Shown here: positions 1 to 64,000 of the stretch, piece by piece
Layout: the number at the start of each line of letters is the position of its first letter
Numbering within the stretch: the stretch's first letter is position 1
NCBI RefSeq assembly: GCF_030295425.1
Contig: NZ_AP027081.1
Coordinates: 2,234,965 to 2,298,964 of the forward strand
Reading direction: 5' to 3'
DNA length: 64,000 nucleotides
DNA from: Mesoterricola sediminis
GTDB taxonomy: Bacteria; Acidobacteriota; Holophagae; Holophagales; Holophagaceae
Position numbers and translations under genes: made by a program
Notes under the pieces: model-generated
What the model was told of the DNA's origin: nothing
Seen by the model: the letters and a program-made list of their open reading frames with translations, nothing else
Databases searched by the model: none

Positions 1-450
1 GCCTACACGCGGTTCGACAACAGCGTCCACCTCAAGGAGCAGGGAGGGCTCGGGATCGGGTACGGCAGCTGGCTCACCGACAACGTGGGCCTGGACTTCT
101 CCCTGATCCGGAGCGACCTCAAGTCCGACCTGCCCACCGCCACGGGGAGCGGCACCCAGCACCAGCTCCTGGGCAGCGTCCTCATCGGCTTCCATCCCGA
201 GGGGTACCGGGCCTTCCCCTACTTCTCGGCGGGCATCGGGGGCACCCGCATCGACCGGCCCTTCTCGGGCTCGGACCACGACACCACGCGCCTCAGCTAC
301 CACGCGGGGCTGGGCGCCCAGTTCCGCGTGGGGTCCTGGGGCACCCTGACCCTGGACTCCAAGTACGTGCGCACCCAGGCGCTGGTGGCCCGCAACGACT
401 GGGTGACCACCGTGGGCTTCGGCTTCGGCTGGGGGAACGGGCCCCGATAG
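1..450 (+). CDS. Outer-membrane beta-barrel protein, 3' part
   Basis: The open frame runs in from the left edge, so the start and any signal peptide are missing; 149 residues are visible. The protein alternates polar and aromatic or hydrophobic residues in short strands separated by turns (for example FPYFSAGIGGTRI, then LSYHAGLGAQFRVG, then VTTVGFGFGWG). This is the pattern of small OmpA/OmpW-like outer-membrane barrels, probably eight-stranded. The function is not identifiable; a porin-like or adhesive role is only inference. Confidence 0.7.
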   Translation, partial: AYTRFDNSVHLKEQGGLGIGYGSWLTDNVGLDFSLIRSDLKSDLPTATGSGTQHQLLGSVLIGFHPEGYRAFPYFSAGIGGTRIDRPFSGSDHDTTRLSYHAGLGAQFRVGSWGTLTLDSKYVRTQALVARNDWVTTVGFGFGWGNGPR

Positions 451-521
451 GCGACCCGCTCCCCGCCCGCGCCCGGCGGGGCCACCCCGCCGGGCGCCCT
501 TTCCAACCAGGAGGAAGAACC

Positions 522-1499
522 ATGGAAAAGACCACCGCAACCAGCCTCTTGAGGGACGATCACCGCAAGGTGGAGGACCTCTACCGCCGCTTCAACCAGA
601 CCCAGGACTACGGGCAGCGGGTGGGCCTCGCCGAGGACATCTGCAAGGAGCTGGAGATCCATGCCCGCCTGGAGGAGTGCCTCGTGTACCCGGACCTCGC
701 CCGGGAAGGCGCGCCCACCGGCATGGCCCGGCACTTCGGCGATGAACATGGCACCGTCAAGCGGCTCATCAGCCAGGTGCGCATCTGCCACGCGGGGCAG
801 GCCCCCGCCTTCGCGGAGGACGACGCGCTCGTGGCCCGCATCATGGCCAGCATCGAGCACCACATCCAGGAGGAGGAGGGCACCGCCTTCCCGCGCCTGG
901 AGCAGGATCCCGACCACAACGCCTCCCTGGGGGCGGACCTGGCGACCCTCAAGATGAAGTTGAAGATGTGCCCGCCGGTCTTCGAGGCCATCGACGTGGA
1001 GGTGCCCGCCCGCGTCGCCTACAACCAGTGGACCCAGTTCGAGGCCTTCCCCCGCTTCCTGGACGCCGTGAAGGAGGTTCGCCAGCTGGACGATTCCCAC
1101 GTGCAGTGGCGGGTGGAGATCGCCGGCAAGGACTTCGGCTGGACCGCCGAGATCTACGAGCAGATCCCCGACGAGCGCATCGCCTGGAGCAGCGTGGACG
1201 GGGCCATCAACGCGGGTTCGGCCACCTTCCGCCCCCTCGGGGAGGGGGCCTGCCGGATCCTCGTGGAGATGGCCTACGAACCGAAGGGCCTCGTGGAGGA
1301 CCTGGGCGCCATGCTCGGCACGGTCTCGCGCAACCTGGCGGCGGCCCTGCGCAAGTTCAAGGACTACATCGAGACCACCTGCCGCGAGGACGGCGCGTGG
1401 CGGGGGGACATTGCCGGCAACCCGGTGGATCCCGAACTGGCCCGCCAGGGCCTGCCCAAGGAGGAGCCGGGCACTCCCCGTCCCCTGCCCGGCCTTTGA
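522..1499 (+). CDS. Hemerythrin HHE domain fused to SRPBCC (cyclase/dehydrase-like) domain
   Basis: A 325-residue protein preceded by an AGGAGGAAG ribosome site. Residues about 1-145 form a four-helix HHE domain with the expected iron ligands (DDHRK, HARLEE, DEHGT, EHHIQEEE), which in hemerythrins bind a di-iron centre that carries O2 or senses oxidants. Residues about 149-295 read as a START/SRPBCC fold (starting near VFEAIDVEVPARVAYNQW) like the polyketide cyclase/dehydrase and CoxG group, which binds hydrophobic ligands. No signal peptide, so cytoplasmic. The fusion is unusual; the ligand is unknown. It may be co-transcribed with the BON gene 44 bp downstream. Confidence 0.85.
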   Translation: MEKTTATSLLRDDHRKVEDLYRRFNQTQDYGQRVGLAEDICKELEIHARLEECLVYPDLAREGAPTGMARHFGDEHGTVKRLISQVRICHAGQAPAFAEDDALVARIMASIEHHIQEEEGTAFPRLEQDPDHNASLGADLATLKMKLKMCPPVFEAIDVEVPARVAYNQWTQFEAFPRFLDAVKEVRQLDDSHVQWRVEIAGKDFGWTAEIYEQIPDERIAWSSVDGAINAGSATFRPLGEGACRILVEMAYEPKGLVEDLGAMLGTVSRNLAAALRKFKDYIETTCREDGAWRGDIAGNPVDPELARQGLPKEEPGTPRPLPGL

Positions 1500-1543
1500 T
1501 ACCTGCGGACGGCGCCCCTGCCGTCCGCTTTTCCGGAGTTCCC

Positions 1544-1906
1544 ATGAAAGCCCACGTGCTGACGATCCTGCTCGCCACCGGCCTCGGGGCCGCGGCCCAG
1601 CAGCCGCCTCCCACCCCACCGCCCGATCGGCCTACCCACGAAGGGCGCACCCATAAGCACGCCCAGGACCAGGGCGCGGCCGATGCCGACACCGCCCTTG
1701 CCCGCCAGATCCGCAAGGAACTGAAGGAGACCAAGGGCCTCAGCGCCAAGGCCCGGGCCCTCAAGGTGGCCGCCAAGGGCGGCCAGGTCACCCTCCGGGG
1801 GACCGTGGCCACCGCCGAAGAAAAGGACCAGGTGGAGGCCATCGCCCGCCGCCTGGCCGGAGAAGGGAAGGTGACCAGCGAGGTGAAGGTGAAGAAGGCC
1901 CCCTGA
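1544..1906 (+). CDS. Secreted BON-domain protein
   Basis: A 120-residue protein. The start chosen is the ATG after TTCCGGAGTTCCC because it gives a clean signal peptide (MKAHVLTILLATGLGAAAQ). A proline-rich linker follows, then one BON domain (about residues 45-118; LARQIRKELKET, GGQVTLRGTV, EEKDQVEAIARRLAG). BON domains are found in OsmY-type periplasmic stress proteins and bind membranes or lipid. A periplasmic envelope-protection role is inferred. Confidence 0.8.
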   Translation: MKAHVLTILLATGLGAAAQQPPPTPPPDRPTHEGRTHKHAQDQGAADADTALARQIRKELKETKGLSAKARALKVAAKGGQVTLRGTVATAEEKDQVEAIARRLAGEGKVTSEVKVKKAP

Positions 1907-1991
1907 TCCGCGTTCGTCGCGCGCCCAACCCCCGCGCGGTTTCCCGCCCATCCGTGATCTCCGTCCCCGGGAATCCCGGTAGGCTGGAGGC

Positions 1992-2603
1992 ATGCAGTTC
2001 GCGGGTTCTTGGGCACGGTGGATCCTCCTGGCGGCACTCGGGGCGGGGGGGCTGGCGCAAGGCGTCGAACCCCCGTCCCCCTCCGCCGCCGCCATGGCCT
2101 TCGCCGAGTCCCTGCCCGGCCTGGATGCCTTCACCGTGCTGTCCCTGTACCGGGGCTGGCGCGTGGGGGCCGTGTCCAACCGCGGCCAGGGCGGGCGCCC
2201 CGCCACCCAGGTCTTCGCGCTGCGGAAGGAAGGCGCCCGGTGGAAGCGCGCCTACCTGGAGTCCTTCGAGGACGCCTACAACGTGCGCGTCGAAGCAAGG
2301 CCCGGCGTCCACTACAAGGGGGCGCCGGTGGTGTTCGTGTGGATGCAGTACGGGGCGGCGGGCGAATCCCTGGCCGTCTACGGCATCCGCCGCCGGGAAT
2401 TCACCCGGCTGCAGACCCTGTCCGCCGCGAGCTTCAGCTGGCATGACGGGGGGCCCGTCCTCCTGGCCCACCCGGCCGAAGGGGATCGGCCCCAGACCGC
2501 CTACCGCTGGACCGGCACCCAGTTCGTGGAGACCGAAGGCGCGGCCCCGCAGGGAGGGACCCATCGCGGGGCCGCGTCGGGCGCGGCTTCCGGCCGGTCC
2601 TGA
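1992..2603 (+). CDS. Hypothetical secreted protein
   Basis: A 203-residue protein with an N-terminal signal peptide (hydrophobic stretch WILLAALGAGGLAQG). The body contains several beta-strand-like segments with Tyr/Trp pairs and ends in an Ala/Gly/Ser-rich tail. I recognise no catalytic motif or family. It lies 80 bp upstream of the FMN riboswitch and is probably transcribed separately. Confidence 0.6.
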   Translation: MQFAGSWARWILLAALGAGGLAQGVEPPSPSAAAMAFAESLPGLDAFTVLSLYRGWRVGAVSNRGQGGRPATQVFALRKEGARWKRAYLESFEDAYNVRVEARPGVHYKGAPVVFVWMQYGAAGESLAVYGIRRREFTRLQTLSAASFSWHDGGPVLLAHPAEGDRPQTAYRWTGTQFVETEGAAPQGGTHRGAASGAASGRS

Positions 2604-2684
2604 AAGGCATGGCATCAGCCCGGCTGTTCCCAGGGCCGCCAACGTGCCATACTGGGTCCGTTGCGATGTGCGCAACGAACCAAC

Positions 2685-2823
2685 ACTTCAGGGCGGGGTG
2701 AAAGTCCCCACCGGCGGTAGGACGCGGCCCTCAGGCCCGTCGAGCCCGCGAGCGCCCGCAGCAGCGGGGACAGCAGATCCGGTCGAACTCCGGAGCCGAC
2801 GGTCATAGTCCGGATGAGAGAAG
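2685..2823 (+). promoter_or_regulatory. FMN riboswitch (RFN element)
   Basis: The conserved blocks of the RFN aptamer occur in order: CTTCAGGGCGGGGTGAAAGT, CCCCACCGGCGGTA, the central GAGCCCGCGAGCG arm, then TCCGGTCGAACTCCGGAGCC, GACGGTCATAGTCCGGATG and AGAGAAGG. FMN binding is known to shut off riboflavin genes. The closing strand runs straight into the ribosome-binding site of ribB (AAGGAGG, 11 bp before the ATG), so control at translation initiation is likely. No separate terminator hairpin with a T-run is visible between aptamer and start codon. Confidence 0.95.
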
Positions 2824-2833
2824 GAGGGGCACC

Positions 2834-3454
2834 ATGCCTATGGACCGTGTCGAAGCCGCCATCCAAGCCTTCAAGGAAGGGCGGGCCGTCGTGCTCGTGG
2901 ACGATCCGGACCGGGAGAACGAGGGGGACCTGATCATCCCCGCGGAGACGCTCAACGAAGAGATCATGGCCATGATGATCCGCGAGTGCAGCGGCATCGT
3001 GTGCCTCTGCATCGACGACGCCACCGCGCGCCAGCTCGACCTGCCCCAGATGGTGAGCCACAACAACAGCAAGAACGGCACGGCCTTCACCGTGTCCATC
3101 GAGGCCAAGGAGGGCGTCACCACGGGCGTCTCGGCCCACGACCGGGTGGTGACCATCCAGACCGCCATCCGCCCCGGGGCGCGCCCCGACGACCTGGCCC
3201 GGCCCGGCCACGTCTTCCCCCTCCGGGCCCACAGCGGGGGCCTGGCCTGCCGCCGGGGCCACACCGAAGGGGCCATCGAACTGGCCCGTATGGCCGGTTT
3301 CCGCCCCGCCGCAGTCCTTTGCGAACTCATGAACCCCGATGGCACCATGATGCGCGGCCGGACCCTGGCGTGGTTCGCGGAGCGCAACACCTTCCCCCTC
3401 CTGTCCATCCAGGACCTCGTGGAAGCCCAGCGTCCCGGCACCAACCTGGCGTAG
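2834..3454 (+). CDS. ribB: 3,4-dihydroxy-2-butanone-4-phosphate synthase
   Basis: RibB converts ribulose-5-phosphate to dihydroxybutanone phosphate plus formate, the four-carbon precursor of riboflavin. At 206 residues it is the monofunctional enzyme, without the GTP cyclohydrolase II half of RibBA fusions. Hallmarks are the acidic loop [22 protein letters not shown], the [11 protein letters not shown] segment and [11 protein letters not shown]. The gene follows the FMN riboswitch directly, so FMN should feed back on it. It ends 12 bp before the convergent dehydrogenase gene. Confidence 0.95.
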
Positions 3455-3466
3455 CCAGGCGCCCAG

Positions 3467-4609
3467 CTACGGACACGCCGTTCCGTCGCGCCGCGTCCAC
3501 TGGACGCCGCGCTTCGCCAGGTCGCGCCGGATGAAGTCCCAGCACCCGGCCTTCATGCCCACCACCTCGGGCGGGGCCACCCCGGGCTCGGACCACAGGC
3601 CCTCGGCCACGAGGCGCACGGTGGCCGTGCAGGTGTAGCCGGTGGTCCGGGCCATGCTGGTGGTCCCGGTGGCGCGGTCGTAGCGGTCCAGGAGGTCCCA
3701 GGTCTCGCGCACGGGCCTGCCGTCCTTCTCCCCCGCGACGATCACGCGCATGACGGTGAAGTCCTCGTCGCCCTCCCCCATCTGCCACAGGGGAAAGAGG
3801 AGGCGGGTGGTGAGGTCCATGGGCGCCACCGGCACCCCGTTGAGCTCGACGGGCTCGGTGGAGAAGAACCCCGCCTCCCGCAGCATGCGCATCTTCTCGA
3901 TGTGGCCGGGGTAGCGGAGGGTCTTCTCCTTCATGAAGGGCGCCTTCACGGTCCGGATGATGCTCCGCAGGCCGTCGGTGTTGAAGGCCTCCAGGGTGCC
4001 GATCCCGGGGAAGTCCATGAGTTCCGGCTCGCTGAGGGCCGGCATCACGATCTCCTGGCCGTGGGCCACGTACCGGGCGGGGCGGGTGTACTCCTCCACC
4101 ACGTCCACGGGGGAGAAGCCGGCCTTGTACTCGAAGGGCCAGGTGCGGACCACGGGCAGGCCGCCCACATAGCATTCGAAGGAGGTCACCCGGTCCACCC
4201 GGCGGACCACGTCCCCGAGGATGAAGTTGTCGCAGCCCGGGGCCACCCCCGCGTCCATCACGGCGACGAGGCCCTTGTCCCGGGCGAGGCCGTCCAGGCG
4301 GAAGGGGTCCTCGGGGAAGAAGGAGATGTCCACCATGGGCCGGCCCGCCTCCAGGACGGCCTGGAGGGTGGTGAAGCCCATGAAGCCGGGCACGGCGCCC
4401 ACGGCGAGGTCGCAGCCGGCCACCGCCTCCTGCACGGCGCCGGGCTGGGCCAGGTCCGCCAGGTGGGTGCGCAGGCCCTTGGCGGCCAGGCGGTCCAGGG
4501 CGACATGGGAGCGGTCGGCCACCGTCACCTCGAAGGCGCCGTCCTGGGCCAGGTCCAGGGCCAGGGTGGCCCCCACGCGGCCGGCGCCGAGCACGCAGAT
4601 CCTCTTCAT
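3467..4609 (-). CDS. Saccharopine dehydrogenase family / lysine 6-dehydrogenase-like oxidoreductase
   Basis: A 380-residue protein opening with a Rossmann dinucleotide motif (MKRICVLGAGRVGATLALDL). The layout of an N-terminal NAD(P) domain and a C-terminal substrate domain (about residue 125 on) with VMDAGVAPGCDNFI matches saccharopine dehydrogenase and bacterial lysine 6-dehydrogenase. An oxidative step on lysine or a similar amino acid is the best guess; the exact substrate cannot be read from the sequence. It diverges from the radical SAM gene with 53 bp between starts. Confidence 0.75.
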   Translation of the reverse strand: MKRICVLGAGRVGATLALDLAQDGAFEVTVADRSHVALDRLAAKGLRTHLADLAQPGAVQEAVAGCDLAVGAVPGFMGFTTLQAVLEAGRPMVDISFFPEDPFRLDGLARDKGLVAVMDAGVAPGCDNFILGDVVRRVDRVTSFECYVGGLPVVRTWPFEYKAGFSPVDVVEEYTRPARYVAHGQEIVMPALSEPELMDFPGIGTLEAFNTDGLRSIIRTVKAPFMKEKTLRYPGHIEKMRMLREAGFFSTEPVELNGVPVAPMDLTTRLLFPLWQMGEGDEDFTVMRVIVAGEKDGRPVRETWDLLDRYDRATGTTSMARTTGYTCTATVRLVAEGLWSEPGVAPPEVVGMKAGCWDFIRRDLAKRGVQWTRRDGTACP

Positions 4610-4662
4610 GGAAGGCCTCCGGGAGATGCGCCAGTGTACACCTGCCCTGGTAGGCTGGAACC

Positions 4663-5529
4663 ATGGACGGTCTCGTGAAAGCCCATCTGGATCATCGACG
4701 CGCCTGGCAGGATTTCGACTACTGCTACCCGGTCATCTCCCGGCGCAGCAAGGGCGTGAGCCTGGGGGTCAACCTGAACCCCGACAAGGTGTGCAACTTC
4801 GACTGCGTCTACTGCGAGGTGGACCGGACCACGCCCCCGCGCCGGAAGGACGTGGACCTGGACCAGCTGGCCCGGGAGATGGAGGTCCTCCTGGACCTGG
4901 TCCAGTCCGGCGAGCTGTTCCAGGTGCCGCCCTTCGACAGCGCCGCCCCCCACCAGCGGCGCCTCAACGACATCGCCTTCTCCGGCGACGGGGAGCCCAC
5001 CACCCTCCGGGCCTTCCCCCAGGCCGTGGCCCGCATGGCGGCCCTCCGCAGCCGCCGGGGCCTGCGGGACCTGAAGCTGGTGCTGATCACCGACGCCTCC
5101 CGCCTCCAGGCCCCCGAGATCCAGGAAGGCCTGGAGATCCTCATGGACAACGGGGGCGAGGTCTGGGCCAAGCTGGACGCCGGCACCGAGGCCCACTACC
5201 AGGCCATCGACCGCTCCAAGGTGCCCTTCCAGCGCATCCTGGACAACCTGGCCGAAACGGCCGCCCGCTGGCCCATCGTGATCCAGACCCTCTTCCTGGC
5301 CTGGCAGGGGCAGGGCCCCTCCGACGCCGAGGTGGAGGCCTACATCGGGCGCCTGCAGGCCATCCGCGCCCGCGGCACCCTGGCGGGGATCCAGATCTAC
5401 ACCGTGGCCCGCCCGACCCCGGAGCCGGAGGCCCGGCCCCTGCCGGCCACCGACCTCGATCGACTGGCGGCCCGGGTCAAGGACGCCCTGCCCGACGTGG
5501 CCCTGGAGGTCTTCTACGGCCCCGCCTAG
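4663..5529 (+). CDS. Radical SAM protein
   Basis: A 288-residue protein with the radical SAM cysteine triad in VCNFDCVYCEVDR (CX3CX2C), which holds a 4Fe-4S cluster that cleaves S-adenosylmethionine. The glycine-rich FSGDGEPTT segment follows as expected for the SAM site. There is no extra C-terminal cysteine cluster, so it is not a SPASM enzyme. It resembles short uncharacterised radical SAM proteins of the COG0731 type; the substrate is unknown. Its stop lies close to or inside the start region of the CapA-like gene, suggesting coupling. Confidence 0.85.
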   Translation: MDGLVKAHLDHRRAWQDFDYCYPVISRRSKGVSLGVNLNPDKVCNFDCVYCEVDRTTPPRRKDVDLDQLAREMEVLLDLVQSGELFQVPPFDSAAPHQRRLNDIAFSGDGEPTTLRAFPQAVARMAALRSRRGLRDLKLVLITDASRLQAPEIQEGLEILMDNGGEVWAKLDAGTEAHYQAIDRSKVPFQRILDNLAETAARWPIVIQTLFLAWQGQGPSDAEVEAYIGRLQAIRARGTLAGIQIYTVARPTPEPEARPLPATDLDRLAARVKDALPDVALEVFYGPA

Positions 5530-5623
5530 GCGCCTCCTCGCGGGCCTGGCCGGCCTGGGCCTCCTGGCCCTCGGCCCCGGTCCGGCCCGGCCTGGCCCGG
5601 CCCAGCCCCCGCCGGCGGCCCCG

Positions 5624-6763
5624 GTGGAGGTGGCCCGGATCGAGCTGGCCGCCGTGGGCGATGTCCTGATGCACCAGGATGTGAAGGCCTCCGCGGCCCA
5701 GGCCCCCGGCGGCCTCGGCGACCTGTGGTCCGAGGTCACGCCCCGCTTCCGGCGGGCGGACATCGCCTTCGCCAACCTGGAAACCCCCGTGGCCCCCCGG
5801 ACGGGGCGCCCCGGCCGGCCCTTCCAGTTCAACGCCCCCGAGGACCTGCCGGCCGCCCTGCGGGCCTCCGGCATCGGCGTCGTCGCGGTGGCCAACAACC
5901 ACGCCTTCGACCAGGGGCCCCGCGGCCTGACCGAGACCCTGGCGCGCCTGGGGGCCGCCGGCCTCGTCGCGGTGGGGGCGGGCGCCACCCGGGCCGAAGC
6001 CGAGACACCCCGGTTCGTGGAGGCCAAGGGGCTCAAGGTGGCCTTCCTGGCCTTCACGGACATCTTCAACGTCGACCTGAACACCCGCGCCGACCGGCCC
6101 TGGGTCCGGGGGATCGATCCCCCGGCGGCGGCCGCCGCCGTCCGGGCCGCCAGGGCCCAGGCCGACGCCGTGGTGGTCAGCGTCCACTGGGGGGCCGAAT
6201 ACCTGCACGCCCCCCTGGAGCGCCAGAAGCGCCTCGCCAAGGCGCTGGCCGACGCCGGCGCCGACGTCATCCTGGGCCACCACCCCCACGTCCTCCAGCC
6301 CGTCGACGTGCTGGCCTCCGGGGACCGCCGCACCGTGGTGGCCTACAGCCTGGGCAACTTCATCTCCAACCAGGACCGCATGTACCGGGCGGACCTCTTC
6401 CCCGTGGCCGGCGGCGACAGCCGGGACGGCGCCCTCTTCAGCTGCCGCCTCGTCAAGCTCCGGTACCTGGACGGCACCGAGCGCGTCCAGGTGGAGGAGG
6501 CCCGCTGCGAGCCCCTGTGGACCCTCAACAACTGGCGGGAGGCCGCCGGGCGCAAGACCCCCCGCCTCATCCGGGTCGTCCCCGCCACCCAGCGCCTCCT
6601 GGAGGCCGAAGCGGAGGTGGAGCGCCTGCGCGCCGCCGTCCCGCCCGACCGAGCGGCCCTGCTCGCCCAGCAGGAGACCGTGCGCACCCTGATGCTCCGG
6701 CGCGCCCGCGCCGAGGCCATCCTGGGCGCCCCCTTCGTGACCCAGGGGGCGCCCAGGCCCTGA
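5624..6763 (+). CDS. CapA family metallophosphatase-like protein
   Basis: The PGA_cap/CapA signature segments are all present: AAVGDVLMHQD, ANLETPV, VANNHAFDQG, VSVHWGAEY, LGHHPHVLQPV and YSLGNFISNQ. The fold is that of calcineurin-like phosphoesterases, and relatives act in poly-gamma-glutamate or other polymer export. GTG at 5624 is the first standard start. However, the same frame continues upstream from about 5528 and encodes a typical signal peptide (RRLLAGLAGLGLLALGPGPA), so the real start probably lies further upstream at a non-standard codon, overlapping the radical SAM gene. Confidence 0.8.
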   Translation: MEVARIELAAVGDVLMHQDVKASAAQAPGGLGDLWSEVTPRFRRADIAFANLETPVAPRTGRPGRPFQFNAPEDLPAALRASGIGVVAVANNHAFDQGPRGLTETLARLGAAGLVAVGAGATRAEAETPRFVEAKGLKVAFLAFTDIFNVDLNTRADRPWVRGIDPPAAAAAVRAARAQADAVVVSVHWGAEYLHAPLERQKRLAKALADAGADVILGHHPHVLQPVDVLASGDRRTVVAYSLGNFISNQDRMYRADLFPVAGGDSRDGALFSCRLVKLRYLDGTERVQVEEARCEPLWTLNNWREAAGRKTPRLIRVVPATQRLLEAEAEVERLRAAVPPDRAALLAQQETVRTLMLRRARAEAILGAPFVTQGAPRP

Positions 6764-6768
6764 GGGCC

Positions 6769-7170
6769 CTACTGGACGATGACCGAACCGTCCGACGCCA
6801 CGGAGACCTTCGCGCCAACCAGGTGATCCACCCGCGGCTTCCTGGAGGAACCGGTCAGGTGGGCTTTCCCGCTCTTGGTGAGGATGGTGAACGGAACCGT
6901 CCCGCCTCCGAGGGGGCCCGTGCTGAACCGAAGTTTTACGGTTCCGGAAGCGGGGAGGGGATAGGTGCCGCCCGGGCTCAAGGTGGCCAAGAAGGTTCCC
7001 GCGCCATTCAGCACATCGACCTTGGGGGTGCCATGGCTGCTGTCCAGCAGGAGGTCCGCATCCTGCGCGTTCTTGCAATGGATGACGATGATGCCCGTGC
7101 CCGCCTGGGCGGTGGATGCGCCGGCGGCCGCCAGCACCAGGCTGGCGACCAGAAGGGTAGGAAATCGCAT
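6769..7170 (-). CDS. Small secreted hypothetical protein
   Basis: A 133-residue protein with a clear signal peptide (MRFPTLLVASLVLAAAGASTAQA) and a short beta-rich body (LSPGGTYPL, VKLRFSTG, KVSVASDGSVIVQ). A ribosome site (GGAAAGGA) precedes the start on the minus strand. No family recognised. It converges on the CapA-like gene with only 5 bp between the stops. Confidence 0.7.
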   Translation of the reverse strand: MRFPTLLVASLVLAAAGASTAQAGTGIIVIHCKNAQDADLLLDSSHGTPKVDVLNGAGTFLATLSPGGTYPLPASGTVKLRFSTGPLGGGTVPFTILTKSGKAHLTGSSRKPRVDHLVGAKVSVASDGSVIVQ

Positions 7171-7260
7171 GGGGGTCCTTTCCGGAAAGGGCCGTTCTGA
7201 CGGCCGACAGAAGATGGAATATAAATAATTTAATGTGATCCCCTGTCAAGGACGCCTCCC

Positions 7261-7303
7261 CCAAAAAGGCGAGGGGCCGGCGCCTTGGCGCCGGCCCCTC
7301 GCG
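7261..7303 (-). terminator. Intrinsic terminator of the sdh operon
   Basis: A perfect 16-bp inverted repeat (arms 7269-7284 and 7287-7302, loop of 2) lies 15 bp past the sdhB stop. Read on the minus strand, the GC hairpin is followed by C then TTTTT, the standard rho-independent layout. Confidence 0.9.
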
Positions 7304-7317
7304 TGGGACGGATCCGA

Positions 7318-8100
7318 TCAGAAGCCGCCGGCGGCGCCTTCGGGCCTGTAGGTGATGCTGGCCTTGATGAAATCGCGGTTCATGCGGGCGATGGTGTCCA
7401 GGGTGATGCCCTTGGGACAGGCGGCCTCGCACTCGCCGTGGTTGGTGCAGGTGCCGAAGCCCTCCTTGTCCATCTGGGCGACCATGGCCCGGGCGCGGTT
7501 CATGCGCTCCGGCTGGCCCTGGGGCAGCAGGGCCAGGTGGCTGATCTTGGCGGCGGTGAAGAGCATGGCGCTGGCGTTGGGGCAGGCAGCCACGCAGGCC
7601 CCGCAGCCGATGCAGGCGGCCGCGTCGAAGGCCAGGTCGGCCTTCTGCTTTTCCACGGGGGTGGCGTTGGCGTCGCAGGCGCAGCCGGTGGGGGCGCTGA
7701 TGAAGCCGCCGGCGGCGATGATGCGGTCCAGGGCCGACCGGTCCACCATCAGGTCCTTGAGGACGGGGAAGGCCTCGGCCCGGATGGGCTCGATGGTGAT
7801 CTCCTGCCCGTCCTCGAAGCTGCGCATGTGCAGCTGGCACGTGGTGGTGCGCTCCTTGGGCCCGTGGGGGCGGCCGTTGATGACCAGGTTGCAGGCCCCG
7901 CAGATGCCCTCGCGGCAGTCGTGGTCGATGACGATGGGGTCCTCGCCCTTCTTGATGAGGCCTTCATTCACCACGTCCAGCATTTCCAGGAAGGACATTT
8001 CGGTGGAGACGTTCGGGGCGTCGTAGGTGACGAAACGGCCCTGGGCCTGGCGGTTGGCCTGGCGCCAGACGTGCAGCTTCACGTTGATGTGCTTTTCCAT
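7318..8100 (-). CDS. sdhB: Succinate dehydrogenase / fumarate reductase iron-sulfur subunit
   Basis: A 260-residue subunit that wires electrons between SdhA flavin and membrane quinone. The 2Fe-2S loop is [13 protein letters not shown]; the 4Fe-4S and 3Fe-4S ligands are in [15 protein letters not shown] and [14 protein letters not shown]. The start at MEKHINVKL, 10 bp after sdhA, is preferred over longer frames because those overlap sdhA and add an unrelated Arg/Thr-rich tail. The CACDANATP insertion is typical of the type-B enzymes found in Bacteroidetes, Desulfobacterota and acidobacteria. It is the last gene of sdhCAB. Confidence 0.95.
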
Positions 8101-8110
8101 GGTCCGTTCC

Positions 8111-10024
<1,914 letters not shown>

Positions 10025-10037
10025 GTTCCTTGCCCTC

Positions 10038-10712
10038 CTACAGGTGGATGACGCCGGCCAGCACCGCGACCGGGAACGAGATGTTGACGCCCGCGACCAG
10101 GATCGCCATCACGTAGGCGAAGCGCTTGCGGCACGTGTCGTAGCGCGGGTGGGACCAGCCCAGGGTCTGGGTCATGCTCCAGACGCCGTGCCACATGTGG
10201 ATCCCCAGGCAGACCTGGGCGACGACGTAGATGGCCGCGGCCAGCGGCTGCTGGAAGCCGGTGACGAAGTTGTGGTAGGGGTCGGCGCGGTCGAAGCTGG
10301 GGTGGCAGGTGCCCACGGTGAGGTGCATCAGGTGGTAGAGCACGAAGAAGGCCAGGAACACGCCGGTCCAGCGCATGGTGCGGCTGGAGAAGGTGGCCGC
10401 CCGGTACTGCTGGGCCCGGTATCCCACCGGGCGGGCCGCGCGGTTGGCCAGGGTGAGGCTCAGGGCCGCCCAGCCGTGGAGGACCACGGCCGCCAGCATC
10501 ACGCCCCGGAAGACCCAGATCCCGCCGCCGTGGACCATGGTGTGCAGGAACTCGGCGTAGTGGTTCAGGGCTTCCCGGCCCATGTAGGCCTGGAGGTTGC
10601 CCAGCATGTGGACGGTGACGAACCCGAAGAGGACGATGCCGGTGACGGCCATCACCACCTTCTTGCCGACCGATGTGTCCAGGAAGCCTGGGCTGGTTTC
10701 AGCGACGGACAT
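10038..10712 (-). CDS. sdhC: Succinate dehydrogenase cytochrome b subunit (type B)
   Basis: A 224-residue membrane anchor with five hydrophobic segments and histidines suited to two b hemes ([25 protein letters not shown]). A single long cytochrome subunit instead of SdhC plus SdhD marks the type-B family. The start MSVAETSPG is chosen because GGAAGGAAGGAG sits just upstream on the minus strand. It is first in sdhCAB. Confidence 0.92.
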
Positions 10713-10808
10713 GGATGCTCCTTCCTTCCGCGATGACGGATGCGCCCGCATCCGGTGATGGTTGGGTTGACGCGATGACAAAGGGTCATGGGCGAATGGA
10801 TGGACCCC

Positions 10809-10836
10809 ATTATGATCGGGGATTTCCTGTTGGCAA
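10809..10836 (-). promoter_or_regulatory. Possible sdh promoter
   Basis: On the minus strand TTGCCA (10836-10831) and CATAAT (10814-10809) are spaced by 16 bp, about 100 bp ahead of the sdhC start, in an AT-rich patch. This is a plausible sigma-70-type promoter by eye only. Confidence 0.35.
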
Positions 10837-11002
10837 TTTCCAAGTCTCGGAACCCGGATTGATGGGGCTATTTGCTTTGTTTTTCAATCTTTAATCGATC
10901 TTTTTGCCACGATTCAAGGTCCGCCTGGAAGCCCGATGGGTGGGACGGGGGGGTTGCGCATTCCGTTTGGGGAATTATTGTTTATTCATTTCTGAGGTGC
11001 CG

Positions 11003-11569
11003 ATGCCATTCCGGTTTCCTGGGGCGATCCTCGCGGCTGGCGCCATCCTGCTCAGCCTCGCGTGCGGAGGCGGGGGGGGCACGGGCGGGCAAGTTCAGAC
11101 GGCCACCCTGGCCTATGTCAATCCGGCAGGAACGGGCTGGCGATGGGTGAAGGACGAGGCGCTCAGCACCCCCGATCGCCTCGTCCTCGCCCTGGTGCCG
11201 CCGGAGGGGGTCACCGGCCTGCGGGGAGTCGCCTTTTCCCTGGCGTCGGACCCCGCGGCGACCCGCTGGGTGGAAGTGCGTGCCGGGGGCCGGAGCCTGG
11301 TGGAGAATGGCACGTTCAACCTGGGCGGTGGTGTCCCCCTGTTCCGGTACGGGCAGGATCAAGGCGTGCTCCGCGCCGGGATCTTCCAGAAGGGCAGGGG
11401 CGACGCGACGATCCCCGATGGGGCGGCGGTCCGGGTGGCCCTCGCCGTCCAGGCGGGCGCCGGTCCAGGGACCTGGACCCTGGACCGGGCCTCCCTGAAG
11501 GTGCTGCCCCCCACCGGGGCGCGGCTCGTGGAAACCCCTGTGGAGGCCGGACGGATCACCGTCCAATGA
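11003..11569 (+). CDS. Lipoprotein with a cohesin-like domain
   Basis: A 188-residue protein. The ATG at 11003 follows TGAGGTG and gives a lipoprotein signal (AGAILLSLACGGGG) with Cys as the lipidation site. The remainder (about residues 30-180) is all-beta and follows the cohesin layout: GVTGLRGVAFSLASDP, a mid-domain VLRAGIFQKGRG strand, then VRVALAVQAGAGPGTWTL. Cohesins bind dockerins, and the next gene ends in a dockerin. The cohesin call rests on pattern similarity only. Gap to the protease gene is 55 bp, so one transcript is likely. Confidence 0.6.
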   Translation: MPFRFPGAILAAGAILLSLACGGGGGTGGQVQTATLAYVNPAGTGWRWVKDEALSTPDRLVLALVPPEGVTGLRGVAFSLASDPAATRWVEVRAGGRSLVENGTFNLGGGVPLFRYGQDQGVLRAGIFQKGRGDATIPDGAAVRVALAVQAGAGPGTWTLDRASLKVLPPTGARLVETPVEAGRITVQ

Positions 11570-11624
11570 GGCCGGAAGGCCGGCCTTCCCCCCTGCCCGC
11601 CGGAACGCTTGAGGATCCCATCCG

Positions 11625-14600
11625 ATGCTGAAAGCCCGTCTCACCCTGCTCCTGGCCGCCGGCCTGTCCCTGATGGCCGCGCCGCCGGCCCTGGGCCCTG
11701 GCCACACCCTGCATCCCGTTGCCCAGTGGACCGATGCCCTTGGGCAGAGCCACACCCGCTACGAGCACCGCCTGAACGGGCTCCGGGTCTGGGGTTCCTT
11801 CTTCATCGACCACCAGGGCCCCGGCGCCCGGATCGCCTCGAACCGCCTGGCGATGGGGCCGCTCCCCCCGGCGGTGGCCGCCCCCTTCGCCACGGGCGCC
11901 CTGGCGGCGGGGGAGCAGATCTACGTGCCCCGGGATCTGCCCGTGCCCGCAGGGGATGGCACGGACGCGGTCCTGATGGACAAGGGCCCGGCCGGCTACA
12001 TCGAGGCCGTGTACGTGCCCGCCGTGCCTGACAAGGACAACCTCGCCGGGGAGGCCTACGATTTCATCCTGGACGCCCAGACTGGCGAGGTCCTGTACCA
12101 GATCCCCATCCTGGAGGGGGCGGGCGCCGCCAAGGGGACGGGCAATACCTTGTACCAGGGGCAGGTCACCCTCGATGTCACCGATACCGGCGACGGGTTC
12201 CGGCTCGCGGACACCACCCGGCCCAGCCAGGGGCGATCCAATCAGATCAAGCAATTCTCCTATTCGACCAGCGCCCGCGAGGATCCTCCCCAGGCGCTCG
12301 CCGTTTGGGGCGATGGCAGGGCCGAGGCGCCGGGGACCGACAAGGACACCCCCACCGCCCAGACGATGCTGGCGGATATGGCGGCGGGCCTGCAGACGGC
12401 CTGGGACTATTGGAGGAGCGTCCATGGCCGGTGGGGCGTGGATGGGCTCGGGACTCCCATCAACGGTTATGCCCATGTCCCGACGAAAGTGGACAACGCC
12501 GCCTGGGGGCGCACCGCAAACGAACTGTACTTCGTGGTGGGCAATCCATCCAGGAACCGTCCCATGACGTTCCCGTCCGTCATCGGGCACGAACTGACGC
12601 ACGGCGTGATCGACTTCACCGCCAACCTGATCTATGAGGGGGAGAGCGGCGCCCTCAACGAGGGCACCGCGGATTTCTTCGCCGCGATGATGGGGGCCTG
12701 GCGGGCCAACGGCTCCCGCGCGGGGCGCATCGGGGATGCCAACACGACCTGGGCCTTGACCTCCTACCTCCAGGACGGCACGCCGGAGGTCATGCGCAAT
12801 TTCATCAAACCCTCCTTCGCCCCGAAACCCTCCCCGGACGCATGGAGTCCGGACCTGAAGAAACTGGATGTGCACCAGGGGTCGGGGCCCCTGAACCGGG
12901 CCTTGCACTTCCTGAGCCAGGGGGCCTCCAGCGACCCGCTCCAGGAGAACTTCTCGCCCCACCTGCCCGATGGGATGCGGGGGATCGGGAACGACGACGC
13001 CGCCAGGCTCTGGTACCGCGCCCTCACCACGTACCTGGGCCCCTCCAGCGGGTACGCCGAGGCGCGGGAGGCCGCCTTGAAGGCGGCCGCGGATCTCTGG
13101 GGAGCCGGTTCGGCCCAGGCGAAGGCGGCGGCCTCGGCCTTCGCGGCCATCCGGGTGGGGACCCCGGCCCCCGCGGAGCCCACGGGCTCGATCACCCTCG
13201 CGGCCACGGGGAGCCTCCAGGCGGGCCAGGTGAAACTGGAGGCGCAGGCCTCGGCCCCCCTCAAGCGGGTCCTCTACTACGTGGACGGCACGTACATGGG
13301 CGCCAGCACGGGGGAGCCCCACGCCCTCCTGCTGGATTCGGGCCCCGAACTGGCCAACGGCAGCCATGTCCTGGTGGCCCGGGGCTATTCGGAGGCCGGG
13401 CTGGAAGCCGTCTCCCAGGAGGCGGCCTTCTCCCTGGATGCGCCGGTCCAGCAGATCATGCTGAATCCCGGGTTCGAGGCGGGAGACGCTCACTGGGAAC
13501 TGACCGGCTGGAAGGCCGCCTTCGATCCCTCCGGCCGGAAGCCCCATGGCGGGTTCCGCGCCCTCCAGGTCGCGGACGACGAGGAGTCGCAGTTCGGCTT
13601 CGCTGCCCAGAGCGTGGCGCTGCCGGCCGAGGCCGCCTGGGCCGAACTGAGCTTCTGGATGCGCTACGAAGGCCCCGAGGACAGTGCGGGCGACGCGGTC
13701 TTCGGTGTTTCCGCGGGGACGAGCGACCCGGGCCTCGAAGAAATCATCGCTGAAATCCCCCCCTCCGGGGCCCGGGGCGGCTGGGTCCGGAAAACCCTGA
13801 ACCTGGCCAGCCTGGCGGGCCATACCGTCCGGGTGAACTTCGAGGGTCTGGTTCCCATGGGGTCCGGCGCCCGCCTCCTGGTGGATGATGTGCGCCTGGT
13901 CTGGTCCCGGGTGGAGCCGGGCCGCCTCTACGTCACGCCGGACCGCGTGGATGTCTGGGCCGGGGATGCGACGCCCATCCCCCTCCAGCCATACTTCAAC
14001 GGCCCGGTCATGCCGCAGATCACCTGGCGGGCCACCGGCGGAACCCTCACCCGCGAGGGCGTCTACACGCCGCCCACCCAGCCCGGAACCTACCGGATCT
14101 ACGCCGATCCGACCGACCCGAACGCGGACACGGAGGCGCCCGTATGGGAGGTCCCGGTGAACGTCAAGCCGCGGGTGGCCCTGGAGCCGGCGACCCTCGC
14201 CATGGACGCGGGAACCACGCACGTCTTCAGCCTCACGGCCGCGCCGGACGCGTCACCCGCCCTCACCCTCGCCGGAGGGGATCACCCCGGATTCGTGGCT
14301 ACCGCCCAGGCCGGCAAGGTGGCCTACACGGCGCCCAGCACCCCCGGGACCTATGTGCTGACCGCCCGGGACGCCACGTCCGGGGCCTCCGCCACCGCCA
14401 CCGTCCAGGTGCGCGCGGAGCCCATGTCGGTGGTGGTCGACCCCGCGGAGGCCGTGCTGGCCACGGGGGCCGGTTTCGGCTTCACCGCCACGGTGCGCGG
14501 GGACGGTCCGGACGGCGTGGTCTGGTCCCTGGCGGAGCGGGGCGGGGGCGCCGTGGGCACCACGGGCCTCTACGCCGCGCCCCTGGCCGCGGGCACCTAC

Positions 14601-15092
14601 CATGTCATCGCCACGAGCGTGGCCGATCCCGCCAAGCGCGGGGTGGCCACGGTGACCGTGGTGGACGGGGTCGCCGTGGATCCCCCCTCGGCCACCCTCC
14701 TGGTGGGCGGAACGTGTTCCTTCCGTGCCACCGTGCCCGGCCGAGGGAACGCGGACGTGGACTGGAAGGTGGAGGAAGGGTCGACCGGCGGGACGGTGGT
14801 GAACGGCCTCTACACGGCGCCGGCCACCCCCGGCACCTACCACGTGAAGGTCACGAGCGTCGCCCAGCCCTCGCTCAGCGCGGTGGTGGACGTGAAGGTG
14901 AAGACCGCGGACCTGGACGGGGACGGCACAACGGCCCTGGATTTCGAGGACATGGCCATCCTGGCCGACAGCTACGGCCAGACCGGCGCCGATCTCCCCG
15001 CGGATGTGAACGGAGACGGGCGGGTGGATGAACAGGACGAGGCCCAGGTCCTGGCCAAGGTCGGGGGCCAGGGGCCCGCGACGGCCCCCTGA
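11625..15092 (+). CDS. M4 (thermolysin-type) metalloprotease with Ig-like repeats and C-terminal dockerin
   Basis: A 1155-residue secreted protein: signal peptide (1-21), a pro-region, then an M4 catalytic domain with HELTH (His322, Glu323, His326), the third zinc ligand Glu346 in LNEGTADF at thermolysin spacing, and the transition-state His in VHQGSGPLN. Residues about 520-1090 carry a carbohydrate-binding-like jelly roll (LNPGFEAGDAHWELTGW) and several Ig-like beta domains with recurring 'GLYTAPATPGTYHV' units. The end has two Ca-binding loops (DLDGDGTTALDFED, DVNGDGRVDEQDE), a type-I dockerin. Probably a surface-held or secreted protease. Confidence 0.9.
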   Translation: MLKARLTLLLAAGLSLMAAPPALGPGHTLHPVAQWTDALGQSHTRYEHRLNGLRVWGSFFIDHQGPGARIASNRLAMGPLPPAVAAPFATGALAAGEQIYVPRDLPVPAGDGTDAVLMDKGPAGYIEAVYVPAVPDKDNLAGEAYDFILDAQTGEVLYQIPILEGAGAAKGTGNTLYQGQVTLDVTDTGDGFRLADTTRPSQGRSNQIKQFSYSTSAREDPPQALAVWGDGRAEAPGTDKDTPTAQTMLADMAAGLQTAWDYWRSVHGRWGVDGLGTPINGYAHVPTKVDNAAWGRTANELYFVVGNPSRNRPMTFPSVIGHELTHGVIDFTANLIYEGESGALNEGTADFFAAMMGAWRANGSRAGRIGDANTTWALTSYLQDGTPEVMRNFIKPSFAPKPSPDAWSPDLKKLDVHQGSGPLNRALHFLSQGASSDPLQENFSPHLPDGMRGIGNDDAARLWYRALTTYLGPSSGYAEAREAALKAAADLWGAGSAQAKAAASAFAAIRVGTPAPAEPTGSITLAATGSLQAGQVKLEAQASAPLKRVLYYVDGTYMGASTGEPHALLLDSGPELANGSHVLVARGYSEAGLEAVSQEAAFSLDAPVQQIMLNPGFEAGDAHWELTGWKAAFDPSGRKPHGGFRALQVADDEESQFGFAAQSVALPAEAAWAELSFWMRYEGPEDSAGDAVFGVSAGTSDPGLEEIIAEIPPSGARGGWVRKTLNLASLAGHTVRVNFEGLVPMGSGARLLVDDVRLVWSRVEPGRLYVTPDRVDVWAGDATPIPLQPYFNGPVMPQITWRATGGTLTREGVYTPPTQPGTYRIYADPTDPNADTEAPVWEVPVNVKPRVALEPATLAMDAGTTHVFSLTAAPDASPALTLAGGDHPGFVATAQAGKVAYTAPSTPGTYVLTARDATSGASATATVQVRAEPMSVVVDPAEAVLATGAGFGFTATVRGDGPDGVVWSLAERGGGAVGTTGLYAAPLAAGTYHVIATSVADPAKRGVATVTVVDGVAVDPPSATLLVGGTCSFRATVPGRGNADVDWKVEEGSTGGTVVNGLYTAPATPGTYHVKVTSVAQPSLSAVVDVKVKTADLDGDGTTALDFEDMAILADSYGQTGADLPADVNGDGRVDEQDEAQVLAKVGGQGPATAP

Positions 15093-15096
15093 ACGG

Positions 15097-15124
15097 AAAG
15101 GCGCCGCCCGGGGGCGGCGCCTTT
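15097..15124. terminator. Bidirectional terminator hairpin
   Basis: A perfect 12-bp inverted repeat (AAAGGCGCCGCC / GGCGGCGCCTTT, loop of 4) between the convergent protease and pyrophosphatase genes. The A and T ends serve both directions. Confidence 0.75.
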
Positions 15125-15144
15125 CATCCAACGGGGCGGAGGGC

Positions 15145-17676
15145 CTACTTGGCCTCCTCCTCCGACACGAGGCCGGGCGTTTCCTGCTTGCTCTTGGCCA
15201 CGGCCCAGCCGATGAGGCCGGCGCAGATGAGGCCGCCCACCAGGCCGCCCAGCTTCAGGCTGGTCATGCCTTCCACGGGGAAGATGGTGAACTTCATGAC
15301 CACGCCCAGGGCGAGCAGGCTCACCATGTTCATGACCTTGATCAGGGGGTTCAGGGCGGGGCCGGCGGTGTCCTTGAGGGGATCGCCCACGGTGTCGCCC
15401 GTGACGGAGGCCTTGTGGGCCTCGCTGCCCTTGCCGCCGTAGAGGCCGTCCTCGATCATCTTCTTCGCGTTGTCCCAGGCGCCGCCGGCGTTGGCCATGA
15501 AGACCGCCAGCAGCTGGCCGACCAGGATCATGCCCGCCAGGAAGCCGCCCAGGGCGTAGGGGCCCAGGAAGAGGCCGACCATGAGGGGGGCGGTGATGGC
15601 CAGGAGGCCGGGGCCCACCAGCTCCTTCTGGGCGGTGGAGGTGCAGATGTCCACCACGCGGCCGTAGTCGGGCTTCTTGGTGCCGGCCCAGATGGCGGCG
15701 TCGCGGAACTGCGCGCGGCACTCGATGACGATGTAGTAGGCGGCGCGGCCCACGGCGCGGATCAGCTGGCTGCTGAAGAGGAACGGCACGGCGCCGCCGA
15801 TCAGGAAGCCGATGAACACCTTGGGGTCGGCCACGGTCAGGAGGCCGGCGTGCTTGCGGTACTCCTCGATGGACATCTGGGCGATCTTGTCCTCGCTGCC
15901 CACCGCGATGACGGCGATGAAGCTGGAGAACAGGGACACGGCGGCGATGACGGCGGAGCCGATGGCGATGCCCTTGGTCTCGGCCTTCGTGGTGTTGCCC
16001 ACGGCGTCGAGGTCGGCCAGGATCTGGCGGGCCCGCTTGTAGCTGCCGGGCTTCTCCTTCTCCATCTCGTCCTTGTCGAAGCCCATCTCGCCGATGCCGT
16101 TGGCGTTGTCGGCGACGGGGCCGAACACGTCCATGGAGATCGTGTTGCCGGTGAGGGTGAGCATGCCGATGCCGGTCATGGCCACGCCGTAGGCGACGAA
16201 CATGGGCGGCGTGCCGGCGTAGGTCAGCACGGAGAGGAAGAGGGCGACGACGATGACCACCAGCATGGCGACGGTGGACTCGTAGCCGAGGGCGAAGCCC
16301 TCGATGATGTTCGTGGCGTGGCCGGTGGTGCAGGCCCGCGCCAGGCCCTTCACCGGGGCGTGGGTGGTGTGGGTGTAGTAGCTGGTGACCTTGTTGAGGG
16401 CCACGGCCAGGAACACGCCGATGAGGCAGGTGATGGCCGGGCGCATGTCGAGGCCGGCGACGCCGAAGTTGGCCCAGGCGGGCAGGAACTTCGGATCATG
16501 GCCGGGGAAGCCGGCGGCGGCCATCGGGTTGGTGGCCATGTAGTTGGCGTCGAAGTGCAGGTAGAAGTAGCCCAGGACGAAGAAGCCCACCACGGAGATG
16601 ATGGAGCCGATCCAGAAGCCGCGGTGCACGCTCTTGAGGGCGGTGTCCGAGGTGTCCTCGGGGCCGGCCTTCACGGTGTAGGTGGAGATGATCGAGCCCA
16701 GGACGCCGATGCCGCGCACCAGCAGGGGGAAGATCACGCCCTTGTGGCCGAAGGAGGCCATGCCCAGGATCATGGCGGCGACGATGGTCACCTCGTAGGA
16801 CTCGAAGATGTCCGCGGCCATGCCGGCGCAGTCGCCCACGTTGTCGCCCACGTTGTCGGCGATGGTGGCGGCGTTGCGGGGATCGTCCTCGGGGATGTCC
16901 TTCTCGATCTTGCCGACGAGGTCGGCGCCCACGTCCGCGGCCTTGGTGTAGATGCCGCCGCCGACGCGCATGAACAGGGCGAGGAGGGTGCCGCCGAAGC
17001 CGAAGCCCAGGAGGGCCTCGTAGGCGTGCACGCCGTAGAGGAGGAAGATCAGGGTGCCGCCCAGGAGGCCGAGGCCGTCCGTGAGCATGCCGGTGACGGT
17101 GCCGGTGCGGTAGCCGAGCTGCATGGCCTCGCCGTAGCTGTGCTTGGCGGCGGCGGCGACGCGCAGGTTGCCGGTGGTGGCCAGGCGCATGCCCACGAAG
17201 CCCACGGCCCAGCTGAAGAGGCTGCCCATGAGGAAGGCGCCGGCGCGGCCGAAGGCGAAGACCTTGTCGCCCGTCACGGTGAACCACAGGACCACGGTGA
17301 TGATGATGATCAGGGGCCCGATCTTGCGGAACTGGGCGGCGAGGTAGGCGTTGGAGCCCTCACGCACGGCCGCCGCGATCTCCTGCATCCGCTTCGTGCC
17401 CTGGTCCGCGGCGTTGACCTGCCTCATGAGCAGGAGCGCGTACCCGAGGCCCGCGATGGCGATGCCGAGGACGACCATCAGGCAGACCCGCTCGAGGCTG
17501 CTGAAGTCGGGATCGCTGAAGAGGGCGAAGAACTTGAAGGGCTTGGCGTGGCCCTCGGCGGGAGCGACGACGGCCTGGCCGGCGTAGGCGACGGCGAAGA
17601 CGCACATCATGATCGCCAGATAGATCCGGCGTTTCAGGGGTGTGACCCTGAGTTTGTCCATCCAGGCATGCAGCAT
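15145..17676 (-). CDS. hppA: Membrane-bound proton-translocating pyrophosphatase
   Basis: An 843-residue multi-span membrane enzyme that uses pyrophosphate hydrolysis to pump ions. The PPi-binding block DVGADLVGKIEKDIPEDDP and the NVGDNVGDCAGMAADIFESYE segment are diagnostic. GNTTKA carries Lys where K+-dependent enzymes carry Ala, so by known family rules this should be the K+-independent H+-pumping class. The start MLHAWMDKL follows AAAGGAGTATCC on the minus strand; an upstream Met in the same frame has no ribosome site. Confidence 0.95.
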   Translation of the reverse strand: MLHAWMDKLRVTPLKRRIYLAIMMCVFAVAYAGQAVVAPAEGHAKPFKFFALFSDPDFSSLERVCLMVVLGIAIAGLGYALLLMRQVNAADQGTKRMQEIAAAVREGSNAYLAAQFRKIGPLIIIITVVLWFTVTGDKVFAFGRAGAFLMGSLFSWAVGFVGMRLATTGNLRVAAAAKHSYGEAMQLGYRTGTVTGMLTDGLGLLGGTLIFLLYGVHAYEALLGFGFGGTLLALFMRVGGGIYTKAADVGADLVGKIEKDIPEDDPRNAATIADNVGDNVGDCAGMAADIFESYEVTIVAAMILGMASFGHKGVIFPLLVRGIGVLGSIISTYTVKAGPEDTSDTALKSVHRGFWIGSIISVVGFFVLGYFYLHFDANYMATNPMAAAGFPGHDPKFLPAWANFGVAGLDMRPAITCLIGVFLAVALNKVTSYYTHTTHAPVKGLARACTTGHATNIIEGFALGYESTVAMLVVIVVALFLSVLTYAGTPPMFVAYGVAMTGIGMLTLTGNTISMDVFGPVADNANGIGEMGFDKDEMEKEKPGSYKRARQILADLDAVGNTTKAETKGIAIGSAVIAAVSLFSSFIAVIAVGSEDKIAQMSIEEYRKHAGLLTVADPKVFIGFLIGGAVPFLFSSQLIRAVGRAAYYIVIECRAQFRDAAIWAGTKKPDYGRVVDICTSTAQKELVGPGLLAITAPLMVGLFLGPYALGGFLAGMILVGQLLAVFMANAGGAWDNAKKMIEDGLYGGKGSEAHKASVTGDTVGDPLKDTAGPALNPLIKVMNMVSLLALGVVMKFTIFPVEGMTSLKLGGLVGGLICAGLIGWAVAKSKQETPGLVSEEEAK

Positions 17677-17893
17677 GGATACTCCTTTAAAAAAAGGGTG
17701 AATCAATCCGGCCCTGGGACCGGATACCTGTGGGTGCTGGCATTTCCAGGGGAAGCATGAGATGGTATTCGGCCTCAGGCTACCACTCCGTCACCCCATG
17801 TCAATGCGGGTTTGACGTTCCGAGCCCTCGCCAACCGGCCGTGGACCGGGCCGCCGCGCCCTGGTGCCTGACGAATCGTCATCCGAGGTTTCC

Positions 17894-18289
17894 ATGTCGC
17901 GTCCCTGCCCCTGTGCGTCCACCAAGACCTATGCCGCCTGCTGCGAGCCTTTCCTGATCGGGCGGGCCCAGCCTGAGACCGCCGAGCAGCTCATGCGCAG
18001 CCGCTTCTCCGCCTACGCCCTGGGCAAGGCCGATTATCTGGCCGCCACCACCTGCGCCGAGGAGCGGGCCAAGCTGGACATCGAGGAACTGGGCCGCTAC
18101 GTGCGCGCCGTGAAGTGCATCACCCTGAAGGTCCTGGCCACCGAGGCCGGCGGCGCCGCGGACGAGACCGGCACGGTCACCTTCCACGCCAAGCTCCAGA
18201 TCAACGGCAAGCGCATGCTCCACCGCGAGAAGAGCCGCTTCGTCCGCGAAGAGGGCCGCTGGGCCTACGTCGACGGGGACACCAACTAG
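17894..18289 (+). CDS. YchJ-family SEC-C motif protein
   Basis: A 131-residue protein beginning MSRPCPCASTKTYAACCEP, the zinc-binding SEC-C motif, followed by the YchJ/UPF0225 fold (AEQLMRSRFSAYALGKADYL). The role is unproven; SEC-C is best known from SecA. Its TAG stop is part of the CTAG target into which an IS5-family element inserted, so the gene is intact but now abuts the element. Confidence 0.88.
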   Translation: MSRPCPCASTKTYAACCEPFLIGRAQPETAEQLMRSRFSAYALGKADYLAATTCAEERAKLDIEELGRYVRAVKCITLKVLATEAGGAADETGTVTFHAKLQINGKRMLHREKSRFVREEGRWAYVDGDTN

Positions 18290-18400
18290 GGTGTGTTCGT
18301 AATCTAGGATAGTAATGGCTAATACCCATCCGTGCCGGAGCATGGAGGAGCTGGAATAGTGAGTCTGTGCTGCAGTGCCTGATGGCGCCGCGCATTCGCA

Positions 18401-18456
18401 GCATCCTATTGGAACGCGGAGGCGCGGAGGATCTCGCTGAGGCTCGCGGAGAAAGG
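18401..18456 (-). repeat. Interspersed repeat, copy A
   Basis: The sequence read on the minus strand (CTCCGCGAGCCTCAGCGAGA, then TCCTCCGCGCCTCCGCGTT) recurs nearly unchanged as copy B at 18643-18697 in opposite orientation. Together they bracket the GxxExxY-like fragment. Confidence 0.7.
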
Positions 18457-18459
18457 ATC

Positions 18460-18596
18460 AAGCCCACAAGCCCCCTCCACTCGATATCCAGGAAAACCTC
18501 CCGCTTCACCTTATGGCCGGCCAGTCTCAGGGAGTGCGCCAGACAGACCTTGTAGGGATCCTCCCCGTCGACCTCTCCCCAATGCCTTCCCATCAC
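18460..18596 (-). pseudogene. Fragment resembling a GxxExxY protein
   Basis: The minus-strand frame reads DPYKVCLAHSLRLAGHK then VKREVFLDIEWRGL, which lines up by eye with the central part of the small GxxExxY family (pattern Y-x-x-x-L-x-x-x-L-x-x-x-G then a charged residue, V, 'xxPxxYKG'). The N-terminal GxxExxY motif and the C-terminal half are missing; the frame runs into repeat copy A. Treated as a relic. Confidence 0.4.
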
Positions 18597-18642
18597 GCCT
18601 CCCGTTGGGACGTGTCATTGGGAGGTGGCAGGTTCCAGGAGC

Positions 18643-18697
18643 GCTTTCCTCCGCGACCCTCTGCGAGATCCTCCGCGCCTCCGCGTTTCATAGGATC
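18643..18697 (+). repeat. Interspersed repeat, copy B (inverted relative to copy A)
   Basis: GAGATCCTCCGCGCCTCCGC is shared exactly with the reverse complement of copy A and the flanks differ at a few positions. It closes the about 300-bp bracketed segment inside the IS5-family copy. Confidence 0.7.
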
Positions 18698-18729
18698 AAT
18701 GAGGATCCGGAACGCTTGTCACCCTCCGC

Positions 18730-19196
18730 TCATAGCCTCAGCCAGATCACGATGCAGGCCAAAGCCACCTGGGCTGAGAAACTTCGCGCCGTTTTGTCGA
18801 ACCTGGTGGCCAGCGCCCTGAACTGTTTGAGCTTGGCGAACCCATGCTCGATGGCATGGCGGGCCTTGTATAGGTGTGAGTCCCAGGCCGCCGGATTCTT
18901 GCGCCGGGGATGAGGTGGGATGACGGCTGTCGCACCCATGGCCTCGATCGCCTTCCTTACCGGGTTCCCATCGTAGGCCCGATCTCCGAACCCGTACTCT
19001 GCCTGCCAACCGCACAGCAATCCTTCAGCAGACCGGCTTTCATGGGCTTGCCCCGGAGTGACCAGGAAATCCAAAGGATTACCGTGGGCATCGCAGATCA
19101 AATGGATCTTGGTCGAGCATCCACCCCGAGATCGTCCGAGCGCCTGGTTCCAGAGCCCCCCCCCCCCTTTTCATCGGTCAGGAAACTTCTCGGCAT
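18730..19196 (-). pseudogene. IS5-family transposase, internally deleted and frameshifted
   Basis: The C-terminal 123 residues are intact and match copy 2 (GDRAYDGNPVRKAIEAMG; YKARHAIEHGFAKLK, the Y-R-E-K signature of IS5-type DDE transposases), and this copy still has the natural end ACIVIWLRL. The N-terminal part stops after MPRSFLTD. Compared with copy 2, about 293 bp (62960-63252 there) are gone and the junction holds a run of 12 C (19156-19167) where copy 2 has 5. The join is also out of frame. Confidence 0.85.
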
Positions 19197-19295
19197 CGTT
19201 ACCCCAGGAAAATTCGTGGTGTACGAGCCTTTACGTATGAGTACAAGTTAACTATTTATCTAATCTATAGATTCCGAACACAGCCTAGGGGGGCC

Positions 19296-21437
19296 TCAGA
19301 GGTTGGCCTTCAGGAATCTCCAGGTGGCCTCGTACATGGCGTACACGTGCTGGGGTGCGCGGGGGCTGTGGTCGGAGCCGGGGAGCAGCGTCACCGGGGC
19401 GTCGTGGCCGGCCTTCTGGAGGGCGTCCAGGAACTGCACGGAGTTCTGCAGGTGGACGTTGGTGTCCAGGGTGCCGTGGATGAGCATGACCTTGCCCTTG
19501 AGGGCCGCGGCGGCCTTGATGCAGCTGGAGGCGTCATAGCCCTGGGCGTTGTCCCGGGGCAGCCCCATGTAGCGCTCGGTGTAGTAGCAGTCGTAGAGGC
19601 GCCAGTCGGTGACGGGGGCGCCGATGACGCCGAGCTTCCAGGCCGCGCTGTGGGTGAGGGCGTAGGCCGTGAGGAAGCCGCCGTAGCTGTAGCCGTCCAG
19701 GGCGACGCGGTCCATGTCGGCCCAGCCCTGGCTCCGGAGCCAGGCGAGGCCGTCGAGCTGGTCCTCCAGCTCCAGGGCCCCCAGGTTGCCCTTCACGCGG
19801 TGGGCGGCGTTCCCCTTGGCGGCGGCGCTGCGGTTGTCGCAGACCCACACGGCGATGCCCTGCTGGGCGAGGAACTGGAACCAGGGCATGGAGCGGTTCC
19901 AGGCGTTGCGGACCTGGGGGGCGTTGGGACCGCCGTACACGTACTGGAAGACGGGGTACTTGCGGGCGGGATCGAAGCCCACGGGGAGGACCAGCATGGC
20001 CTCCATGGGGAAGCCGTCCCGGGTGCGCACCTGCTGGAAGACCACCTTGCCCTTGGCTTCGGCGGTCCAGGCGGGGGTGGCCACCGAGGCCTCCAGGACC
20101 TTCGGCGGGGCGCCGGGGGCCAGGAGGAGGTCCCGGGACGGGGTGTCGATGTCGCTCCAGCGGTCCACGGCGCGCCGGAAGGCGGGGTCCCAGGTGAGGC
20201 TGTGCGTGCCGGGGGCGGGCGTGAGGAGCTCGGGCGCGCCGCCCGAGAGGGGGACCCTGAATGCGTCCATGCCCACGGGATTCCGCCGGGTGCCCTCGAA
20301 GTGGACCTGGCCGGTCCGGGCGTCGACGCCCAGGAGCCGCTTCACGTCCCAGGGGCCGGAGGTGAGGGGGACGCCGGCCTTGCCGTCGTACAGGTAGAGG
20401 TGGCTGTTGCCGGTGCGGGAGGAGAGCCACAGGAAGCGGCCGTCGTCGAGGAAGTGGGGCAGGGGCAGGTGCTCCACCCAGCCGCGGGGATGGTGCTCGC
20501 GCACGAGGACGCGGCCGGGTCCGGGGCCCTCGTAGCGGCGGCACTCCAGCCAGGTCTGGTCGCGTCCCGTCCAGTGCGCCACGAGCCGGCCCCGGGGGTC
20601 CCAGCCCACGCGGGCCACGAAGACCTCGCGGCCGGGGTAGGGATCCTCGGTCCAGTGGATCCGGCCCTCCAGGTCGGCCACGCCCAGGCGCACGCCGGGG
20701 ACCGGATCCCCGGCCTTGGGATAGGCCAGGCGCTGCAGGGTCTGGGGCTGGGTGCGATCGTCGGCGAGGGTGAAGACGGGGACGTTCGTCTCGTCCAGGC
20801 TCAGGAAGGCGATGCGGCGGGAATCGGGGGACCACCAGAAGGCGCGCCAGTTGCCCCGCTCGTTGAAGACTTCCTCCTGGTACACCCAGTCCATGCGTCC
20901 GTTGAGGCGGGTCGGGCCGCCGCCCGTGGTGATGCGGCTGATGCGGCCCGTGGCCAGTTCCACCGCGTGGATGTCCTGGCCGTCCAGGTAGGCCACCCAG
21001 GCGCCGTCGGGGCTGAAGGCGGGGCTGTCGCCTTCGGCCAGGCGCCGGGCCTGGGCCCCGGCGGCGTCCACCAGGTAGAGGGCGCCGCCGGCCCGCACGA
21101 GGAAGGCGTCCCGGGCCGGGTTCCAGGTGAAGGGCAGGGCGAGGGCGGCCCTCACGTCCACGGGCGCGGCCCCGGCGTTCGCGAGGAGTTCCCGGAGGCG
21201 CTCCGCCTCCAGGAGCCGCTCCGGCGTGGCGCCCAGCCGCTCCAGGGTCCGGAAGCCCGAACGGTCCCGGCGTTCGCCCAGGAGGGTTCCGTCGGGCCGC
21301 CACTGCGGCGTGAGGGTGCGGGCTTCCACGAAGGTCTCGCCGCGGGCGGGATGGTAGATGCGCGCCACGGTGAGACCGGTGCCGTCGGCGTGGAGGGGCA
21401 GGATCGCGCAGGCCGCGGCGAAGAGGAACAGGCGCAT
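19296..21437 (-). CDS. S9-family (dipeptidyl peptidase IV-like) serine peptidase
   Basis: A 713-residue secreted enzyme: signal peptide (MRLFLFAAACAILPLHA), a beta-propeller DPP-IV N-terminal region (to about 450) and an alpha/beta-hydrolase domain. The catalytic triad is visible: Ser584 in GYSYGGFL, Asp655 in IHGTLDTNVH and His690 in GSDHSPR. The double-Glu loop (YQEEVFNERGNW) that grips the peptide N-terminus supports dipeptidyl-peptidase activity. It probably trims peptides in the periplasm. The stop lies 8 bp from the IS5 target duplication, so the gene is intact. Confidence 0.92.
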   Translation of the reverse strand: MRLFLFAAACAILPLHADGTGLTVARIYHPARGETFVEARTLTPQWRPDGTLLGERRDRSGFRTLERLGATPERLLEAERLRELLANAGAAPVDVRAALALPFTWNPARDAFLVRAGGALYLVDAAGAQARRLAEGDSPAFSPDGAWVAYLDGQDIHAVELATGRISRITTGGGPTRLNGRMDWVYQEEVFNERGNWRAFWWSPDSRRIAFLSLDETNVPVFTLADDRTQPQTLQRLAYPKAGDPVPGVRLGVADLEGRIHWTEDPYPGREVFVARVGWDPRGRLVAHWTGRDQTWLECRRYEGPGPGRVLVREHHPRGWVEHLPLPHFLDDGRFLWLSSRTGNSHLYLYDGKAGVPLTSGPWDVKRLLGVDARTGQVHFEGTRRNPVGMDAFRVPLSGGAPELLTPAPGTHSLTWDPAFRRAVDRWSDIDTPSRDLLLAPGAPPKVLEASVATPAWTAEAKGKVVFQQVRTRDGFPMEAMLVLPVGFDPARKYPVFQYVYGGPNAPQVRNAWNRSMPWFQFLAQQGIAVWVCDNRSAAAKGNAAHRVKGNLGALELEDQLDGLAWLRSQGWADMDRVALDGYSYGGFLTAYALTHSAAWKLGVIGAPVTDWRLYDCYYTERYMGLPRDNAQGYDASSCIKAAAALKGKVMLIHGTLDTNVHLQNSVQFLDALQKAGHDAPVTLLPGSDHSPRAPQHVYAMYEATWRFLKANL

Positions 21438-21751
21438 GGAAGCTCCAGGGGAAAGCTCCAGCGTAGCCGTACCCGGGCCGGGGCCGAACAGGGATCACGG
21501 GAGACATGGTGTCTCAACATGTTGACGCCGGTCACGTAAACCCTTGCCGGTCTTGCGGATCCATCGGGGCCGACCGAACCTTGGGTGGCAGGGCTGAACC
21601 GGTTGACAGGCCGGACCCCAGCCCCGCGGCCTTCCTTCCGCGAAGGTGATCCGAATTGCCCGCTCGGCCGAAAACCCCGGCCCGGGGCGGTCCCGCCCGC
21701 CATCGGGGCGCCTCGGCGCGCCCCTTCCGCACGCATCTTCCGGAGCATTCC
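21438..21751. other. Intergenic region between divergent peptidase genes
   Basis: A 314-bp gap between the S9 peptidase and the first papain-like gene with no credible gene. It holds a perfect 12-bp palindrome, TCAACATGTTGA (21514-21525), which could be an operator for either gene. No convincing promoter pair was identified. Confidence 0.4.
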
Positions 21752-22729
21752 ATGAAGACCACCCTCCTTCTGTCCGCGCTGATGGCCTCCCTGGCCGCGC
21801 TTCCCGCCGCCGCCCAGGGCGCCGGTGTCCAGGGCTTCGACGCCCAGTTGGTCGCCGAAGTCCAGGATCTGCGGGCCACCCTCCGCCAGGAGGCCCGTCC
21901 CTTCCAGGTCGGCGTCAACCCGGCCCTGGAATACGACCTGGCCCAGCTCTGCGGAACCCGGGCGGACCTGAGGCCGGCGGATTACCAGGCCCACGCCCAG
22001 GGGGGCTACCTCAACGATGAGGTGCTGCCGGCGATGGTGGACCTGCCCACCGCCTACCTGGGCTGGGCCAGCCCGGCCCGGAGCCAGGGCGGCTGCGGCA
22101 GCTGCTGGGCCTTCGCCACCGCCGCCACCATCGAGAGCGCGGTCCTCAGGACCGCCGGCGCGCCCCAGCTCCGGGAGGAGGGGGGCCGGATCGTCCTCAG
22201 CGGCGACATCGCCGAGTTGAGCACCCAGCAGGTGTTGAGCTGCAATCCCTGGGGCTATGGCTGCAACGGCGGCTGGTTCGCCTTCGATATGTTCGTGCCC
22301 GCCAACCAGGCGAAGGGGTCCGGCTACTACCCCGGCATCATCCCGGCCCGGGACTTCCCCTACGTCACCCGCCGCTCGGCCTGCACCTTCGAGGCCCGCA
22401 CGTCGTACACGCCCGTCTCCCGGTGGGGCTACGTGGGTTCGGGCAACACCTCCCCGGTGGACGCCATCAAGGCCGCCATCTACGCCCACGGCTCCGTGGC
22501 GGCCTGCGTCTACGCGGACCGCGCCTTCCAGGCCTACACGGGCGGCGTCTTCACCAGCACCGGGTCCGCCCCCATCAACCACGCCATCCAGCTCGTGGGC
22601 TGGGACGACGCCAAGGGCGCCTGGCTGCTCAAGAACAGCTGGGGTCCCAACTGGGGAATCAACGGCTTCATGTGGATCCAGTACGGGGCCAACAACGTGG
22701 GCACGTACGCGGCCTGGGCGGACAACTGA
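21752..22729 (+). CDS. Papain-like (C1) cysteine protease, tandem copy 1
   Basis: A 325-residue protein. The start at 21752 gives a signal peptide (MKTTLLLSALMASLAALPAAAQG). The C1 catalytic residues are Cys118 in QGGCGSCWAFA, His277 in [10 protein letters not shown] and Asn295 in LKNSWG, with the oxyanion Gln in SPARSQGG. The 95-residue region before the catalytic domain ([18 protein letters not shown]) is shared with the next gene and is not a standard papain propeptide. A periplasmic or secreted endopeptidase is inferred. Confidence 0.92.
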   Translation: MKTTLLLSALMASLAALPAAAQGAGVQGFDAQLVAEVQDLRATLRQEARPFQVGVNPALEYDLAQLCGTRADLRPADYQAHAQGGYLNDEVLPAMVDLPTAYLGWASPARSQGGCGSCWAFATAATIESAVLRTAGAPQLREEGGRIVLSGDIAELSTQQVLSCNPWGYGCNGGWFAFDMFVPANQAKGSGYYPGIIPARDFPYVTRRSACTFEARTSYTPVSRWGYVGSGNTSPVDAIKAAIYAHGSVAACVYADRAFQAYTGGVFTSTGSAPINHAIQLVGWDDAKGAWLLKNSWGPNWGINGFMWIQYGANNVGTYAAWADN

Positions 22730-22756
22730 GCCGACCCGGCGAACCAGGAGACCAAG

Positions 22757-23737
22757 ATGACCACCCTGTCCCGCTTCATCGCCCTCGCGCTGGGCGCCGC
22801 CTCCCTCGCCGCCGCGGACGGCCCCCAGCGCTTCGACGACCGGATCCAGGCCCTCGTGGACCAGGCCCGGTCCGAGGCCCAGGCCTCGGGCGCCACCTAC
22901 CAGGTGGGGGTGAACCCCGCCCTGGAATACCCCCTCGACCAGATCTGCGGCCTCCGGCCGGACCTGCGGCAGTGGGATGCGGCCCTCCATGCCGAGGGCG
23001 GCGGCGCCAACGACGCGCTGCCGGAGCTGGCGCCGGAGCCGCTGCCTTCCCGGTTCCTGGGCTGGTTCAGCCCACCCAAGGACCAGGGCGACTGCGGCAG
23101 CTGCTGGGCCTTCTCCACCATCGCCACCGTCGAGGGCGCGGCCCTCAAGGCCGCGGGCGCCCCCCAGGGCCGGGTGGCCGCGGACGGCGCCATCGTCCCC
23201 AGCGGCGACGCCCTCGTGCTGTCGGAGCAGCAGCTGCTGAGCTGCAATCCGGACGGGTATGGCTGCCAGGGCGGCTGGTTCAGCTTCGACATGCTGATGC
23301 CGTCCAAGGCCAACGCGGAGGCCGGCCGCGCCCCCGGCGCCATTCCCGCCACCGCCTTCCCCTACGTGGCCCGGCGCGTGGCCTGCGTCTTCGACAAGGG
23401 GGCGCCCGCCACCCCGGTCAGGGCCTGGGGCTACGTGGGCGACGGCTACGGGCTGCCCCCGGTCCCGGCCATCAAGGCCGCCATCCGCAGGTGGGGCTGC
23501 GTGTCCGCGGGGGTCTGGGCGGACCTGGGCTTCCAGGCCTACACCGGCGGGGTCTTCACCGGGACGGCGTCGCCGGGCGAATGCAACCACGCCATCCAGC
23601 TCGTGGGCTGGGACGACGCCAAGGGCGCCTGGCTCCTGAAGAATTCCTGGGGGGCCCGGTGGGGGATCAACGGGTTCATGTGGATCAAGTACGGCGCCAA
23701 CCGGGTCGGCACCTCCCCGGCCTGGGCCCAGGACTGA
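22757..23737 (+). CDS. Papain-like (C1) cysteine protease, tandem copy 2
   Basis: A 326-residue paralog of the preceding gene, 27 bp downstream. Signal peptide ([20 protein letters not shown]), the same N-terminal region ([20 protein letters not shown]), catalytic Cys116 in CGSCWAF, His278 in [20 protein letters not shown] and Asn296 in KNSWG. Both copies share the extended LSCNP-GYGC-GGWF region. Divergence between copies is moderate, so the duplication is not recent. Likely one operon. Confidence 0.92.
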
Positions 23738-23741
23738 CGCG

Positions 23742-23773
23742 CCGGAGCCCCCCGCCGGGGCGGGGGGCTCCGG
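23742..23773. terminator. Terminator-like hairpin
   Basis: A perfect 12-bp inverted repeat (CCGGAGCCCCCC / GGGGGGCTCCGG, loop of 8) just after the second papain-like gene and before the convergent pepQ stop. It has no T-run, so its strength is uncertain. Confidence 0.55.
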
Positions 23774-23785
23774 GTCCGGGGCGCC

Positions 23786-25096
23786 TCAGGCGGGCAGGTG
23801 CTCGCGGGTGAGGTTGCGGGGGCCGGCCGGGGTCACCAGGACGTTGTCCTCGATGCGGATGCCGCCGTTGGGGGCCAGCTCGTCGATGAGCTTCCAGTTG
23901 AAGCGGCCCGCGTGTTCGTTGGTCCGGAAAGGCCTCAGCAGCATGGGGATGAAGTAGAGGCCGGGCTCGATGGTGACCACGTGGCCCACGTCCAGGGTCC
24001 GGGTGGTGCGCAGGTAGGGGTGCTCCGCGGGCGGCGGCGCCATGGTCCCGTCGGGGCCGGCCAGCTTGCCGGCGACGTCGTGGACCTGGATGCCCAGGTG
24101 GTGGCCCAGGCCGTGGGGGTAGAAGGGCCGCGTCAGGCCCAGCTTCACGGCCTCGTCGGGATCCGCGTCGATGAGGCCGTTCTCCTTCAGGAGGGCGGCG
24201 AGCTTGAGGTGGCTCAGGTGGTGCAGGTCGCCGAAGGGCAGGCCGGCCTTGACCGCGCCGCAGAGCTCGAGCTGGTTGCGCTCCATGCCGTCCACCAGGG
24301 CCTTGAAGCGGGGGTCGCAGCCGGGGGCGGGGGTGGTGCGGGTGATGTCGGAGGCGTAGCCCAGGGTGCGGGCGCCGCAGTCCAGCAGGAGGACCTTGCC
24401 GCTCCGGTAGCTGCGCTTGTTCTCGTAGTGGAGGGTGGCGCCCTTCTCGTCAAGGGCCACGATGCTGGAGAAGGCCAGCTCGAAGTCGAGGCAGCCCACG
24501 GCCTGCACGAAGGCGTAGTGGATCTCCAGCTCGGAGGCGCCGGCGTGGAAGGCCTTGCGGCCCGCGGCGTGCCCGCGGGCGCCGAGGACGGTGGCCTCCT
24601 CCATGCAGCGGATCTCGTAGGGGGTCTTCACGCTGCGGCCCCAGTCCAGGTAGGCGGTGAGGCCCGCGGGGTTCAGCTCCAGGCCGGCCGTGGCGGCCCG
24701 CTCGGTCTCGTTGCCGATGTAGGCGGCGTGGCTGGGGCTGCCCACCTTCTCCCAGACGGCGTCGAGGCTGGGGGCCTCGATGATCTCGAATTCGGAGGCC
24801 CAGAAGGGGGTGCCCAGGGGCAGCTGCTCGTACCAGAAATCCTCGGGGGCGTAGCGGATGAGGGTGGGCTTCGCGCCGGGCTTGAGGAGGAGGACGTGGT
24901 GGGGGCCCGTCAGGGGGCAGTAGTGCCGGAAGTGGGGAACGGTGTTGAAGGGGGCGTCCTGGTCGTCCGAGAAGTAGGTGAAGGGCTGGCCCGCGGAGAC
25001 CACGAGGGCGTCGTGTCCGTTGGCTGCGAGGGCCTTCTCAAGCCACGCCATGCGCTCCCGCAGGTGGTCGCGGAACAGGGTATTGAGGTTTTCCAT
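23786..25096 (-). CDS. pepQ: Xaa-Pro dipeptidase (M24B)
   Basis: A 436-residue cytoplasmic peptidase splitting dipeptides with C-terminal proline. The pita-bread metal site is recognisable: LLLDCGA and ASDITRT (Asp ligands), YPHGLGHHLGIQVHDV (His ligand) and the Glu ligands in VTIEPGLYF and GGIRIEDNVLVT. Length and the HHLGIQVHD signature fit bacterial PepQ. It complements the secreted DPP-like and papain-like enzymes by finishing proline peptides inside the cell. Confidence 0.92.
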   Translation of the reverse strand: MENLNTLFRDHLRERMAWLEKALAANGHDALVVSAGQPFTYFSDDQDAPFNTVPHFRHYCPLTGPHHVLLLKPGAKPTLIRYAPEDFWYEQLPLGTPFWASEFEIIEAPSLDAVWEKVGSPSHAAYIGNETERAATAGLELNPAGLTAYLDWGRSVKTPYEIRCMEEATVLGARGHAAGRKAFHAGASELEIHYAFVQAVGCLDFELAFSSIVALDEKGATLHYENKRSYRSGKVLLLDCGARTLGYASDITRTTPAPGCDPRFKALVDGMERNQLELCGAVKAGLPFGDLHHLSHLKLAALLKENGLIDADPDEAVKLGLTRPFYPHGLGHHLGIQVHDVAGKLAGPDGTMAPPPAEHPYLRTTRTLDVGHVVTIEPGLYFIPMLLRPFRTNEHAGRFNWKLIDELAPNGGIRIEDNVLVTPAGPRNLTREHLPA

Positions 25097-25155
25097 GGGA
25101 TTCTCCGGGCGTCGGATGCCTGAGCCCGATTATCCACCAAACGCCCCCGCGGGGG

Positions 25156-25968
25156 TCAAAGGAACGCGAGGGGCTTCGTCGCCGGCGCGAACCCGTTGGC
25201 CACGGCCTTCTCGTAGAAGAGCGCGAGGCTGTCCCGCTCCCGGTCGCCCAGGTGGTACGAGATGTTCTCGGTGAGATACTCCCGGAGTTCGGGCTTGGTC
25301 CACCCGATGGTCCGCCAGGCCTCGTCCACGATGGCGGCCAGGTTCTCCCGGCCCAGCTCCAGGCTGCGGTGGAAGAAGGGGCCCACGCCCCCGGGGATCT
25401 CAAGGACCGGCGCGTCCTCCCGCACCTGCCAGAGGGCGAAGACGAACGGCAGGCCGGTCCAGGCGTGCCACTCCTCGGCCAGGTCCAGGACGATGAGGCC
25501 CTCGCGCCGGGTCCGCATGGCCACGTCGCCGATGAGCAGGGCCGCGTCGCAGGTCTCCAGCATGGCGACCTGGTCGGGGGCCATGTCCACCACCTGGGGC
25601 GCCACGCCGTAGCGCTCCCGGAGGAGGATCTGGGCGAGGACGACGGAGGTGCGGCTGGAGGTGTCCAGGGCCAGGGTCCGGATCTGCTCGGGCGGGACCT
25701 TGGACAGGATGATGACGGAGCGCACCCGCTTGGGGGAGGCGATGCAGAGGCCCGGCACGAGCTTCAGGCGGGGGATGCGGAGGTACTCGATGCTGCTGAT
25801 GAGCCCTGCATCAACTTCTCCCGACCGGAGCTGGTTGGCGCACAGGGAAGGCACGTGGAACTTCAAGTGGAAGTGCTCGTAGCCCAGCCCGTGCTTGAAT
25901 CCGTAATTCAAGGGCGCCGCATTCAGGTAATCGATGATGGAGATTCGGAAAGGATTCGAATGGGCCAT
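25156..25968 (-). CDS. mqnA: Chorismate dehydratase (futalosine menaquinone pathway)
   Basis: A 270-residue enzyme of the periplasmic-binding-protein-like fold that converts chorismate to 3-[(1-carboxyvinyl)oxy]benzoate, the first committed step of the futalosine route. The N-terminus ISIIDYLNAAPLNYGF and the SGEVDAGLISSIEYLR segment are characteristic. The start is the Met of MAHSNPFRI, 27 bp from the divergent AlkA start. With mqnC at 55.3 kb it shows the cell makes menaquinone by this route. Confidence 0.93.
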   Translation of the reverse strand: MAHSNPFRISIIDYLNAAPLNYGFKHGLGYEHFHLKFHVPSLCANQLRSGEVDAGLISSIEYLRIPRLKLVPGLCIASPKRVRSVIILSKVPPEQIRTLALDTSSRTSVVLAQILLRERYGVAPQVVDMAPDQVAMLETCDAALLIGDVAMRTRREGLIVLDLAEEWHAWTGLPFVFALWQVREDAPVLEIPGGVGPFFHRSLELGRENLAAIVDEAWRTIGWTKPELREYLTENISYHLGDRERDSLALFYEKAVANGFAPATKPLAFL

Positions 25969-25995
25969 GGGTCCATTGTATTTAGACTGGGGGGC

Positions 25996-27246
25996 ATGCG
26001 TCAGTCCGATGCGTCCATCCCCCCCGGAATTCCCGACTGGCAGGCCCTGGAGGAGCTGATGGCCGCGGCCCGGCGAAATCCGGGCGAATTCCGCACCCCG
26101 GCGGCCCTCGCGGCGGCGGCGGGCCTCACCCCCCAGGGGCTGGAGGCCGCCTTCCTCCGCCACGTCCACGCGAGGCCGGAGGCCTTCCTGGAGGCGGCCC
26201 GGGTGGACGCGGCCTGCCGCCACCTGCTGGACGCCTTCGGTCCCCCCGAGCGGGCGGGCGAAGCCTGCGGGTTCTTCGGGACGGCCGCCTTCCGGGCGGC
26301 GTTCCGGCGCCACACGGGCATGACGCCCGCCCGCTACCAGGCCCTGGGCCAGGGGGAGCCGGCCTTCACCCTGGACCTGCCCGCCGGGTACCGCATCGAG
26401 GATGTGCTGGCCTACCATGGCCGGGATCCCCTGAGCCACTCCGAGCGGGTGGACGGAGGGCGGCTCCTCAAGGCCTTCCGGGTGGACGGGGCGGACGTGG
26501 CCGTGGACCTGGCCTTCGGCGGCCAGGCCGTGAAGGTCCGCCTCCACGGCGGCGGGCCGGCCGACCCCGTGCGCATGGGGCGGGTCCACCGGCGCGTGGT
26601 GCGCATGCTGGGCCTCGCCTCCGATCCGGGTCCCTTCGAGGCCTTCACGGCGGCCCACCCCGCCTTCCGGGACCTGGTGGCCCCCCGGTCGGGGCTGCGC
26701 ATCCCCCTGACCGCGGACGTGTGGGAGTGCCTGGTCTGGGCCATCCTGGGCCAGCAGGTGAACCTGGCCTTCGCCTACACCCTGCGCCGGCGGCTGACGG
26801 AGGCCTGCGGCGGGGAGGCGCCCTTCGGGCTCCGGGCCCACCCCGGCCCCCGGGCCGTCGCGGCCCTGGACCCGGCCGTCCTGGCCCCCCTCCAGTTCTC
26901 CCGGGGCAAGGCCGCCTACCTCGTCGCCGCCGCCCGGGAGACGGCCGCGGGGCGCCTCCCGCTGGAAGCCCTGCCCGCGGGCACGGCGACGGGCGCCGAG
27001 GCCCGTCTGCGCGCCCAGAAGGGCGTCGGCCCCTGGACGGCCCACTACGTCCTCATGCGCGGCTGCGGCTTCCAGGACTGCGTCCCCCTGGGGGACGCCG
27101 GCCTCACCGCGGCCCTCCAGCGGCACCACGCCCTCGATCACCGCCCCGGCCCCGCCGAGACCGCCGGCCTCATGGCCCCCTACGCCCCCCACCGCAGCCT
27201 GGCCACCTTCCATCTGTGGGCCAGCCTCAAGGGGGTTCCGGCCTGA
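25996..27246 (+). CDS. alkA: AraC-type HTH domain fused to AlkA DNA-3-methyladenine glycosylase
   Basis: A 416-residue protein. Residues about 1-115 are an AraC-type double helix-turn-helix ending FRRHTGMTPARYQALG. Residues about 125-410 are AlkA: an N-terminal beta domain (LAYHGRDPLSHSERV), VWECLVWAILGQQVN, the helix-hairpin-helix LRAQKGVGPWTAHYVLMRG and the catalytic Asp in VPLGDAGL. AlkA excises alkylated bases. The methyl-accepting Cys domain seen in Ada-AlkA fusions is absent, so the regulatory half would need another signal. Confidence 0.9.
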   Translation: MRQSDASIPPGIPDWQALEELMAAARRNPGEFRTPAALAAAAGLTPQGLEAAFLRHVHARPEAFLEAARVDAACRHLLDAFGPPERAGEACGFFGTAAFRAAFRRHTGMTPARYQALGQGEPAFTLDLPAGYRIEDVLAYHGRDPLSHSERVDGGRLLKAFRVDGADVAVDLAFGGQAVKVRLHGGGPADPVRMGRVHRRVVRMLGLASDPGPFEAFTAAHPAFRDLVAPRSGLRIPLTADVWECLVWAILGQQVNLAFAYTLRRRLTEACGGEAPFGLRAHPGPRAVAALDPAVLAPLQFSRGKAAYLVAAARETAAGRLPLEALPAGTATGAEARLRAQKGVGPWTAHYVLMRGCGFQDCVPLGDAGLTAALQRHHALDHRPGPAETAGLMAPYAPHRSLATFHLWASLKGVPA

Positions 27247-27267
27247 TGCCTTCGCGGGCGCCCCGGG

Positions 27268-28485
27268 TCAGGCTTCGGGCGCCTTGCGCAGCCAGGCCAC
27301 GCATTCCACGTGGACGGTGTTGGGGAAGAGGTCGGCCACGGCCAGGGCCTCCAGCCGCCACGCGGGTTCCAGGCGCTTGACGTCCCGGCAGAAGGCGGCG
27401 CCGTCGCAGCCCACGAGCACGAGATCCTCGGCGCCGGCCTCCTGCAGGCGTTCGCACAGCTCGGGCGCGAGGCCCGCCCGGGGCGGATCCAGGAGGATGA
27501 GGTCCCCGGGCAGCCCCAGGCCCTCCGGCAGCCATTCCGCGGCGTCGGCGGCCACGCATTCGGCGTCGAGGCCCTCCAGGTTGCGGCGGGCCCAGGCCAC
27601 CGCCGGCGCGTCGGCCTCCACGAGCACCGTGCGCTGGACGCTCCCGGACAGGAGGGCCGAGAAGAACCCCACGCCGCCGTAGAGGTCGTAGAGGGTGCCC
27701 GGGGGCAGGTCCCAGCCGGCCAGGATGCGCCCGAAGGCCTCCCAGGCCCAGGCGGGGGACACCTGGAAGAAGCCGCCGGGGCGGTGCCCGAGGCGGGCCG
27801 AGCCCAGACGGTGCTCGACGCCCGCCGTGGTGGGATGCCAGCCGTCGGGTTCGAGGCTCCAGGCCCGGCCCTGCTCGTCCTGGGCGAAGACCTCGCCCGC
27901 CGGGGTGCCGGTGGCCAGTTCCCAGCGCTGGGGGCGGCTGGGGAGCACCTTGGCCTCCAGGGCCTCCTGCAGGCGCGGCAGGGCCGCGGAGAGGACGGGG
28001 GCCGCGGCGGGGCAGCCGGTGACGGCCACGAGCGCGTTGGTGCCGCGGCGGTGGAAGCCCAGGTCCCGGCCCGTCCAGTGCACCTGGATGCGGTGGCGCA
28101 GGGCCGAGGCGGGCGCCTCCAGCCAGGTCCACGCGGGGGCGCCGGGCAGCGACCGCGCCAGGAGGTCGGTGACCATGGCCTTCTTGAGGGCCGGCGCGTG
28201 GGGGCCCGCCTCCCAGAGGTCGCAGCCGCCGCAGGCGCGCGCCACGGGGCAGGATGCGGGCTCCCGGCGGGCATCGGGGGTGATCCACGCGCGGACGTCG
28301 CCCTCGCCGTGGCGGGGCTTCCAGCGGATCTCCGCCTCGACGACCTCGCCGGGGAAGAGGGCGAGGGGCGCCGAGAGCAGGATCAGCCGGCCGTCGGCGG
28401 CCCGGGCCACGCCCTTGCCGCCCCAGGCGAGGCGCTCCACGGTGACGGCCGTTTTCTCGATCGAGCCCTGTGGGTTCCGGTACAC
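27268..28485 (-). CDS. RNA (uracil-5-)methyltransferase, RlmD/TrmA family with TRAM domain
   Basis: About 405 residues. An N-terminal TRAM domain (TVERLAWGGKGVARA), a 4Fe-4S cysteine set (CPVARACGGCDLW plus a later TGCP), a SAM motif (LYDLYGGVGFFSALL), LILLDPPRAGL and a catalytic Cys in LVGCDGAAFCRD match the 23S rRNA m5U methyltransferase group. The start is uncertain: GTG at 28485 is used, but GTG at 28437 (VERLAWGG) is also possible. It starts 34 bp from the divergent HD-GYP gene. Confidence 0.85.
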   Translation of the reverse strand: MYRNPQGSIEKTAVTVERLAWGGKGVARAADGRLILLSAPLALFPGEVVEAEIRWKPRHGEGDVRAWITPDARREPASCPVARACGGCDLWEAGPHAPALKKAMVTDLLARSLPGAPAWTWLEAPASALRHRIQVHWTGRDLGFHRRGTNALVAVTGCPAAAPVLSAALPRLQEALEAKVLPSRPQRWELATGTPAGEVFAQDEQGRAWSLEPDGWHPTTAGVEHRLGSARLGHRPGGFFQVSPAWAWEAFGRILAGWDLPPGTLYDLYGGVGFFSALLSGSVQRTVLVEADAPAVAWARRNLEGLDAECVAADAAEWLPEGLGLPGDLILLDPPRAGLAPELCERLQEAGAEDLVLVGCDGAAFCRDVKRLEPAWRLEALAVADLFPNTVHVECVAWLRKAPEA

Positions 28486-28519
28486 TTCCCCCGGACCTCT
28501 TCCTTTCGATGGTGGTTGC

Positions 28520-30214
28520 ATGGTGCGTCTCACGGTCGCCGTCCCCAACATGCACCGTAGCAGCCTCGAGGCCGCTCTGGGCCACGATGTGCGAAAAGTC
28601 CTGGAATGGACCGCCGAGGGGCCCGCGGACGTGGTGCTGGGGATGCCGGGGGAGGGCCTCCTGGCCCACTGCCCGGCCTGGCCGGGCCTGGAGGGGGCCG
28701 CGGCCCTGGTGCGCGTGGGGTACGAGCGGCTCCAGGACCGCCTGGACATGGCGCGCCTCCACGACGTGGGCAAGGCCCTGGCCTCGGAGCAGGACCTGGA
28801 CCGGCTCCTGGATCTCATCCTCACCCACGGCCGCAACCTCCTCATGGCCGAGGCCGGTTCCATCTACCTGGTGGTGGACCGCACGGACCTGCTCTTCGCC
28901 CACACCCAGAACGCCCGGGTGGACCTGCCCTACACCCGGTTCCAGATGCCCATCACGGGCACGTCCATGGCGGGCTTCGCGGCCCTGACGGGGGAGACCC
29001 TGGTCCTGCCCGACGTGTACGCCATCCCCGAGGCGGCCCCCTACCGCTTCAACGACAGCTACGACCGGCAGGCCGGTTACCGCACCCGGTCCATGCTCGT
29101 GGTGCCCATCCAGGACACCCAGGGCGAGGTGCTGGGGGTGCTCCAGTTCATCAACCGCCTGGCGGGGGAGGAGGATCCCCGGCCCGTCCCCTTCCATCCG
29201 GCGGACGTGCACCTGGCCCAGAGCCTGGCCGGCCAGGCCGGCGTCGCCATCAAGAACGCCCACCTCCGCCGGGACATCGAGCACCTGTTCGAGCGGTTCG
29301 TGGACGCCTCGGTCAAGGCCATCGAGCAGCGGGACCCGGTGACCCGGGGCCACTCGGGCCGGGTGGCCGAGTTGACGGTGGGTCTGGCCCTGGCCCTGAA
29401 CCGCGCGGACCGGGGCCCCTTCCGGGAGGTGCACTTCACGGACCGGCAGCTGCGGGAGCTCCGCTACGCCAGCCTGCTCCACGATTTCGGCAAGGTGGGG
29501 GTGCGGGAACAGGTGCTGGTCAAGTCCAAGAAGCTGGGCCCGGACCGGCTGGAGCTCCTCCTCCAGCGCCTGCGCCAGCGCCAGCAGGAGGAGGTCCTGG
29601 CCGCCCTGCGGGCGGACTGGGCCGCCGGGCGCCCCTTCGACCCGGCCCACTGGGAGGGCGTGGAGGCCCGGCACCGGGCCGAGGCCGAGTCCCTCATCTC
29701 CCTCCTGCTGCGCAGCAACGAGCCCACCGTGCTCACCGAGGACCTGGCCGAGGGGCTGGGCCGGCTGGACGAGCTGGCCTACACGGCCTGGGACGGCCTG
29801 CGGGCGCCCCTCCTGGAGCCGGGGGACAGGGCCAGCCTGACCATCCGGCGGGGCAGCCTGTCCCAGGCGGAGCGCCTGGAGATCGAGAGCCACGTGACCC
29901 ACACCTACGCCTTCCTCAGCACCATCCCCTGGACCCCGGACCTGGCCGCGGTGCCGGACATCGCCTACGCCCACCACGAGCGCCTCAACGGGCAGGGCTA
30001 CCCCCGGGGCCTGACGGCGGAGGCCATCCCCCTGCAGAGCCGGGCCATGGCCATCGCGGACATCTTCGACGCCCTCACGGCCCAGGACCGGCCCTACAAG
30101 GCCGCCCTCCCCCTGGAGCGGAGCCTGGACATCCTCCGGCAGGACGCGGCCGGGGGTCACGTGGACCCGGACCTCCTGGACCTGTTCGTGGAGGCGCGGG
30201 TCTACGCCCGATAG
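28520..30214 (+). CDS. GAF / HD-GYP domain phosphodiesterase
   Basis: A 564-residue cytoplasmic protein: a unique N-terminal part (1-85), a GAF sensor domain (about 95-250; RNLLMAEAGSIYLV, MLVVPIQDTQGEVLGVLQF) and an HD-GYP domain with LLHDFGKVG and HHERLNGQGYPRGL. HD-GYP enzymes hydrolyse cyclic di-GMP. About 140 residues separate the HD and GYP motifs, more than usual, with a charged helical insertion. The ligand of the GAF domain is unknown. It precedes fabZ by 47 bp and may share its transcript. Confidence 0.9.
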   Translation: MVRLTVAVPNMHRSSLEAALGHDVRKVLEWTAEGPADVVLGMPGEGLLAHCPAWPGLEGAAALVRVGYERLQDRLDMARLHDVGKALASEQDLDRLLDLILTHGRNLLMAEAGSIYLVVDRTDLLFAHTQNARVDLPYTRFQMPITGTSMAGFAALTGETLVLPDVYAIPEAAPYRFNDSYDRQAGYRTRSMLVVPIQDTQGEVLGVLQFINRLAGEEDPRPVPFHPADVHLAQSLAGQAGVAIKNAHLRRDIEHLFERFVDASVKAIEQRDPVTRGHSGRVAELTVGLALALNRADRGPFREVHFTDRQLRELRYASLLHDFGKVGVREQVLVKSKKLGPDRLELLLQRLRQRQQEEVLAALRADWAAGRPFDPAHWEGVEARHRAEAESLISLLLRSNEPTVLTEDLAEGLGRLDELAYTAWDGLRAPLLEPGDRASLTIRRGSLSQAERLEIESHVTHTYAFLSTIPWTPDLAAVPDIAYAHHERLNGQGYPRGLTAEAIPLQSRAMAIADIFDALTAQDRPYKAALPLERSLDILRQDAAGGHVDPDLLDLFVEARVYAR

Positions 30215-30261
30215 GTGCGCGGGGCGGGGGGCCTGTGCCAGAATGGAAGGCTGGAGTGACC

Positions 30262-30741
30262 ATGTCTGAAACACCGGAACGCAAGCCCAGGACCCTGGAC
30301 GTCCTCGCCATCCAGGACCTGCTGCCCCACCGCTACCCCATCCTGCTGGTCGACCGGATCCTCGATTACGAGCCCGGCGCGTGGATCCGCGGCGTCAAGA
30401 ACATCACCATGGGCGAGCTGATCTTCCAGGGGCACTTCCCCAAGAATCCGGTCTTCCCCGGCGTGCTGATCGTGGAGGCCATGGCCCAGACGGGCGGCTG
30501 CCTCGTCCTCACCACGGTGCCCAACCGCCATGACAAGCTCATTTATTTCATGGCCATCGATAACGTCAAGTTCCGCAAACCCGTCGTCCCCGGCGACCAG
30601 ATGATCATGGACGTCAAGGTCATGACCCTCAAAGGCAAGATCGCCAAGCTGAGGGGCGAGGCCTTCGTGGACGGCCAGAAGGTCGCCGAAGCCGAATTCA
30701 TGTCCATGCTGGTGGACGCCCCCCAGAGCGAGGCCCAATGA
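30262..30741 (+). CDS. fabZ: 3-hydroxyacyl-ACP dehydratase FabZ
   Basis: A 159-residue hot-dog-fold dehydratase of fatty acid elongation. The catalytic His and Glu lie in LPHRYPILLVDRI, GHFPKNPVFPGVLIVEAMAQ. The start MSETPERK lies 47 bp after the HD-GYP gene, with a GGAGTGACC site. It overlaps lpxA by 4 bp, the classic arrangement that ties acyl-chain supply to lipid A synthesis. Confidence 0.96.
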   Translation: MSETPERKPRTLDVLAIQDLLPHRYPILLVDRILDYEPGAWIRGVKNITMGELIFQGHFPKNPVFPGVLIVEAMAQTGGCLVLTTVPNRHDKLIYFMAIDNVKFRKPVVPGDQMIMDVKVMTLKGKIAKLRGEAFVDGQKVAEAEFMSMLVDAPQSEAQ

Positions 30742-31523
30742 CCGCCCAGATCCATCCCTCCTCCGTCATCAGCCCCGATGCCGTCATCGCCGACGGCGTG
30801 GTCGTCGGGCCCTTCTGCGTCATCGAGGGGAACGCCAGGATCGGCGCCCGCACCCAGCTGCGCAGCCACGTCGTCATCGGCCCCCACACCGAGATCGGCG
30901 AGGACAACGACATCTACCCCCACTGCACGCTGGGCATGGGCCCCCAGGACCTGAAGTTCAAGGGCGCCCCCACCCGCCTCGTCATCGGCGACCGCAACGT
31001 CTTCCGCGAAGGCTGCACCCTGCACCGGGGCACCGAGGGCGGCGGCGGGCTCACCACGGTGGGCAGCGACAACTTCATCATGACGGGCTCCCACGTGGCC
31101 CACGACTGCCACGTGGGCAACAACAACATCTTCGCCAACTGCGCCACCCTCGCCGGCCACGTCGAGGTGGGCAACGGCTGCAACGTCGGCGCCTTCTCCG
31201 CCGTGCACCAGTTCTGCCGCGTCGGCAACCACGCCTTCATGGGCGGGTTCACCGTCGCGACCCTGGACGTCCTGCCCTTCATGAAGACCGCCGGCGCCCG
31301 CGACACCAAGAGCTACGGCGTCAACGTCATCGGCCTGCGCCGCAAGGGCTTCAAGGAGGAGACCGTGGAAGGCCTCGTCAAGGCCCACCGCATCCTCTTC
31401 CACAGCGGGCTCCTGCGCGAGGAGGCCGTCGCCCGCGCCGAGTCCGAGCTGGGCCACATCGCCGAGGTGAAGGAGCTGCTGGACTTCATGCGTTCCTCCA
31501 AGCGGGGCATCCATCGTGGCTGA
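30738..31523 (+). CDS. lpxA: UDP-N-acetylglucosamine acyltransferase
   Basis: A 261-residue left-handed beta-helix enzyme with hexapeptide repeats throughout (IADGVVVGPFCVIEGNARIG). It adds the first 3-hydroxyacyl chain to UDP-GlcNAc, starting lipid A. The catalytic His is in GSHVAHDCHVGNNN, and the C-terminal helical part (YGVNVIGLRRKGF) is typical. The start overlaps the fabZ stop (ATGA), and the end overlaps era by 8 bp. Confidence 0.96.
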   Translation: MTAQIHPSSVISPDAVIADGVVVGPFCVIEGNARIGARTQLRSHVVIGPHTEIGEDNDIYPHCTLGMGPQDLKFKGAPTRLVIGDRNVFREGCTLHRGTEGGGGLTTVGSDNFIMTGSHVAHDCHVGNNNIFANCATLAGHVEVGNGCNVGAFSAVHQFCRVGNHAFMGGFTVATLDVLPFMKTAGARDTKSYGVNVIGLRRKGFKEETVEGLVKAHRILFHSGLLREEAVARAESELGHIAEVKELLDFMRSSKRGIHRG

Positions 31524-32445
31524 GGCCCGGGGCGCCCAGGCCGGGCGATACGCCACCGTGGCCCTGGTGGGCCTGCCCAACTCGGGCAAGTCCACCCTGC
31601 TCAACACCCTGGTGGGGGAGAAGCTGGCCGCGGTCAGCCAGACCCCCCAGACCACCCGGGGACGCATCACGGGGGTCGTCAACCGCGGCCCCGTCCAGCT
31701 GGCCTTCCTGGACACCCCGGGCGTCCACCAGGCCCGCCACGCCCTCAACCAGCGCATGCTCCACCACGTGGACATCGCGCTGGCGGAGGCGGACCTGATC
31801 CTGTGGGTCGTGGACGCCGACGGCTTCCTCGGCCCCGGGGAGCGGGACCTGGCCAAGCGCCTGAAGGAAGCCCGCCAGCCGGTCTACCTCATCCTGAACA
31901 AGCTGGACCTCGTCTCCAAGGGCCGGCTCCTGGAGAAGATCGCCGCCTACAAGGACCTCCTGGCCTTCCGGGAGATCGTGCCCGTGGGCGCCAAGCTGGC
32001 CCAGAACCTGGATCCCCTGTGGTCGATCCTGGAGCGCGACGCCCCGGAGGGCCCCTGGGCCTTCGAGGACGACACCTTCACCGACCAGACCGAGCGGAGC
32101 ATGGCCGCCGAGTTCATCCGGGAGAAGATCCTCCGCAAGACCCGGGAGGAAGTGCCCCACGGCGTCGCGGTGGTCATCCGCGCCTGGACCGAGGCCGGCG
32201 AGGAGGCCTATCCCGAGGACGGCCCCGAGGGCGGCACCTGCATCGAGGCCGAGGTCCTCGTGGAGCGCGCCGGCCACCGGAAGATCCTCCTCGGTTCGCA
32301 GGGCGCCATGATCAGCGACATCCGCACGAGCGCCCAGCGCGAGCTGCGCAAGCTCCTCCAGCGCCCCGTGCGCCTCGAGCTGCGCATCAAGGTCGAAGAG
32401 GACTGGCGCGACCGCCCGGACCAGCTCGACAAGCTGGAACTCTGA
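31516..32445 (+). CDS. era: GTPase Era
   Basis: A 309-residue GTPase of 30S subunit assembly. G1 is GLPNSGKST, G3 is DTPGVHQ, G4 is NKLD; the C-terminal KH domain contains ILLGSQGAMISDI and ends LRIKVEEDWRD. The GTG start lies inside the end of lpxA, so translation is probably coupled. Confidence 0.96.
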   Translation: MAEARGAQAGRYATVALVGLPNSGKSTLLNTLVGEKLAAVSQTPQTTRGRITGVVNRGPVQLAFLDTPGVHQARHALNQRMLHHVDIALAEADLILWVVDADGFLGPGERDLAKRLKEARQPVYLILNKLDLVSKGRLLEKIAAYKDLLAFREIVPVGAKLAQNLDPLWSILERDAPEGPWAFEDDTFTDQTERSMAAEFIREKILRKTREEVPHGVAVVIRAWTEAGEEAYPEDGPEGGTCIEAEVLVERAGHRKILLGSQGAMISDIRTSAQRELRKLLQRPVRLELRIKVEEDWRDRPDQLDKLEL

Positions 32446-32510
32446 GCCGGACGCGGGGGCGCGGCGCTTCCCGCTGGTAGGATGAAGGGCATACGACCCT
32501 TGGAGTCCCC

Positions 32511-34529
32511 ATGCGAAGCCTGCGTTCCCTCGTTCCCGGCCTGATCCTGCTGCTGGCCGCGGCCCCGGCCCCGGCGGCCGCCCCCGGCGTGGACCCGGCC
32601 CTCATGGACCGGGGGGTGAAGCCCTGGGCGGACTTCTACCGCTACGCCAACGGGGCCTTCGACAAGGAGCCCATTCCGGCGGACCGCGCCTCCTGCGGCG
32701 TCAACCTGGAGATCGACACCCGGAACCGGGCCATCCTCAAGGAGATCCTGGAAGCGGCGGTCCAGGACACGAAGGCCGCCGCCGGCACCCCCACGGGGCG
32801 CATCGGCGCCTTCTACCGGAGCGGCATGGACCAGGCGGCCATCGAGAAGGCCGGCCTCGTCCCCCTGCGGCCCCTCCTGGCGGCCATCCAGGGGGTGGAC
32901 GGCCCGCGCCGGCTGGCCGAGGTCCTGGGCCGCCTCCACGCCCAGGGCGTCGGGGCCGGGTTCTTCTTCACGGTGGGCCAGGACGAGAAGGCGAGCCGGG
33001 AGCACCTGCCCATCCTCGGCCAGGGCGGCCTGGGTCTGCCCGAGCGCGAGTTCTACTTCCGGGACGACGAGGTGACCCGCGGCCAGCGGAAGGCCTACGT
33101 GGCCCACATCGCCCGCATGCTTGAGCTGGCGGGCATCTCCCCCAAGGCCGCCCCCGGCCAGGCCGAACGCATCCTCGCCCTGGAGACGCGCCTGGCCAAG
33201 GCCAGCCGGAAGCTGGCCGACCTGCGGGATCCCGAGGCCAACTACCACAAGCTCACCCGCGCCCAGCTCGCCGCCCAGGCCCCGGGCTTCCCCTGGGCCG
33301 CCTACTTCGCCGCCGTGGATCTGCCCGCCGCCCAGGCGACCCTCGATGTGTGCCAACCGGACTTCTTCAAGGGCTTCGCGGCCCTGGCGCGCCGGGCGCC
33401 CGCCTCGGATTGGCGGGCCTACCTGACCTTCCACCTCCTCAGCGCCACGGCCCCCTACCTGCCGAAGGCCTTCGAGGCGGAGGACTTCGCCTTCTACGGC
33501 AAGACCCTCACCGGCAGCCGCGAGCTCCGGCCCCGCTGGGAGCGGGTGCTGGCCGTGGTGGACCGGGGCATCGGGGAGGACCTGGGCCGCGTGTACGTGC
33601 AGCGGGCCTTCCCCCCGGAGGCCAAGGCCAAGGTCCAGGAGATCGTCCGTTTCCACGTGGAGGCCCTGCGGGCCTCCATCCGCCGCGCGACCTGGATGGG
33701 GGAGGCCACGAAGGCCCAGGCCCTCAAGAAGCTGGACGCCCTCAACCCCAAGGTGGGCTACCCCGACGTGTGGCGGGACTACAGCGCCATGGCGCTGAAG
33801 GACCAGCCCTACGTCCTGAACGTCCAGGCCGCCAAGGCCTTCGAGTTCCGCCGGCTGATGGCGAAGCTGGGCCGCCCCGTGGACCGGAACGAATGGGCCA
33901 TGACCCCCCAGACCAACAACGCCTACTACAACCCCTCCCTCAACGAGATCGTCCTGCCCGCCGGGATCCTCCAGCCCCCCTTCTTCGACCTGAAGGCGGA
34001 CGAGGCCAGCAACTACGGCCTCCTCAGCTCCACCATCGGCCACGAGCTGATGCACGGCCTCGACGACCAGGGCAGCCAGTACGACGCGGAGGGGAACATG
34101 CGCGACTGGTGGACCCCCGAGGACCGCAAGGCCTACACGGCCCAGACCGAGGCCGTCGTGCGCCAGTACGCGGCCTATGAGCCCTTCCCGGGCGTGCACA
34201 TCGATGGCCGCCAGACCCTGGGCGAGAACCTGGCCGACATCGGCGGCCTCAAGATCGCCTTCGACGCCTGGAAGCTGGCGACCGCTGGCCGGCCCCAGCC
34301 CGTCCAGGCGGGGCTGACGGCTGAGCAGCGGTTCTTCGTGGGCTTCGCCCAGAGCTGGCGCACCAATGTCCGTCCCGAGATGGAACGCACCATCGTCCAG
34401 TCCGACGTCCATTGCCCCGAGCGCTGGCGGGTGAAGGGCTCCGTGGCGGCCCTTCCGGCCTTCCACGCCGCCTTCGGCACCCCCGCGGAGGCCCGGTCCG
34501 CCACGGACGCCCAGTTCACCCTCTGGTAG
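32511..34529 (+). CDS. M13 family (neprilysin-like) zinc metallopeptidase
   Basis: A 672-residue secreted endopeptidase with signal peptide (SLVPGLILLLAAAPAPAAA). The zinc site is HELMH (His511, His515) with Glu572 and Asp576 in ENLADIGG; the substrate-side motifs NAYYNPSLNEIVLPAGILQP are typical of M13. M13 enzymes cleave short peptides outside the cytoplasm. It joins the S9 and papain-like enzymes in an apparent peptide-degrading set. Confidence 0.93.
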   Translation: MRSLRSLVPGLILLLAAAPAPAAAPGVDPALMDRGVKPWADFYRYANGAFDKEPIPADRASCGVNLEIDTRNRAILKEILEAAVQDTKAAAGTPTGRIGAFYRSGMDQAAIEKAGLVPLRPLLAAIQGVDGPRRLAEVLGRLHAQGVGAGFFFTVGQDEKASREHLPILGQGGLGLPEREFYFRDDEVTRGQRKAYVAHIARMLELAGISPKAAPGQAERILALETRLAKASRKLADLRDPEANYHKLTRAQLAAQAPGFPWAAYFAAVDLPAAQATLDVCQPDFFKGFAALARRAPASDWRAYLTFHLLSATAPYLPKAFEAEDFAFYGKTLTGSRELRPRWERVLAVVDRGIGEDLGRVYVQRAFPPEAKAKVQEIVRFHVEALRASIRRATWMGEATKAQALKKLDALNPKVGYPDVWRDYSAMALKDQPYVLNVQAAKAFEFRRLMAKLGRPVDRNEWAMTPQTNNAYYNPSLNEIVLPAGILQPPFFDLKADEASNYGLLSSTIGHELMHGLDDQGSQYDAEGNMRDWWTPEDRKAYTAQTEAVVRQYAAYEPFPGVHIDGRQTLGENLADIGGLKIAFDAWKLATAGRPQPVQAGLTAEQRFFVGFAQSWRTNVRPEMERTIVQSDVHCPERWRVKGSVAALPAFHAAFGTPAEARSATDAQFTLW

Positions 34530-34560
34530 GGGCCAGCGCACCCGAGGTATCGATCGCACC

Positions 34561-35178
34561 ATGTCCACCCCTGAAAGCTCCGGAGGGTTCCCGGTCCTCG
34601 GTCCCGCCGCCGGCCTCGTCCTCCTGACGGGAGGGCGGGGGCGCCGGATGGGGGCGGCCAAGCATGAGCTCCCCCATCCGGGCGGTCGCTCCTGGGGCGG
34701 CCACGGGGTGGCGGTCTTCCGGACCGTCTTCCCCGAAGGCCCCCTCCGCATCCTCGGCGAGCCCCTGCCGGACCACCCCGGCCTGCCCCGGGTGGCCGAT
34801 CCGCGCCAGGGGCCGGCGGCCGCGCTCCGGGCCTGGGCGGCCCAGGAGGGCGGGACCCCCCGCCGGTGGTGGGTGGCCCCCTGCGACCAGGTGCGCTGGA
34901 CCCCGGCGGCCCTGGCGGCCTGGTACCGGGCCGCCGAAGCCGCGGACCCCGACGGCGCGGCCTGGGTGGTGGCCGGCCCCGCGCAGGGGCCCGCCCAATG
35001 GCTGGGCGGCTTCCTGGGCCAGGCCCTGCTGCCGGCCCTGGCCCGGAGCACGGCCTCCAGCCTCCACGCCCTGGCGGCGGACCTGGCCTGCATCCGGCTC
35101 GACTGGCCGGGGCCCTGGTGGGAGGACGTGGACACGCCCGAGGCCCGCCGCAGCTGGGAGGCGGAGCCCCGGTCCTGA
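34561..35178 (+). CDS. MobA-like nucleotidyltransferase
   Basis: A 205-residue protein with the nucleotidyltransferase signature in LVLLTGGRGRRMGAAKHEL, close to the GG-x-S-x-RMG-x-DK motif of molybdenum cofactor guanylyltransferase, and a VAPCDQVRW metal-site loop. The normal Asp before the Lys is Ala, and no other molybdopterin genes are nearby. Related enzymes act on sugars or other cofactors, so the substrate is not certain. Confidence 0.65.
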   Translation: MSTPESSGGFPVLGPAAGLVLLTGGRGRRMGAAKHELPHPGGRSWGGHGVAVFRTVFPEGPLRILGEPLPDHPGLPRVADPRQGPAAALRAWAAQEGGTPRRWWVAPCDQVRWTPAALAAWYRAAEAADPDGAAWVVAGPAQGPAQWLGGFLGQALLPALARSTASSLHALAADLACIRLDWPGPWWEDVDTPEARRSWEAEPRS

Positions 35179-35322
35179 GCCTTCCGGGGCCTGGCCTGCG
35201 CCAGCGTCCCTTTTCCGAGCTTTATCGGGCGGGCGAAACCCGTGCATGGCCCCGGCTCCGGGGCGCCCTATATTTCCCTCCATGTCCCCGGCGGCGAACG
35301 CCTGGACTACGGAAGGGATGCC

Positions 35323-35826
35323 ATGGCCACGAAAGCGCCCAAACGCACCAAGGACGACCTGAAACGCGCCAAGCAGAACGCGCTCGACCTCCTGAAGGAG
35401 GATCACCAGAAAGTCCAGAAAATGTTCACAGCCTTCTCCCGGCTCAAGGAGAAGGGCGACCCCATCGACAAGGAGAACCTCGTGGAGGAGACCTGCCTCG
35501 AGCTCCTCGTCCACGCGGACCTGGAGGAGCAGGTCTTCTACCCCGCCGTGCGGAAGGCCATCCACGACCCGGAGCTGATGAACGAGGCGAAGGTGGAGCA
35601 CGGGGAGACCCGCGAGCTCATCGCCCAGATCCAGGAGATGGAGGCGGCGGACGAGCTGTACAACGCCAAGGTCACGGTCCTGGGCGAGTACGTCGTCCAC
35701 CACATCCGGGAGGAGGAGGACGCCATGTTCCCCCGCATCCTCCAGTCCCGCCTGGACCTGGACGAACTGGGCGATCGGATGCTCGCGCGCAAGGAGGCCC
35801 TCCTGGCCGAGCGGGAGGCCCAGTGA
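35323..35826 (+). CDS. Hemerythrin domain protein
   Basis: A 167-residue protein. The start [10 protein letters not shown] follows GGAAGGGA and is preferred over an upstream in-frame ATG. The four-helix HHE ligands are present ([42 protein letters not shown]). A lysine-rich N-terminus precedes the domain. It probably binds O2 or buffers iron and oxidants; a second HHE protein lies at 522-1499. The next gene starts 34 bp later. Confidence 0.88.
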
Positions 35827-35860
35827 TCTCGCCGGCCCGCCCCGCCCCCGGGAGGCGCCC

Positions 35861-37021
35861 GTGCGCGCCCTGACCTGGCACGGCACCCGGGACGTGCGGG
35901 TGGACACGGTGCCGGATCCCGTCCTGTCGGCCGCGGACGACATCCTCGTCCAGGTGACCGCCACCGCCATCTGCGGCTCGGACCTCCACCTGTACCGGGG
36001 GAAGCTGCCGGCCCTCCACGAGGGGGACATCCTCGGCCACGAATGCATGGGCCGGGTGGTGGAGGTGGGGCGGGCCGTGCGGGACCTGCGCCCCGGCGAC
36101 CGGGTGGTGGTCCCCTTCGTCATCGCGTGCGGCAGCTGCTTCTTCTGCCAGCGCCAGCTCACCAGCGCCTGCGAGACCACGAACACCGGCCCGGGGTCCC
36201 TCCTGAACCGAAAGGGCGTCCGCCCCGGCGCCGCCCTCTTCGGCTACACCCACCTCTATGGGGGCATTCCCGGCGGGCAGGCCGAGTTCCTGCGGGTGCC
36301 CTGCGCCAACGTGGGCCCCCTCAAGGTGGAGGAGGGTCTCGAGGACGAGCGGGTGCTCTTCCTCAGCGACATCCTGCCCACCGGCTACCAGGCGGTCCTG
36401 GACGCGGGCGTCGGCCCCGAGACCAGCGTCGCCATCTTCGGGGCGGGGCCCGTGGGCCTCATGGCCGCGGCCTGCGCCCGCATGCTGGGCGCGGATCCCC
36501 TCTTCGTCGTGGACCACCATCCCTATCGCCTGGCCTTCGCCCAGGCGGCCTATGGCGCCTACCCCATCCACTTCGACGAGGTGGACCCGGCCGAGGTCAT
36601 CATCGAGCGCACCGGCTTCCGGGGCGCCGACGCGGTCATCGACGCGGTGGGCCTGGAGGCCAAAGGCAGCGCCCTGGAGACCGTCATGACCAACCTCCAC
36701 CTGGAGGGCGGGTCCGGCGCGGCCCTCCGCGCCTGCATCGCCGCGGCCCGGCGGGGCGGCACCCTCAGTGTGCCCGGGGTCTATGCCGGCTTCATCCACG
36801 GATTCACCTTCGGGGATGCCTTCGAAAAGGGCCTCACCCTCAAGATGGGCCAGACGCACGTGCACCGCCTCCTGCCGGCCCTCCTGGCCCACGTGCGGGA
36901 GGGCCGCCTGAAGCCCGAGGCCATCATCACCCACCGGCTGCCCCTGGCCCGGGCCGCCGAAGGCTACCGGATCTTCGACACCCGCGCGGAGGACTGCCGG
37001 AAGGTGGTCCTCCGTCCATGA
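35861..37021 (+). CDS. Zinc-dependent alcohol dehydrogenase
   Basis: A 386-residue medium-chain dehydrogenase with a GTG start behind GGGAGG. Catalytic zinc ligands lie in [11 protein letters not shown] and [12 protein letters not shown]; the structural zinc cysteines are in [15 protein letters not shown]. The NAD fold is at [15 protein letters not shown]. The long loop before the fold and the DAVGLEAKG segment resemble the formaldehyde-dehydrogenase-like branch of the family, so formaldehyde or another small aldehyde or alcohol is possible. Confidence 0.87.
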
Positions 37022-37286
37022 AGGCGCTTGTTTGCAAGGTTTGACACTGATTTCTTTTTTGAATGAATTCAGCATGCCTTTTCCGCGCCTTGCCATGGGT
37101 TGGATCATTTCATTCGAGCTTCATCCCTAAAAAAACATAGATTCATCATAACCTAGTCGTTTTATTCATGTTCCGCGCCTTGACCCGGCTTGACGCATCC
37201 GGCCTGAACGCTATGTTTCGGTGGGGAGCTGATTCCCCGAACCTAACCCAACGATGGCTTGGTACCAGCCAGGCATGGAGACCGTC
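37022..37286. other. AT-rich intergenic region ahead of the KGG protein gene
   Basis: A 265-bp gap much richer in A+T than its surroundings. It has TTGACA at 37041-37046 with TGAATT 17 bp further on, a possible promoter about 220 bp ahead of the start. No open frame or RNA gene was recognised. Confidence 0.4.
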
Positions 37287-37796
37287 ATGTCCGAAAACAA
37301 AGATAAGCAGGCCCACGCTTCCGACGCCAACCGCGGGGGGAACCGGGGACCCGAGCATATGGCCGAGATCGGCCGCAAGGGCGGGGAAACGGTGAGCCAG
37401 GACCGGGAACACATGTCCGAGATCGGACGCAAGGGGGGCGAAGCCGTCAGCCAGAACCGGGAGCACATGTCCGAGATCGGCAAGAAGGGTGGCGAAACCG
37501 TGAGCCAGGACCGGGAACACATGTCCGAGATCGGCAAGAAGGGCGGCGAGACCGTGAGCCAGGACCGGGAACACATGTCCGAGATCGGCAAGAAGGGCGG
37601 CGAGGCCGTGAGCCAGGACCGGGAGCACATGTCCGAGATCGGCAAGAAGGGCGGCGAGACCGTGAGCCAGGACCGGGAACACATGTCCGAGATCGGCAAG
37701 AAGGGCGGCGAAAGCCGCGGGAGCCAGCAGAGCAGCTCCCACATGGCCGACATCGGCCGCAAGGGGGGCCAGGCCTCCCAGGAAGGCCGCCGCTAG
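37287..37796 (+). CDS. KGG-repeat stress protein with tandem repeats
   Basis: A 169-residue, highly polar protein built from seven near-identical 19-residue units (SQDREHMSEIGKKGGETV type) plus a variant unit at each end. Each unit carries the (R/K)KGG motif of the YciG/KGG family, found in general stress proteins. The units are 57 bp long at DNA level and almost identical, so the number may vary between strains. The start at 37287 follows GGAG. No signal peptide; cytoplasmic and probably disordered, nucleic-acid or membrane binding unproven. Confidence 0.88.
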   Translation: MSENKDKQAHASDANRGGNRGPEHMAEIGRKGGETVSQDREHMSEIGRKGGEAVSQNREHMSEIGKKGGETVSQDREHMSEIGKKGGETVSQDREHMSEIGKKGGEAVSQDREHMSEIGKKGGETVSQDREHMSEIGKKGGESRGSQQSSSHMADIGRKGGQASQEGRR

Positions 37797-37810
37797 GAAC
37801 CACCGGGTCC

Positions 37811-37842
37811 GGGCCGGTGAATGCCCGCGCATTCACCGGCCC
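37811..37842. terminator. Terminator-like hairpin
   Basis: A perfect 13-bp inverted repeat (GGGCCGGTGAATG / CATTCACCGGCCC, loop of 6) 14 bp past the KGG gene stop, between convergent genes. No T-run follows. Confidence 0.6.
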
Positions 37843-37904
37843 GCGGCCCGCGTGGAGGGGGCTTCGCGGGCGGTGGGGTCCGGCCCCGGATCCCGCGCCG
37901 GCCC

Positions 37905-38447
37905 TCAGGGCTTCGCGGGTTCCCGGGTGATCGTGAGGGTGAAGGGTTCGGATCCGGTGAGCAGGACGGTGGTGTCCACCACGAAGTAGACGTTCACGGC
38001 CTCCTTGCCCTGGTTGATGAAGGAGGCCTCGGGGTTGCCCGTGGGGATCATGTTCTGGAGCATGCCCTGGGAGAGGGTGCCCATGCGGTTGACGCAGCGG
38101 ATGATGAACCAGCCCGTGTGATCGCCCCGGAGCCGGGCCTTCACGGTCTCGCCCGGGGCCGCCAGCACCTGGTAGGCCTTCCAGCCCGCGGGGGCCGGCA
38201 CGGCGTCCTCGATGGCCACGGTGCCGGCGGGGGCCGCGACGCAGGGCACGGAGGCGCCGTTGCGGGCGCTGCGCCGGAGGACCGCATCCATGTGGGTGGC
38301 GCCCAGCAGGGGGGCGGGGTCGCGGAGCTGGGGCGTGCCGCTGATGGGTCCAGGGACCGTCTTGAGGTCCTTGCCGGCCACGACGGGGACCGGCGCCTCG
38401 GCCAGGAGGATCCCGGCCGCGAAGCATGCGAAAGCCTTTGCGTTCAT
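37905..38447 (-). CDS. Secreted hypothetical protein
   Basis: A 180-residue protein with a signal peptide (MNAKAFACFAAGILLAEAP) and a GGAGGTG ribosome site on the minus strand. The body has beta-strand segments such as WFIIRCVNRMG and VNVYFVVDTTVLL, and two Cys that could pair. No family recognised. It converges on the KGG protein gene. Confidence 0.65.
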   Translation of the reverse strand: MNAKAFACFAAGILLAEAPVPVVAGKDLKTVPGPISGTPQLRDPAPLLGATHMDAVLRRSARNGASVPCVAAPAGTVAIEDAVPAPAGWKAYQVLAAPGETVKARLRGDHTGWFIIRCVNRMGTLSQGMLQNMIPTGNPEASFINQGKEAVNVYFVVDTTVLLTGSEPFTLTITREPAKP

Positions 38448-38594
38448 GTGGCACCTCCAGGCTTGAACTTACCATCGATGCCGGTTTTTGTCCGGCGGAC
38501 CCCTCGCGGGCGGGGGCTGGGGGGGCGGGGCAGGGCGGGGCTGGCCAGGGCCGCGCGGGCCTTCTAAACTGGGATTTCCAAACTCGAGGTGCCC

Positions 38595-39545
38595 TTGAAC
38601 GGAAAACCCACTGATCTGGCCGAGCTGGAGCGCCCCATCCTGGACCTGGAAGCCCAGATCCGCGCCCTGGAGATGGATCCCGCCAAGGCCAAGGAACGGG
38701 AGCGGCTCCGGAAGAAGGCCGAGAAGCTGAAGGCCGAGGTCTTCGCGTCCATCACGGACTGGCAGCGGTCCCAGCTGGCCCGCCACCCCCGGCGCCCCTA
38801 CACCCTGGATTACATCGAGCGCATCTGCGACCGGTTCGAGGAGATCCACGGGGACCGCGCCTTCGCGGACGACGCGGCCATCGTGGGCGGCCTGGGCTGG
38901 ATCGCCGGGCAGCCGGTGATGGTCATCGGCCAGCAGAAGGGCCGCGACACCAAGCAGAAGATCATCCGCAACTTCGGCATGCCCCGCCCCGAGGGCTACC
39001 GCAAGGCCCTGCGACTCATGAAGCTGGCGGAGAAGTTCAACCGCCCCGTGCTCTGTCTCATCGACACCCAGGGGGCCTTCCCGGGCCTCGACGCCGAGGA
39101 GCGGGGCCAGGCCGAGGCCATCGCGCGCAACCTCAAGGAGATGGCCCGCCTGAAGGTGCCCGTCGTCGCCGTGGTCATCGGCGAAGGCGGCTCCGGCGGC
39201 GCCCTGGCCCTGGGGGTCGCCAACACGGTCCTCATGCAGGAGTACGCGGTCTATTCCGTCATCACCCCGGAGGGCTGCGCCTCCATCCTCTGGAAGGACG
39301 CCGCCCAGGCCCCGGCCGCGGCCGAGGCCCTTCGGCTGACCGCCCCCCACCTCCTGGAACAGGGGATCATCGACGCGATCGTGCCCGAACCCCTGGGCGG
39401 GGCCCACGGCGACTGGGACCAGGCGGCCGTCCTCCTCAAGGAGGCGGTGACGAAGGCCTTCGCGGACCTCGCGCCCCTGGACGCCCGGGCCCTGGTGGAC
39501 CAGCGCTACACCAAGTTCGCCCGCATGGGGAGCGTCATCTCATGA
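38595..39545 (+). CDS. accA: Acetyl-CoA carboxylase carboxyltransferase subunit alpha
   Basis: About 316 residues. It transfers the carboxyl from biotin carrier protein to acetyl-CoA, making malonyl-CoA. The N-terminal helical ELERPILDLEAQIRAL region and the crotonase-fold parts GDRAFADDAAIVGG, IDTQGAFPGLDAEERGQ and IGEGGSGGALALGV are diagnostic. A TTG start at 38595, 5 bp after GAGG, is preferred over the GTG at 38589, which overlaps that site. It overlaps recJ by 4 bp. accD is not in the window. Confidence 0.94.
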   Translation: MNGKPTDLAELERPILDLEAQIRALEMDPAKAKERERLRKKAEKLKAEVFASITDWQRSQLARHPRRPYTLDYIERICDRFEEIHGDRAFADDAAIVGGLGWIAGQPVMVIGQQKGRDTKQKIIRNFGMPRPEGYRKALRLMKLAEKFNRPVLCLIDTQGAFPGLDAEERGQAEAIARNLKEMARLKVPVVAVVIGEGGSGGALALGVANTVLMQEYAVYSVITPEGCASILWKDAAQAPAAAEALRLTAPHLLEQGIIDAIVPEPLGGAHGDWDQAAVLLKEAVTKAFADLAPLDARALVDQRYTKFARMGSVIS

Positions 39546-41197
39546 ATCCGTTGCCCTGGCGGCTCCGCCGGGCCCACCTGACCTCGAGCGATCCCTGGCG
39601 GCCCTTGGCGGACCGCTTCGGCCTCTCCCTGGAAGCCGCGCGCCTCGCCTGGCTCCGGAACGCCGACGCGGAGGAACTGGCCTGGCGGCTGGACCCGGAC
39701 CTGGGCCGGGCCACGGACCCCTTCCTCCTGCCCGGGGTGGCCGCCGCCGCGCGCCAGCTCCGCGAAGCCATCGACCGGAAGGCCCGCATCTGCGTGTACG
39801 GCGACTACGACGTGGACGGCGTCACCGCCACGGCGCTCCTGACCCGCGTCCTGGCCTCCCTGGGCGCCCAGGTGGACTTCTTCATCCCCAACCGGTTCAG
39901 CGACGGGTACGGCCTGAACCAGGCCTGCATCCAGGACCTGGTGGAAACCCGCCGCCCGGAGCTCCTGGTGTCCGTGGACTGCGGGGTCCGATCGGCGGCC
40001 GAGGTGGCCGCCTCCCGTGACCTGGGCGTCGCCTGGATCATCACCGATCACCATGCCCTGGGCGACACGATGCCTGACTGCACGGTGGTCCACCCGGGCC
40101 TGGACGCCTATCCCAACCCCTGGCTGTCCGGCGTAGGGGTCGCCTTCAAGCTGGCCCAGGCGGTGGCCGAGCTCTCCCAGGGGGGACCGGCGGCCCAGCC
40201 GGCCTTCCTGCGCGCCCTCCTCAAGCTGGTGGCGCTGGGGACCATCGCCGACAAGGTGCCCCTCCTGGGGGAGAACGCCCTGCTGGTGAAGGAGGGCCTG
40301 GCGGCCCTCGGCGGCCCCAACGCGGCGGGCCTGGCGGCCCTGCTCCGCATGGCCAAGGTGGAGGCCCCGCTCCGGGCCCGGGACGTGGCCTTCCGCCTGG
40401 GCCCCCGGCTCAATGCGGTGGGGCGCATGGGCGGCGCCGAGGATGCCGTGCGGCTGCTCTTGTCCAAGGATCCGGAGGAGGCGGAGGCCCTGGCGGCGCG
40501 CCTCGAAGGCCTCAATGCCCAGCGGCGGGCGGTCCAGGAGGACCTGGCGGCGGCCCTGCCGCCTCCCGGCGACGCGCCCTTCGACCTGGTGGTCTGCCCC
40601 GGCGCCCACAAGGGCGTGCTCGGCATCGTCGCCGGCCAGCGGGCCCGCACCTACAACCGGCCCTCCGCGGTGTGCACCGTGGTGGACGGCGTCGCCCAGG
40701 GCTCGGCCCGGGCGCCGGAGGGCTACGACCTCATGCGCCTGCTGGAGGAGGCCAAGCCCTTCCTGCGCACCTTCGGGGGCCACCGCCAGGCCGCGGGCCT
40801 CACCTTCGACGCGGGGCGCGAGACCTTCCTGCGGCGGGCCCTCAACCTGGGCGCGACGGCGCAGGCTGGCGCCATGGGGCCGGCCGTCCTGGCCGTGGAC
40901 GGCCGGGGCCTAGCGGAGGTGCCGGACGCCGCCGAGCTCGACCGCCTCGAACCCTTCGGCCAGGGCTTCCCCGAACCCGTCTTCCAGGTGGAGGGCGAGG
41001 TGGACGGGGCCTTCCGGTCCTTCAAGGGCGTCCACAGGTTCAAGCTGAAGGGCGTCCGCAGCGAATTCACGGTCTTCGGGGAGGCGCCGCCGCCCTACGC
41101 GGGCCGGGTCTCCCTGGCCGTCTCCCCCCAGGACAGCCTCCGGTGGCCCCGCGCCTGGCGGGTCGAGGGTGAACTGGACCTGGCGGAGGCCCCATGA
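39542..41197 (+). CDS. recJ: Single-stranded-DNA exonuclease RecJ
   Basis: A 551-residue DHH-superfamily nuclease used in recombination and mismatch repair. Motifs include [22 protein letters not shown], the DHH triad (Asp169-His171), and the C-terminal [11 protein letters not shown] of DHHA1. The OB-like end ([18 protein letters not shown]) is as in RecJ. Starts inside the accA stop (ATGA) and overlaps the next gene the same way. Confidence 0.95.
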
Positions 41198-42906
41198 GCC
41201 CGTTCCGCCGCTTTTTGAGCACCCGCCATCCAGCCTGGCGGGCCGTGGGCTGGCTCCTGGTCCTGGCCATCGCCGGCTCCACCGGGCTTTTCATGGCCCG
41301 GGGCCCCCGGGCCCTCAAGCCCGGCGCCGCCGCCTACCCCGGCGAGGGCACCCAGGGCCGCTTCGGCACCTTCGTGGAGCACCTGGGCTCGGGGACCTTC
41401 GCCCTGTCCTACGACACCATCGAGGGCACCCGGGAGGAGGTGCGCCTGGGCAAGGTGGCCGGCCGTTTGGAGGAGCCCGGCACCGTCTGGGGCATGGTCT
41501 CCCCGTCGGCCACGCGACAGGCCGGGGCCTGGACCCTGATGGGTCCCCTGCAGGTGGAGGCCAAGGATCTGGAGGGCGTCCTGACGGGCCGCGGCTTCAT
41601 GACCGACCCCAGGCCGGCCCTGGGCTGGAACCAGGGCGTGTGGACGGGCCTGGGCCCCCTCGTCTGGGACGACCTGGAGGGGAGCGGCCAGGGCCGCTGG
41701 TTCCTGCCGGCGGGCTGGACGCGGAGCCTCGATGGCCGGTTCAAGGTGGCGCGGGGTCCCGTGCGGTGGGAAGCCGCGCACCCCGGCGCGCTCCAGACCC
41801 TGACCGCCTCGACCATGGAGGCCACCCTGGGCTTCCAGGAGGGCACCCTCGGGGGGGTGGATGCGCGGTTGGACGGCGGCGCGGTCCAGGCCCACCGGGT
41901 GGACATCACCCTGCCCACCGTGACGTTCCTGGCGCCCGTGACCTTCCAGCGGGGGGACGGCTGGACCGGGTCCGCCGAGGGCGGCGTGGCCCCCCGGCCT
42001 CCCAAGGGCCAGCCCTTCGACCAGATGGAATTCCGGCAGTTCCAGGCCACCCGCCCCATCGAGGGGGGCACGGAGGCGGTCAACGCCCAGGGCGCCCGCT
42101 GGACCTCCGCCGGCCTCCGCCTGGAGGGGGACGTGCGCCTGGAACAGCCTGCCGACAAGGCGACTGCCATCCTCCGGGCCCCCCGGGTGCTCCAGCGCAC
42201 CGGCCCGGGGCCGGATCTGCCCGCCGACCTGCGGGAAGGGGAGACCTGGGCCGAACCCCAGGCCGTGCTCACCTGGGGGCCCCGGACCCTCTCCAGTCCG
42301 CGCATGATCGGCCGCCATCGCACCCGCACCTGGCGCGTCCAGGCCCCCGTCCTCGGCCGGGGCGAGCTGGGCACCTTCTCCGCGGGGGCGGGGGAGGGCA
42401 GCACCCGGCGCTGGGTCTTCAAGGGCCCGATCCAGGCCCGGTTCTTCGACGGGGCCCTGGTCCGGGGCGACCAGCTGGTGTGGGAGGACGGGGCCATGAC
42501 CCTGACCGGCCGACCGGTGACCTGGACGCGGCTGCGCCAGCGGCTCACGGGCATGAAGGTGCAGCGCATGGGGGACGTGGTCCGCTTCCCGGAGGGCATC
42601 TCCGGCGCCCTCGCGGGCCAGGGGGGCGACATCAACCTGCAGGCCGACAAGGCGGACGCGCGGGGTTCCCTCCTGAACCTGGACGGGCGCGTGACCTGCA
42701 CGGGGGAGGGGTGGCGCTTGCAAGCCGACCGCATCTCGGTAACGCTAGGGCCGGGGAACACTGTGAAGCAAATCTCTGCCAATGGATCAGTTGTATTAAA
42801 GGGCCGCATGGGCGAAGGCCGGGGGGAGGCCCTCGACCTGGATCCCGTCAATCAAGCAGCCAAATGGCACGGCGGGGTCCGGGCCGTCACGGAGGTCCGG
42901 CCATGA
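41194..42906 (+). CDS. LptC/LptA-like LPS transport protein
   Basis: A 570-residue protein with one N-terminal membrane anchor ([18 protein letters not shown]) and a long periplasmic part. The N-terminal third is like LptC; the end is like the OstA/LptA beta-jellyroll ([47 protein letters not shown]). In many Gram-negatives lptC and lptA are separate genes just ahead of lptB; here one long reading frame fills that place. It should form part of the bridge carrying LPS from the inner-membrane ABC transporter to the outer membrane. Overlaps lptB by 4 bp. Confidence 0.8.
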
Positions 42907-43640
42907 TCGAAACGGCCGTCCGCCTGGAGGCGACCAACCTGCACAAGCGCTACGGCGACCGGAGCGTCGTCCGGGGCGTCTCCCTGGAGATGTCCCCCGG
43001 CGAAGTGGTGGGCCTCCTGGGTCCCAATGGCGCCGGCAAGACCACCACCTTCTACATGGTGGTCGGCGTGGAGGCCCCCGACCAGGGCACCATCCGGTGG
43101 CTGGGCCGGGACATCACGTCCGAACCCATGCACCGCCGCGCCCGGCTGGGCATCGGCTACCTGCCCCAGGAGAGCAGCGTCTTCCGGGGGCTGAGCGTCT
43201 GGGACAACCTCATGGCCCTGGCGGAGCTCCAGCCGCTCAGCCGAGCGGAGCAGGTGGCCCGCTGCGAGAAGCTCCTGGCCGATTTCCACCTGCACAAGGT
43301 CCGGGACACGCTGGGCATGTCCCTGTCCGGCGGCGAGCGCCGCCGGTGCGAGATGGCCCGGGCCCTGGTGACGGATCCGCGGATCATGCTCCTCGATGAA
43401 CCCTTCGCGGGGGTGGACCCCAAATCCGTGCTGGAGATCCAGGGTCTGATTGCCGATCTGAAGGCCAGGGGCATCGGCGTGCTCATCACGGACCACAACG
43501 TGCGCGAAACCTTGCAGATTGCGGACCGGGCGTACATTCTTGCAGATGGAATGATCATGAAGCACGGCCTCCCCCAGGACATCGCGGAAGACCCGGACAT
43601 TCGCCGGGTTTACCTGGGCGACCGGTTCAGGCTGGACTGA
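42903..43640 (+). CDS. lptB: LPS export ABC transporter ATP-binding protein
   Basis: A 245-residue cytoplasmic ATPase that powers LPS extraction by LptBFG. Walker A is [13 protein letters not shown], the signature is [15 protein letters not shown], Walker B is [13 protein letters not shown] and the H-loop is [10 protein letters not shown]. The [19 protein letters not shown] start and the DEPFAGVDP variant are typical of LptB. The rpoN start follows immediately. Confidence 0.96.
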
Positions 43641-45206
43641 ATGGCGAACCTCGGACCGCAACTTTCCCAGCGCCTCACCCAGAGCCAGACCCTGGCCCTG
43701 ACCCCGGCCATGCAGCTGAAGCTGAAGCTGTGGCAGATGAACCTGCTGGAGCTCAGCCAGACCATTGAACGGGAACTCGGCGAGAACCCCCTCCTGGAGC
43801 TCCTGGAGGACGGCGACGAGACCCCCACCCTGGAGGCCCTGGAGGAGGGCCGGGACAGCGAGGTGGCCGAGGGGGCCGAGGCCAACGCCGAACTCCCCGA
43901 GGGCGTGGATTCCGTGGACCTGGGCCCCCTGCCGGACGCCCCGGCCGAGATGGACCCCCAGGCGGACCTGGAGCGGTTCACCGAGGAGGGCATCAGCCAG
44001 GTCCAGGAAATCGAGATGGGGGCCGAGAACAGCTGGGACCTGGACATCCCCCGGACCAGCAGCCTCCCCGAGGACGAGCGCATGAGCTGGGAGGACCGGC
44101 TCAGCAGCACCGAGACCCTCCAGGAGCACCTGCTCGCCCAGCTCTACCAGGTGATGGACCCCGACGATCCCCGGGCCCGGCCCATGGAGGCCCTCATCGA
44201 CCACGTGGATCCCAAGGGCTTCCTGCGCCTGGATCCGGACCAGCCCGCGGAGACCTCCCCCCGGGAACTGGCCGAGGACCTGGGCATCCCCCTGGACCTG
44301 CTGACGGACCTGCTGGAGATCCTCCAGGAATTCGATCCCTCGGGCGTCGGCTGCTTCAACGTCAAGGAGAGCCTGCTCCTCCAGCTGCGCCATGCCGGCG
44401 CCGAGCCGGATGACCTCGCCGTGCGCATCATCCAGGAGCAGAGCGAACTGCTCAGCCAGCGGGACAGCGCCAAGCTCCGCAAGGCCATGGGCTGCTCCGA
44501 GGAGGACCTCAACGAGGCCCTCGCCGTGCTCCGCCACCTCCACCCCACCCCCGGCCGGGCCTTCGATCCCGAGAACGAGCGGGTGGTGAAGCCCGACGTG
44601 GTGGTCCTCAAGGGGGAGGATGGCGCCTGGAAGGTCTACCTCAACGACGAGACGGTCCCCCGGCTCCGGGTCAGCGGGGAGTACCGCCACTTCCTGGCGG
44701 CCGCCGAGGCCAAGGACGACAAGGATTTCATCCGGGACAAGTACCGCAGCGCCCGGGATTTCATCCGGGGCGTCGAGGACCGGAACCGGACCGTCCTCCG
44801 GGTGTCCGCGGCCATCGTGGACCTCCAGCGCGATTTCCTCGAGCACGGCATCGAGCGCCTGCGCCCGATGGTCCTGCGGGACGTGGCGGAAGCGACGGGC
44901 TTCCATGAATCTACTATTTCGCGTGTGGTGAAGGCCAAGACAATCCACACCCCCCAGGGGCTCTTCGACCTGAATTACTTCTTCAGTGCCAGCCTGGGAT
45001 CCAACAGCGGGGACGATGTCTCCGCGACGGTGGTCAAGCACAAGATCAAGGCATTGGTGCAGGCCGAGGACCCTGCGAAGCCGCTTTCGGACGAGACCAT
45101 CGCCAAGCTGCTGGAACGGGACGGCATCAAGGTCGCCCGACGGACCGTGAACAAGTACCGGGAGGAAATCCGGATCCCACCCGCCTCCCGTCGCCGGAGA
45201 CGGTGA
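43641..45206 (+). CDS. rpoN: RNA polymerase sigma-54 factor
   Basis: A 521-residue sigma factor. Region I is the Gln/Leu-rich N-terminus (QLSQRLTQSQTLALTPAM); an acidic linker follows; the core-binding and HTH domains are in the C-terminal half, and the RpoN box ARRTVNKYREE is at residues 499-508 near the end. The start directly follows the lptB stop, the arrangement known from Proteobacteria. Confidence 0.97.
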   Translation: MANLGPQLSQRLTQSQTLALTPAMQLKLKLWQMNLLELSQTIERELGENPLLELLEDGDETPTLEALEEGRDSEVAEGAEANAELPEGVDSVDLGPLPDAPAEMDPQADLERFTEEGISQVQEIEMGAENSWDLDIPRTSSLPEDERMSWEDRLSSTETLQEHLLAQLYQVMDPDDPRARPMEALIDHVDPKGFLRLDPDQPAETSPRELAEDLGIPLDLLTDLLEILQEFDPSGVGCFNVKESLLLQLRHAGAEPDDLAVRIIQEQSELLSQRDSAKLRKAMGCSEEDLNEALAVLRHLHPTPGRAFDPENERVVKPDVVVLKGEDGAWKVYLNDETVPRLRVSGEYRHFLAAAEAKDDKDFIRDKYRSARDFIRGVEDRNRTVLRVSAAIVDLQRDFLEHGIERLRPMVLRDVAEATGFHESTISRVVKAKTIHTPQGLFDLNYFFSASLGSNSGDDVSATVVKHKIKALVQAEDPAKPLSDETIAKLLERDGIKVARRTVNKYREEIRIPPASRRRRR

Positions 45207-45294
45207 ACGTTCACCCCGGACGGCGCACCTTATTCGTGAGGCAGTGCCGTTTTCCACCGGACCCTCCGGGGTCCAATCCTTCAAGGAGTCCACG

Positions 45295-45627
45295 ATGAAG
45301 GTCATCTACACCGGCCGCCACGTCGAAGTGTCGGACGCCCTGCGCGCGTCCGCCCAGGAGGGTCTGGACAAGATGCAGGCCTACCTGGACGACATCATCG
45401 ACGTCCATGTGATTTTCAGCGTCGAGAAGTTCAGGCACATGGCCGAAATCACGCTCAAGACCCGGACCGCCGATTTCGTCGCCTCCGCCGAGAGCCCCGA
45501 CATGTACCAGAGCCTGGCCCAAGCCTTGGACAAGCTGGAGACCCAGGCCCACAAGCATGCCGGCAAGCGCCAGACGGGCCTCAGCGTGAAGGTCCATGAG
45601 GCGCTGGCCACGGAACGCGAGGCCTGA
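45295..45627 (+). CDS. hpf: Short ribosome hibernation promoting factor
   Basis: A 110-residue protein of the HPF/YfiA family (MKVIYTGRHVEVSDALRA, HKHAGKRQ) that binds idle 30S subunits and promotes ribosome dimers in stationary phase. It is the short form without the C-terminal dimerisation domain. The start follows AAGGAG. It lies 88 bp after rpoN, the conserved rpoN-hpf order. Confidence 0.93.
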   Translation: MKVIYTGRHVEVSDALRASAQEGLDKMQAYLDDIIDVHVIFSVEKFRHMAEITLKTRTADFVASAESPDMYQSLAQALDKLETQAHKHAGKRQTGLSVKVHEALATEREA

Positions 45628-45646
45628 CGGCCGGTTGATTGCGCGG

Positions 45647-45673
45647 AGGGGCCCGGGCGACCGGGCCCCTTTC
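45647..45673 (+). terminator. Terminator hairpin after hpf
   Basis: A perfect 10-bp inverted repeat (AGGGGCCCGG / CCGGGCCCCT, loop of 4) ending in TTTC, located 19 bp past the hpf stop and overlapping the 3' end of the convergent kinase gene region. Confidence 0.7.
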
Positions 45674-48600
45674 ACATTCCCCGGCGCCCCAGGTTCGGGT
45701 TGAGCGCCTGGGCCCGGGCGAAGGCGGCGGCGGCTTCCGGCCGGCGGCCAAGAGCCTGGAGGAGGCGGCCCTGAGTCAGGTGGACCTGGGCGTCCCAGGC
45801 ACGGCGGGCGAGCGCCGGCCGCAGGGTGGCCAGGGCCTGGGCCGCAGCCCCGGACGCGGGATCGGCGCGGCTCAGGAGCCAGCCCGCGTGGGCGAGGGCG
45901 AGGGCGGTCCCGGGTTCCTGGGCGAAGGGGCGGGCCTGGGCCAGGGCCTCCCGGGCGGCGCGGAGGCTGGCGGCCCGGGTTTCGGGGCGGGCCAGGGCCT
46001 CCAGGGCGCGGCACCGGGCCAGGGCCGGGAACACGGTGGCGCCGAGGCCGGGGTTGAGGGCCAGGGCGGCCTGGAGGTGATCCAGGGCCTCCGGCAGGTC
46101 GCCGCCCGGGGGACGGCCGGCGCCCAGGGCCCATTCCGCCCGTTCCGCCAGCATCTGGGCGAGGCCCGCCTGGGCCTGGTACGAGCGGGGGTTGAGATGG
46201 AGGCCCGCCCGGAAGGCCTGCCGAGCCTCGGCGAAGGCGGCGGCCGGGTCCTGGCCCGTCATGGCCTGGTACAGGGCCAGGTCCACCAGGGTGGCGCCCC
46301 GGGTGGTGTCGTGGCCCACCCACGGTTTGAGGGCGGAGGCCTGGGTGAGGCAGGCGACGGCGCGCCGGGCGGCCTCGGTCGGGTCCTGGCCGTGGTCCAG
46401 CTGGTACTTGGCCTCCTGCCCATGGCAGCAGCCGATGCTGTCGAGGAGCCAGTCCTTGAATTGGGGCCGGTCCAGGGCCCGGCTGAGGGCGGCCACGGCG
46501 CGGGCGAGGGTGGGCCGCGGATCCAGCCCCTGGGAGGCCTCCCAGTCGGCCCGGTTCCGGAGGCAGGTGCCCAGGTTGTTCCAGAGGGGATTGTCCTGGG
46601 GCCGCCAGGCCAGGCCCTCCTGGGCCGCGGCGATGGCCGCGTCCAGGCTGGCCGTGGGGTCCTGGCCGCGGTTGAGGAGGTGGGCGCCCCAGCGGCGATG
46701 GATGGCGGCCCGGTAGCCCAGGGCCTTCCAGTCCCGGGGGTTGGCCTGGAGGCACAGGTCCACCGCCTCCAGGGCCCAGTCCCGGTCCGCCTGGGTGGCC
46801 CGGCCGCGATCCAGGCGAAGCTGGTAGGTGAGCAGACGCCGCTGCACCTCGCCCTGGTAGGCGAGGGGCGCGCTGCGGGCCACGTTCCGGGCCTGGGCGA
46901 GGGCCTTGCCGGCCTCCTCCAGGCGGACCTCCGCGTCCTCGAAGCGGCCTTCCCCGAGGCGGAGGGCCGCCAGGGCCTGGTGGGCTTCCGCCTCCAGGAG
47001 CCAGGCTTCGTACGACCAGGGGGCGGCCCGATGGTACGCCTGGGCCTTGGCGATGGCGTCCCCGTACCGCTCTTCCACCAGGGCCAGCACCGCCTCCACG
47101 TAGTCGGGCCCGTCCTGGCGGGCGCCCCGGGCCCGGCGCAGGCAGGCCAGGGCCGGCTGGCGCAGGTCCTGCTCGGTGTCCTTTTTCTTGTCCAGCAGGA
47201 CCTGGCCCCGGAGGCCCTCCAGCTCCCCCTGGTAGAGGCGGGAGAGGGTGAGGCCCAGGGCGAGGGCGGTGTCCGGATCCTGGGGCAGACGGCCGGCACC
47301 CGCCTCCAGCTCCTTGCGGGCCTCCTCCAGGCGATCGAGGGCGAGGTAGCCGCGGCCCAGGGCGACCCGGGCGGCGGGGAGGGTCCATCGCCCCAGGTGT
47401 CCCAGGCTGGCGAGGATCTGGTCCAGCCGCTCCTGCACCCGGGCGCGCTCCTCGGTGACATCGTGGAGGGGCAGGGTGTAGGACCGGTTCAGGATGTCCT
47501 CCAGGTACTCGGCCTCCCGGCCGTACTTCTGGTAGGCCTGGCTCATGGCGCGGGCGCGGAAGGCCATGGCCACGCCGAAGGCCGCGAAGGTGACCACGGC
47601 CAGCAGGGAAACGGCGGCCACCCAGGCCAGTGCCCGGTTCTTGCGGTAGCACTTGACCAGCCGATAGCCCAGGCCGGCGCCATCCGCCAGGACCGGATCC
47701 CCGTCCAGGAACCGCTGCAGGTCCTCCGCCAGGGCCCGGGCCGAGTCGTAGCGGCGCGCCGGGTCCTTCTCCAGGGCCTTGCGGACCACCCGGGCCAGGT
47801 CCCGGGGCACGGGCGGCCCCAGGGGCGCGGGCTCCTCCTCGACGATCTGGCGGACCAGTTCCGGCAGGGGCAGGGCAGGGGAGAAGGGGGGGTGGCCGCT
47901 CAGGCAGGTGTAGAGGGTGGCGCCGAGGGCGTAGACATCCGAGCGCCGGTCCACCCCGCCCAGATGGCCTTCGGCCTGCTCAGGGCTGCAGTAGGCGGGC
48001 GTGCCGAACAGCACGCCCGGCAGGGCTTCGGCCCCTTCGCCCTGCTCCTGGGCGACCCCGAAGTCCATGAGGCAGGGGCGCCAGGCGCCGTCCTCCTGGG
48101 CCTCCAGCATGATGTTGCCGGGCTTCACGTCGCGGTGGATGATGCCCAGGCGGTGGCAGGCGTGGAGGGCCAGGGCGACCTCCCGGACGATGTGCACCTG
48201 CTGTTCGAGGCTGAGCCGGCCGATGGCCTCCTTCAGGGTGGGGCCGGCGATGAAGCGCATGGACAGGTAGGGCTGGCCCTGGTGCTCGTCCACCGAATAG
48301 ATCTGGCAGACGTTGGGGTGCTCGATGCGGGCCTGGGCGCGGCCCTCCTGGAGGAAGCGCTCCGCCTGGCCCTGGCCCAGGCGCTTGGGGAACTTCAGGG
48401 CCACGATGCGCTTGAGCTGCTGGTCGAAGGCCTTGTACACCGCCCCCATGCCGCCGTCGCCCAGGAAGGCCAGGGGCAGGTAGCGTCCATCCAGGGGCAG
48501 GGGGAACAGGGCCCGCTCCTCCGGGAGCAGCACCGATTCGTAGGCGCCGCTGGGCGTCCGGGAGAGGGGGGGCGGCCCGGGGGCCAGGGTCGCGTCCGTG

Positions 48601-48803
48601 TCCGCCCCGAAGGCCTCGTCCACCACCCCCTGGAGCCGCCCGGCGTCCAGGAGCTCCTGAAACCGGGCGGCCAGGTCCGCCTCGGACAGGGTCTCCGAAT
48701 CCCCCCGCGGGGACAGGCCCAGCTCGGCCGGGCGGATCAAGCCGCGCTCCAGGGCCGACTTGAGGATGCGGGCCTGCTGGCTGATGGTCAGCGGTTGCGT
48801 CAT
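45672..48803 (-). CDS. Serine/threonine protein kinase with TPR-rich C-terminus
   Basis: About 1043 residues. A Hanks-type kinase domain (about 105-370): glycine loop FLGDGGMGAVYKA, Lys137 in VALKFPK, the HRDVKPGN loop (Asp225), DFGVA and TPAYCSPEQAEGH. A single membrane helix (WVAAVSLLAVVTFAAFGVAMAF) follows near residue 400, then about 600 residues of helical TPR-like repeats outside the kinase. The layout puts the kinase in the cytoplasm and the repeats outside. Start at MTQPLTIS is used; an upstream Met (48869) with a weak AAGGTG site is also possible. Confidence 0.88.
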   Translation of the reverse strand: MTQPLTISQQARILKSALERGLIRPAELGLSPRGDSETLSEADLAARFQELLDAGRLQGVVDEAFGADTDATLAPGPPPLSRTPSGAYESVLLPEERALFPLPLDGRYLPLAFLGDGGMGAVYKAFDQQLKRIVALKFPKRLGQGQAERFLQEGRAQARIEHPNVCQIYSVDEHQGQPYLSMRFIAGPTLKEAIGRLSLEQQVHIVREVALALHACHRLGIIHRDVKPGNIMLEAQEDGAWRPCLMDFGVAQEQGEGAEALPGVLFGTPAYCSPEQAEGHLGGVDRRSDVYALGATLYTCLSGHPPFSPALPLPELVRQIVEEEPAPLGPPVPRDLARVVRKALEKDPARRYDSARALAEDLQRFLDGDPVLADGAGLGYRLVKCYRKNRALAWVAAVSLLAVVTFAAFGVAMAFRARAMSQAYQKYGREAEYLEDILNRSYTLPLHDVTEERARVQERLDQILASLGHLGRWTLPAARVALGRGYLALDRLEEARKELEAGAGRLPQDPDTALALGLTLSRLYQGELEGLRGQVLLDKKKDTEQDLRQPALACLRRARGARQDGPDYVEAVLALVEERYGDAIAKAQAYHRAAPWSYEAWLLEAEAHQALAALRLGEGRFEDAEVRLEEAGKALAQARNVARSAPLAYQGEVQRRLLTYQLRLDRGRATQADRDWALEAVDLCLQANPRDWKALGYRAAIHRRWGAHLLNRGQDPTASLDAAIAAAQEGLAWRPQDNPLWNNLGTCLRNRADWEASQGLDPRPTLARAVAALSRALDRPQFKDWLLDSIGCCHGQEAKYQLDHGQDPTEAARRAVACLTQASALKPWVGHDTTRGATLVDLALYQAMTGQDPAAAFAEARQAFRAGLHLNPRSYQAQAGLAQMLAERAEWALGAGRPPGGDLPEALDHLQAALALNPGLGATVFPALARCRALEALARPETRAASLRAAREALAQARPFAQEPGTALALAHAGWLLSRADPASGAAAQALATLRPALARRAWDAQVHLTQGRLLQALGRRPEAAAAFARAQALNPNLGRRGM

Positions 48804-48937
48804 CGGGCGGGTCTCGGGTGGGGCCTGTTCAGGAACCCGCCCGGGCAGGGAAGGGACCCTCCCCGCCATGGACAGGCACCTTGACCATACAATCGACCTG
48901 GGGAGGAACCAACCCTTTCCGGCGGGTATGCTGGGGC

Positions 48938-49636
48938 ATGCACTGTCCCCGCTGCCAACACCCCCAGGAGGACGGCCTCGAGGCCTGCCAGGCCTGCGGG
49001 GTGGTGTTCAGCCGCTGGCCGCCGCCTCCCCGGCCGGTCCAGACGGCCCCCGAGGACGGCGGCACCTGGCTCCAGGACCTGCTCTGGCCGGAACCGGCCG
49101 GGTCGGCCGGGGCGGTGCTCGCGCGGGCCTTCGCCCTGGCGGTGCTGGCCCTCCTGACCGTCCGGGTCCTGGCCGCCCCCCTCACCGGGCCGGAGGCCAT
49201 GGGGTTCCTCCACTGGATCGATCTGCCCTTCCACGAGGCCGGCCACTTCGTGTTCAGCCCCTTCGGCACCTTCCTCCACATCCTGGGCGGCACCCTCGGC
49301 CAGCTCCTGGTCCCGCTCCTCGTGGCCGGGGCCTTCGCGCGCCAGCGGGACCCCTTCGGGGCCGGCGTGGGTCTCTGGTGGATGGGCCAGAGCTTCGTGG
49401 ACTGCGCGCCTTACATCGCCGACGCCCGGGCCCGCCAGCTGCTCCTCATCTCGGGCGAGACGGGCCAGACGGACTGGGAGGGGCACGACTGGTACCAGCT
49501 CCTGGACCGGACGGGCCTCCTGTCCCTGGACCTGACGCTCGCGCGTTTCGCCTGGATCCTCGGCGCCCTCCTCATGGCCGCGGCCCTCGCCTGGGGCGTG
49601 TGGACGCTGCGCCGGCAGTGGCCGGGACGCGCCTGA
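48938..49636 (+). CDS. Zinc-ribbon membrane protein with HEAGH motif
   Basis: A 232-residue protein beginning with a zinc ribbon (MHCPRCQHPQEDGLEACQACG). Several hydrophobic segments follow, with HEAGH in LPFHEAGHFVFSPFG. HExxH in a membrane setting is typical of M50-type site-2 proteases, but the second motif of that family was not identified, so the activity is uncertain. It is divergent from the kinase gene. Confidence 0.6.
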   Translation: MHCPRCQHPQEDGLEACQACGVVFSRWPPPPRPVQTAPEDGGTWLQDLLWPEPAGSAGAVLARAFALAVLALLTVRVLAAPLTGPEAMGFLHWIDLPFHEAGHFVFSPFGTFLHILGGTLGQLLVPLLVAGAFARQRDPFGAGVGLWWMGQSFVDCAPYIADARARQLLLISGETGQTDWEGHDWYQLLDRTGLLSLDLTLARFAWILGALLMAAALAWGVWTLRRQWPGRA

Positions 49637-49929
49637 GCCCTGGCCGGCCGTCCAAAAAGTGCCAGCCTCCTGCACAAAAGGACCAGCCCGCAGGGGGCGC
49701 TCCCTGGCCCGCCGGCCTATGAAGGCCTCAAAAGGACGTAAAACCACCTTTAGGTCGCCAATACAAAGGCCGTGATATCACCGGAACTTTGCCATTCATT
49801 CCCTGGGCCGGGGGAAATCGTGATTCTAGGATCGATTTCATAGACGAAAGACCGTCCGGGTCGACCCGGCCGGAAGCATTCCCCCTCAACCGGGCGGCCG
49901 TCGGCCTGCCCATGCATCCAGGAGCCACC
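49637..49929. promoter_or_regulatory. Control region of the porin-flavoprotein operon
   Basis: A 293-bp intergenic stretch without a gene, ending in the porin ribosome site. It includes a perfect 10-bp palindrome, GTGATATCAC (49772-49781), about 150 bp ahead of the porin start, a candidate operator for a dimeric regulator. No confident -35/-10 pair was found. Confidence 0.4.
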
Positions 49930-51183
49930 ATGCGCAAGCGCATCACCCTTCCCCTTCTGGCGGGCCTGCTGGCCGCGGTCCCCGCCACGGCCCAGGACAA
50001 GGCGAGCTTCAACATTTATGGCACGCTCATCGCCTACGGCGAGAACGTGGAGGCCACCGGCGCCACCCGCGCGACCGCCTACAACAATTCCATGGTGACG
50101 ATCGCCCCCACCGCCACCAACGTGCCCGCCCGCTTCCGCTTCACCTGCAGCACCTCGAACATCGGCTTCAAGGGCGACTACAAGGTCGACGGCGACAACT
50201 TCAAGGTGATCTGGCAGCTCGAGAGCTCCGCCAGCGTCGACGGCGACCAGCCCAGCGTCCTCGCCGGCCGCAACAGCTGCATCGGCATCGCCGGCAAGAC
50301 CTGGGGCACCCTCTTCGTCGGCAGCTGGGACACCCCCTACAAGGTTCCCCAGATCTTCACCGGCGCCCTGCGCGGCCTGTTCCCGTTCGACTTCAGCCTG
50401 ACCGGCAACCCCGGCTTCAACGTCCCCGGCACCGTCACCAACTCCGGCCGCGCCGGCACGAAGAACGACGCCTCCTTCAACCGCCGCCAGGGCAACAGCC
50501 TGCAGTACTGGAGCCCCGACTGGAGCGGCTTCAGCTTCCGCCTGGCCTACTCCGCCAACGAGTCCAAGCCCACCACGGACGCCGCCACCACCCTGCAGTA
50601 CAACCCCACCGTCATTTCCGCCCTGCTGACCTACAAGATCGGCGGCCTGACCCTGAACTACGGCTATGAGCAGCACAACGACTACTTCGGCCTCTCCCAG
50701 CTGACCGGCAACGCCACCGCCCCGAGCCTGACCAACACCGGCTCCAAGGACGAGGGCCACGAGTTCCTGGCCTTCTACGTCATCAAGGAGACCGGCACCC
50801 GCATCACCGCCATGGTCGAGCAGCTGAAGTACCACAACGACGAGACGGTCATCGGCAAGGTGAACGAGTACAAGCGCACCGCCTGGGCCGCCTCCGTGCA
50901 GCAGACCTTCGGCCAGCACAAGATCTGGGGCGTCTACAGCAACGCCGCCGACGGCTCCGCCACCGTCCTGGGCACCGCCAACACCAGCACCAGCAACCTC
51001 GGCGCCAGCCAGGTGTCCCTGGGCTACGCCTACTCCGTCGCCAAGACCGCCGACGTCTTCGCGACCTTCTACCAGATCACCAACAAGGAAGCCGCCACCT
51101 ACGGCGCCTTCCCCGTCCTTTCCGGCATCAACCCCGGCGCCGACACCAAGGGCTTCGGCGTGGGCATCCTCTACACCTTCTAG
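49930..51183 (+). CDS. Gram-negative porin
   Basis: A 417-residue outer-membrane protein with signal peptide (MRKRITLPLLAGLLAAVPATAQD) and a barrel pattern from ASFNIYGTLIAYG on, ending in GFGVGILYTF with the aromatic C-terminal Phe that targets barrels to BAM. It resembles the general porins of Burkholderia type (16-stranded). It heads the reductase operon, 9 bp before the flavoprotein start, so it probably admits the reductase substrate. Codon use is strongly biased to C-ending codons, as in highly expressed genes. Confidence 0.9.
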   Translation: MRKRITLPLLAGLLAAVPATAQDKASFNIYGTLIAYGENVEATGATRATAYNNSMVTIAPTATNVPARFRFTCSTSNIGFKGDYKVDGDNFKVIWQLESSASVDGDQPSVLAGRNSCIGIAGKTWGTLFVGSWDTPYKVPQIFTGALRGLFPFDFSLTGNPGFNVPGTVTNSGRAGTKNDASFNRRQGNSLQYWSPDWSGFSFRLAYSANESKPTTDAATTLQYNPTVISALLTYKIGGLTLNYGYEQHNDYFGLSQLTGNATAPSLTNTGSKDEGHEFLAFYVIKETGTRITAMVEQLKYHNDETVIGKVNEYKRTAWAASVQQTFGQHKIWGVYSNAADGSATVLGTANTSTSNLGASQVSLGYAYSVAKTADVFATFYQITNKEAATYGAFPVLSGINPGADTKGFGVGILYTF

Positions 51184-51192
51184 GAGTCGACC

Positions 51193-52770
51193 ATGAGTGA
51201 TGAGAACAATTTCTCCCGCCGCGGCTTCCTGGGCGCCGGCAGCGCCCTCCTGGGCGGCCTCGCGCTGACCCAGCTGCCCCTCGACGCCGCCGGCAAGCCC
51301 GGCACCGTCGTGGAAACGGCCATGCCGAAGAAGTGGGATGAGACCTTCGACGTCGTCGTCGTCGGGTCCGGCTTCGCCGGTCTCGCCGCCGCCTACGAGG
51401 CCAAGAAGGCCGGCGCCTCCGTCGTCGTGCTCGAGAAGATGCCGACCGCGGGCGGCAACTCCATCATCAACGGCGGCATCGTCGCCGCCGCCGGGAGCCC
51501 CCTGCAGGCCAAGATGGGCATCAAGGACAACCCGGAGCTGATGGCGCAGGACATGATCAAGGCCGGCCTCGGCCTGAACCACCCCGCGCTGGTCAAGCTG
51601 ATCTCCGAGAAGTCCACGGAGACCGTGCTCTGGACCATCAACGAGCTGGGCGTCAAGTACCTGGACAACGAGCTGGTCCAGGAGGGTGGCCACACCGTCA
51701 AGCGCAGCTACAAGACCTACAACTCCAGCGGGTCCGCCATCGTGCTGCCCCAGCTCGAGAAGCTGAAGGCCCTGGGCGTCGAGCCCCGCCTCGAGACCTA
51801 CGTCGCCAAGATCTACCGCGACAAGGACGGGCGCGTGAAGGGCCTCCAGGTCCGCGAGGGCTACGAGTTCCCGAAGGCCGACAGCGGCAAGGTGAAGAAC
51901 ATCCGCGCCCGCAAGGGCGTGGTGCTGGCCCACGGCGGCTTCGGCCAGGACGTGGCCTTCCGCATGATCCAGGACCCCAAGCTCACCGCCAAGTTCGAGA
52001 GCACCAACCAGCCCGGCGCCACCGCCGAGATGTGGCGCGAATCCGCCCGCGTCGGCTGCAACATCATCCAGGCCGACTGGATCCAGGTGGGCCCCTGGGC
52101 CTCCCCGGACGAGAAGGGCTTCGGCCTCGCGCCCCACTTCGCCCAGGAAGCCGCCTCGATGTACGGCATCTGGATCGACGCGACCACCGGCAAGCGCTTC
52201 ATCGACGAGCTGGCCAACCGCAAGATCCGCGCCGACGCGATCATGATGCTCATGAACCAGGGCCACCAGTGCGTGGCGCTGGCCGACGCCAAGGGCGTCA
52301 GCCGCCTGACCCCGGGCGTCATGACCAAGCTGCAGGAGCGCGGCGTGGTCAAGGCCTTCCAGACCCTCGAGGCCGTGGCCGACTACTACAAGATGCCCAA
52401 GGCCGCCTTCCTGGAGACGGTCGCCAAGTACAACACCAACATCAAGAACAGCGATCCCAAGGATCCCAAGGACGACATCAAGAACAGCACGAAGCTCCCG
52501 CAGGGCACCGCCCCCATCGAGACCGCGCCGTACTATGTCTCCCGCCTGCTCCCCAAGATCCACCACTGCATGGGCGGCATCTTCACCAACACCAACGCCG
52601 AAGCCATGGACGTCAGCACCGACAAGCCCATCCCCGGCCTCTACGCGGCCGGTGAGGCCACGGGCGGCGTGCACGGCGCCGTGCGCCTGGGCAGCTGCGC
52701 CGTCATCGACTGCCTGGTGATGGGCCGCGCCGCCGGTTCCAACGCCGCCAAGGCGAAGGCCTGGGGCTGA
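51193..52770 (+). CDS. Tat-exported fumarate-reductase-like flavoprotein
   Basis: A 525-residue FAD enzyme with a twin-arginine signal (NNFSRRGFLGAGSALLGGLAL), so it is exported folded. The FAD motif is VVVVGSGFAGLAAAYEA. The residues for hydride and proton transfer known from flavocytochrome c3 are there: RFIDELANR, HHCMGGIFTN and GGVHGAVRLG. The His that holds the second carboxylate (the HPT motif) is replaced by QVGPWASPDE. Likely a periplasmic reductase of an unsaturated acid, not necessarily fumarate; substrate unknown. The cytochrome gene follows 3 bp later. Confidence 0.88.
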   Translation: MSDENNFSRRGFLGAGSALLGGLALTQLPLDAAGKPGTVVETAMPKKWDETFDVVVVGSGFAGLAAAYEAKKAGASVVVLEKMPTAGGNSIINGGIVAAAGSPLQAKMGIKDNPELMAQDMIKAGLGLNHPALVKLISEKSTETVLWTINELGVKYLDNELVQEGGHTVKRSYKTYNSSGSAIVLPQLEKLKALGVEPRLETYVAKIYRDKDGRVKGLQVREGYEFPKADSGKVKNIRARKGVVLAHGGFGQDVAFRMIQDPKLTAKFESTNQPGATAEMWRESARVGCNIIQADWIQVGPWASPDEKGFGLAPHFAQEAASMYGIWIDATTGKRFIDELANRKIRADAIMMLMNQGHQCVALADAKGVSRLTPGVMTKLQERGVVKAFQTLEAVADYYKMPKAAFLETVAKYNTNIKNSDPKDPKDDIKNSTKLPQGTAPIETAPYYVSRLLPKIHHCMGGIFTNTNAEAMDVSTDKPIPGLYAAGEATGGVHGAVRLGSCAVIDCLVMGRAAGSNAAKAKAWG

Positions 52771-52773
52771 TCC

Positions 52774-53244
52774 ATGCTGCGTGCCTTCCTGATCGTCCTC
52801 CTGGGCGTTCTGAGCGTTCCCCTGGCTTCCGCGCCCGCGCGGAAGCCGGGGGTGAAGGCCACCGCTTGCGCAACCTGCCATGGCAAGGACAAGGTCCTGC
52901 CCGCCGGCCATCCCGACCTGAAGAAGGCCGGGGCCTGCGGGGACTGCCACTCCGGGGAGAAGAGCCTCCGGACGAAGCTGGACCTGGCGCATCGCCACGC
53001 CCTGGCTGGCGTGGACTGCGCCGCCTGCCATGGCAAGGCCAAGCCCGCCAAGCCCGCGGCCTCCGTCTGCACGGGGTGCCACGACCTGGAGGGCCTGGCC
53101 GCCAAGACCGCGCAGGCCAAGGACCACAACCCGCACGCGGACCAGCATGGGTACGCCAAGAACTGCAACCTGTGCCACCACGCCCACAAGAAGTCCACCA
53201 ATCACTGCATTCAATGCCATTCCTTCAACTGGCCCGTGCCTTGA
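52774..53244 (+). CDS. Periplasmic hexaheme cytochrome c
   Basis: A 156-residue protein with a signal peptide (FLIVLLGVLSVPLASAPA) and six CxxCH heme sites: CATCH, CGDCH, CAACH, CTGCH, CNLCH and CIQCH. The related domain in flavocytochrome c3 is tetraheme, so this is a larger version. It should carry electrons from a quinol oxidase or another cytochrome to the flavoprotein encoded just upstream. Extra His residues may serve as the distal ligands. Confidence 0.9.
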   Translation: MLRAFLIVLLGVLSVPLASAPARKPGVKATACATCHGKDKVLPAGHPDLKKAGACGDCHSGEKSLRTKLDLAHRHALAGVDCAACHGKAKPAKPAASVCTGCHDLEGLAAKTAQAKDHNPHADQHGYAKNCNLCHHAHKKSTNHCIQCHSFNWPVP

Positions 53245-53265
53245 GCCGGGTCCTGGGAGTCCACC

Positions 53266-53436
53266 ATGGGTAATCTCGGCATCACCGAAATCCTCCTGAT
53301 CGGCGTCGCGCTGCTGATCTTCTTCGGCCCCTCCAAGCTCCCCGAGCTCGGCAAGTCCCTGGGCCGCGGCATCCAGGAGTTCAAGAAGGCCAGCCGCGAG
53401 CTGACCAACAGCGTCTCGGACGAGACCAAGGCCTGA
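53266..53436 (+). CDS. tatA: Twin-arginine translocase subunit TatA
   Basis: A 56-residue protein: one membrane helix (GITEILLIGVALLIFFGP) and the amphipathic helix FFGPSKLPELGKSLGRGIQEF. It is at the short end for TatA. It forms the Tat channel. It lies between the hexaheme cytochrome and tatC; tatC starts 1 bp after its stop. Its position next to a Tat substrate suggests co-expression. Confidence 0.9.
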   Translation: MGNLGITEILLIGVALLIFFGPSKLPELGKSLGRGIQEFKKASRELTNSVSDETKA

Positions 53437-53437
53437 G

Positions 53438-54208
53438 ATGGACGCCGCCACCGCCGACGAGCTCCAGGGCCGGATGCCGTTCGCAGAGCACCTCCGGGAG
53501 CTCCGCATCCGGCTCGTGAGATCGCTCGTCGTGGTCGCGGCGGCCTTCGCAGTCACCTACGCCTTCCGCGTCCGGCTCTGGGCCTGGGCCCAGGTGCCGT
53601 TCCTCGAGGCCATGGCCAGGAATCTCAAGGTGAGGCCCGGGGAACTCCATCCCTGGGCCTACACCGACCTGGCCGAGCCGTTCTTCAGCCTGATGCGCCT
53701 CTCGCTCTGGGCCGCCGCCTTCCTCGCGGCCCCCGCGGTGCTCCTCCAGGTCTGGGGCTTCATCAGCCCCGCCCTGCGCACCCGGGAGCGCCGGCTGATG
53801 ATCCCCTTCCTGGCGGCGACCTCGGGCATGTTCGCCCTCGGGCTGGCGTTCGCCTACACCCAGGCCTTCAAGTTCCTGGGCGACATCCTCTTCCAGGAGG
53901 CCCAGGGGGCCGGCCTTCGGGCCAACCTCCACATGGAGGCCTACCTTGATCTGTTCATCTCCACCCTGGCCATCACGGGCCTCATGTTCGAACTGCCCGT
54001 GCTGGTGTTCTTCCTGGCGCGCTTCCGCATCCTCACGGCCCGGGGCATGTTGAAGTACTGGCGCCACGCCACGATCGGGATCCTGGTGGCCTCGGCGTTC
54101 TTCACGCCCGGGGACGTGATCCTGACGACGATCTTCTTCAGCGTGGTCCTGCTGGGCCTCTACGCGGTCTCCGTGGCCGTCGCATGGGTGGCCGAGCCCA
54201 GGAGCTGA
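53438..54208 (+). CDS. tatC: Twin-arginine translocase subunit TatC
   Basis: A 256-residue protein with six membrane spans. The N-terminal FAEHLRELRIRLVRSL is the TatC signature that recognises the twin-arginine motif, and the fourth-span region QVWGFISPALRTRERR is conserved. No tatB was seen, as in minimal TatAC systems. It ends the reductase operon, 5 bp before the convergent AraC gene. Confidence 0.95.
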   Translation: MDAATADELQGRMPFAEHLRELRIRLVRSLVVVAAAFAVTYAFRVRLWAWAQVPFLEAMARNLKVRPGELHPWAYTDLAEPFFSLMRLSLWAAAFLAAPAVLLQVWGFISPALRTRERRLMIPFLAATSGMFALGLAFAYTQAFKFLGDILFQEAQGAGLRANLHMEAYLDLFISTLAITGLMFELPVLVFFLARFRILTARGMLKYWRHATIGILVASAFFTPGDVILTTIFFSVVLLGLYAVSVAVAWVAEPRS

Positions 54209-54213
54209 TCCGG

Positions 54214-55074
54214 CTATTGGCCGGCGACCATGCCCGCGCGGCTGTTGCGGTAGTCGGTGGGCGTCTGCCCCACGACCCGCCGGAAGGCCTTGGCGAAGTA
54301 CGAGGGATCCTCGTAGCCCAGGTCCAGGGCGATGGCCTGGATGGAATCCGTGCCGTGGGCGAGGCGCCGGCGGGCCTCGATCATGCGGCGCTCCTCCAGC
54401 GCGGCGTGCGGGGACTTGCCCAGAATCCGCTGGCAGATGCCGCCCAGCCGGCGCTGGGAGCACCGCAGTTCGTGGGCGAACCGGGTCATCTCCCAGTGGG
54501 AGCGGTAGGCCTCGTCCATGAGGCGGGTGAAGCGCTGGAAGAGGAGGTGATCGGCCTGGGAGAGGCTGGCCTCCGCGGGCCGCTGCCGCTGGCAGGCCTG
54601 GTGCAGGAGCTGGAGGAAGGCCGCCACCAGGTGGAACTGGGCCGTGGGGCAGAAGGTGCTGGCGTCCGAGGATCCCTCGTGCAGGATCTTGACGATGGCG
54701 CAGAGGCGGTCCGCGACGCCCGGGCTGGCCAGGGCCACCCCTCCGGGCGGGAAGGCGTTGGTCACCAGGAGGGTGGTGCCGGCCGGCAGGAATTCCTCGG
54801 TGAAGCCCAGGGACCACCCTTCCGCGTCGGCGGTGGGGTAGTAGAGGTGGGCCTGGCCCCGGGGCACCACCAGGGCCCAGGGCGCCTGGAACTCCACCGT
54901 CTCGCCGTGCATGATCTGGCGCCCGCCCCCGCGCGTGAGCACGAAGACCTGGTGGAAGGGATGCGTGTGCAGGGCCGGTTCGCTGCACTGGAAGCGCAGG
55001 TTCCGGACTTCGGTCACGGGGAAGATGGAGAGGGAGGCGTTCGGCATGGTCAGGTGGTATGACCAAATTATCAT
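54214..55074 (-). CDS. AraC family transcriptional regulator
   Basis: About 286 residues: an N-terminal cupin sensor (LHTHPFHQVFVLTRGGG; WALVVPRGQAHLYYP) and a C-terminal double HTH (FAHELRCSQRRLGGICQRIL; IALDLGYEDPSYFAKAFRR). AraC proteins of this type bind a small ligand. It converges on the reductase operon and could control it, which is inference. The start is ambiguous between 55074 and 55047; neither has a strong ribosome site. Confidence 0.87.
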   Translation of the reverse strand: MIIWSYHLTMPNASLSIFPVTEVRNLRFQCSEPALHTHPFHQVFVLTRGGGRQIMHGETVEFQAPWALVVPRGQAHLYYPTADAEGWSLGFTEEFLPAGTTLLVTNAFPPGGVALASPGVADRLCAIVKILHEGSSDASTFCPTAQFHLVAAFLQLLHQACQRQRPAEASLSQADHLLFQRFTRLMDEAYRSHWEMTRFAHELRCSQRRLGGICQRILGKSPHAALEERRMIEARRRLAHGTDSIQAIALDLGYEDPSYFAKAFRRVVGQTPTDYRNSRAGMVAGQ

Positions 55075-55168
55075 GAGTTCAAATCTTTCGCGATAAAAAG
55101 ATCGATTGCTCCCAAACCCGCATGGCGGGCCGCGGGGCCCTGCTATCCTGGAGGAGATGGAGGTGAGC

Positions 55169-55336
55169 ATGGCCGAAACAGCCGCCGCGCCCGCAGCTGC
55201 CGAGAAACAGGACGTTCCCAAGCAGGTCTGCCAGAAGTGCCGCAACAGCTATACCCTGGACGCGTTCAACCACGGCGTGGAAGGGCAGGCGTGCGTCTGC
55301 CGCCGCTGCCTGGTGGCGATGGGGTACAAGGTCTAG
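55169..55336 (+). CDS. Small double-CxxC protein
   Basis: A 55-residue protein with two Cys pairs (VCQKCRNS and CVCRRCLVAMG), likely binding zinc. It has a strong ribosome site (GGAGGTGAGC). It is directly ahead of mqnC, whose GTG start comes 2 bp after its stop, so they are translated together. No function is known. Confidence 0.7.
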   Translation: MAETAAAPAAAEKQDVPKQVCQKCRNSYTLDAFNHGVEGQACVCRRCLVAMGYKV

Positions 55337-55338
55337 CC

Positions 55339-56433
55339 GTGGATCAAACCCTGCAGGATACCGCCGCCATCCTCGACAAGGCGATGGGGGGCGGGCGCAT
55401 CGACGAGGCGGAGGCCCTCCACCTCCTGGAATACGCCAGTCTGCCCGACCTCGCCGCGGCGGCCACCGCCGTCCGCGACCGCCACAATGATCCGGGGCGG
55501 GTGAGCTACGTCATCGACCGCAACGTCAACTACACCGATGTGTGCAACGTCTACTGCACCTTCTGTGCCTTCTACCACAAGCCCGGCAACGCCAACGGCT
55601 ATGTCCTGACCTGGGAGCAGCTCAAGCGCAAGGCCGAGGAGACGAAGGCCGTGGGGGGCACCGGCTTCCTCCTCCAGGGGGGCGTCAACCCCGATCTCCC
55701 CTGGTCGTACTATCTGGAACTGGTGGGCTTCCTCAAGGACCTGGGCATCTGGGTGCACGGGTTCAGCCCGGTGGAGATCCAGATGATGGCCAGGCTGAGC
55801 GGCCAGAGCCTGGAGAAGACCCTCCAGGACCTGCGCGCGGCGGGCCTGGGCAGCATCCCCGGCGGCGGCGCCGAGATCCTGGTGGACCGGGTCCGCCGGA
55901 AGATCGCCCCCCTCAAGGGCGGCCCCGAGCGCTGGCTGGAGGTCATGGAGGCCGCCCACGCCATCGGCATGAAGACCACGGGCACCATGATGTTCGGCAT
56001 CACCGAGACCCTGGCGGAGCGGGTGGAGCACTTCCGCGTCCTCCGGGCCCAGCAGGACCGGGCCCTGGCCCGGGCCAACGGGGGCGGGCACACCGCCTTC
56101 GCCGCCTGGCCTTTCCAGAGCGGGCACACCGTCTGGGAGGGCAAGGTGCCCCGGCCCACGGACGCCGAGTACCTGCGCACCATCGCGGTGGCGCGCATCT
56201 ACCTGGACAACATCCCCCACGTGCAGAGCTCCTGGGTGACCATGGGCCGCAAGACGGGCCAGATGGCCCTCCACTACGGCTGCGACGACATGGGCAGCCT
56301 CATGCTCGAAGAGAACGTGGTCTCGGCCGCGGGCACCTGCTATTCGGTGAACCGGGACGAGATGGAGCGCATGGTCCGCGGCGCGGGCTACGCGCCCTGG
56401 CAGCGGGACAACATCTACCGGCCCGTGGGCTGA
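55339..56433 (+). CDS. mqnC: Cyclic dehypoxanthine futalosine synthase
   Basis: A 364-residue radical SAM enzyme of the futalosine menaquinone pathway that cyclises dehypoxanthine futalosine. The cluster cysteines are Cys69, Cys73 and Cys76 in CNVYCTFCAF. GGTGFLLQGGVNPDLP and the late segment TAFAAWPFQSGHT match the family. It acts downstream of MqnA (25.2 kb). GTG start two bases after the small Cys protein. Confidence 0.95.
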   Translation: MDQTLQDTAAILDKAMGGGRIDEAEALHLLEYASLPDLAAAATAVRDRHNDPGRVSYVIDRNVNYTDVCNVYCTFCAFYHKPGNANGYVLTWEQLKRKAEETKAVGGTGFLLQGGVNPDLPWSYYLELVGFLKDLGIWVHGFSPVEIQMMARLSGQSLEKTLQDLRAAGLGSIPGGGAEILVDRVRRKIAPLKGGPERWLEVMEAAHAIGMKTTGTMMFGITETLAERVEHFRVLRAQQDRALARANGGGHTAFAAWPFQSGHTVWEGKVPRPTDAEYLRTIAVARIYLDNIPHVQSSWVTMGRKTGQMALHYGCDDMGSLMLEENVVSAAGTCYSVNRDEMERMVRGAGYAPWQRDNIYRPVG

Positions 56434-56445
56434 GGGGGACGCGCC

Positions 56446-58029
56446 ATGCGGATGCGGTTGGCGATCGGCCTCTTGGCCTCCATGTGCCTGGTTGCGGGCA
56501 AACCTCCGACCAAGCAAGTGCGGCCCGCCCGGTCCACCTCGCCGGTCCTGAAGGCGGATCCGACCGTCGCCCTGCCGGGGGCGGCCGGGGAACGCCTGGA
56601 TCCGGCGACGGGGCGGGGCAGGGCCATCGGCCCCTTCGGGGAATCCCGGACGGACTTCCAGGCCACCCTCATGCCGAACGGGCGGGTGCTCGTCACCGGC
56701 GGGTCCACCCGCACCGCCACCTCGGAGTGGTTCGACCCCGCCACGGGGCGCTTCACGGCGGGTCCGGCCCTCACCCGGCCCCGCCAGGGCCACCGGGCCC
56801 TCGCGACCCGGGACGGCCGGCTGATCCTCCTCGGGGGCACGGATCCCGCGGCCCCGGCCGAGGTGCTCGACCCCGGAGCGTCCGCCTTCAAGGCCATTCC
56901 CGGCGCGGTGTTCGGGGTCAGCGCCGAGGCGGTGGACCTGGACGAGGGGCGGGTGCTGCTCATCGACGGCCAGTCCGGCGCCATCCACGCGTGGGACGGC
57001 CGGAAGGCCACCTCCCAGAAAGGGACCCTCGCGCGCCCGCGCTCCTTCTTCCGGGCCCTGCGCCTGAAGGACGGCAAGGTGGCCATCCTGGGCGGCTGGC
57101 CTTCGGACGCCCGGGTTCGCGGGCGCCGGCCCGCCCCGGGGACGGACCTGCCCGTGGAGGTCTTCAATCCCCGCTGGTCCACCCTGTCCACCTGGTCCAG
57201 GCTGCCCCGGCCCCGGGCGCGCCACCAGGCGACACTCCTGGAGGACGGCCGCATCTGCCTCTTCGGGGGCGTGGGCGCCGACGGGGAGACCCCGGTGGCC
57301 GAGCGGGAGCTCCTGGACCCGGTCCGGGAGACCGTCACGCCGGCCGGGACCCTGGAGGGGAACGGCTTCCCCGCCTGGGCCGAGGCCGCCGGCGGCGGCG
57401 CCTGGTTCCTGCCCGAGGCCGGGCGCCAGGTGCTGCGCTGCGCCGGCCCCCTCGATCTGCCCGGGGGCAAGCCCGCCGGGCGCCTCGCCAACGGCTACCT
57501 GGGCGGCATCCTGGTGCCCCTTCCGGACGGCACCCTCCTCGTGCTGGGCACCTGCGCCTTCGGCGATCCCATGGACCGCTGGGATCCGCGCACGCGCAGC
57601 TGCGCCGTGGCGGGGACCCTCCGGGCGGGAACCCGCGACCTGGGCCTCCTCCCCGACGGCCGCGTCCTGGCGGCCGGGGACGTGGTGGACCTCGTGGACC
57701 CGCGCACCGGCGCCCTCACCCCCCTGGGGTGGCGGGAGGACCTGGAGCCGCTGCTCCGCACCCTCCGGCCGGTGCCGGCCCCGCCCGGGCCGCCGCCCTT
57801 CGCGGCGGGCCAGGTCCGCGCCGGGGCCGCGGTGGTCGCGCTGGACAAGGGCCGCGCCCTGGTGGCCGGCGGTTCCCAGGACGGCGAGCCATCGGGTAGC
57901 CTGGAGATCTGGGATTTCAAGAAAAAGGCCCTGGCCCCCGCCGGATCCGCCAAGATCCGCCGTTCGGCGCCGTCGGCCCTGAAACTCAACGATGGGACCG
58001 TGCTGATCTGGGGCGCGGGGAAGGAGTGA
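56446..58029 (+). CDS. Secreted Kelch-repeat protein
   Basis: A 527-residue protein with a signal peptide (MRMRLAIGLLASMCLVAG). Kelch-type units recur, with motifs such as ATLMPNGRVLVTGG, ALATRDGRLILLGG, TLLEDGRICLFGGV and LLPDGRVLAAGD. Such repeats fold as beta-propellers and bind proteins or sugars. Function unknown. A second Kelch protein is encoded at 61467-62846. Confidence 0.8.
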   Translation: MRMRLAIGLLASMCLVAGKPPTKQVRPARSTSPVLKADPTVALPGAAGERLDPATGRGRAIGPFGESRTDFQATLMPNGRVLVTGGSTRTATSEWFDPATGRFTAGPALTRPRQGHRALATRDGRLILLGGTDPAAPAEVLDPGASAFKAIPGAVFGVSAEAVDLDEGRVLLIDGQSGAIHAWDGRKATSQKGTLARPRSFFRALRLKDGKVAILGGWPSDARVRGRRPAPGTDLPVEVFNPRWSTLSTWSRLPRPRARHQATLLEDGRICLFGGVGADGETPVAERELLDPVRETVTPAGTLEGNGFPAWAEAAGGGAWFLPEAGRQVLRCAGPLDLPGGKPAGRLANGYLGGILVPLPDGTLLVLGTCAFGDPMDRWDPRTRSCAVAGTLRAGTRDLGLLPDGRVLAAGDVVDLVDPRTGALTPLGWREDLEPLLRTLRPVPAPPGPPPFAAGQVRAGAAVVALDKGRALVAGGSQDGEPSGSLEIWDFKKKALAPAGSAKIRRSAPSALKLNDGTVLIWGAGKE

Positions 58030-58033
58030 GAAG

Positions 58034-58666
<633 letters not shown>

Positions 58667-58677
58667 GAGGGTGGCCA

Positions 58678-58751
58678 AGTAATCGCACGTGTCCCTGACT
58701 TTTGCGCCAACGAACCCTGCGGCGCGGGAGTCCGGGACACGTGCGATTACT
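58678..58751. repeat. Long palindromic repeat (REP-like hairpin)
   Basis: Two 23-bp arms with one mismatch (AGTAATCGCACGTGTCCC from 58678; GGGACACGTGCGATTACT ending 58751) enclose a 28-bp loop with an inner GCGCC/GGCGC stem. It sits 11 bp past the udk stop. The two-tier structure resembles mobile REP-type elements; it could also act as a terminator. Confidence 0.75.
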
Positions 58752-58762
58752 GAGCCGGGCTC

Positions 58763-59563
58763 CTAGCGTCCCGTTCCCGCCCGTTCCAGGGCCAGTTCCC
58801 GGCGGCAGGCCTCCCAGGCCTCCCGGAAGACGGCGCTGCGGGGCTCCAGGTCGAGGGCGGAGGCCAGGAGGGGCAGGGCGGCGGCGGAGTCGCCCCGGAG
58901 CAGCAGGCAGAGGCCCGCGTTGTAGGTGGCGGCGGCCAGGACCTCCGGGCTCGTGCCCCAGCGCAGGGCCTCCAGGGAGATCCGGAGGGCCCCTTCCACG
59001 TCCCCGGCCTCCAGGCGCGCGAAGGCCTCGGGATTGGGGTCCGGGAAGAAGACGAGGTTCCGGGGCTCCGTCCAGGGCTGGAGCAGCCGGATGATCTGGA
59101 GGCCCAGATCCTCCAGGGCCTCGTCCCGGAGGTCGGCCGGCGAGGGGTGGAAGAAGGTCTGGCCCGCGGCCCGCAGTTCCCGCGCCCGGGAGGCCCACAG
59201 ACAGCGCGACGCCGGGGCGAAGGGGCCGCTGGGCTGCACCACCGCGCCGAGACGGACCACGGTCCGGGCGCAGGCGCGGCCTCCCCGTTGGTTTTCGCCG
59301 CGCACCACCTCCTCCACGTCCAGGGCCAGGTTCAAGACCAGGCCGCCCGGTGTGGGGGCCGGGAGGACCCGCAGGCCCGGCCAGGCTTCCGCCTGCCGGA
59401 CGCAGGCCGCCTGCAGGTCCAGGGAACCCTGGTCGCCGGCGGCCTCGAACACCACCTCCTCGCAGACCCGGCCAAAACCCGGCCGGTGGGCGAGGTCCAC
59501 CCGGACTTCCGGGAGCACGCGCCGCTGGGGCGAAAGCAGGGGCTTGGGAGGCAGGGAATTCAA
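58763..59563 (-). CDS. Hypothetical protein with C-terminal TPR-like region
   Basis: A 266-residue protein. No clear signal peptide. The C-terminal third (VLAAATYNAGLCLLLRGD, LPLLASALDLEPRSAVF) reads as TPR-like helices. The N-terminal two thirds are unfamiliar. Possibly a cytoplasmic or periplasmic scaffold; no function assigned. Confidence 0.6.
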   Translation of the reverse strand: MNSLPPKPLLSPQRRVLPEVRVDLAHRPGFGRVCEEVVFEAAGDQGSLDLQAACVRQAEAWPGLRVLPAPTPGGLVLNLALDVEEVVRGENQRGGRACARTVVRLGAVVQPSGPFAPASRCLWASRARELRAAGQTFFHPSPADLRDEALEDLGLQIIRLLQPWTEPRNLVFFPDPNPEAFARLEAGDVEGALRISLEALRWGTSPEVLAAATYNAGLCLLLRGDSAAALPLLASALDLEPRSAVFREAWEACRRELALERAGTGR

Positions 59564-59719
59564 TACAAACCTTTAATATGCGTTGCTGTCTCCCAGTGCC
59601 GCGCGAAGGCCAGGGGTTCCCGGGGTCTGGACCCCGACCTGGGGCACCCGCAGAGGGTAACAGGTGCATGCCCCATGCATCCAATACCCTGCCTGGAAGC
59701 TCCAGCCACCGGAGGCCCC

Positions 59720-60073
59720 ATGGAAAAACGCCGCTACCCCCGCACGTCGCTGATTTCCGATACCAGTTCCTCCTTTTCCCTGGGCGGGCAAACGTACGCC
59801 AATGTCCATGTCACCAACATCGGCACCCGCGGCTGCTGCCTCCGTTTGCCCGCTTCCACCGCCCCCAGCCTGCGCAGCCGGCCGAACCTGGACAACCTGG
59901 TGATCCTCCAGGCTGGCAGCCGCCGCTACGCCATGAAGGGCCGCATTGCCTGGGTGGCGGAGCCCCGCGCCCCGGCCGACGCCTTCCTCCAGGCCGGCGT
60001 GGAGTTCACGGAGGACCCGGAGGACTGCGCCCCGGAGGTCACCGAATACCTGGACGCCAACCGGGTGAAATAG
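59720..60073 (+). CDS. PilZ domain protein
   Basis: A 117-residue single-domain protein opening with EKRRYPRTS (the RxxxR motif) and containing NIGTRGCCLRLP, equivalent to the D/N-x-S/G-x-x-G motif, which together bind cyclic di-GMP. The ribosome site is GGAGG. It is a likely c-di-GMP effector, matching the HD-GYP enzyme at 28.5 kb. The next gene follows by 32 bp. Confidence 0.82.
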   Translation: MEKRRYPRTSLISDTSSSFSLGGQTYANVHVTNIGTRGCCLRLPASTAPSLRSRPNLDNLVILQAGSRRYAMKGRIAWVAEPRAPADAFLQAGVEFTEDPEDCAPEVTEYLDANRVK

Positions 60074-60105
60074 ACAGCGGGCCCCGAGGGCGGGAGGATG
60101 GAACC

Positions 60106-60897
60106 ATGCTGCCCTCCCTCCTGCTTCCCGCCCTGACCCTCCTGGCCGCCACCGACCGGTTCCCCATCCCCCCGGCGCCCGTCCTGGCGCCGCCCCCCGA
60201 GGCGGAGCGCACCGACAAGGGGCTGGCCATGGTGGTGCTCAAGCCGGGGCAGGGAGGTGCCCGGCCCGCCCCGTCGGACATGGTGACCCTGGAGTACGCG
60301 GCCTGGTCCGAGGACGGGCGCTTGATCGATTCCACCTCCCGCCGGGAGCGGCCCCTCTCCACCACCCTTGATCAGTTAATGAAAGGCATGGGCCAGGCCC
60401 TGCGCCTCATGACCCCCGGCGAGAAGCGCCGGATCTGGATCCCCCAGCCCCTGGCCTTCGAAGGCGCCGCGGGGCGTCCGACGGGCACCATCACCATGGA
60501 GCTGGAACTGCTCCTGGTGGAGCCCAGCCCCCTGCTGGCCCCGCCCGACCTGGCGGCGCCCCCCGAGGGCGCCGTGCGCCTGCCCTCGGGGGTCGCGTAC
60601 CGGATCCTCCGGCCCGGGGACATGGGGGGCCGGCCCACCTCCCGGTCCACGGTGACCGTGCGCTACTCGGGCTGGACCGCCGACGGCAGCTGCTTCGATT
60701 CCACCTGGCGCACCGGGTCCAAGCCGGCCACCCTCCGCCTGAACGAGGTCATCCCCGGCTGGACCCAGGTCCTCCAGACCATGACCCCCGGCGAGAAGGT
60801 CCGTGTCTGGATCCCGGAAAAGCAGGCCTACAAGGGCGAGCGCGGCATGCCCCAGGGCATGCTCGTCTTCGACATCGAGCTGGTGGTCTTCTTCTGA
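60106..60897 (+). CDS. Tandem FKBP-type peptidyl-prolyl isomerase
   Basis: A 263-residue protein with a short signal peptide (MLPSLLLPALTLLAATD) and two FKBP domains (about 45-145 and 160-263). Each has the isomerase core: VTLEYAAWSEDGRLIDST and VRYSGWTADGSCFDSTW, each followed by MTPGEKRRIWIP or MTPGEKVRVWIP. FKBPs catalyse proline isomerisation; two domains suggest a periplasmic chaperone. The first domain has lost some of the aromatic pocket and may be degenerate. Confidence 0.85.
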   Translation: MLPSLLLPALTLLAATDRFPIPPAPVLAPPPEAERTDKGLAMVVLKPGQGGARPAPSDMVTLEYAAWSEDGRLIDSTSRRERPLSTTLDQLMKGMGQALRLMTPGEKRRIWIPQPLAFEGAAGRPTGTITMELELLLVEPSPLLAPPDLAAPPEGAVRLPSGVAYRILRPGDMGGRPTSRSTVTVRYSGWTADGSCFDSTWRTGSKPATLRLNEVIPGWTQVLQTMTPGEKVRVWIPEKQAYKGERGMPQGMLVFDIELVVFF

Positions 60898-60898
60898 C

Positions 60899-60917
60899 CC
60901 GGCGCCTCAGGCGCCGG
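60899..60917. terminator. Convergent terminator hairpin
   Basis: A perfect 8-bp inverted repeat (CCGGCGCC / GGCGCCGG, loop TCA) spanning the junction of the FKBP and AHSA1-like genes; the loop is the stop codon of the minus-strand gene. No T-run. Confidence 0.45.
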
Positions 60918-61344
60918 CCTCCACCAGGAGGGCCAGGAGGGCGAGGGACTCCTGCCAGCCCAGGTGGCAGGCTTCCACGGGAATGGCGTCCGGGATGCCC
61001 GTCTGGACCACGGTGAGGTCCGTGCCCAGGGGCACCTTCTTCAGGGAGACCGTCGTCTCCATGGTGCCCGGCAGCCCCGGGTCGTCGAAGACGTCCGTGT
61101 GCCGCAGGCGTTCCCCGGGCACCAGTTCCAGGTAGATCCCGCCGAAGGTGTGGCCCTCGCCGGTGGCCAGGCTCGTGAAGGACATGCGCCATTCGCCCCC
61201 CTCCCGCACCTCCATGCGGTGGACGTGGGCGGTGAAACCGTTGGGCGGCAGCCACTTGACGATGGCGTCAGGGTCGGTGAAGGCCCGGTAGACACGCGCG
61301 GGATCGGCGCGGAGGACCCGGTGGAGATGGACGGCGCTGGCCAT
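60907..61344 (-). CDS. SRPBCC / AHSA1-type START domain protein
   Basis: A 145-residue protein with the typical opening RVLRADPARVYRAFTDPDAIVKWLPP and ending W-x-x-SLALLALLVE. The AHSA1-like group is named for an Hsp90 activator, but bacterial members have varied or unknown ligands. Cytoplasmic. It converges on the FKBP gene. Confidence 0.85.
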   Translation of the reverse strand: MASAVHLHRVLRADPARVYRAFTDPDAIVKWLPPNGFTAHVHRMEVREGGEWRMSFTSLATGEGHTFGGIYLELVPGERLRHTDVFDDPGLPGTMETTVSLKKVPLGTDLTVVQTGIPDAIPVEACHLGWQESLALLALLVEAGA

Positions 61345-61466
61345 GGCGGCCTCCTTGCGGGGAGTTTGACCGGGTACCTTGACGGATGCAACGTGGTCTT
61401 GGTCTCATGTTTCAAATAACCGGCGCCGGGGACTTCCCCGTAAGCATTCCAACAAGGAGCCCCTCC

Positions 61467-62846
61467 ATGGCCCAGGCCCATCCCGCCCGCAGCCGCTTCG
61501 CCCTCCCCGCCGCCAGTCTGCTGCTCCTCCTGGGGGCCTGCGGCGGCGGGGGCGGGGCCGCGCCGGAGACCCTGACCCTGACCGCCGACGCCGCGACCCT
61601 GAAGGTGGGCGGCGAAACCCGGCTCTCGGCCACCGACGGGCAGGGTCGCCCCGTGGCGGTCACGTACCAGGTCCTGGACGGCGCGGGCGGCACGGTGGAC
61701 GCCACCGGCCGCTTCACGGCCTCGGCCGTGCCGGGCCCCGTCCGGGTCCAGGCCCGGGGCGGGGGCGGGGCCACGGCCATCGCCTCCCTGACCGTGCAGC
61801 CCTACCAGGTCACCCTCACCACCCAACCGGCCATGGCGGTGACCCGCTTCCGGCCCACCGCCGACCTCCTGGCGGACGGGTCCGTGCTCGTGGTGGGCGG
61901 CCCCGAATCCGCCCGGGCCGAGCGCTACGTGCCCGCCCAGCAGCGGTTCCTGGACGCGGGCGACACGGGCACGGCCCGCACCCACCACACCGCCTCACCC
62001 CTGCCCGGCGGCGCCCTGCTCGTGGCGGGCGGCCTGGGCCCCGGCGCGGTGCTGGCCTCCACCCTCCAGTACAAGGACGGGGCCTTCACCCAGGCCGCCA
62101 CCCTGGCCGCGGCCCGCTACGATCACCAGGCCACGGTCCTCGGGGATGGCCGGGTCCTGGTCACCGGCGGCCTGCCCCTGCGGGGGAGCGACGTCCAGGC
62201 CCTGGCGGGGTGCGAGGTCTATGACCCCGTCCTGCAGCGGTTCACGTCGGCCTCCGCCCTGGCCCGGGCCCGGGCGGGGCACACCGCCACCCGCCTGAAG
62301 GACGGCCGCGTCCTGGTGGTGGGTGGCCGGGACAGCACCTGCCTCTTCACCTGCCCGGTGACCATCTGGCGGAGCGCCGAGCTCTTCGATCCCGCCACCG
62401 GCACCTGGTCCGACACGGGGTCCATGGCCCAGGGCCGCACCGGCCATACGGCGACCCTCCTGCCCGATGGGCGCGTGCTGATCGCCGGCGGGACCTCCCC
62501 CGACCTCCTGGACACGGACGTGTCGTCCCTCGTGGAGGTGTGGGACCCCGCCACGGGCGTCTTCACCGTCGCCGGCAACCTCCTGCGGCCCCGGAGCAAC
62601 CATACGGCGACCCTCCTGGGCGACGGCACCCTCCTCCTGGCCGGCGGCCTCACCTACGGCGAAGGCACCCTCGCCACCGCCACCGCGGAGGCCTTCGACC
62701 CCCGCACCGGCCAGAGCCGCCTCGCCGTCTCGGACCTCACCACCCGCTACGGCCACGCCGCCGTGCGCCTCCCCTCCGGCCACCTCCTCCTCCTGGGCGG
62801 CAGCGAGGGCGGGGGGGCCCTGAAGCTGGTGGAGCGGATCGACTAG
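61467..62846 (+). CDS. Kelch-repeat lipoprotein
   Basis: A 459-residue protein with a lipobox (LLLLLGACGGGGG). A short Ig-like domain (about 30-120) precedes six or so Kelch units (ATVLGDGRVLVTGG, ATRLKDGRVLVVGG, ATLLPDGRVLIAGG, ATLLGDGTLLLAGG), a likely beta-propeller displayed on the membrane. Binding target unknown. Its TAG stop lies in the CTAG site used by IS5-family copy 2, so the gene end is preserved. Confidence 0.85.
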   Translation: MAQAHPARSRFALPAASLLLLLGACGGGGGAAPETLTLTADAATLKVGGETRLSATDGQGRPVAVTYQVLDGAGGTVDATGRFTASAVPGPVRVQARGGGGATAIASLTVQPYQVTLTTQPAMAVTRFRPTADLLADGSVLVVGGPESARAERYVPAQQRFLDAGDTGTARTHHTASPLPGGALLVAGGLGPGAVLASTLQYKDGAFTQAATLAAARYDHQATVLGDGRVLVTGGLPLRGSDVQALAGCEVYDPVLQRFTSASALARARAGHTATRLKDGRVLVVGGRDSTCLFTCPVTIWRSAELFDPATGTWSDTGSMAQGRTGHTATLLPDGRVLIAGGTSPDLLDTDVSSLVEVWDPATGVFTVAGNLLRPRSNHTATLLGDGTLLLAGGLTYGEGTLATATAEAFDPRTGQSRLAVSDLTTRYGHAAVRLPSGHLLLLGGSEGGGALKLVERID

Positions 62847-63609
62847 GCTGTGTTCGGAATCTATAGATTAGATAAATAGTTAACTTGTACTCATACGTAA
62901 AGGCTCGTACACCACGAATTTTCCTGGGGTAACGATGCCGAGACGTTTCCTGACCGATGCCATGTGGGCAAAGCTTGAACCGCTCCTTCCGCCAGAGCGT
63001 GGAGGGATGGGGCGATCCCGTCACCCCAACCGTCCCATGGTGGAGGCGATCCTGTGGAGGCACAGGACTGGGGCGCCGTGGAGGGACCTGCCGGAGGAAT
63101 TTGGACCTTGGACAAGCGTGTACACGCGATTTGAGGCCTGGACCAAGCGCGGCGTGTGGCAAAGGATCCTGGAGTTCCTGCGCAAGGAAGCCGACCTGGA
63201 GTGGGTCATGCTGGATGGCACCATCCTTCGCGCTCATCAACCTTCAGCAGGCAAAAGGGGGCTCTGGAACCAGGCGCTCGGACGATCTCGGGGTGGATGC
63301 TCGACCAAGATCCATTTGATCTGCGATGCCCACGGTAATCCTTTGGATTTCCTGGTCACTCCGGGGCAAGCCCATGAAAGCCGGTCTGCTGAAGGATTGC
63401 TGTGCGGTTGGCAGGCAGAGTACGGGTTCGGAGATCGGGCCTACGATGGGAACCCGGTAAGGAAGGCGATCGAGGCCATGGGTGCGACAGCCGTCATCCC
63501 ACCTCATCCCCGGCGCAAGAATCCGGCGGCCTGGGACTCACACCTATACAAGGCCCGCCATGCCATCGAGCATGGGTTCGCCAAGCTCAAACAGTTCAGG
63601 GCGCTGGCC
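62847..63609 (+). mobile_element. IS5-family element copy 2, disrupted by another IS
   Basis: It begins with the same terminal sequence as copy 1 (GCTGTGTTCGGAATCTATAG), right after CTAG at 62843-62846. The transposase starts at 62935. The sequence departs from copy 1 after GCGCTGGCC (63609), where an IS256-family element begins. The right half is missing from this window and may lie beyond it. Confidence 0.85.
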
Positions 63610-63645
63610 GATAGAGTCCCAGGGAGTGGTGTAAGAGCCGGGTAG
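62935..63645 (+). pseudogene. IS5-family transposase, interrupted near the C-terminus
   Basis: The first 225 residues are intact: N-terminal MPRRFLTDAMWAKLEPLL, then the DDE residues in WVMLDGTIL, GDRAYDGNPVR and RHAIEHGFAKLK. After FRALA the frame leaves transposase sequence and ends DRVPGSGVRAG. Copy 1 shows that about 25 residues (ending ACIVIWLRL) are lost. A full-length enzyme would be about 250 residues. Activity is doubtful. Confidence 0.88.
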
Positions 63646-64000
63646 GCAGACAGATGGCCACCGTCCTCCGTATGTTTGTTTTTGCGGAAACAACATAGGA
63701 GCGGAGAACGATGGCCAGAGAAAGTGTGGAGGGTCTTGGGGCCCTGGGCAAGGCTTTGGAGGAAGGCAGCGGGGATTTCCTGCGCCAGCTCGTGATGATG
63801 ACCCTGGAACGGATCATGGCAAGCGACGTCACCGCTCTCTGCCAGGCGGAGGCCGGGGAACGTTCGCCCTTGCGCGAGAATCAACGGAACGGGTGCGGGA
63901 CCGGGCCTGGGAAACCCGCCTGGGGACGATGCCGCTGCGGATTCCGAAGCTTCGTCAGGGAAGCTACATGCCAGACTTTCTGGAGCCGCGCAGAAGCTGG
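63610..64000 (+). mobile_element. IS256-family element, left part
   Basis: The foreign sequence starts at the break in the IS5 transposase (63610) with GATAGAGTCCCAGGGAGTGG, then an about 100-bp leader, then an IS256-type transposase. The right end is off the window. Confidence 0.75.
63711..64000 (+). pseudogene. IS256-family (mutator-type) transposase, 5' part, apparently frameshifted
   Basis: The start ATG follows GGAGCGGAG. The N-terminus reads LRQLVMMTLERIMASDVTAL, then CQAEAGERSPLRENQRNG, as in IS256 transposases. From about 63894 the family sequence continues one frame over (RDRAWETRLGTMPLRIPKLR, then QGSYMPDFLEPRR), which fits loss of one base near 63894 to 63898. Either the copy is dead or there is a sequence error. 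The gene continues past the edge. Confidence 0.78.

Follow-up and report, generated by a model that had tools for sequence, protein, structure and literature searches.

Does the lipoprotein gene that lies directly ahead of a dockerin-bearing protease gene in Mesoterricola sediminis encode the cohesin partner of that protease, and would the two form a one-to-one tether at the cell surface? The question arose from a first-pass annotation of a 64,000-nucleotide stretch of contig NZ_AP027081.1 (hereafter, the window), which described the upstream product as an all-beta lipoprotein with a cohesin-like layout, the downstream product as an M4 protease ending in two dockerin loops, and the pair as standing outside the polysaccharide-degrading context. 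The 55 bp reported there between the two genes proved exact (Table 1). No terminator-like site was found in this gap, and promoter and terminator scans of the + strand around the pair gave nothing convincing. The pair is flanked by what we take, from the translations, to be an sdh-type operon and a membrane pyrophosphatase-like gene, both on the opposite strand.

Table 1. Features of the lipoprotein–protease pair (positions are those of the window).
Feature	Position	Strand	Basis
Lipoprotein gene (ATG 11003, stop 11569), 188 aa: signal peptide, lipid-accepting Cys21 (predicted), Gly-rich linker, one divergent cohesin domain	11003..11569	+	exact coordinates, AF2 model, profile
Predicted lipidated Cys21 and poly-Gly/flexible linker (aa 21-32)	11063..11098	+	pattern match, low pLDDT
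Cohesin domain (aa 33-188), jelly-roll beta sandwich (predicted)	11099..11566	+	AF2, Foldseek, VIA-align (range matched aa 43-188), profile link
55-bp intergenic gap in presumed two-gene operon	11570..11624		frame coordinates, terminator scan
Secreted M4 (thermolysin-type) metalloprotease gene (ATG 11625, stop 15092), 1155 aa, multidomain, dockerin at C-terminus	11625..15092	+	frame, Pfam
FTP propeptide motif (aa 35-65)	11727..11819	+	Pfam PF07504, E 4.5e-5
M4 catalytic and alpha-helical domains (aa 171-511), HELTH aa 322-326	12135..13157	+	PF01447 E 2.4e-19, PF02868 E 1.1e-28
Spacer (aa 519-1084): Big_7-like, MAM/choice-of-anchor-J-like and Big_2-like Ig domains	13179..14876	+	all under curated cut-offs
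C-terminal dockerin, two EF-type loops (D1096.., D1127..)	14877..15050	+	Pfam sub-cut-off, family models

Searched directly, the lipoprotein sequence returned nothing useful from Pfam, NCBIfam or the PDB sequences and had no Pfam match at E ≤ 10, PF00963 included; matches to catalase-peroxidases (E 0.011) and to 7p0x (E 0.57) were taken as chance. The AF2 model, run with an alignment of 116 relatives from the order, reached a pLDDT of 89.4, with every ten-residue block from residue 31 onward at 91 or above, and the domain was predicted to be all-beta from about residue 36. When this model was compared with the PDB using Foldseek, the best 27 rows were cohesins only, headed by 4ums (E 3.9e-5). 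VIA-align likewise filled rows 1–47 with cohesins (Z 9.1–11.9); its top match was 6kge_A (Z 11.9, rmsd 2.5 over 127 residues), and the non-cellulosomal archaeal cohesin 2xdh scored Z 9.7. The predicted fold was a cohesin jelly roll, the outcome on which the first-pass proposal depended, and a cohesin fold is well supported for the modelled lipoprotein.

Homology to accepted cohesins was established through intermediates. A profile of the mature domain, with the lipobox left out, recovered lipoproteins from other members of the Acidobacteriota, the best with E 2.8e-9 (in hhalign, a probability of 94 and E 1.3e-7), and three of these bridging lipoproteins pass the PF00963 Cohesin cut-off (E 4e-8 to 2e-6). 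The signal peptide ends with AILLSLA immediately before C21, which is followed by GGGGG; C21 matched a PROSITE-type lipobox pattern, and its lipidation is predicted. Across the order, 93 of the 119 cohesin proteins match the same pattern, and the evident lipobox is missing from some members in part because their start sites are uncertain.

The downstream gene encodes a peptidase of family M4, with HExxH and a downstream Glu (NEGTAD follows HELTH), the M4 and M4_C domains and the FTP motif, and it matched thermolysin in a phmmer comparison with 4e-28. Its dockerin extends over about aa 1085-1142 of 1155, in keeping with the size of about 60 residues and the usually terminal position of such modules, and contains two EF-type loops. 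Loop 2 (D1127-VNGDGRVDEQD) is canonical. Loop 1 (D1096-LDGDGTTALDFED) is two residues longer than in relatives, so that calcium binding, as predicted for such loops, is less certain there. Pfam Dockerin_1 (PF00404) gave the protease tail 13.3 bits (cut-off 22.9, E 0.095); many related tails clear this cut-off. A model derived from the tails of 79 proteins encoded beside other cohesins, with the window excluded, scored the tail at 36.6 bits (iE 2.7e-9), and a second model, built without any protein of this genome, found it in a genome-wide search with E 2.4e-11. Hence, profile homology to dockerins was obtained with the family models, and the earlier description of an M4 protease with a two-loop C-terminal dockerin was borne out, the M4 domains being complete. 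With the protease as the query for related loci, no relative was found.

The genome is complete (4.52 Mb). In it the cohesin profile detected five full-length proteins and no more (all at E 3e-29 or lower, followed by a match at 0.013), and the dockerin profile likewise detected five (all at E 1.8e-5 or lower, followed by a match at 0.38). Each of the five dockerin genes is the direct neighbour of one cohesin gene and shares its strand. About 0.4% of the genome lies no more than 4 kb from a dockerin with the matching strand, from which we estimate the chance of such a 5/5 result to be of the order of 1e-12. A fifth Pfam dockerin match (2168083+) was rejected, being a lone EF-like loop in a 1044-aa open frame that the dockerin family model missed. 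Besides the thermolysin-type M4 protease of the window, the partners are a papain-like C1 protein (E 0.0012, under the cut-off, with a plausible QGLCNNCYAFS site), a C10 peptidase (E 1e-40), a sedolisin-type S53 protein (Pro-kumamolisin activation domain, E 6e-26) and a propeller-like protein of 540 aa. Proteases thus make up four of the five; all five differ in the catalytic domain and have the dockerin in common. None of the five had a match to a glycosidase family, and the three other M4 genes of the genome had no dockerin match. No multi-cohesin scaffoldin and no PF00963 match were found in the genome, where the five cohesins are encoded at five separate loci, one apiece. A cellulosome was rejected as an interpretation, as neither a scaffoldin nor a recognised glycosidase partner was found in this genome.

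The same association held across 77 genomes from the order, which comprises Holophagaceae, Geothrix and relatives: 114 of 120 cohesins have a dockerin as neighbour and 110 of 130 dockerins a cohesin, without exception on the same strand. The bare adjacency count of 116/122 is partly circular, the dockerin model having been derived from upstream tails; safer figures are those based on Pfam only (88 of 119 cohesins have a dockerin no more than 6 kb away, invariably on the same strand) and the counts from complete genomes. Among nine genomes that consist of no more than two contigs, 19/19 dockerins are paired. The adjacency of cohesin and dockerin genes is not chance, because it holds for 5/5 pairs in the genome and 114/120 in the order. 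In the usual arrangement the dockerin gene comes first and the cohesin gene follows 8-40 bp behind; the dockerin gene is upstream in 103 of 116 pairs, an order that is swapped in the window pair and in few others. The window pair is a divergent one in its longer loop 1, its score under the Pfam cut-off and this swapped gene order, features that count against reading it as an anchor.

Of the approximately 100 partners in the order, 22 have an M4 domain, 8 a papain C1 domain and at least 4 a C10 domain; M6, S8 and sedolisin types were also seen, and about 44 partners carry BNR/Sortilin-type propellers. The propeller partners that were examined resemble a glycosylhydrolase model, far under its cut-off, and a PDB propeller. 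For this reason the claim of a context free of polysaccharide degradation is secure only for the partners of this genome and for the other peptidase partners, whereas the propellers across the order may have a glycosidase role.

Distances between cohesins and distances between their neighbouring dockerins were correlated (Mantel r 0.79; the highest of 500 permutations gave 0.15). Species ancestry accounts for part of this order-wide co-divergence. Among same-genome paralogues the correlation was r 0.67, whereas shuffling within genomes gave 0.27 (p 0.0005), and this cannot be explained by species ancestry because paralogues share one genome. Those cohesins of the M. sediminis genome that were compared lie far apart, at distances of 0.58-0.76. 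The paralogue correlation, a measure taken from the sequences, favours units that would have moved and diverged together, the behaviour expected of one-to-one partners.

Some pairs have both genes in one frame with a single stop between them, and a tethered model can be made by reading this TAG stop as Gly, which yields a dockerin–linker–cohesin chain in the natural order. For one such relative of the window pair (L077), AF2 gave a pLDDT of 90.4 and a pTM of 0.84, the dockerin and the cohesin being confident and the linker of about 40 residues poor. A pTM of 0.84 is near the ceiling if the linker alone is uncertain, and we estimate that an undocked dockerin would give about 0.6. These scores, obtained with an artificial tether, are consistent with docking at a level that leaves the interface itself unspecified.

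Taken together, the computed fold, dockerin homology, exact pairing and co-divergence led us to infer binding, calcium dependence, own-partner specificity and outward facing, and we think it probable that the two genes form an operon for an anchor and a cargo, in which a cohesin held by its lipid captures a secreted protease by the dockerin. The lipoprotein would be exported, receive its lipid at Cys21 and stay in the outer membrane, with a flexible Gly-rich stalk holding its single cohesin. The M4 protease would be secreted, mature via loss of its propeptide and be caught by the cognate cohesin through the C-terminal calcium-binding dockerin, staying on the producing cell. The same cassette would be used for five secreted proteins, mostly proteases, each with a cohesin of its own. 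Outward facing of the lipoprotein at the outer membrane and export of the protease are both presumed. The one-to-one surface tether of the first-pass annotation is well supported as an interpretation: the cohesin fold and the pairing throughout the genome and the order uphold it, while calcium-dependent binding, strict specificity and surface location are presumptive.

Cohesin–dockerin pairs in cellulosomes are often promiscuous within a type, and all dockerins of the order form one recognisable family. Both facts would suit a shared surface hub in which the five cohesins and five dockerins bind interchangeably and operon linkage only balances dosage. The exact 5:5 pairing in the genome, the large distances between its cohesins and the co-divergence of cohesin and neighbouring dockerin among same-genome paralogues make such a hub unlikely. 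Lipoproteins of diderms face the periplasm by default, and operon pairs of an enzyme with a dedicated lipoprotein are also found for foldases and inhibitors, so the lipoprotein might instead hold, fold or inhibit the dockerin protein in the periplasm. The partners come from unrelated enzyme families with the dockerin alone in common, a pattern easier to reconcile with an anchor than with a foldase or inhibitor dedicated to one enzyme, and the Gly-rich stalk next to the Cys suits display at some distance from the membrane, on a side that it does not indicate; we regard periplasmic retention or maturation as unlikely. It is highly improbable that the neighbours do not interact at all, the EF-type loops just stabilising the protease and the lipoprotein being an unrelated protein of cohesin fold. 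The score of the window dockerin under the Pfam cut-off speaks for this; the order-wide adjacency on the same strand, the fold matches to cohesins only, the co-divergence and the putatively docked tethered AF2 model speak against it.

The anchor-and-cargo reading can be set beside known systems. OlpA and OlpC of Clostridium thermocellum, and ScaE and the autonomous ScaG of Ruminococcus flavefaciens, are single-cohesin proteins of cellulosome producers, several of them cell-surface anchors, and their structures (3ul4, 4dh2, 2zf9, 4wkz) were among the VIA-align fold matches. Theirs are Gram-positive cellulosomes with other anchors, whereas here the anchor would be a lipid, the lineage is diderm and no scaffoldin was found in the genome. 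The secreted glycosidases of Clostridium perfringens (2jh2, 2vo8, 2w1n, 2jnk/2ozn) are near fold matches and, as here, a case of non-cellulosomal pairing of secreted enzymes; both modules are on enzymes there, whereas the cohesin is a separate lipoprotein here. The non-cellulosomal modules of Archaeoglobus fulgidus are single cohesins and dockerins as well, and 2xdh fits the model. They differ from the present lipoprotein cassette, with its one cohesin per dockerin protein, repeated five times in this one genome and mostly for proteases, and with its cohesin branch undetected by Pfam.

Many bacteria and archaea have been reported to carry non-cellulosomal cohesins and dockerins, mostly of unassigned function, according to a passage of PMC9012536 that cites Peer et al. 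2009; single cohesins and dockerins outside cellulosomes occur without large multi-cohesin scaffoldins (PMC9012536). Cohesin and dockerin proteins of ANME archaea and their sulfate-reducing partners have been interpreted as putative adhesins or likened to scaffoldins, with as many as five cohesins (PMC9012536, PMC10553843), and adjacent cohesin/dockerin domains have been reported in syntrophic sulfate reducers (PMC10553843). These proteins are non-cellulosomal, as are ours, with multiple cohesins there and single-cohesin lipoproteins accompanying enzymes here. An Acidobacteria genome paper mentions dockerins only in a supplementary legend (PMC5900883), and an incomplete search of the literature found no published description of such pairs in Geothrix or Acidobacteriota. 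Hence, non-cellulosomal cohesin–dockerin pairs are known, and the repeated cassette of lipoprotein cohesin and dockerin enzyme is what is new here.

Tentatively, and with some doubt on our part, matched cassettes of this kind may form a general, orthogonal system of enzyme attachment in Holophagaceae and perhaps in many Acidobacteriota, parallel in function to sortase or type IX sorting, the dockerin serving as a C-terminal anchoring tag and the lipoprotein of the same operon as its receptor. The findings suggest a function for a lipoprotein family that is invisible to Pfam and offer candidate orthogonal cohesin–dockerin pairs for enzyme display in diderm bacteria. With one anchor, one cargo and one operon, and with cargos that vary, the pair is in its simplest form, in which specificity, calcium control and enzyme display could be studied pair by pair. 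Here, the two modules from which cellulosomes are assembled seem to serve as a plain fastening that keeps secreted enzymes on the cell.

At five loci (L064, L056, L128, L102, and L088) the genes were arranged in tandem as cohesin, dockerin-bearing M4-type protein, cohesin, so that one partner was flanked by two cohesin lipoproteins. The dockerin of the M4-type protein was degenerate at these loci (e.g., DTDQDGEQDALDLGPIAFSWYL...DDGDIAAFADAMRATWW). Strong members of the cohesin family of the window lipoprotein were also found in genomes assigned to other families of the phylum, at loci L180 (genome G177) and L181 (genome G312), in both cases with a dockerin gene immediately upstream of the cohesin. 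The occurrence of the pair there may represent either horizontal transfer or mis-binned contigs.

Within the order, Pfam-recognised cohesins above the cut-off were detected in only two genomes, at L182 (G046:C403) and L183 (G042:C243). Both lay within large frames which also contained a dockerin match, hence a second, classic cohesin type is present in G046 and G042. Across the phylum, many Pfam cohesin matches were single per genome and fell within frames sized like a secretin-like protein (approximately 720–850 aa). Such proteins, resembling the GspD-type secretin of type II secretion and carrying the cohesin domain at the C-terminus, were observed in other Acidobacteriota at L202, L203, and L204, the latter two reading as L202 did. 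The dockerin match in the 1044-aa frame at L048 of M. sediminis was rejected as false; the frame holds one EF-like loop.

Coordinates and composition of two individually described features
Feature	Locus and coordinates	Content
Secretin-like protein with cohesin	L202:2154-2960 (G347)	Pfam Secretin 5.7e-8, Cohesin 1.3e-13
1044-aa frame	L048, ORF 5630-8761	Polysaccharide-deacetylase-like, caspase-like, and TPR-like parts, judged by eye

An evident lipobox was absent from the cohesin in some relatives (L091, L094, L098, L123–L126, and L135), most of these cohesins being encoded at least 300 bp behind the dockerin gene. Taken together, the sequence and the spacing suggest that their anchor may be different.
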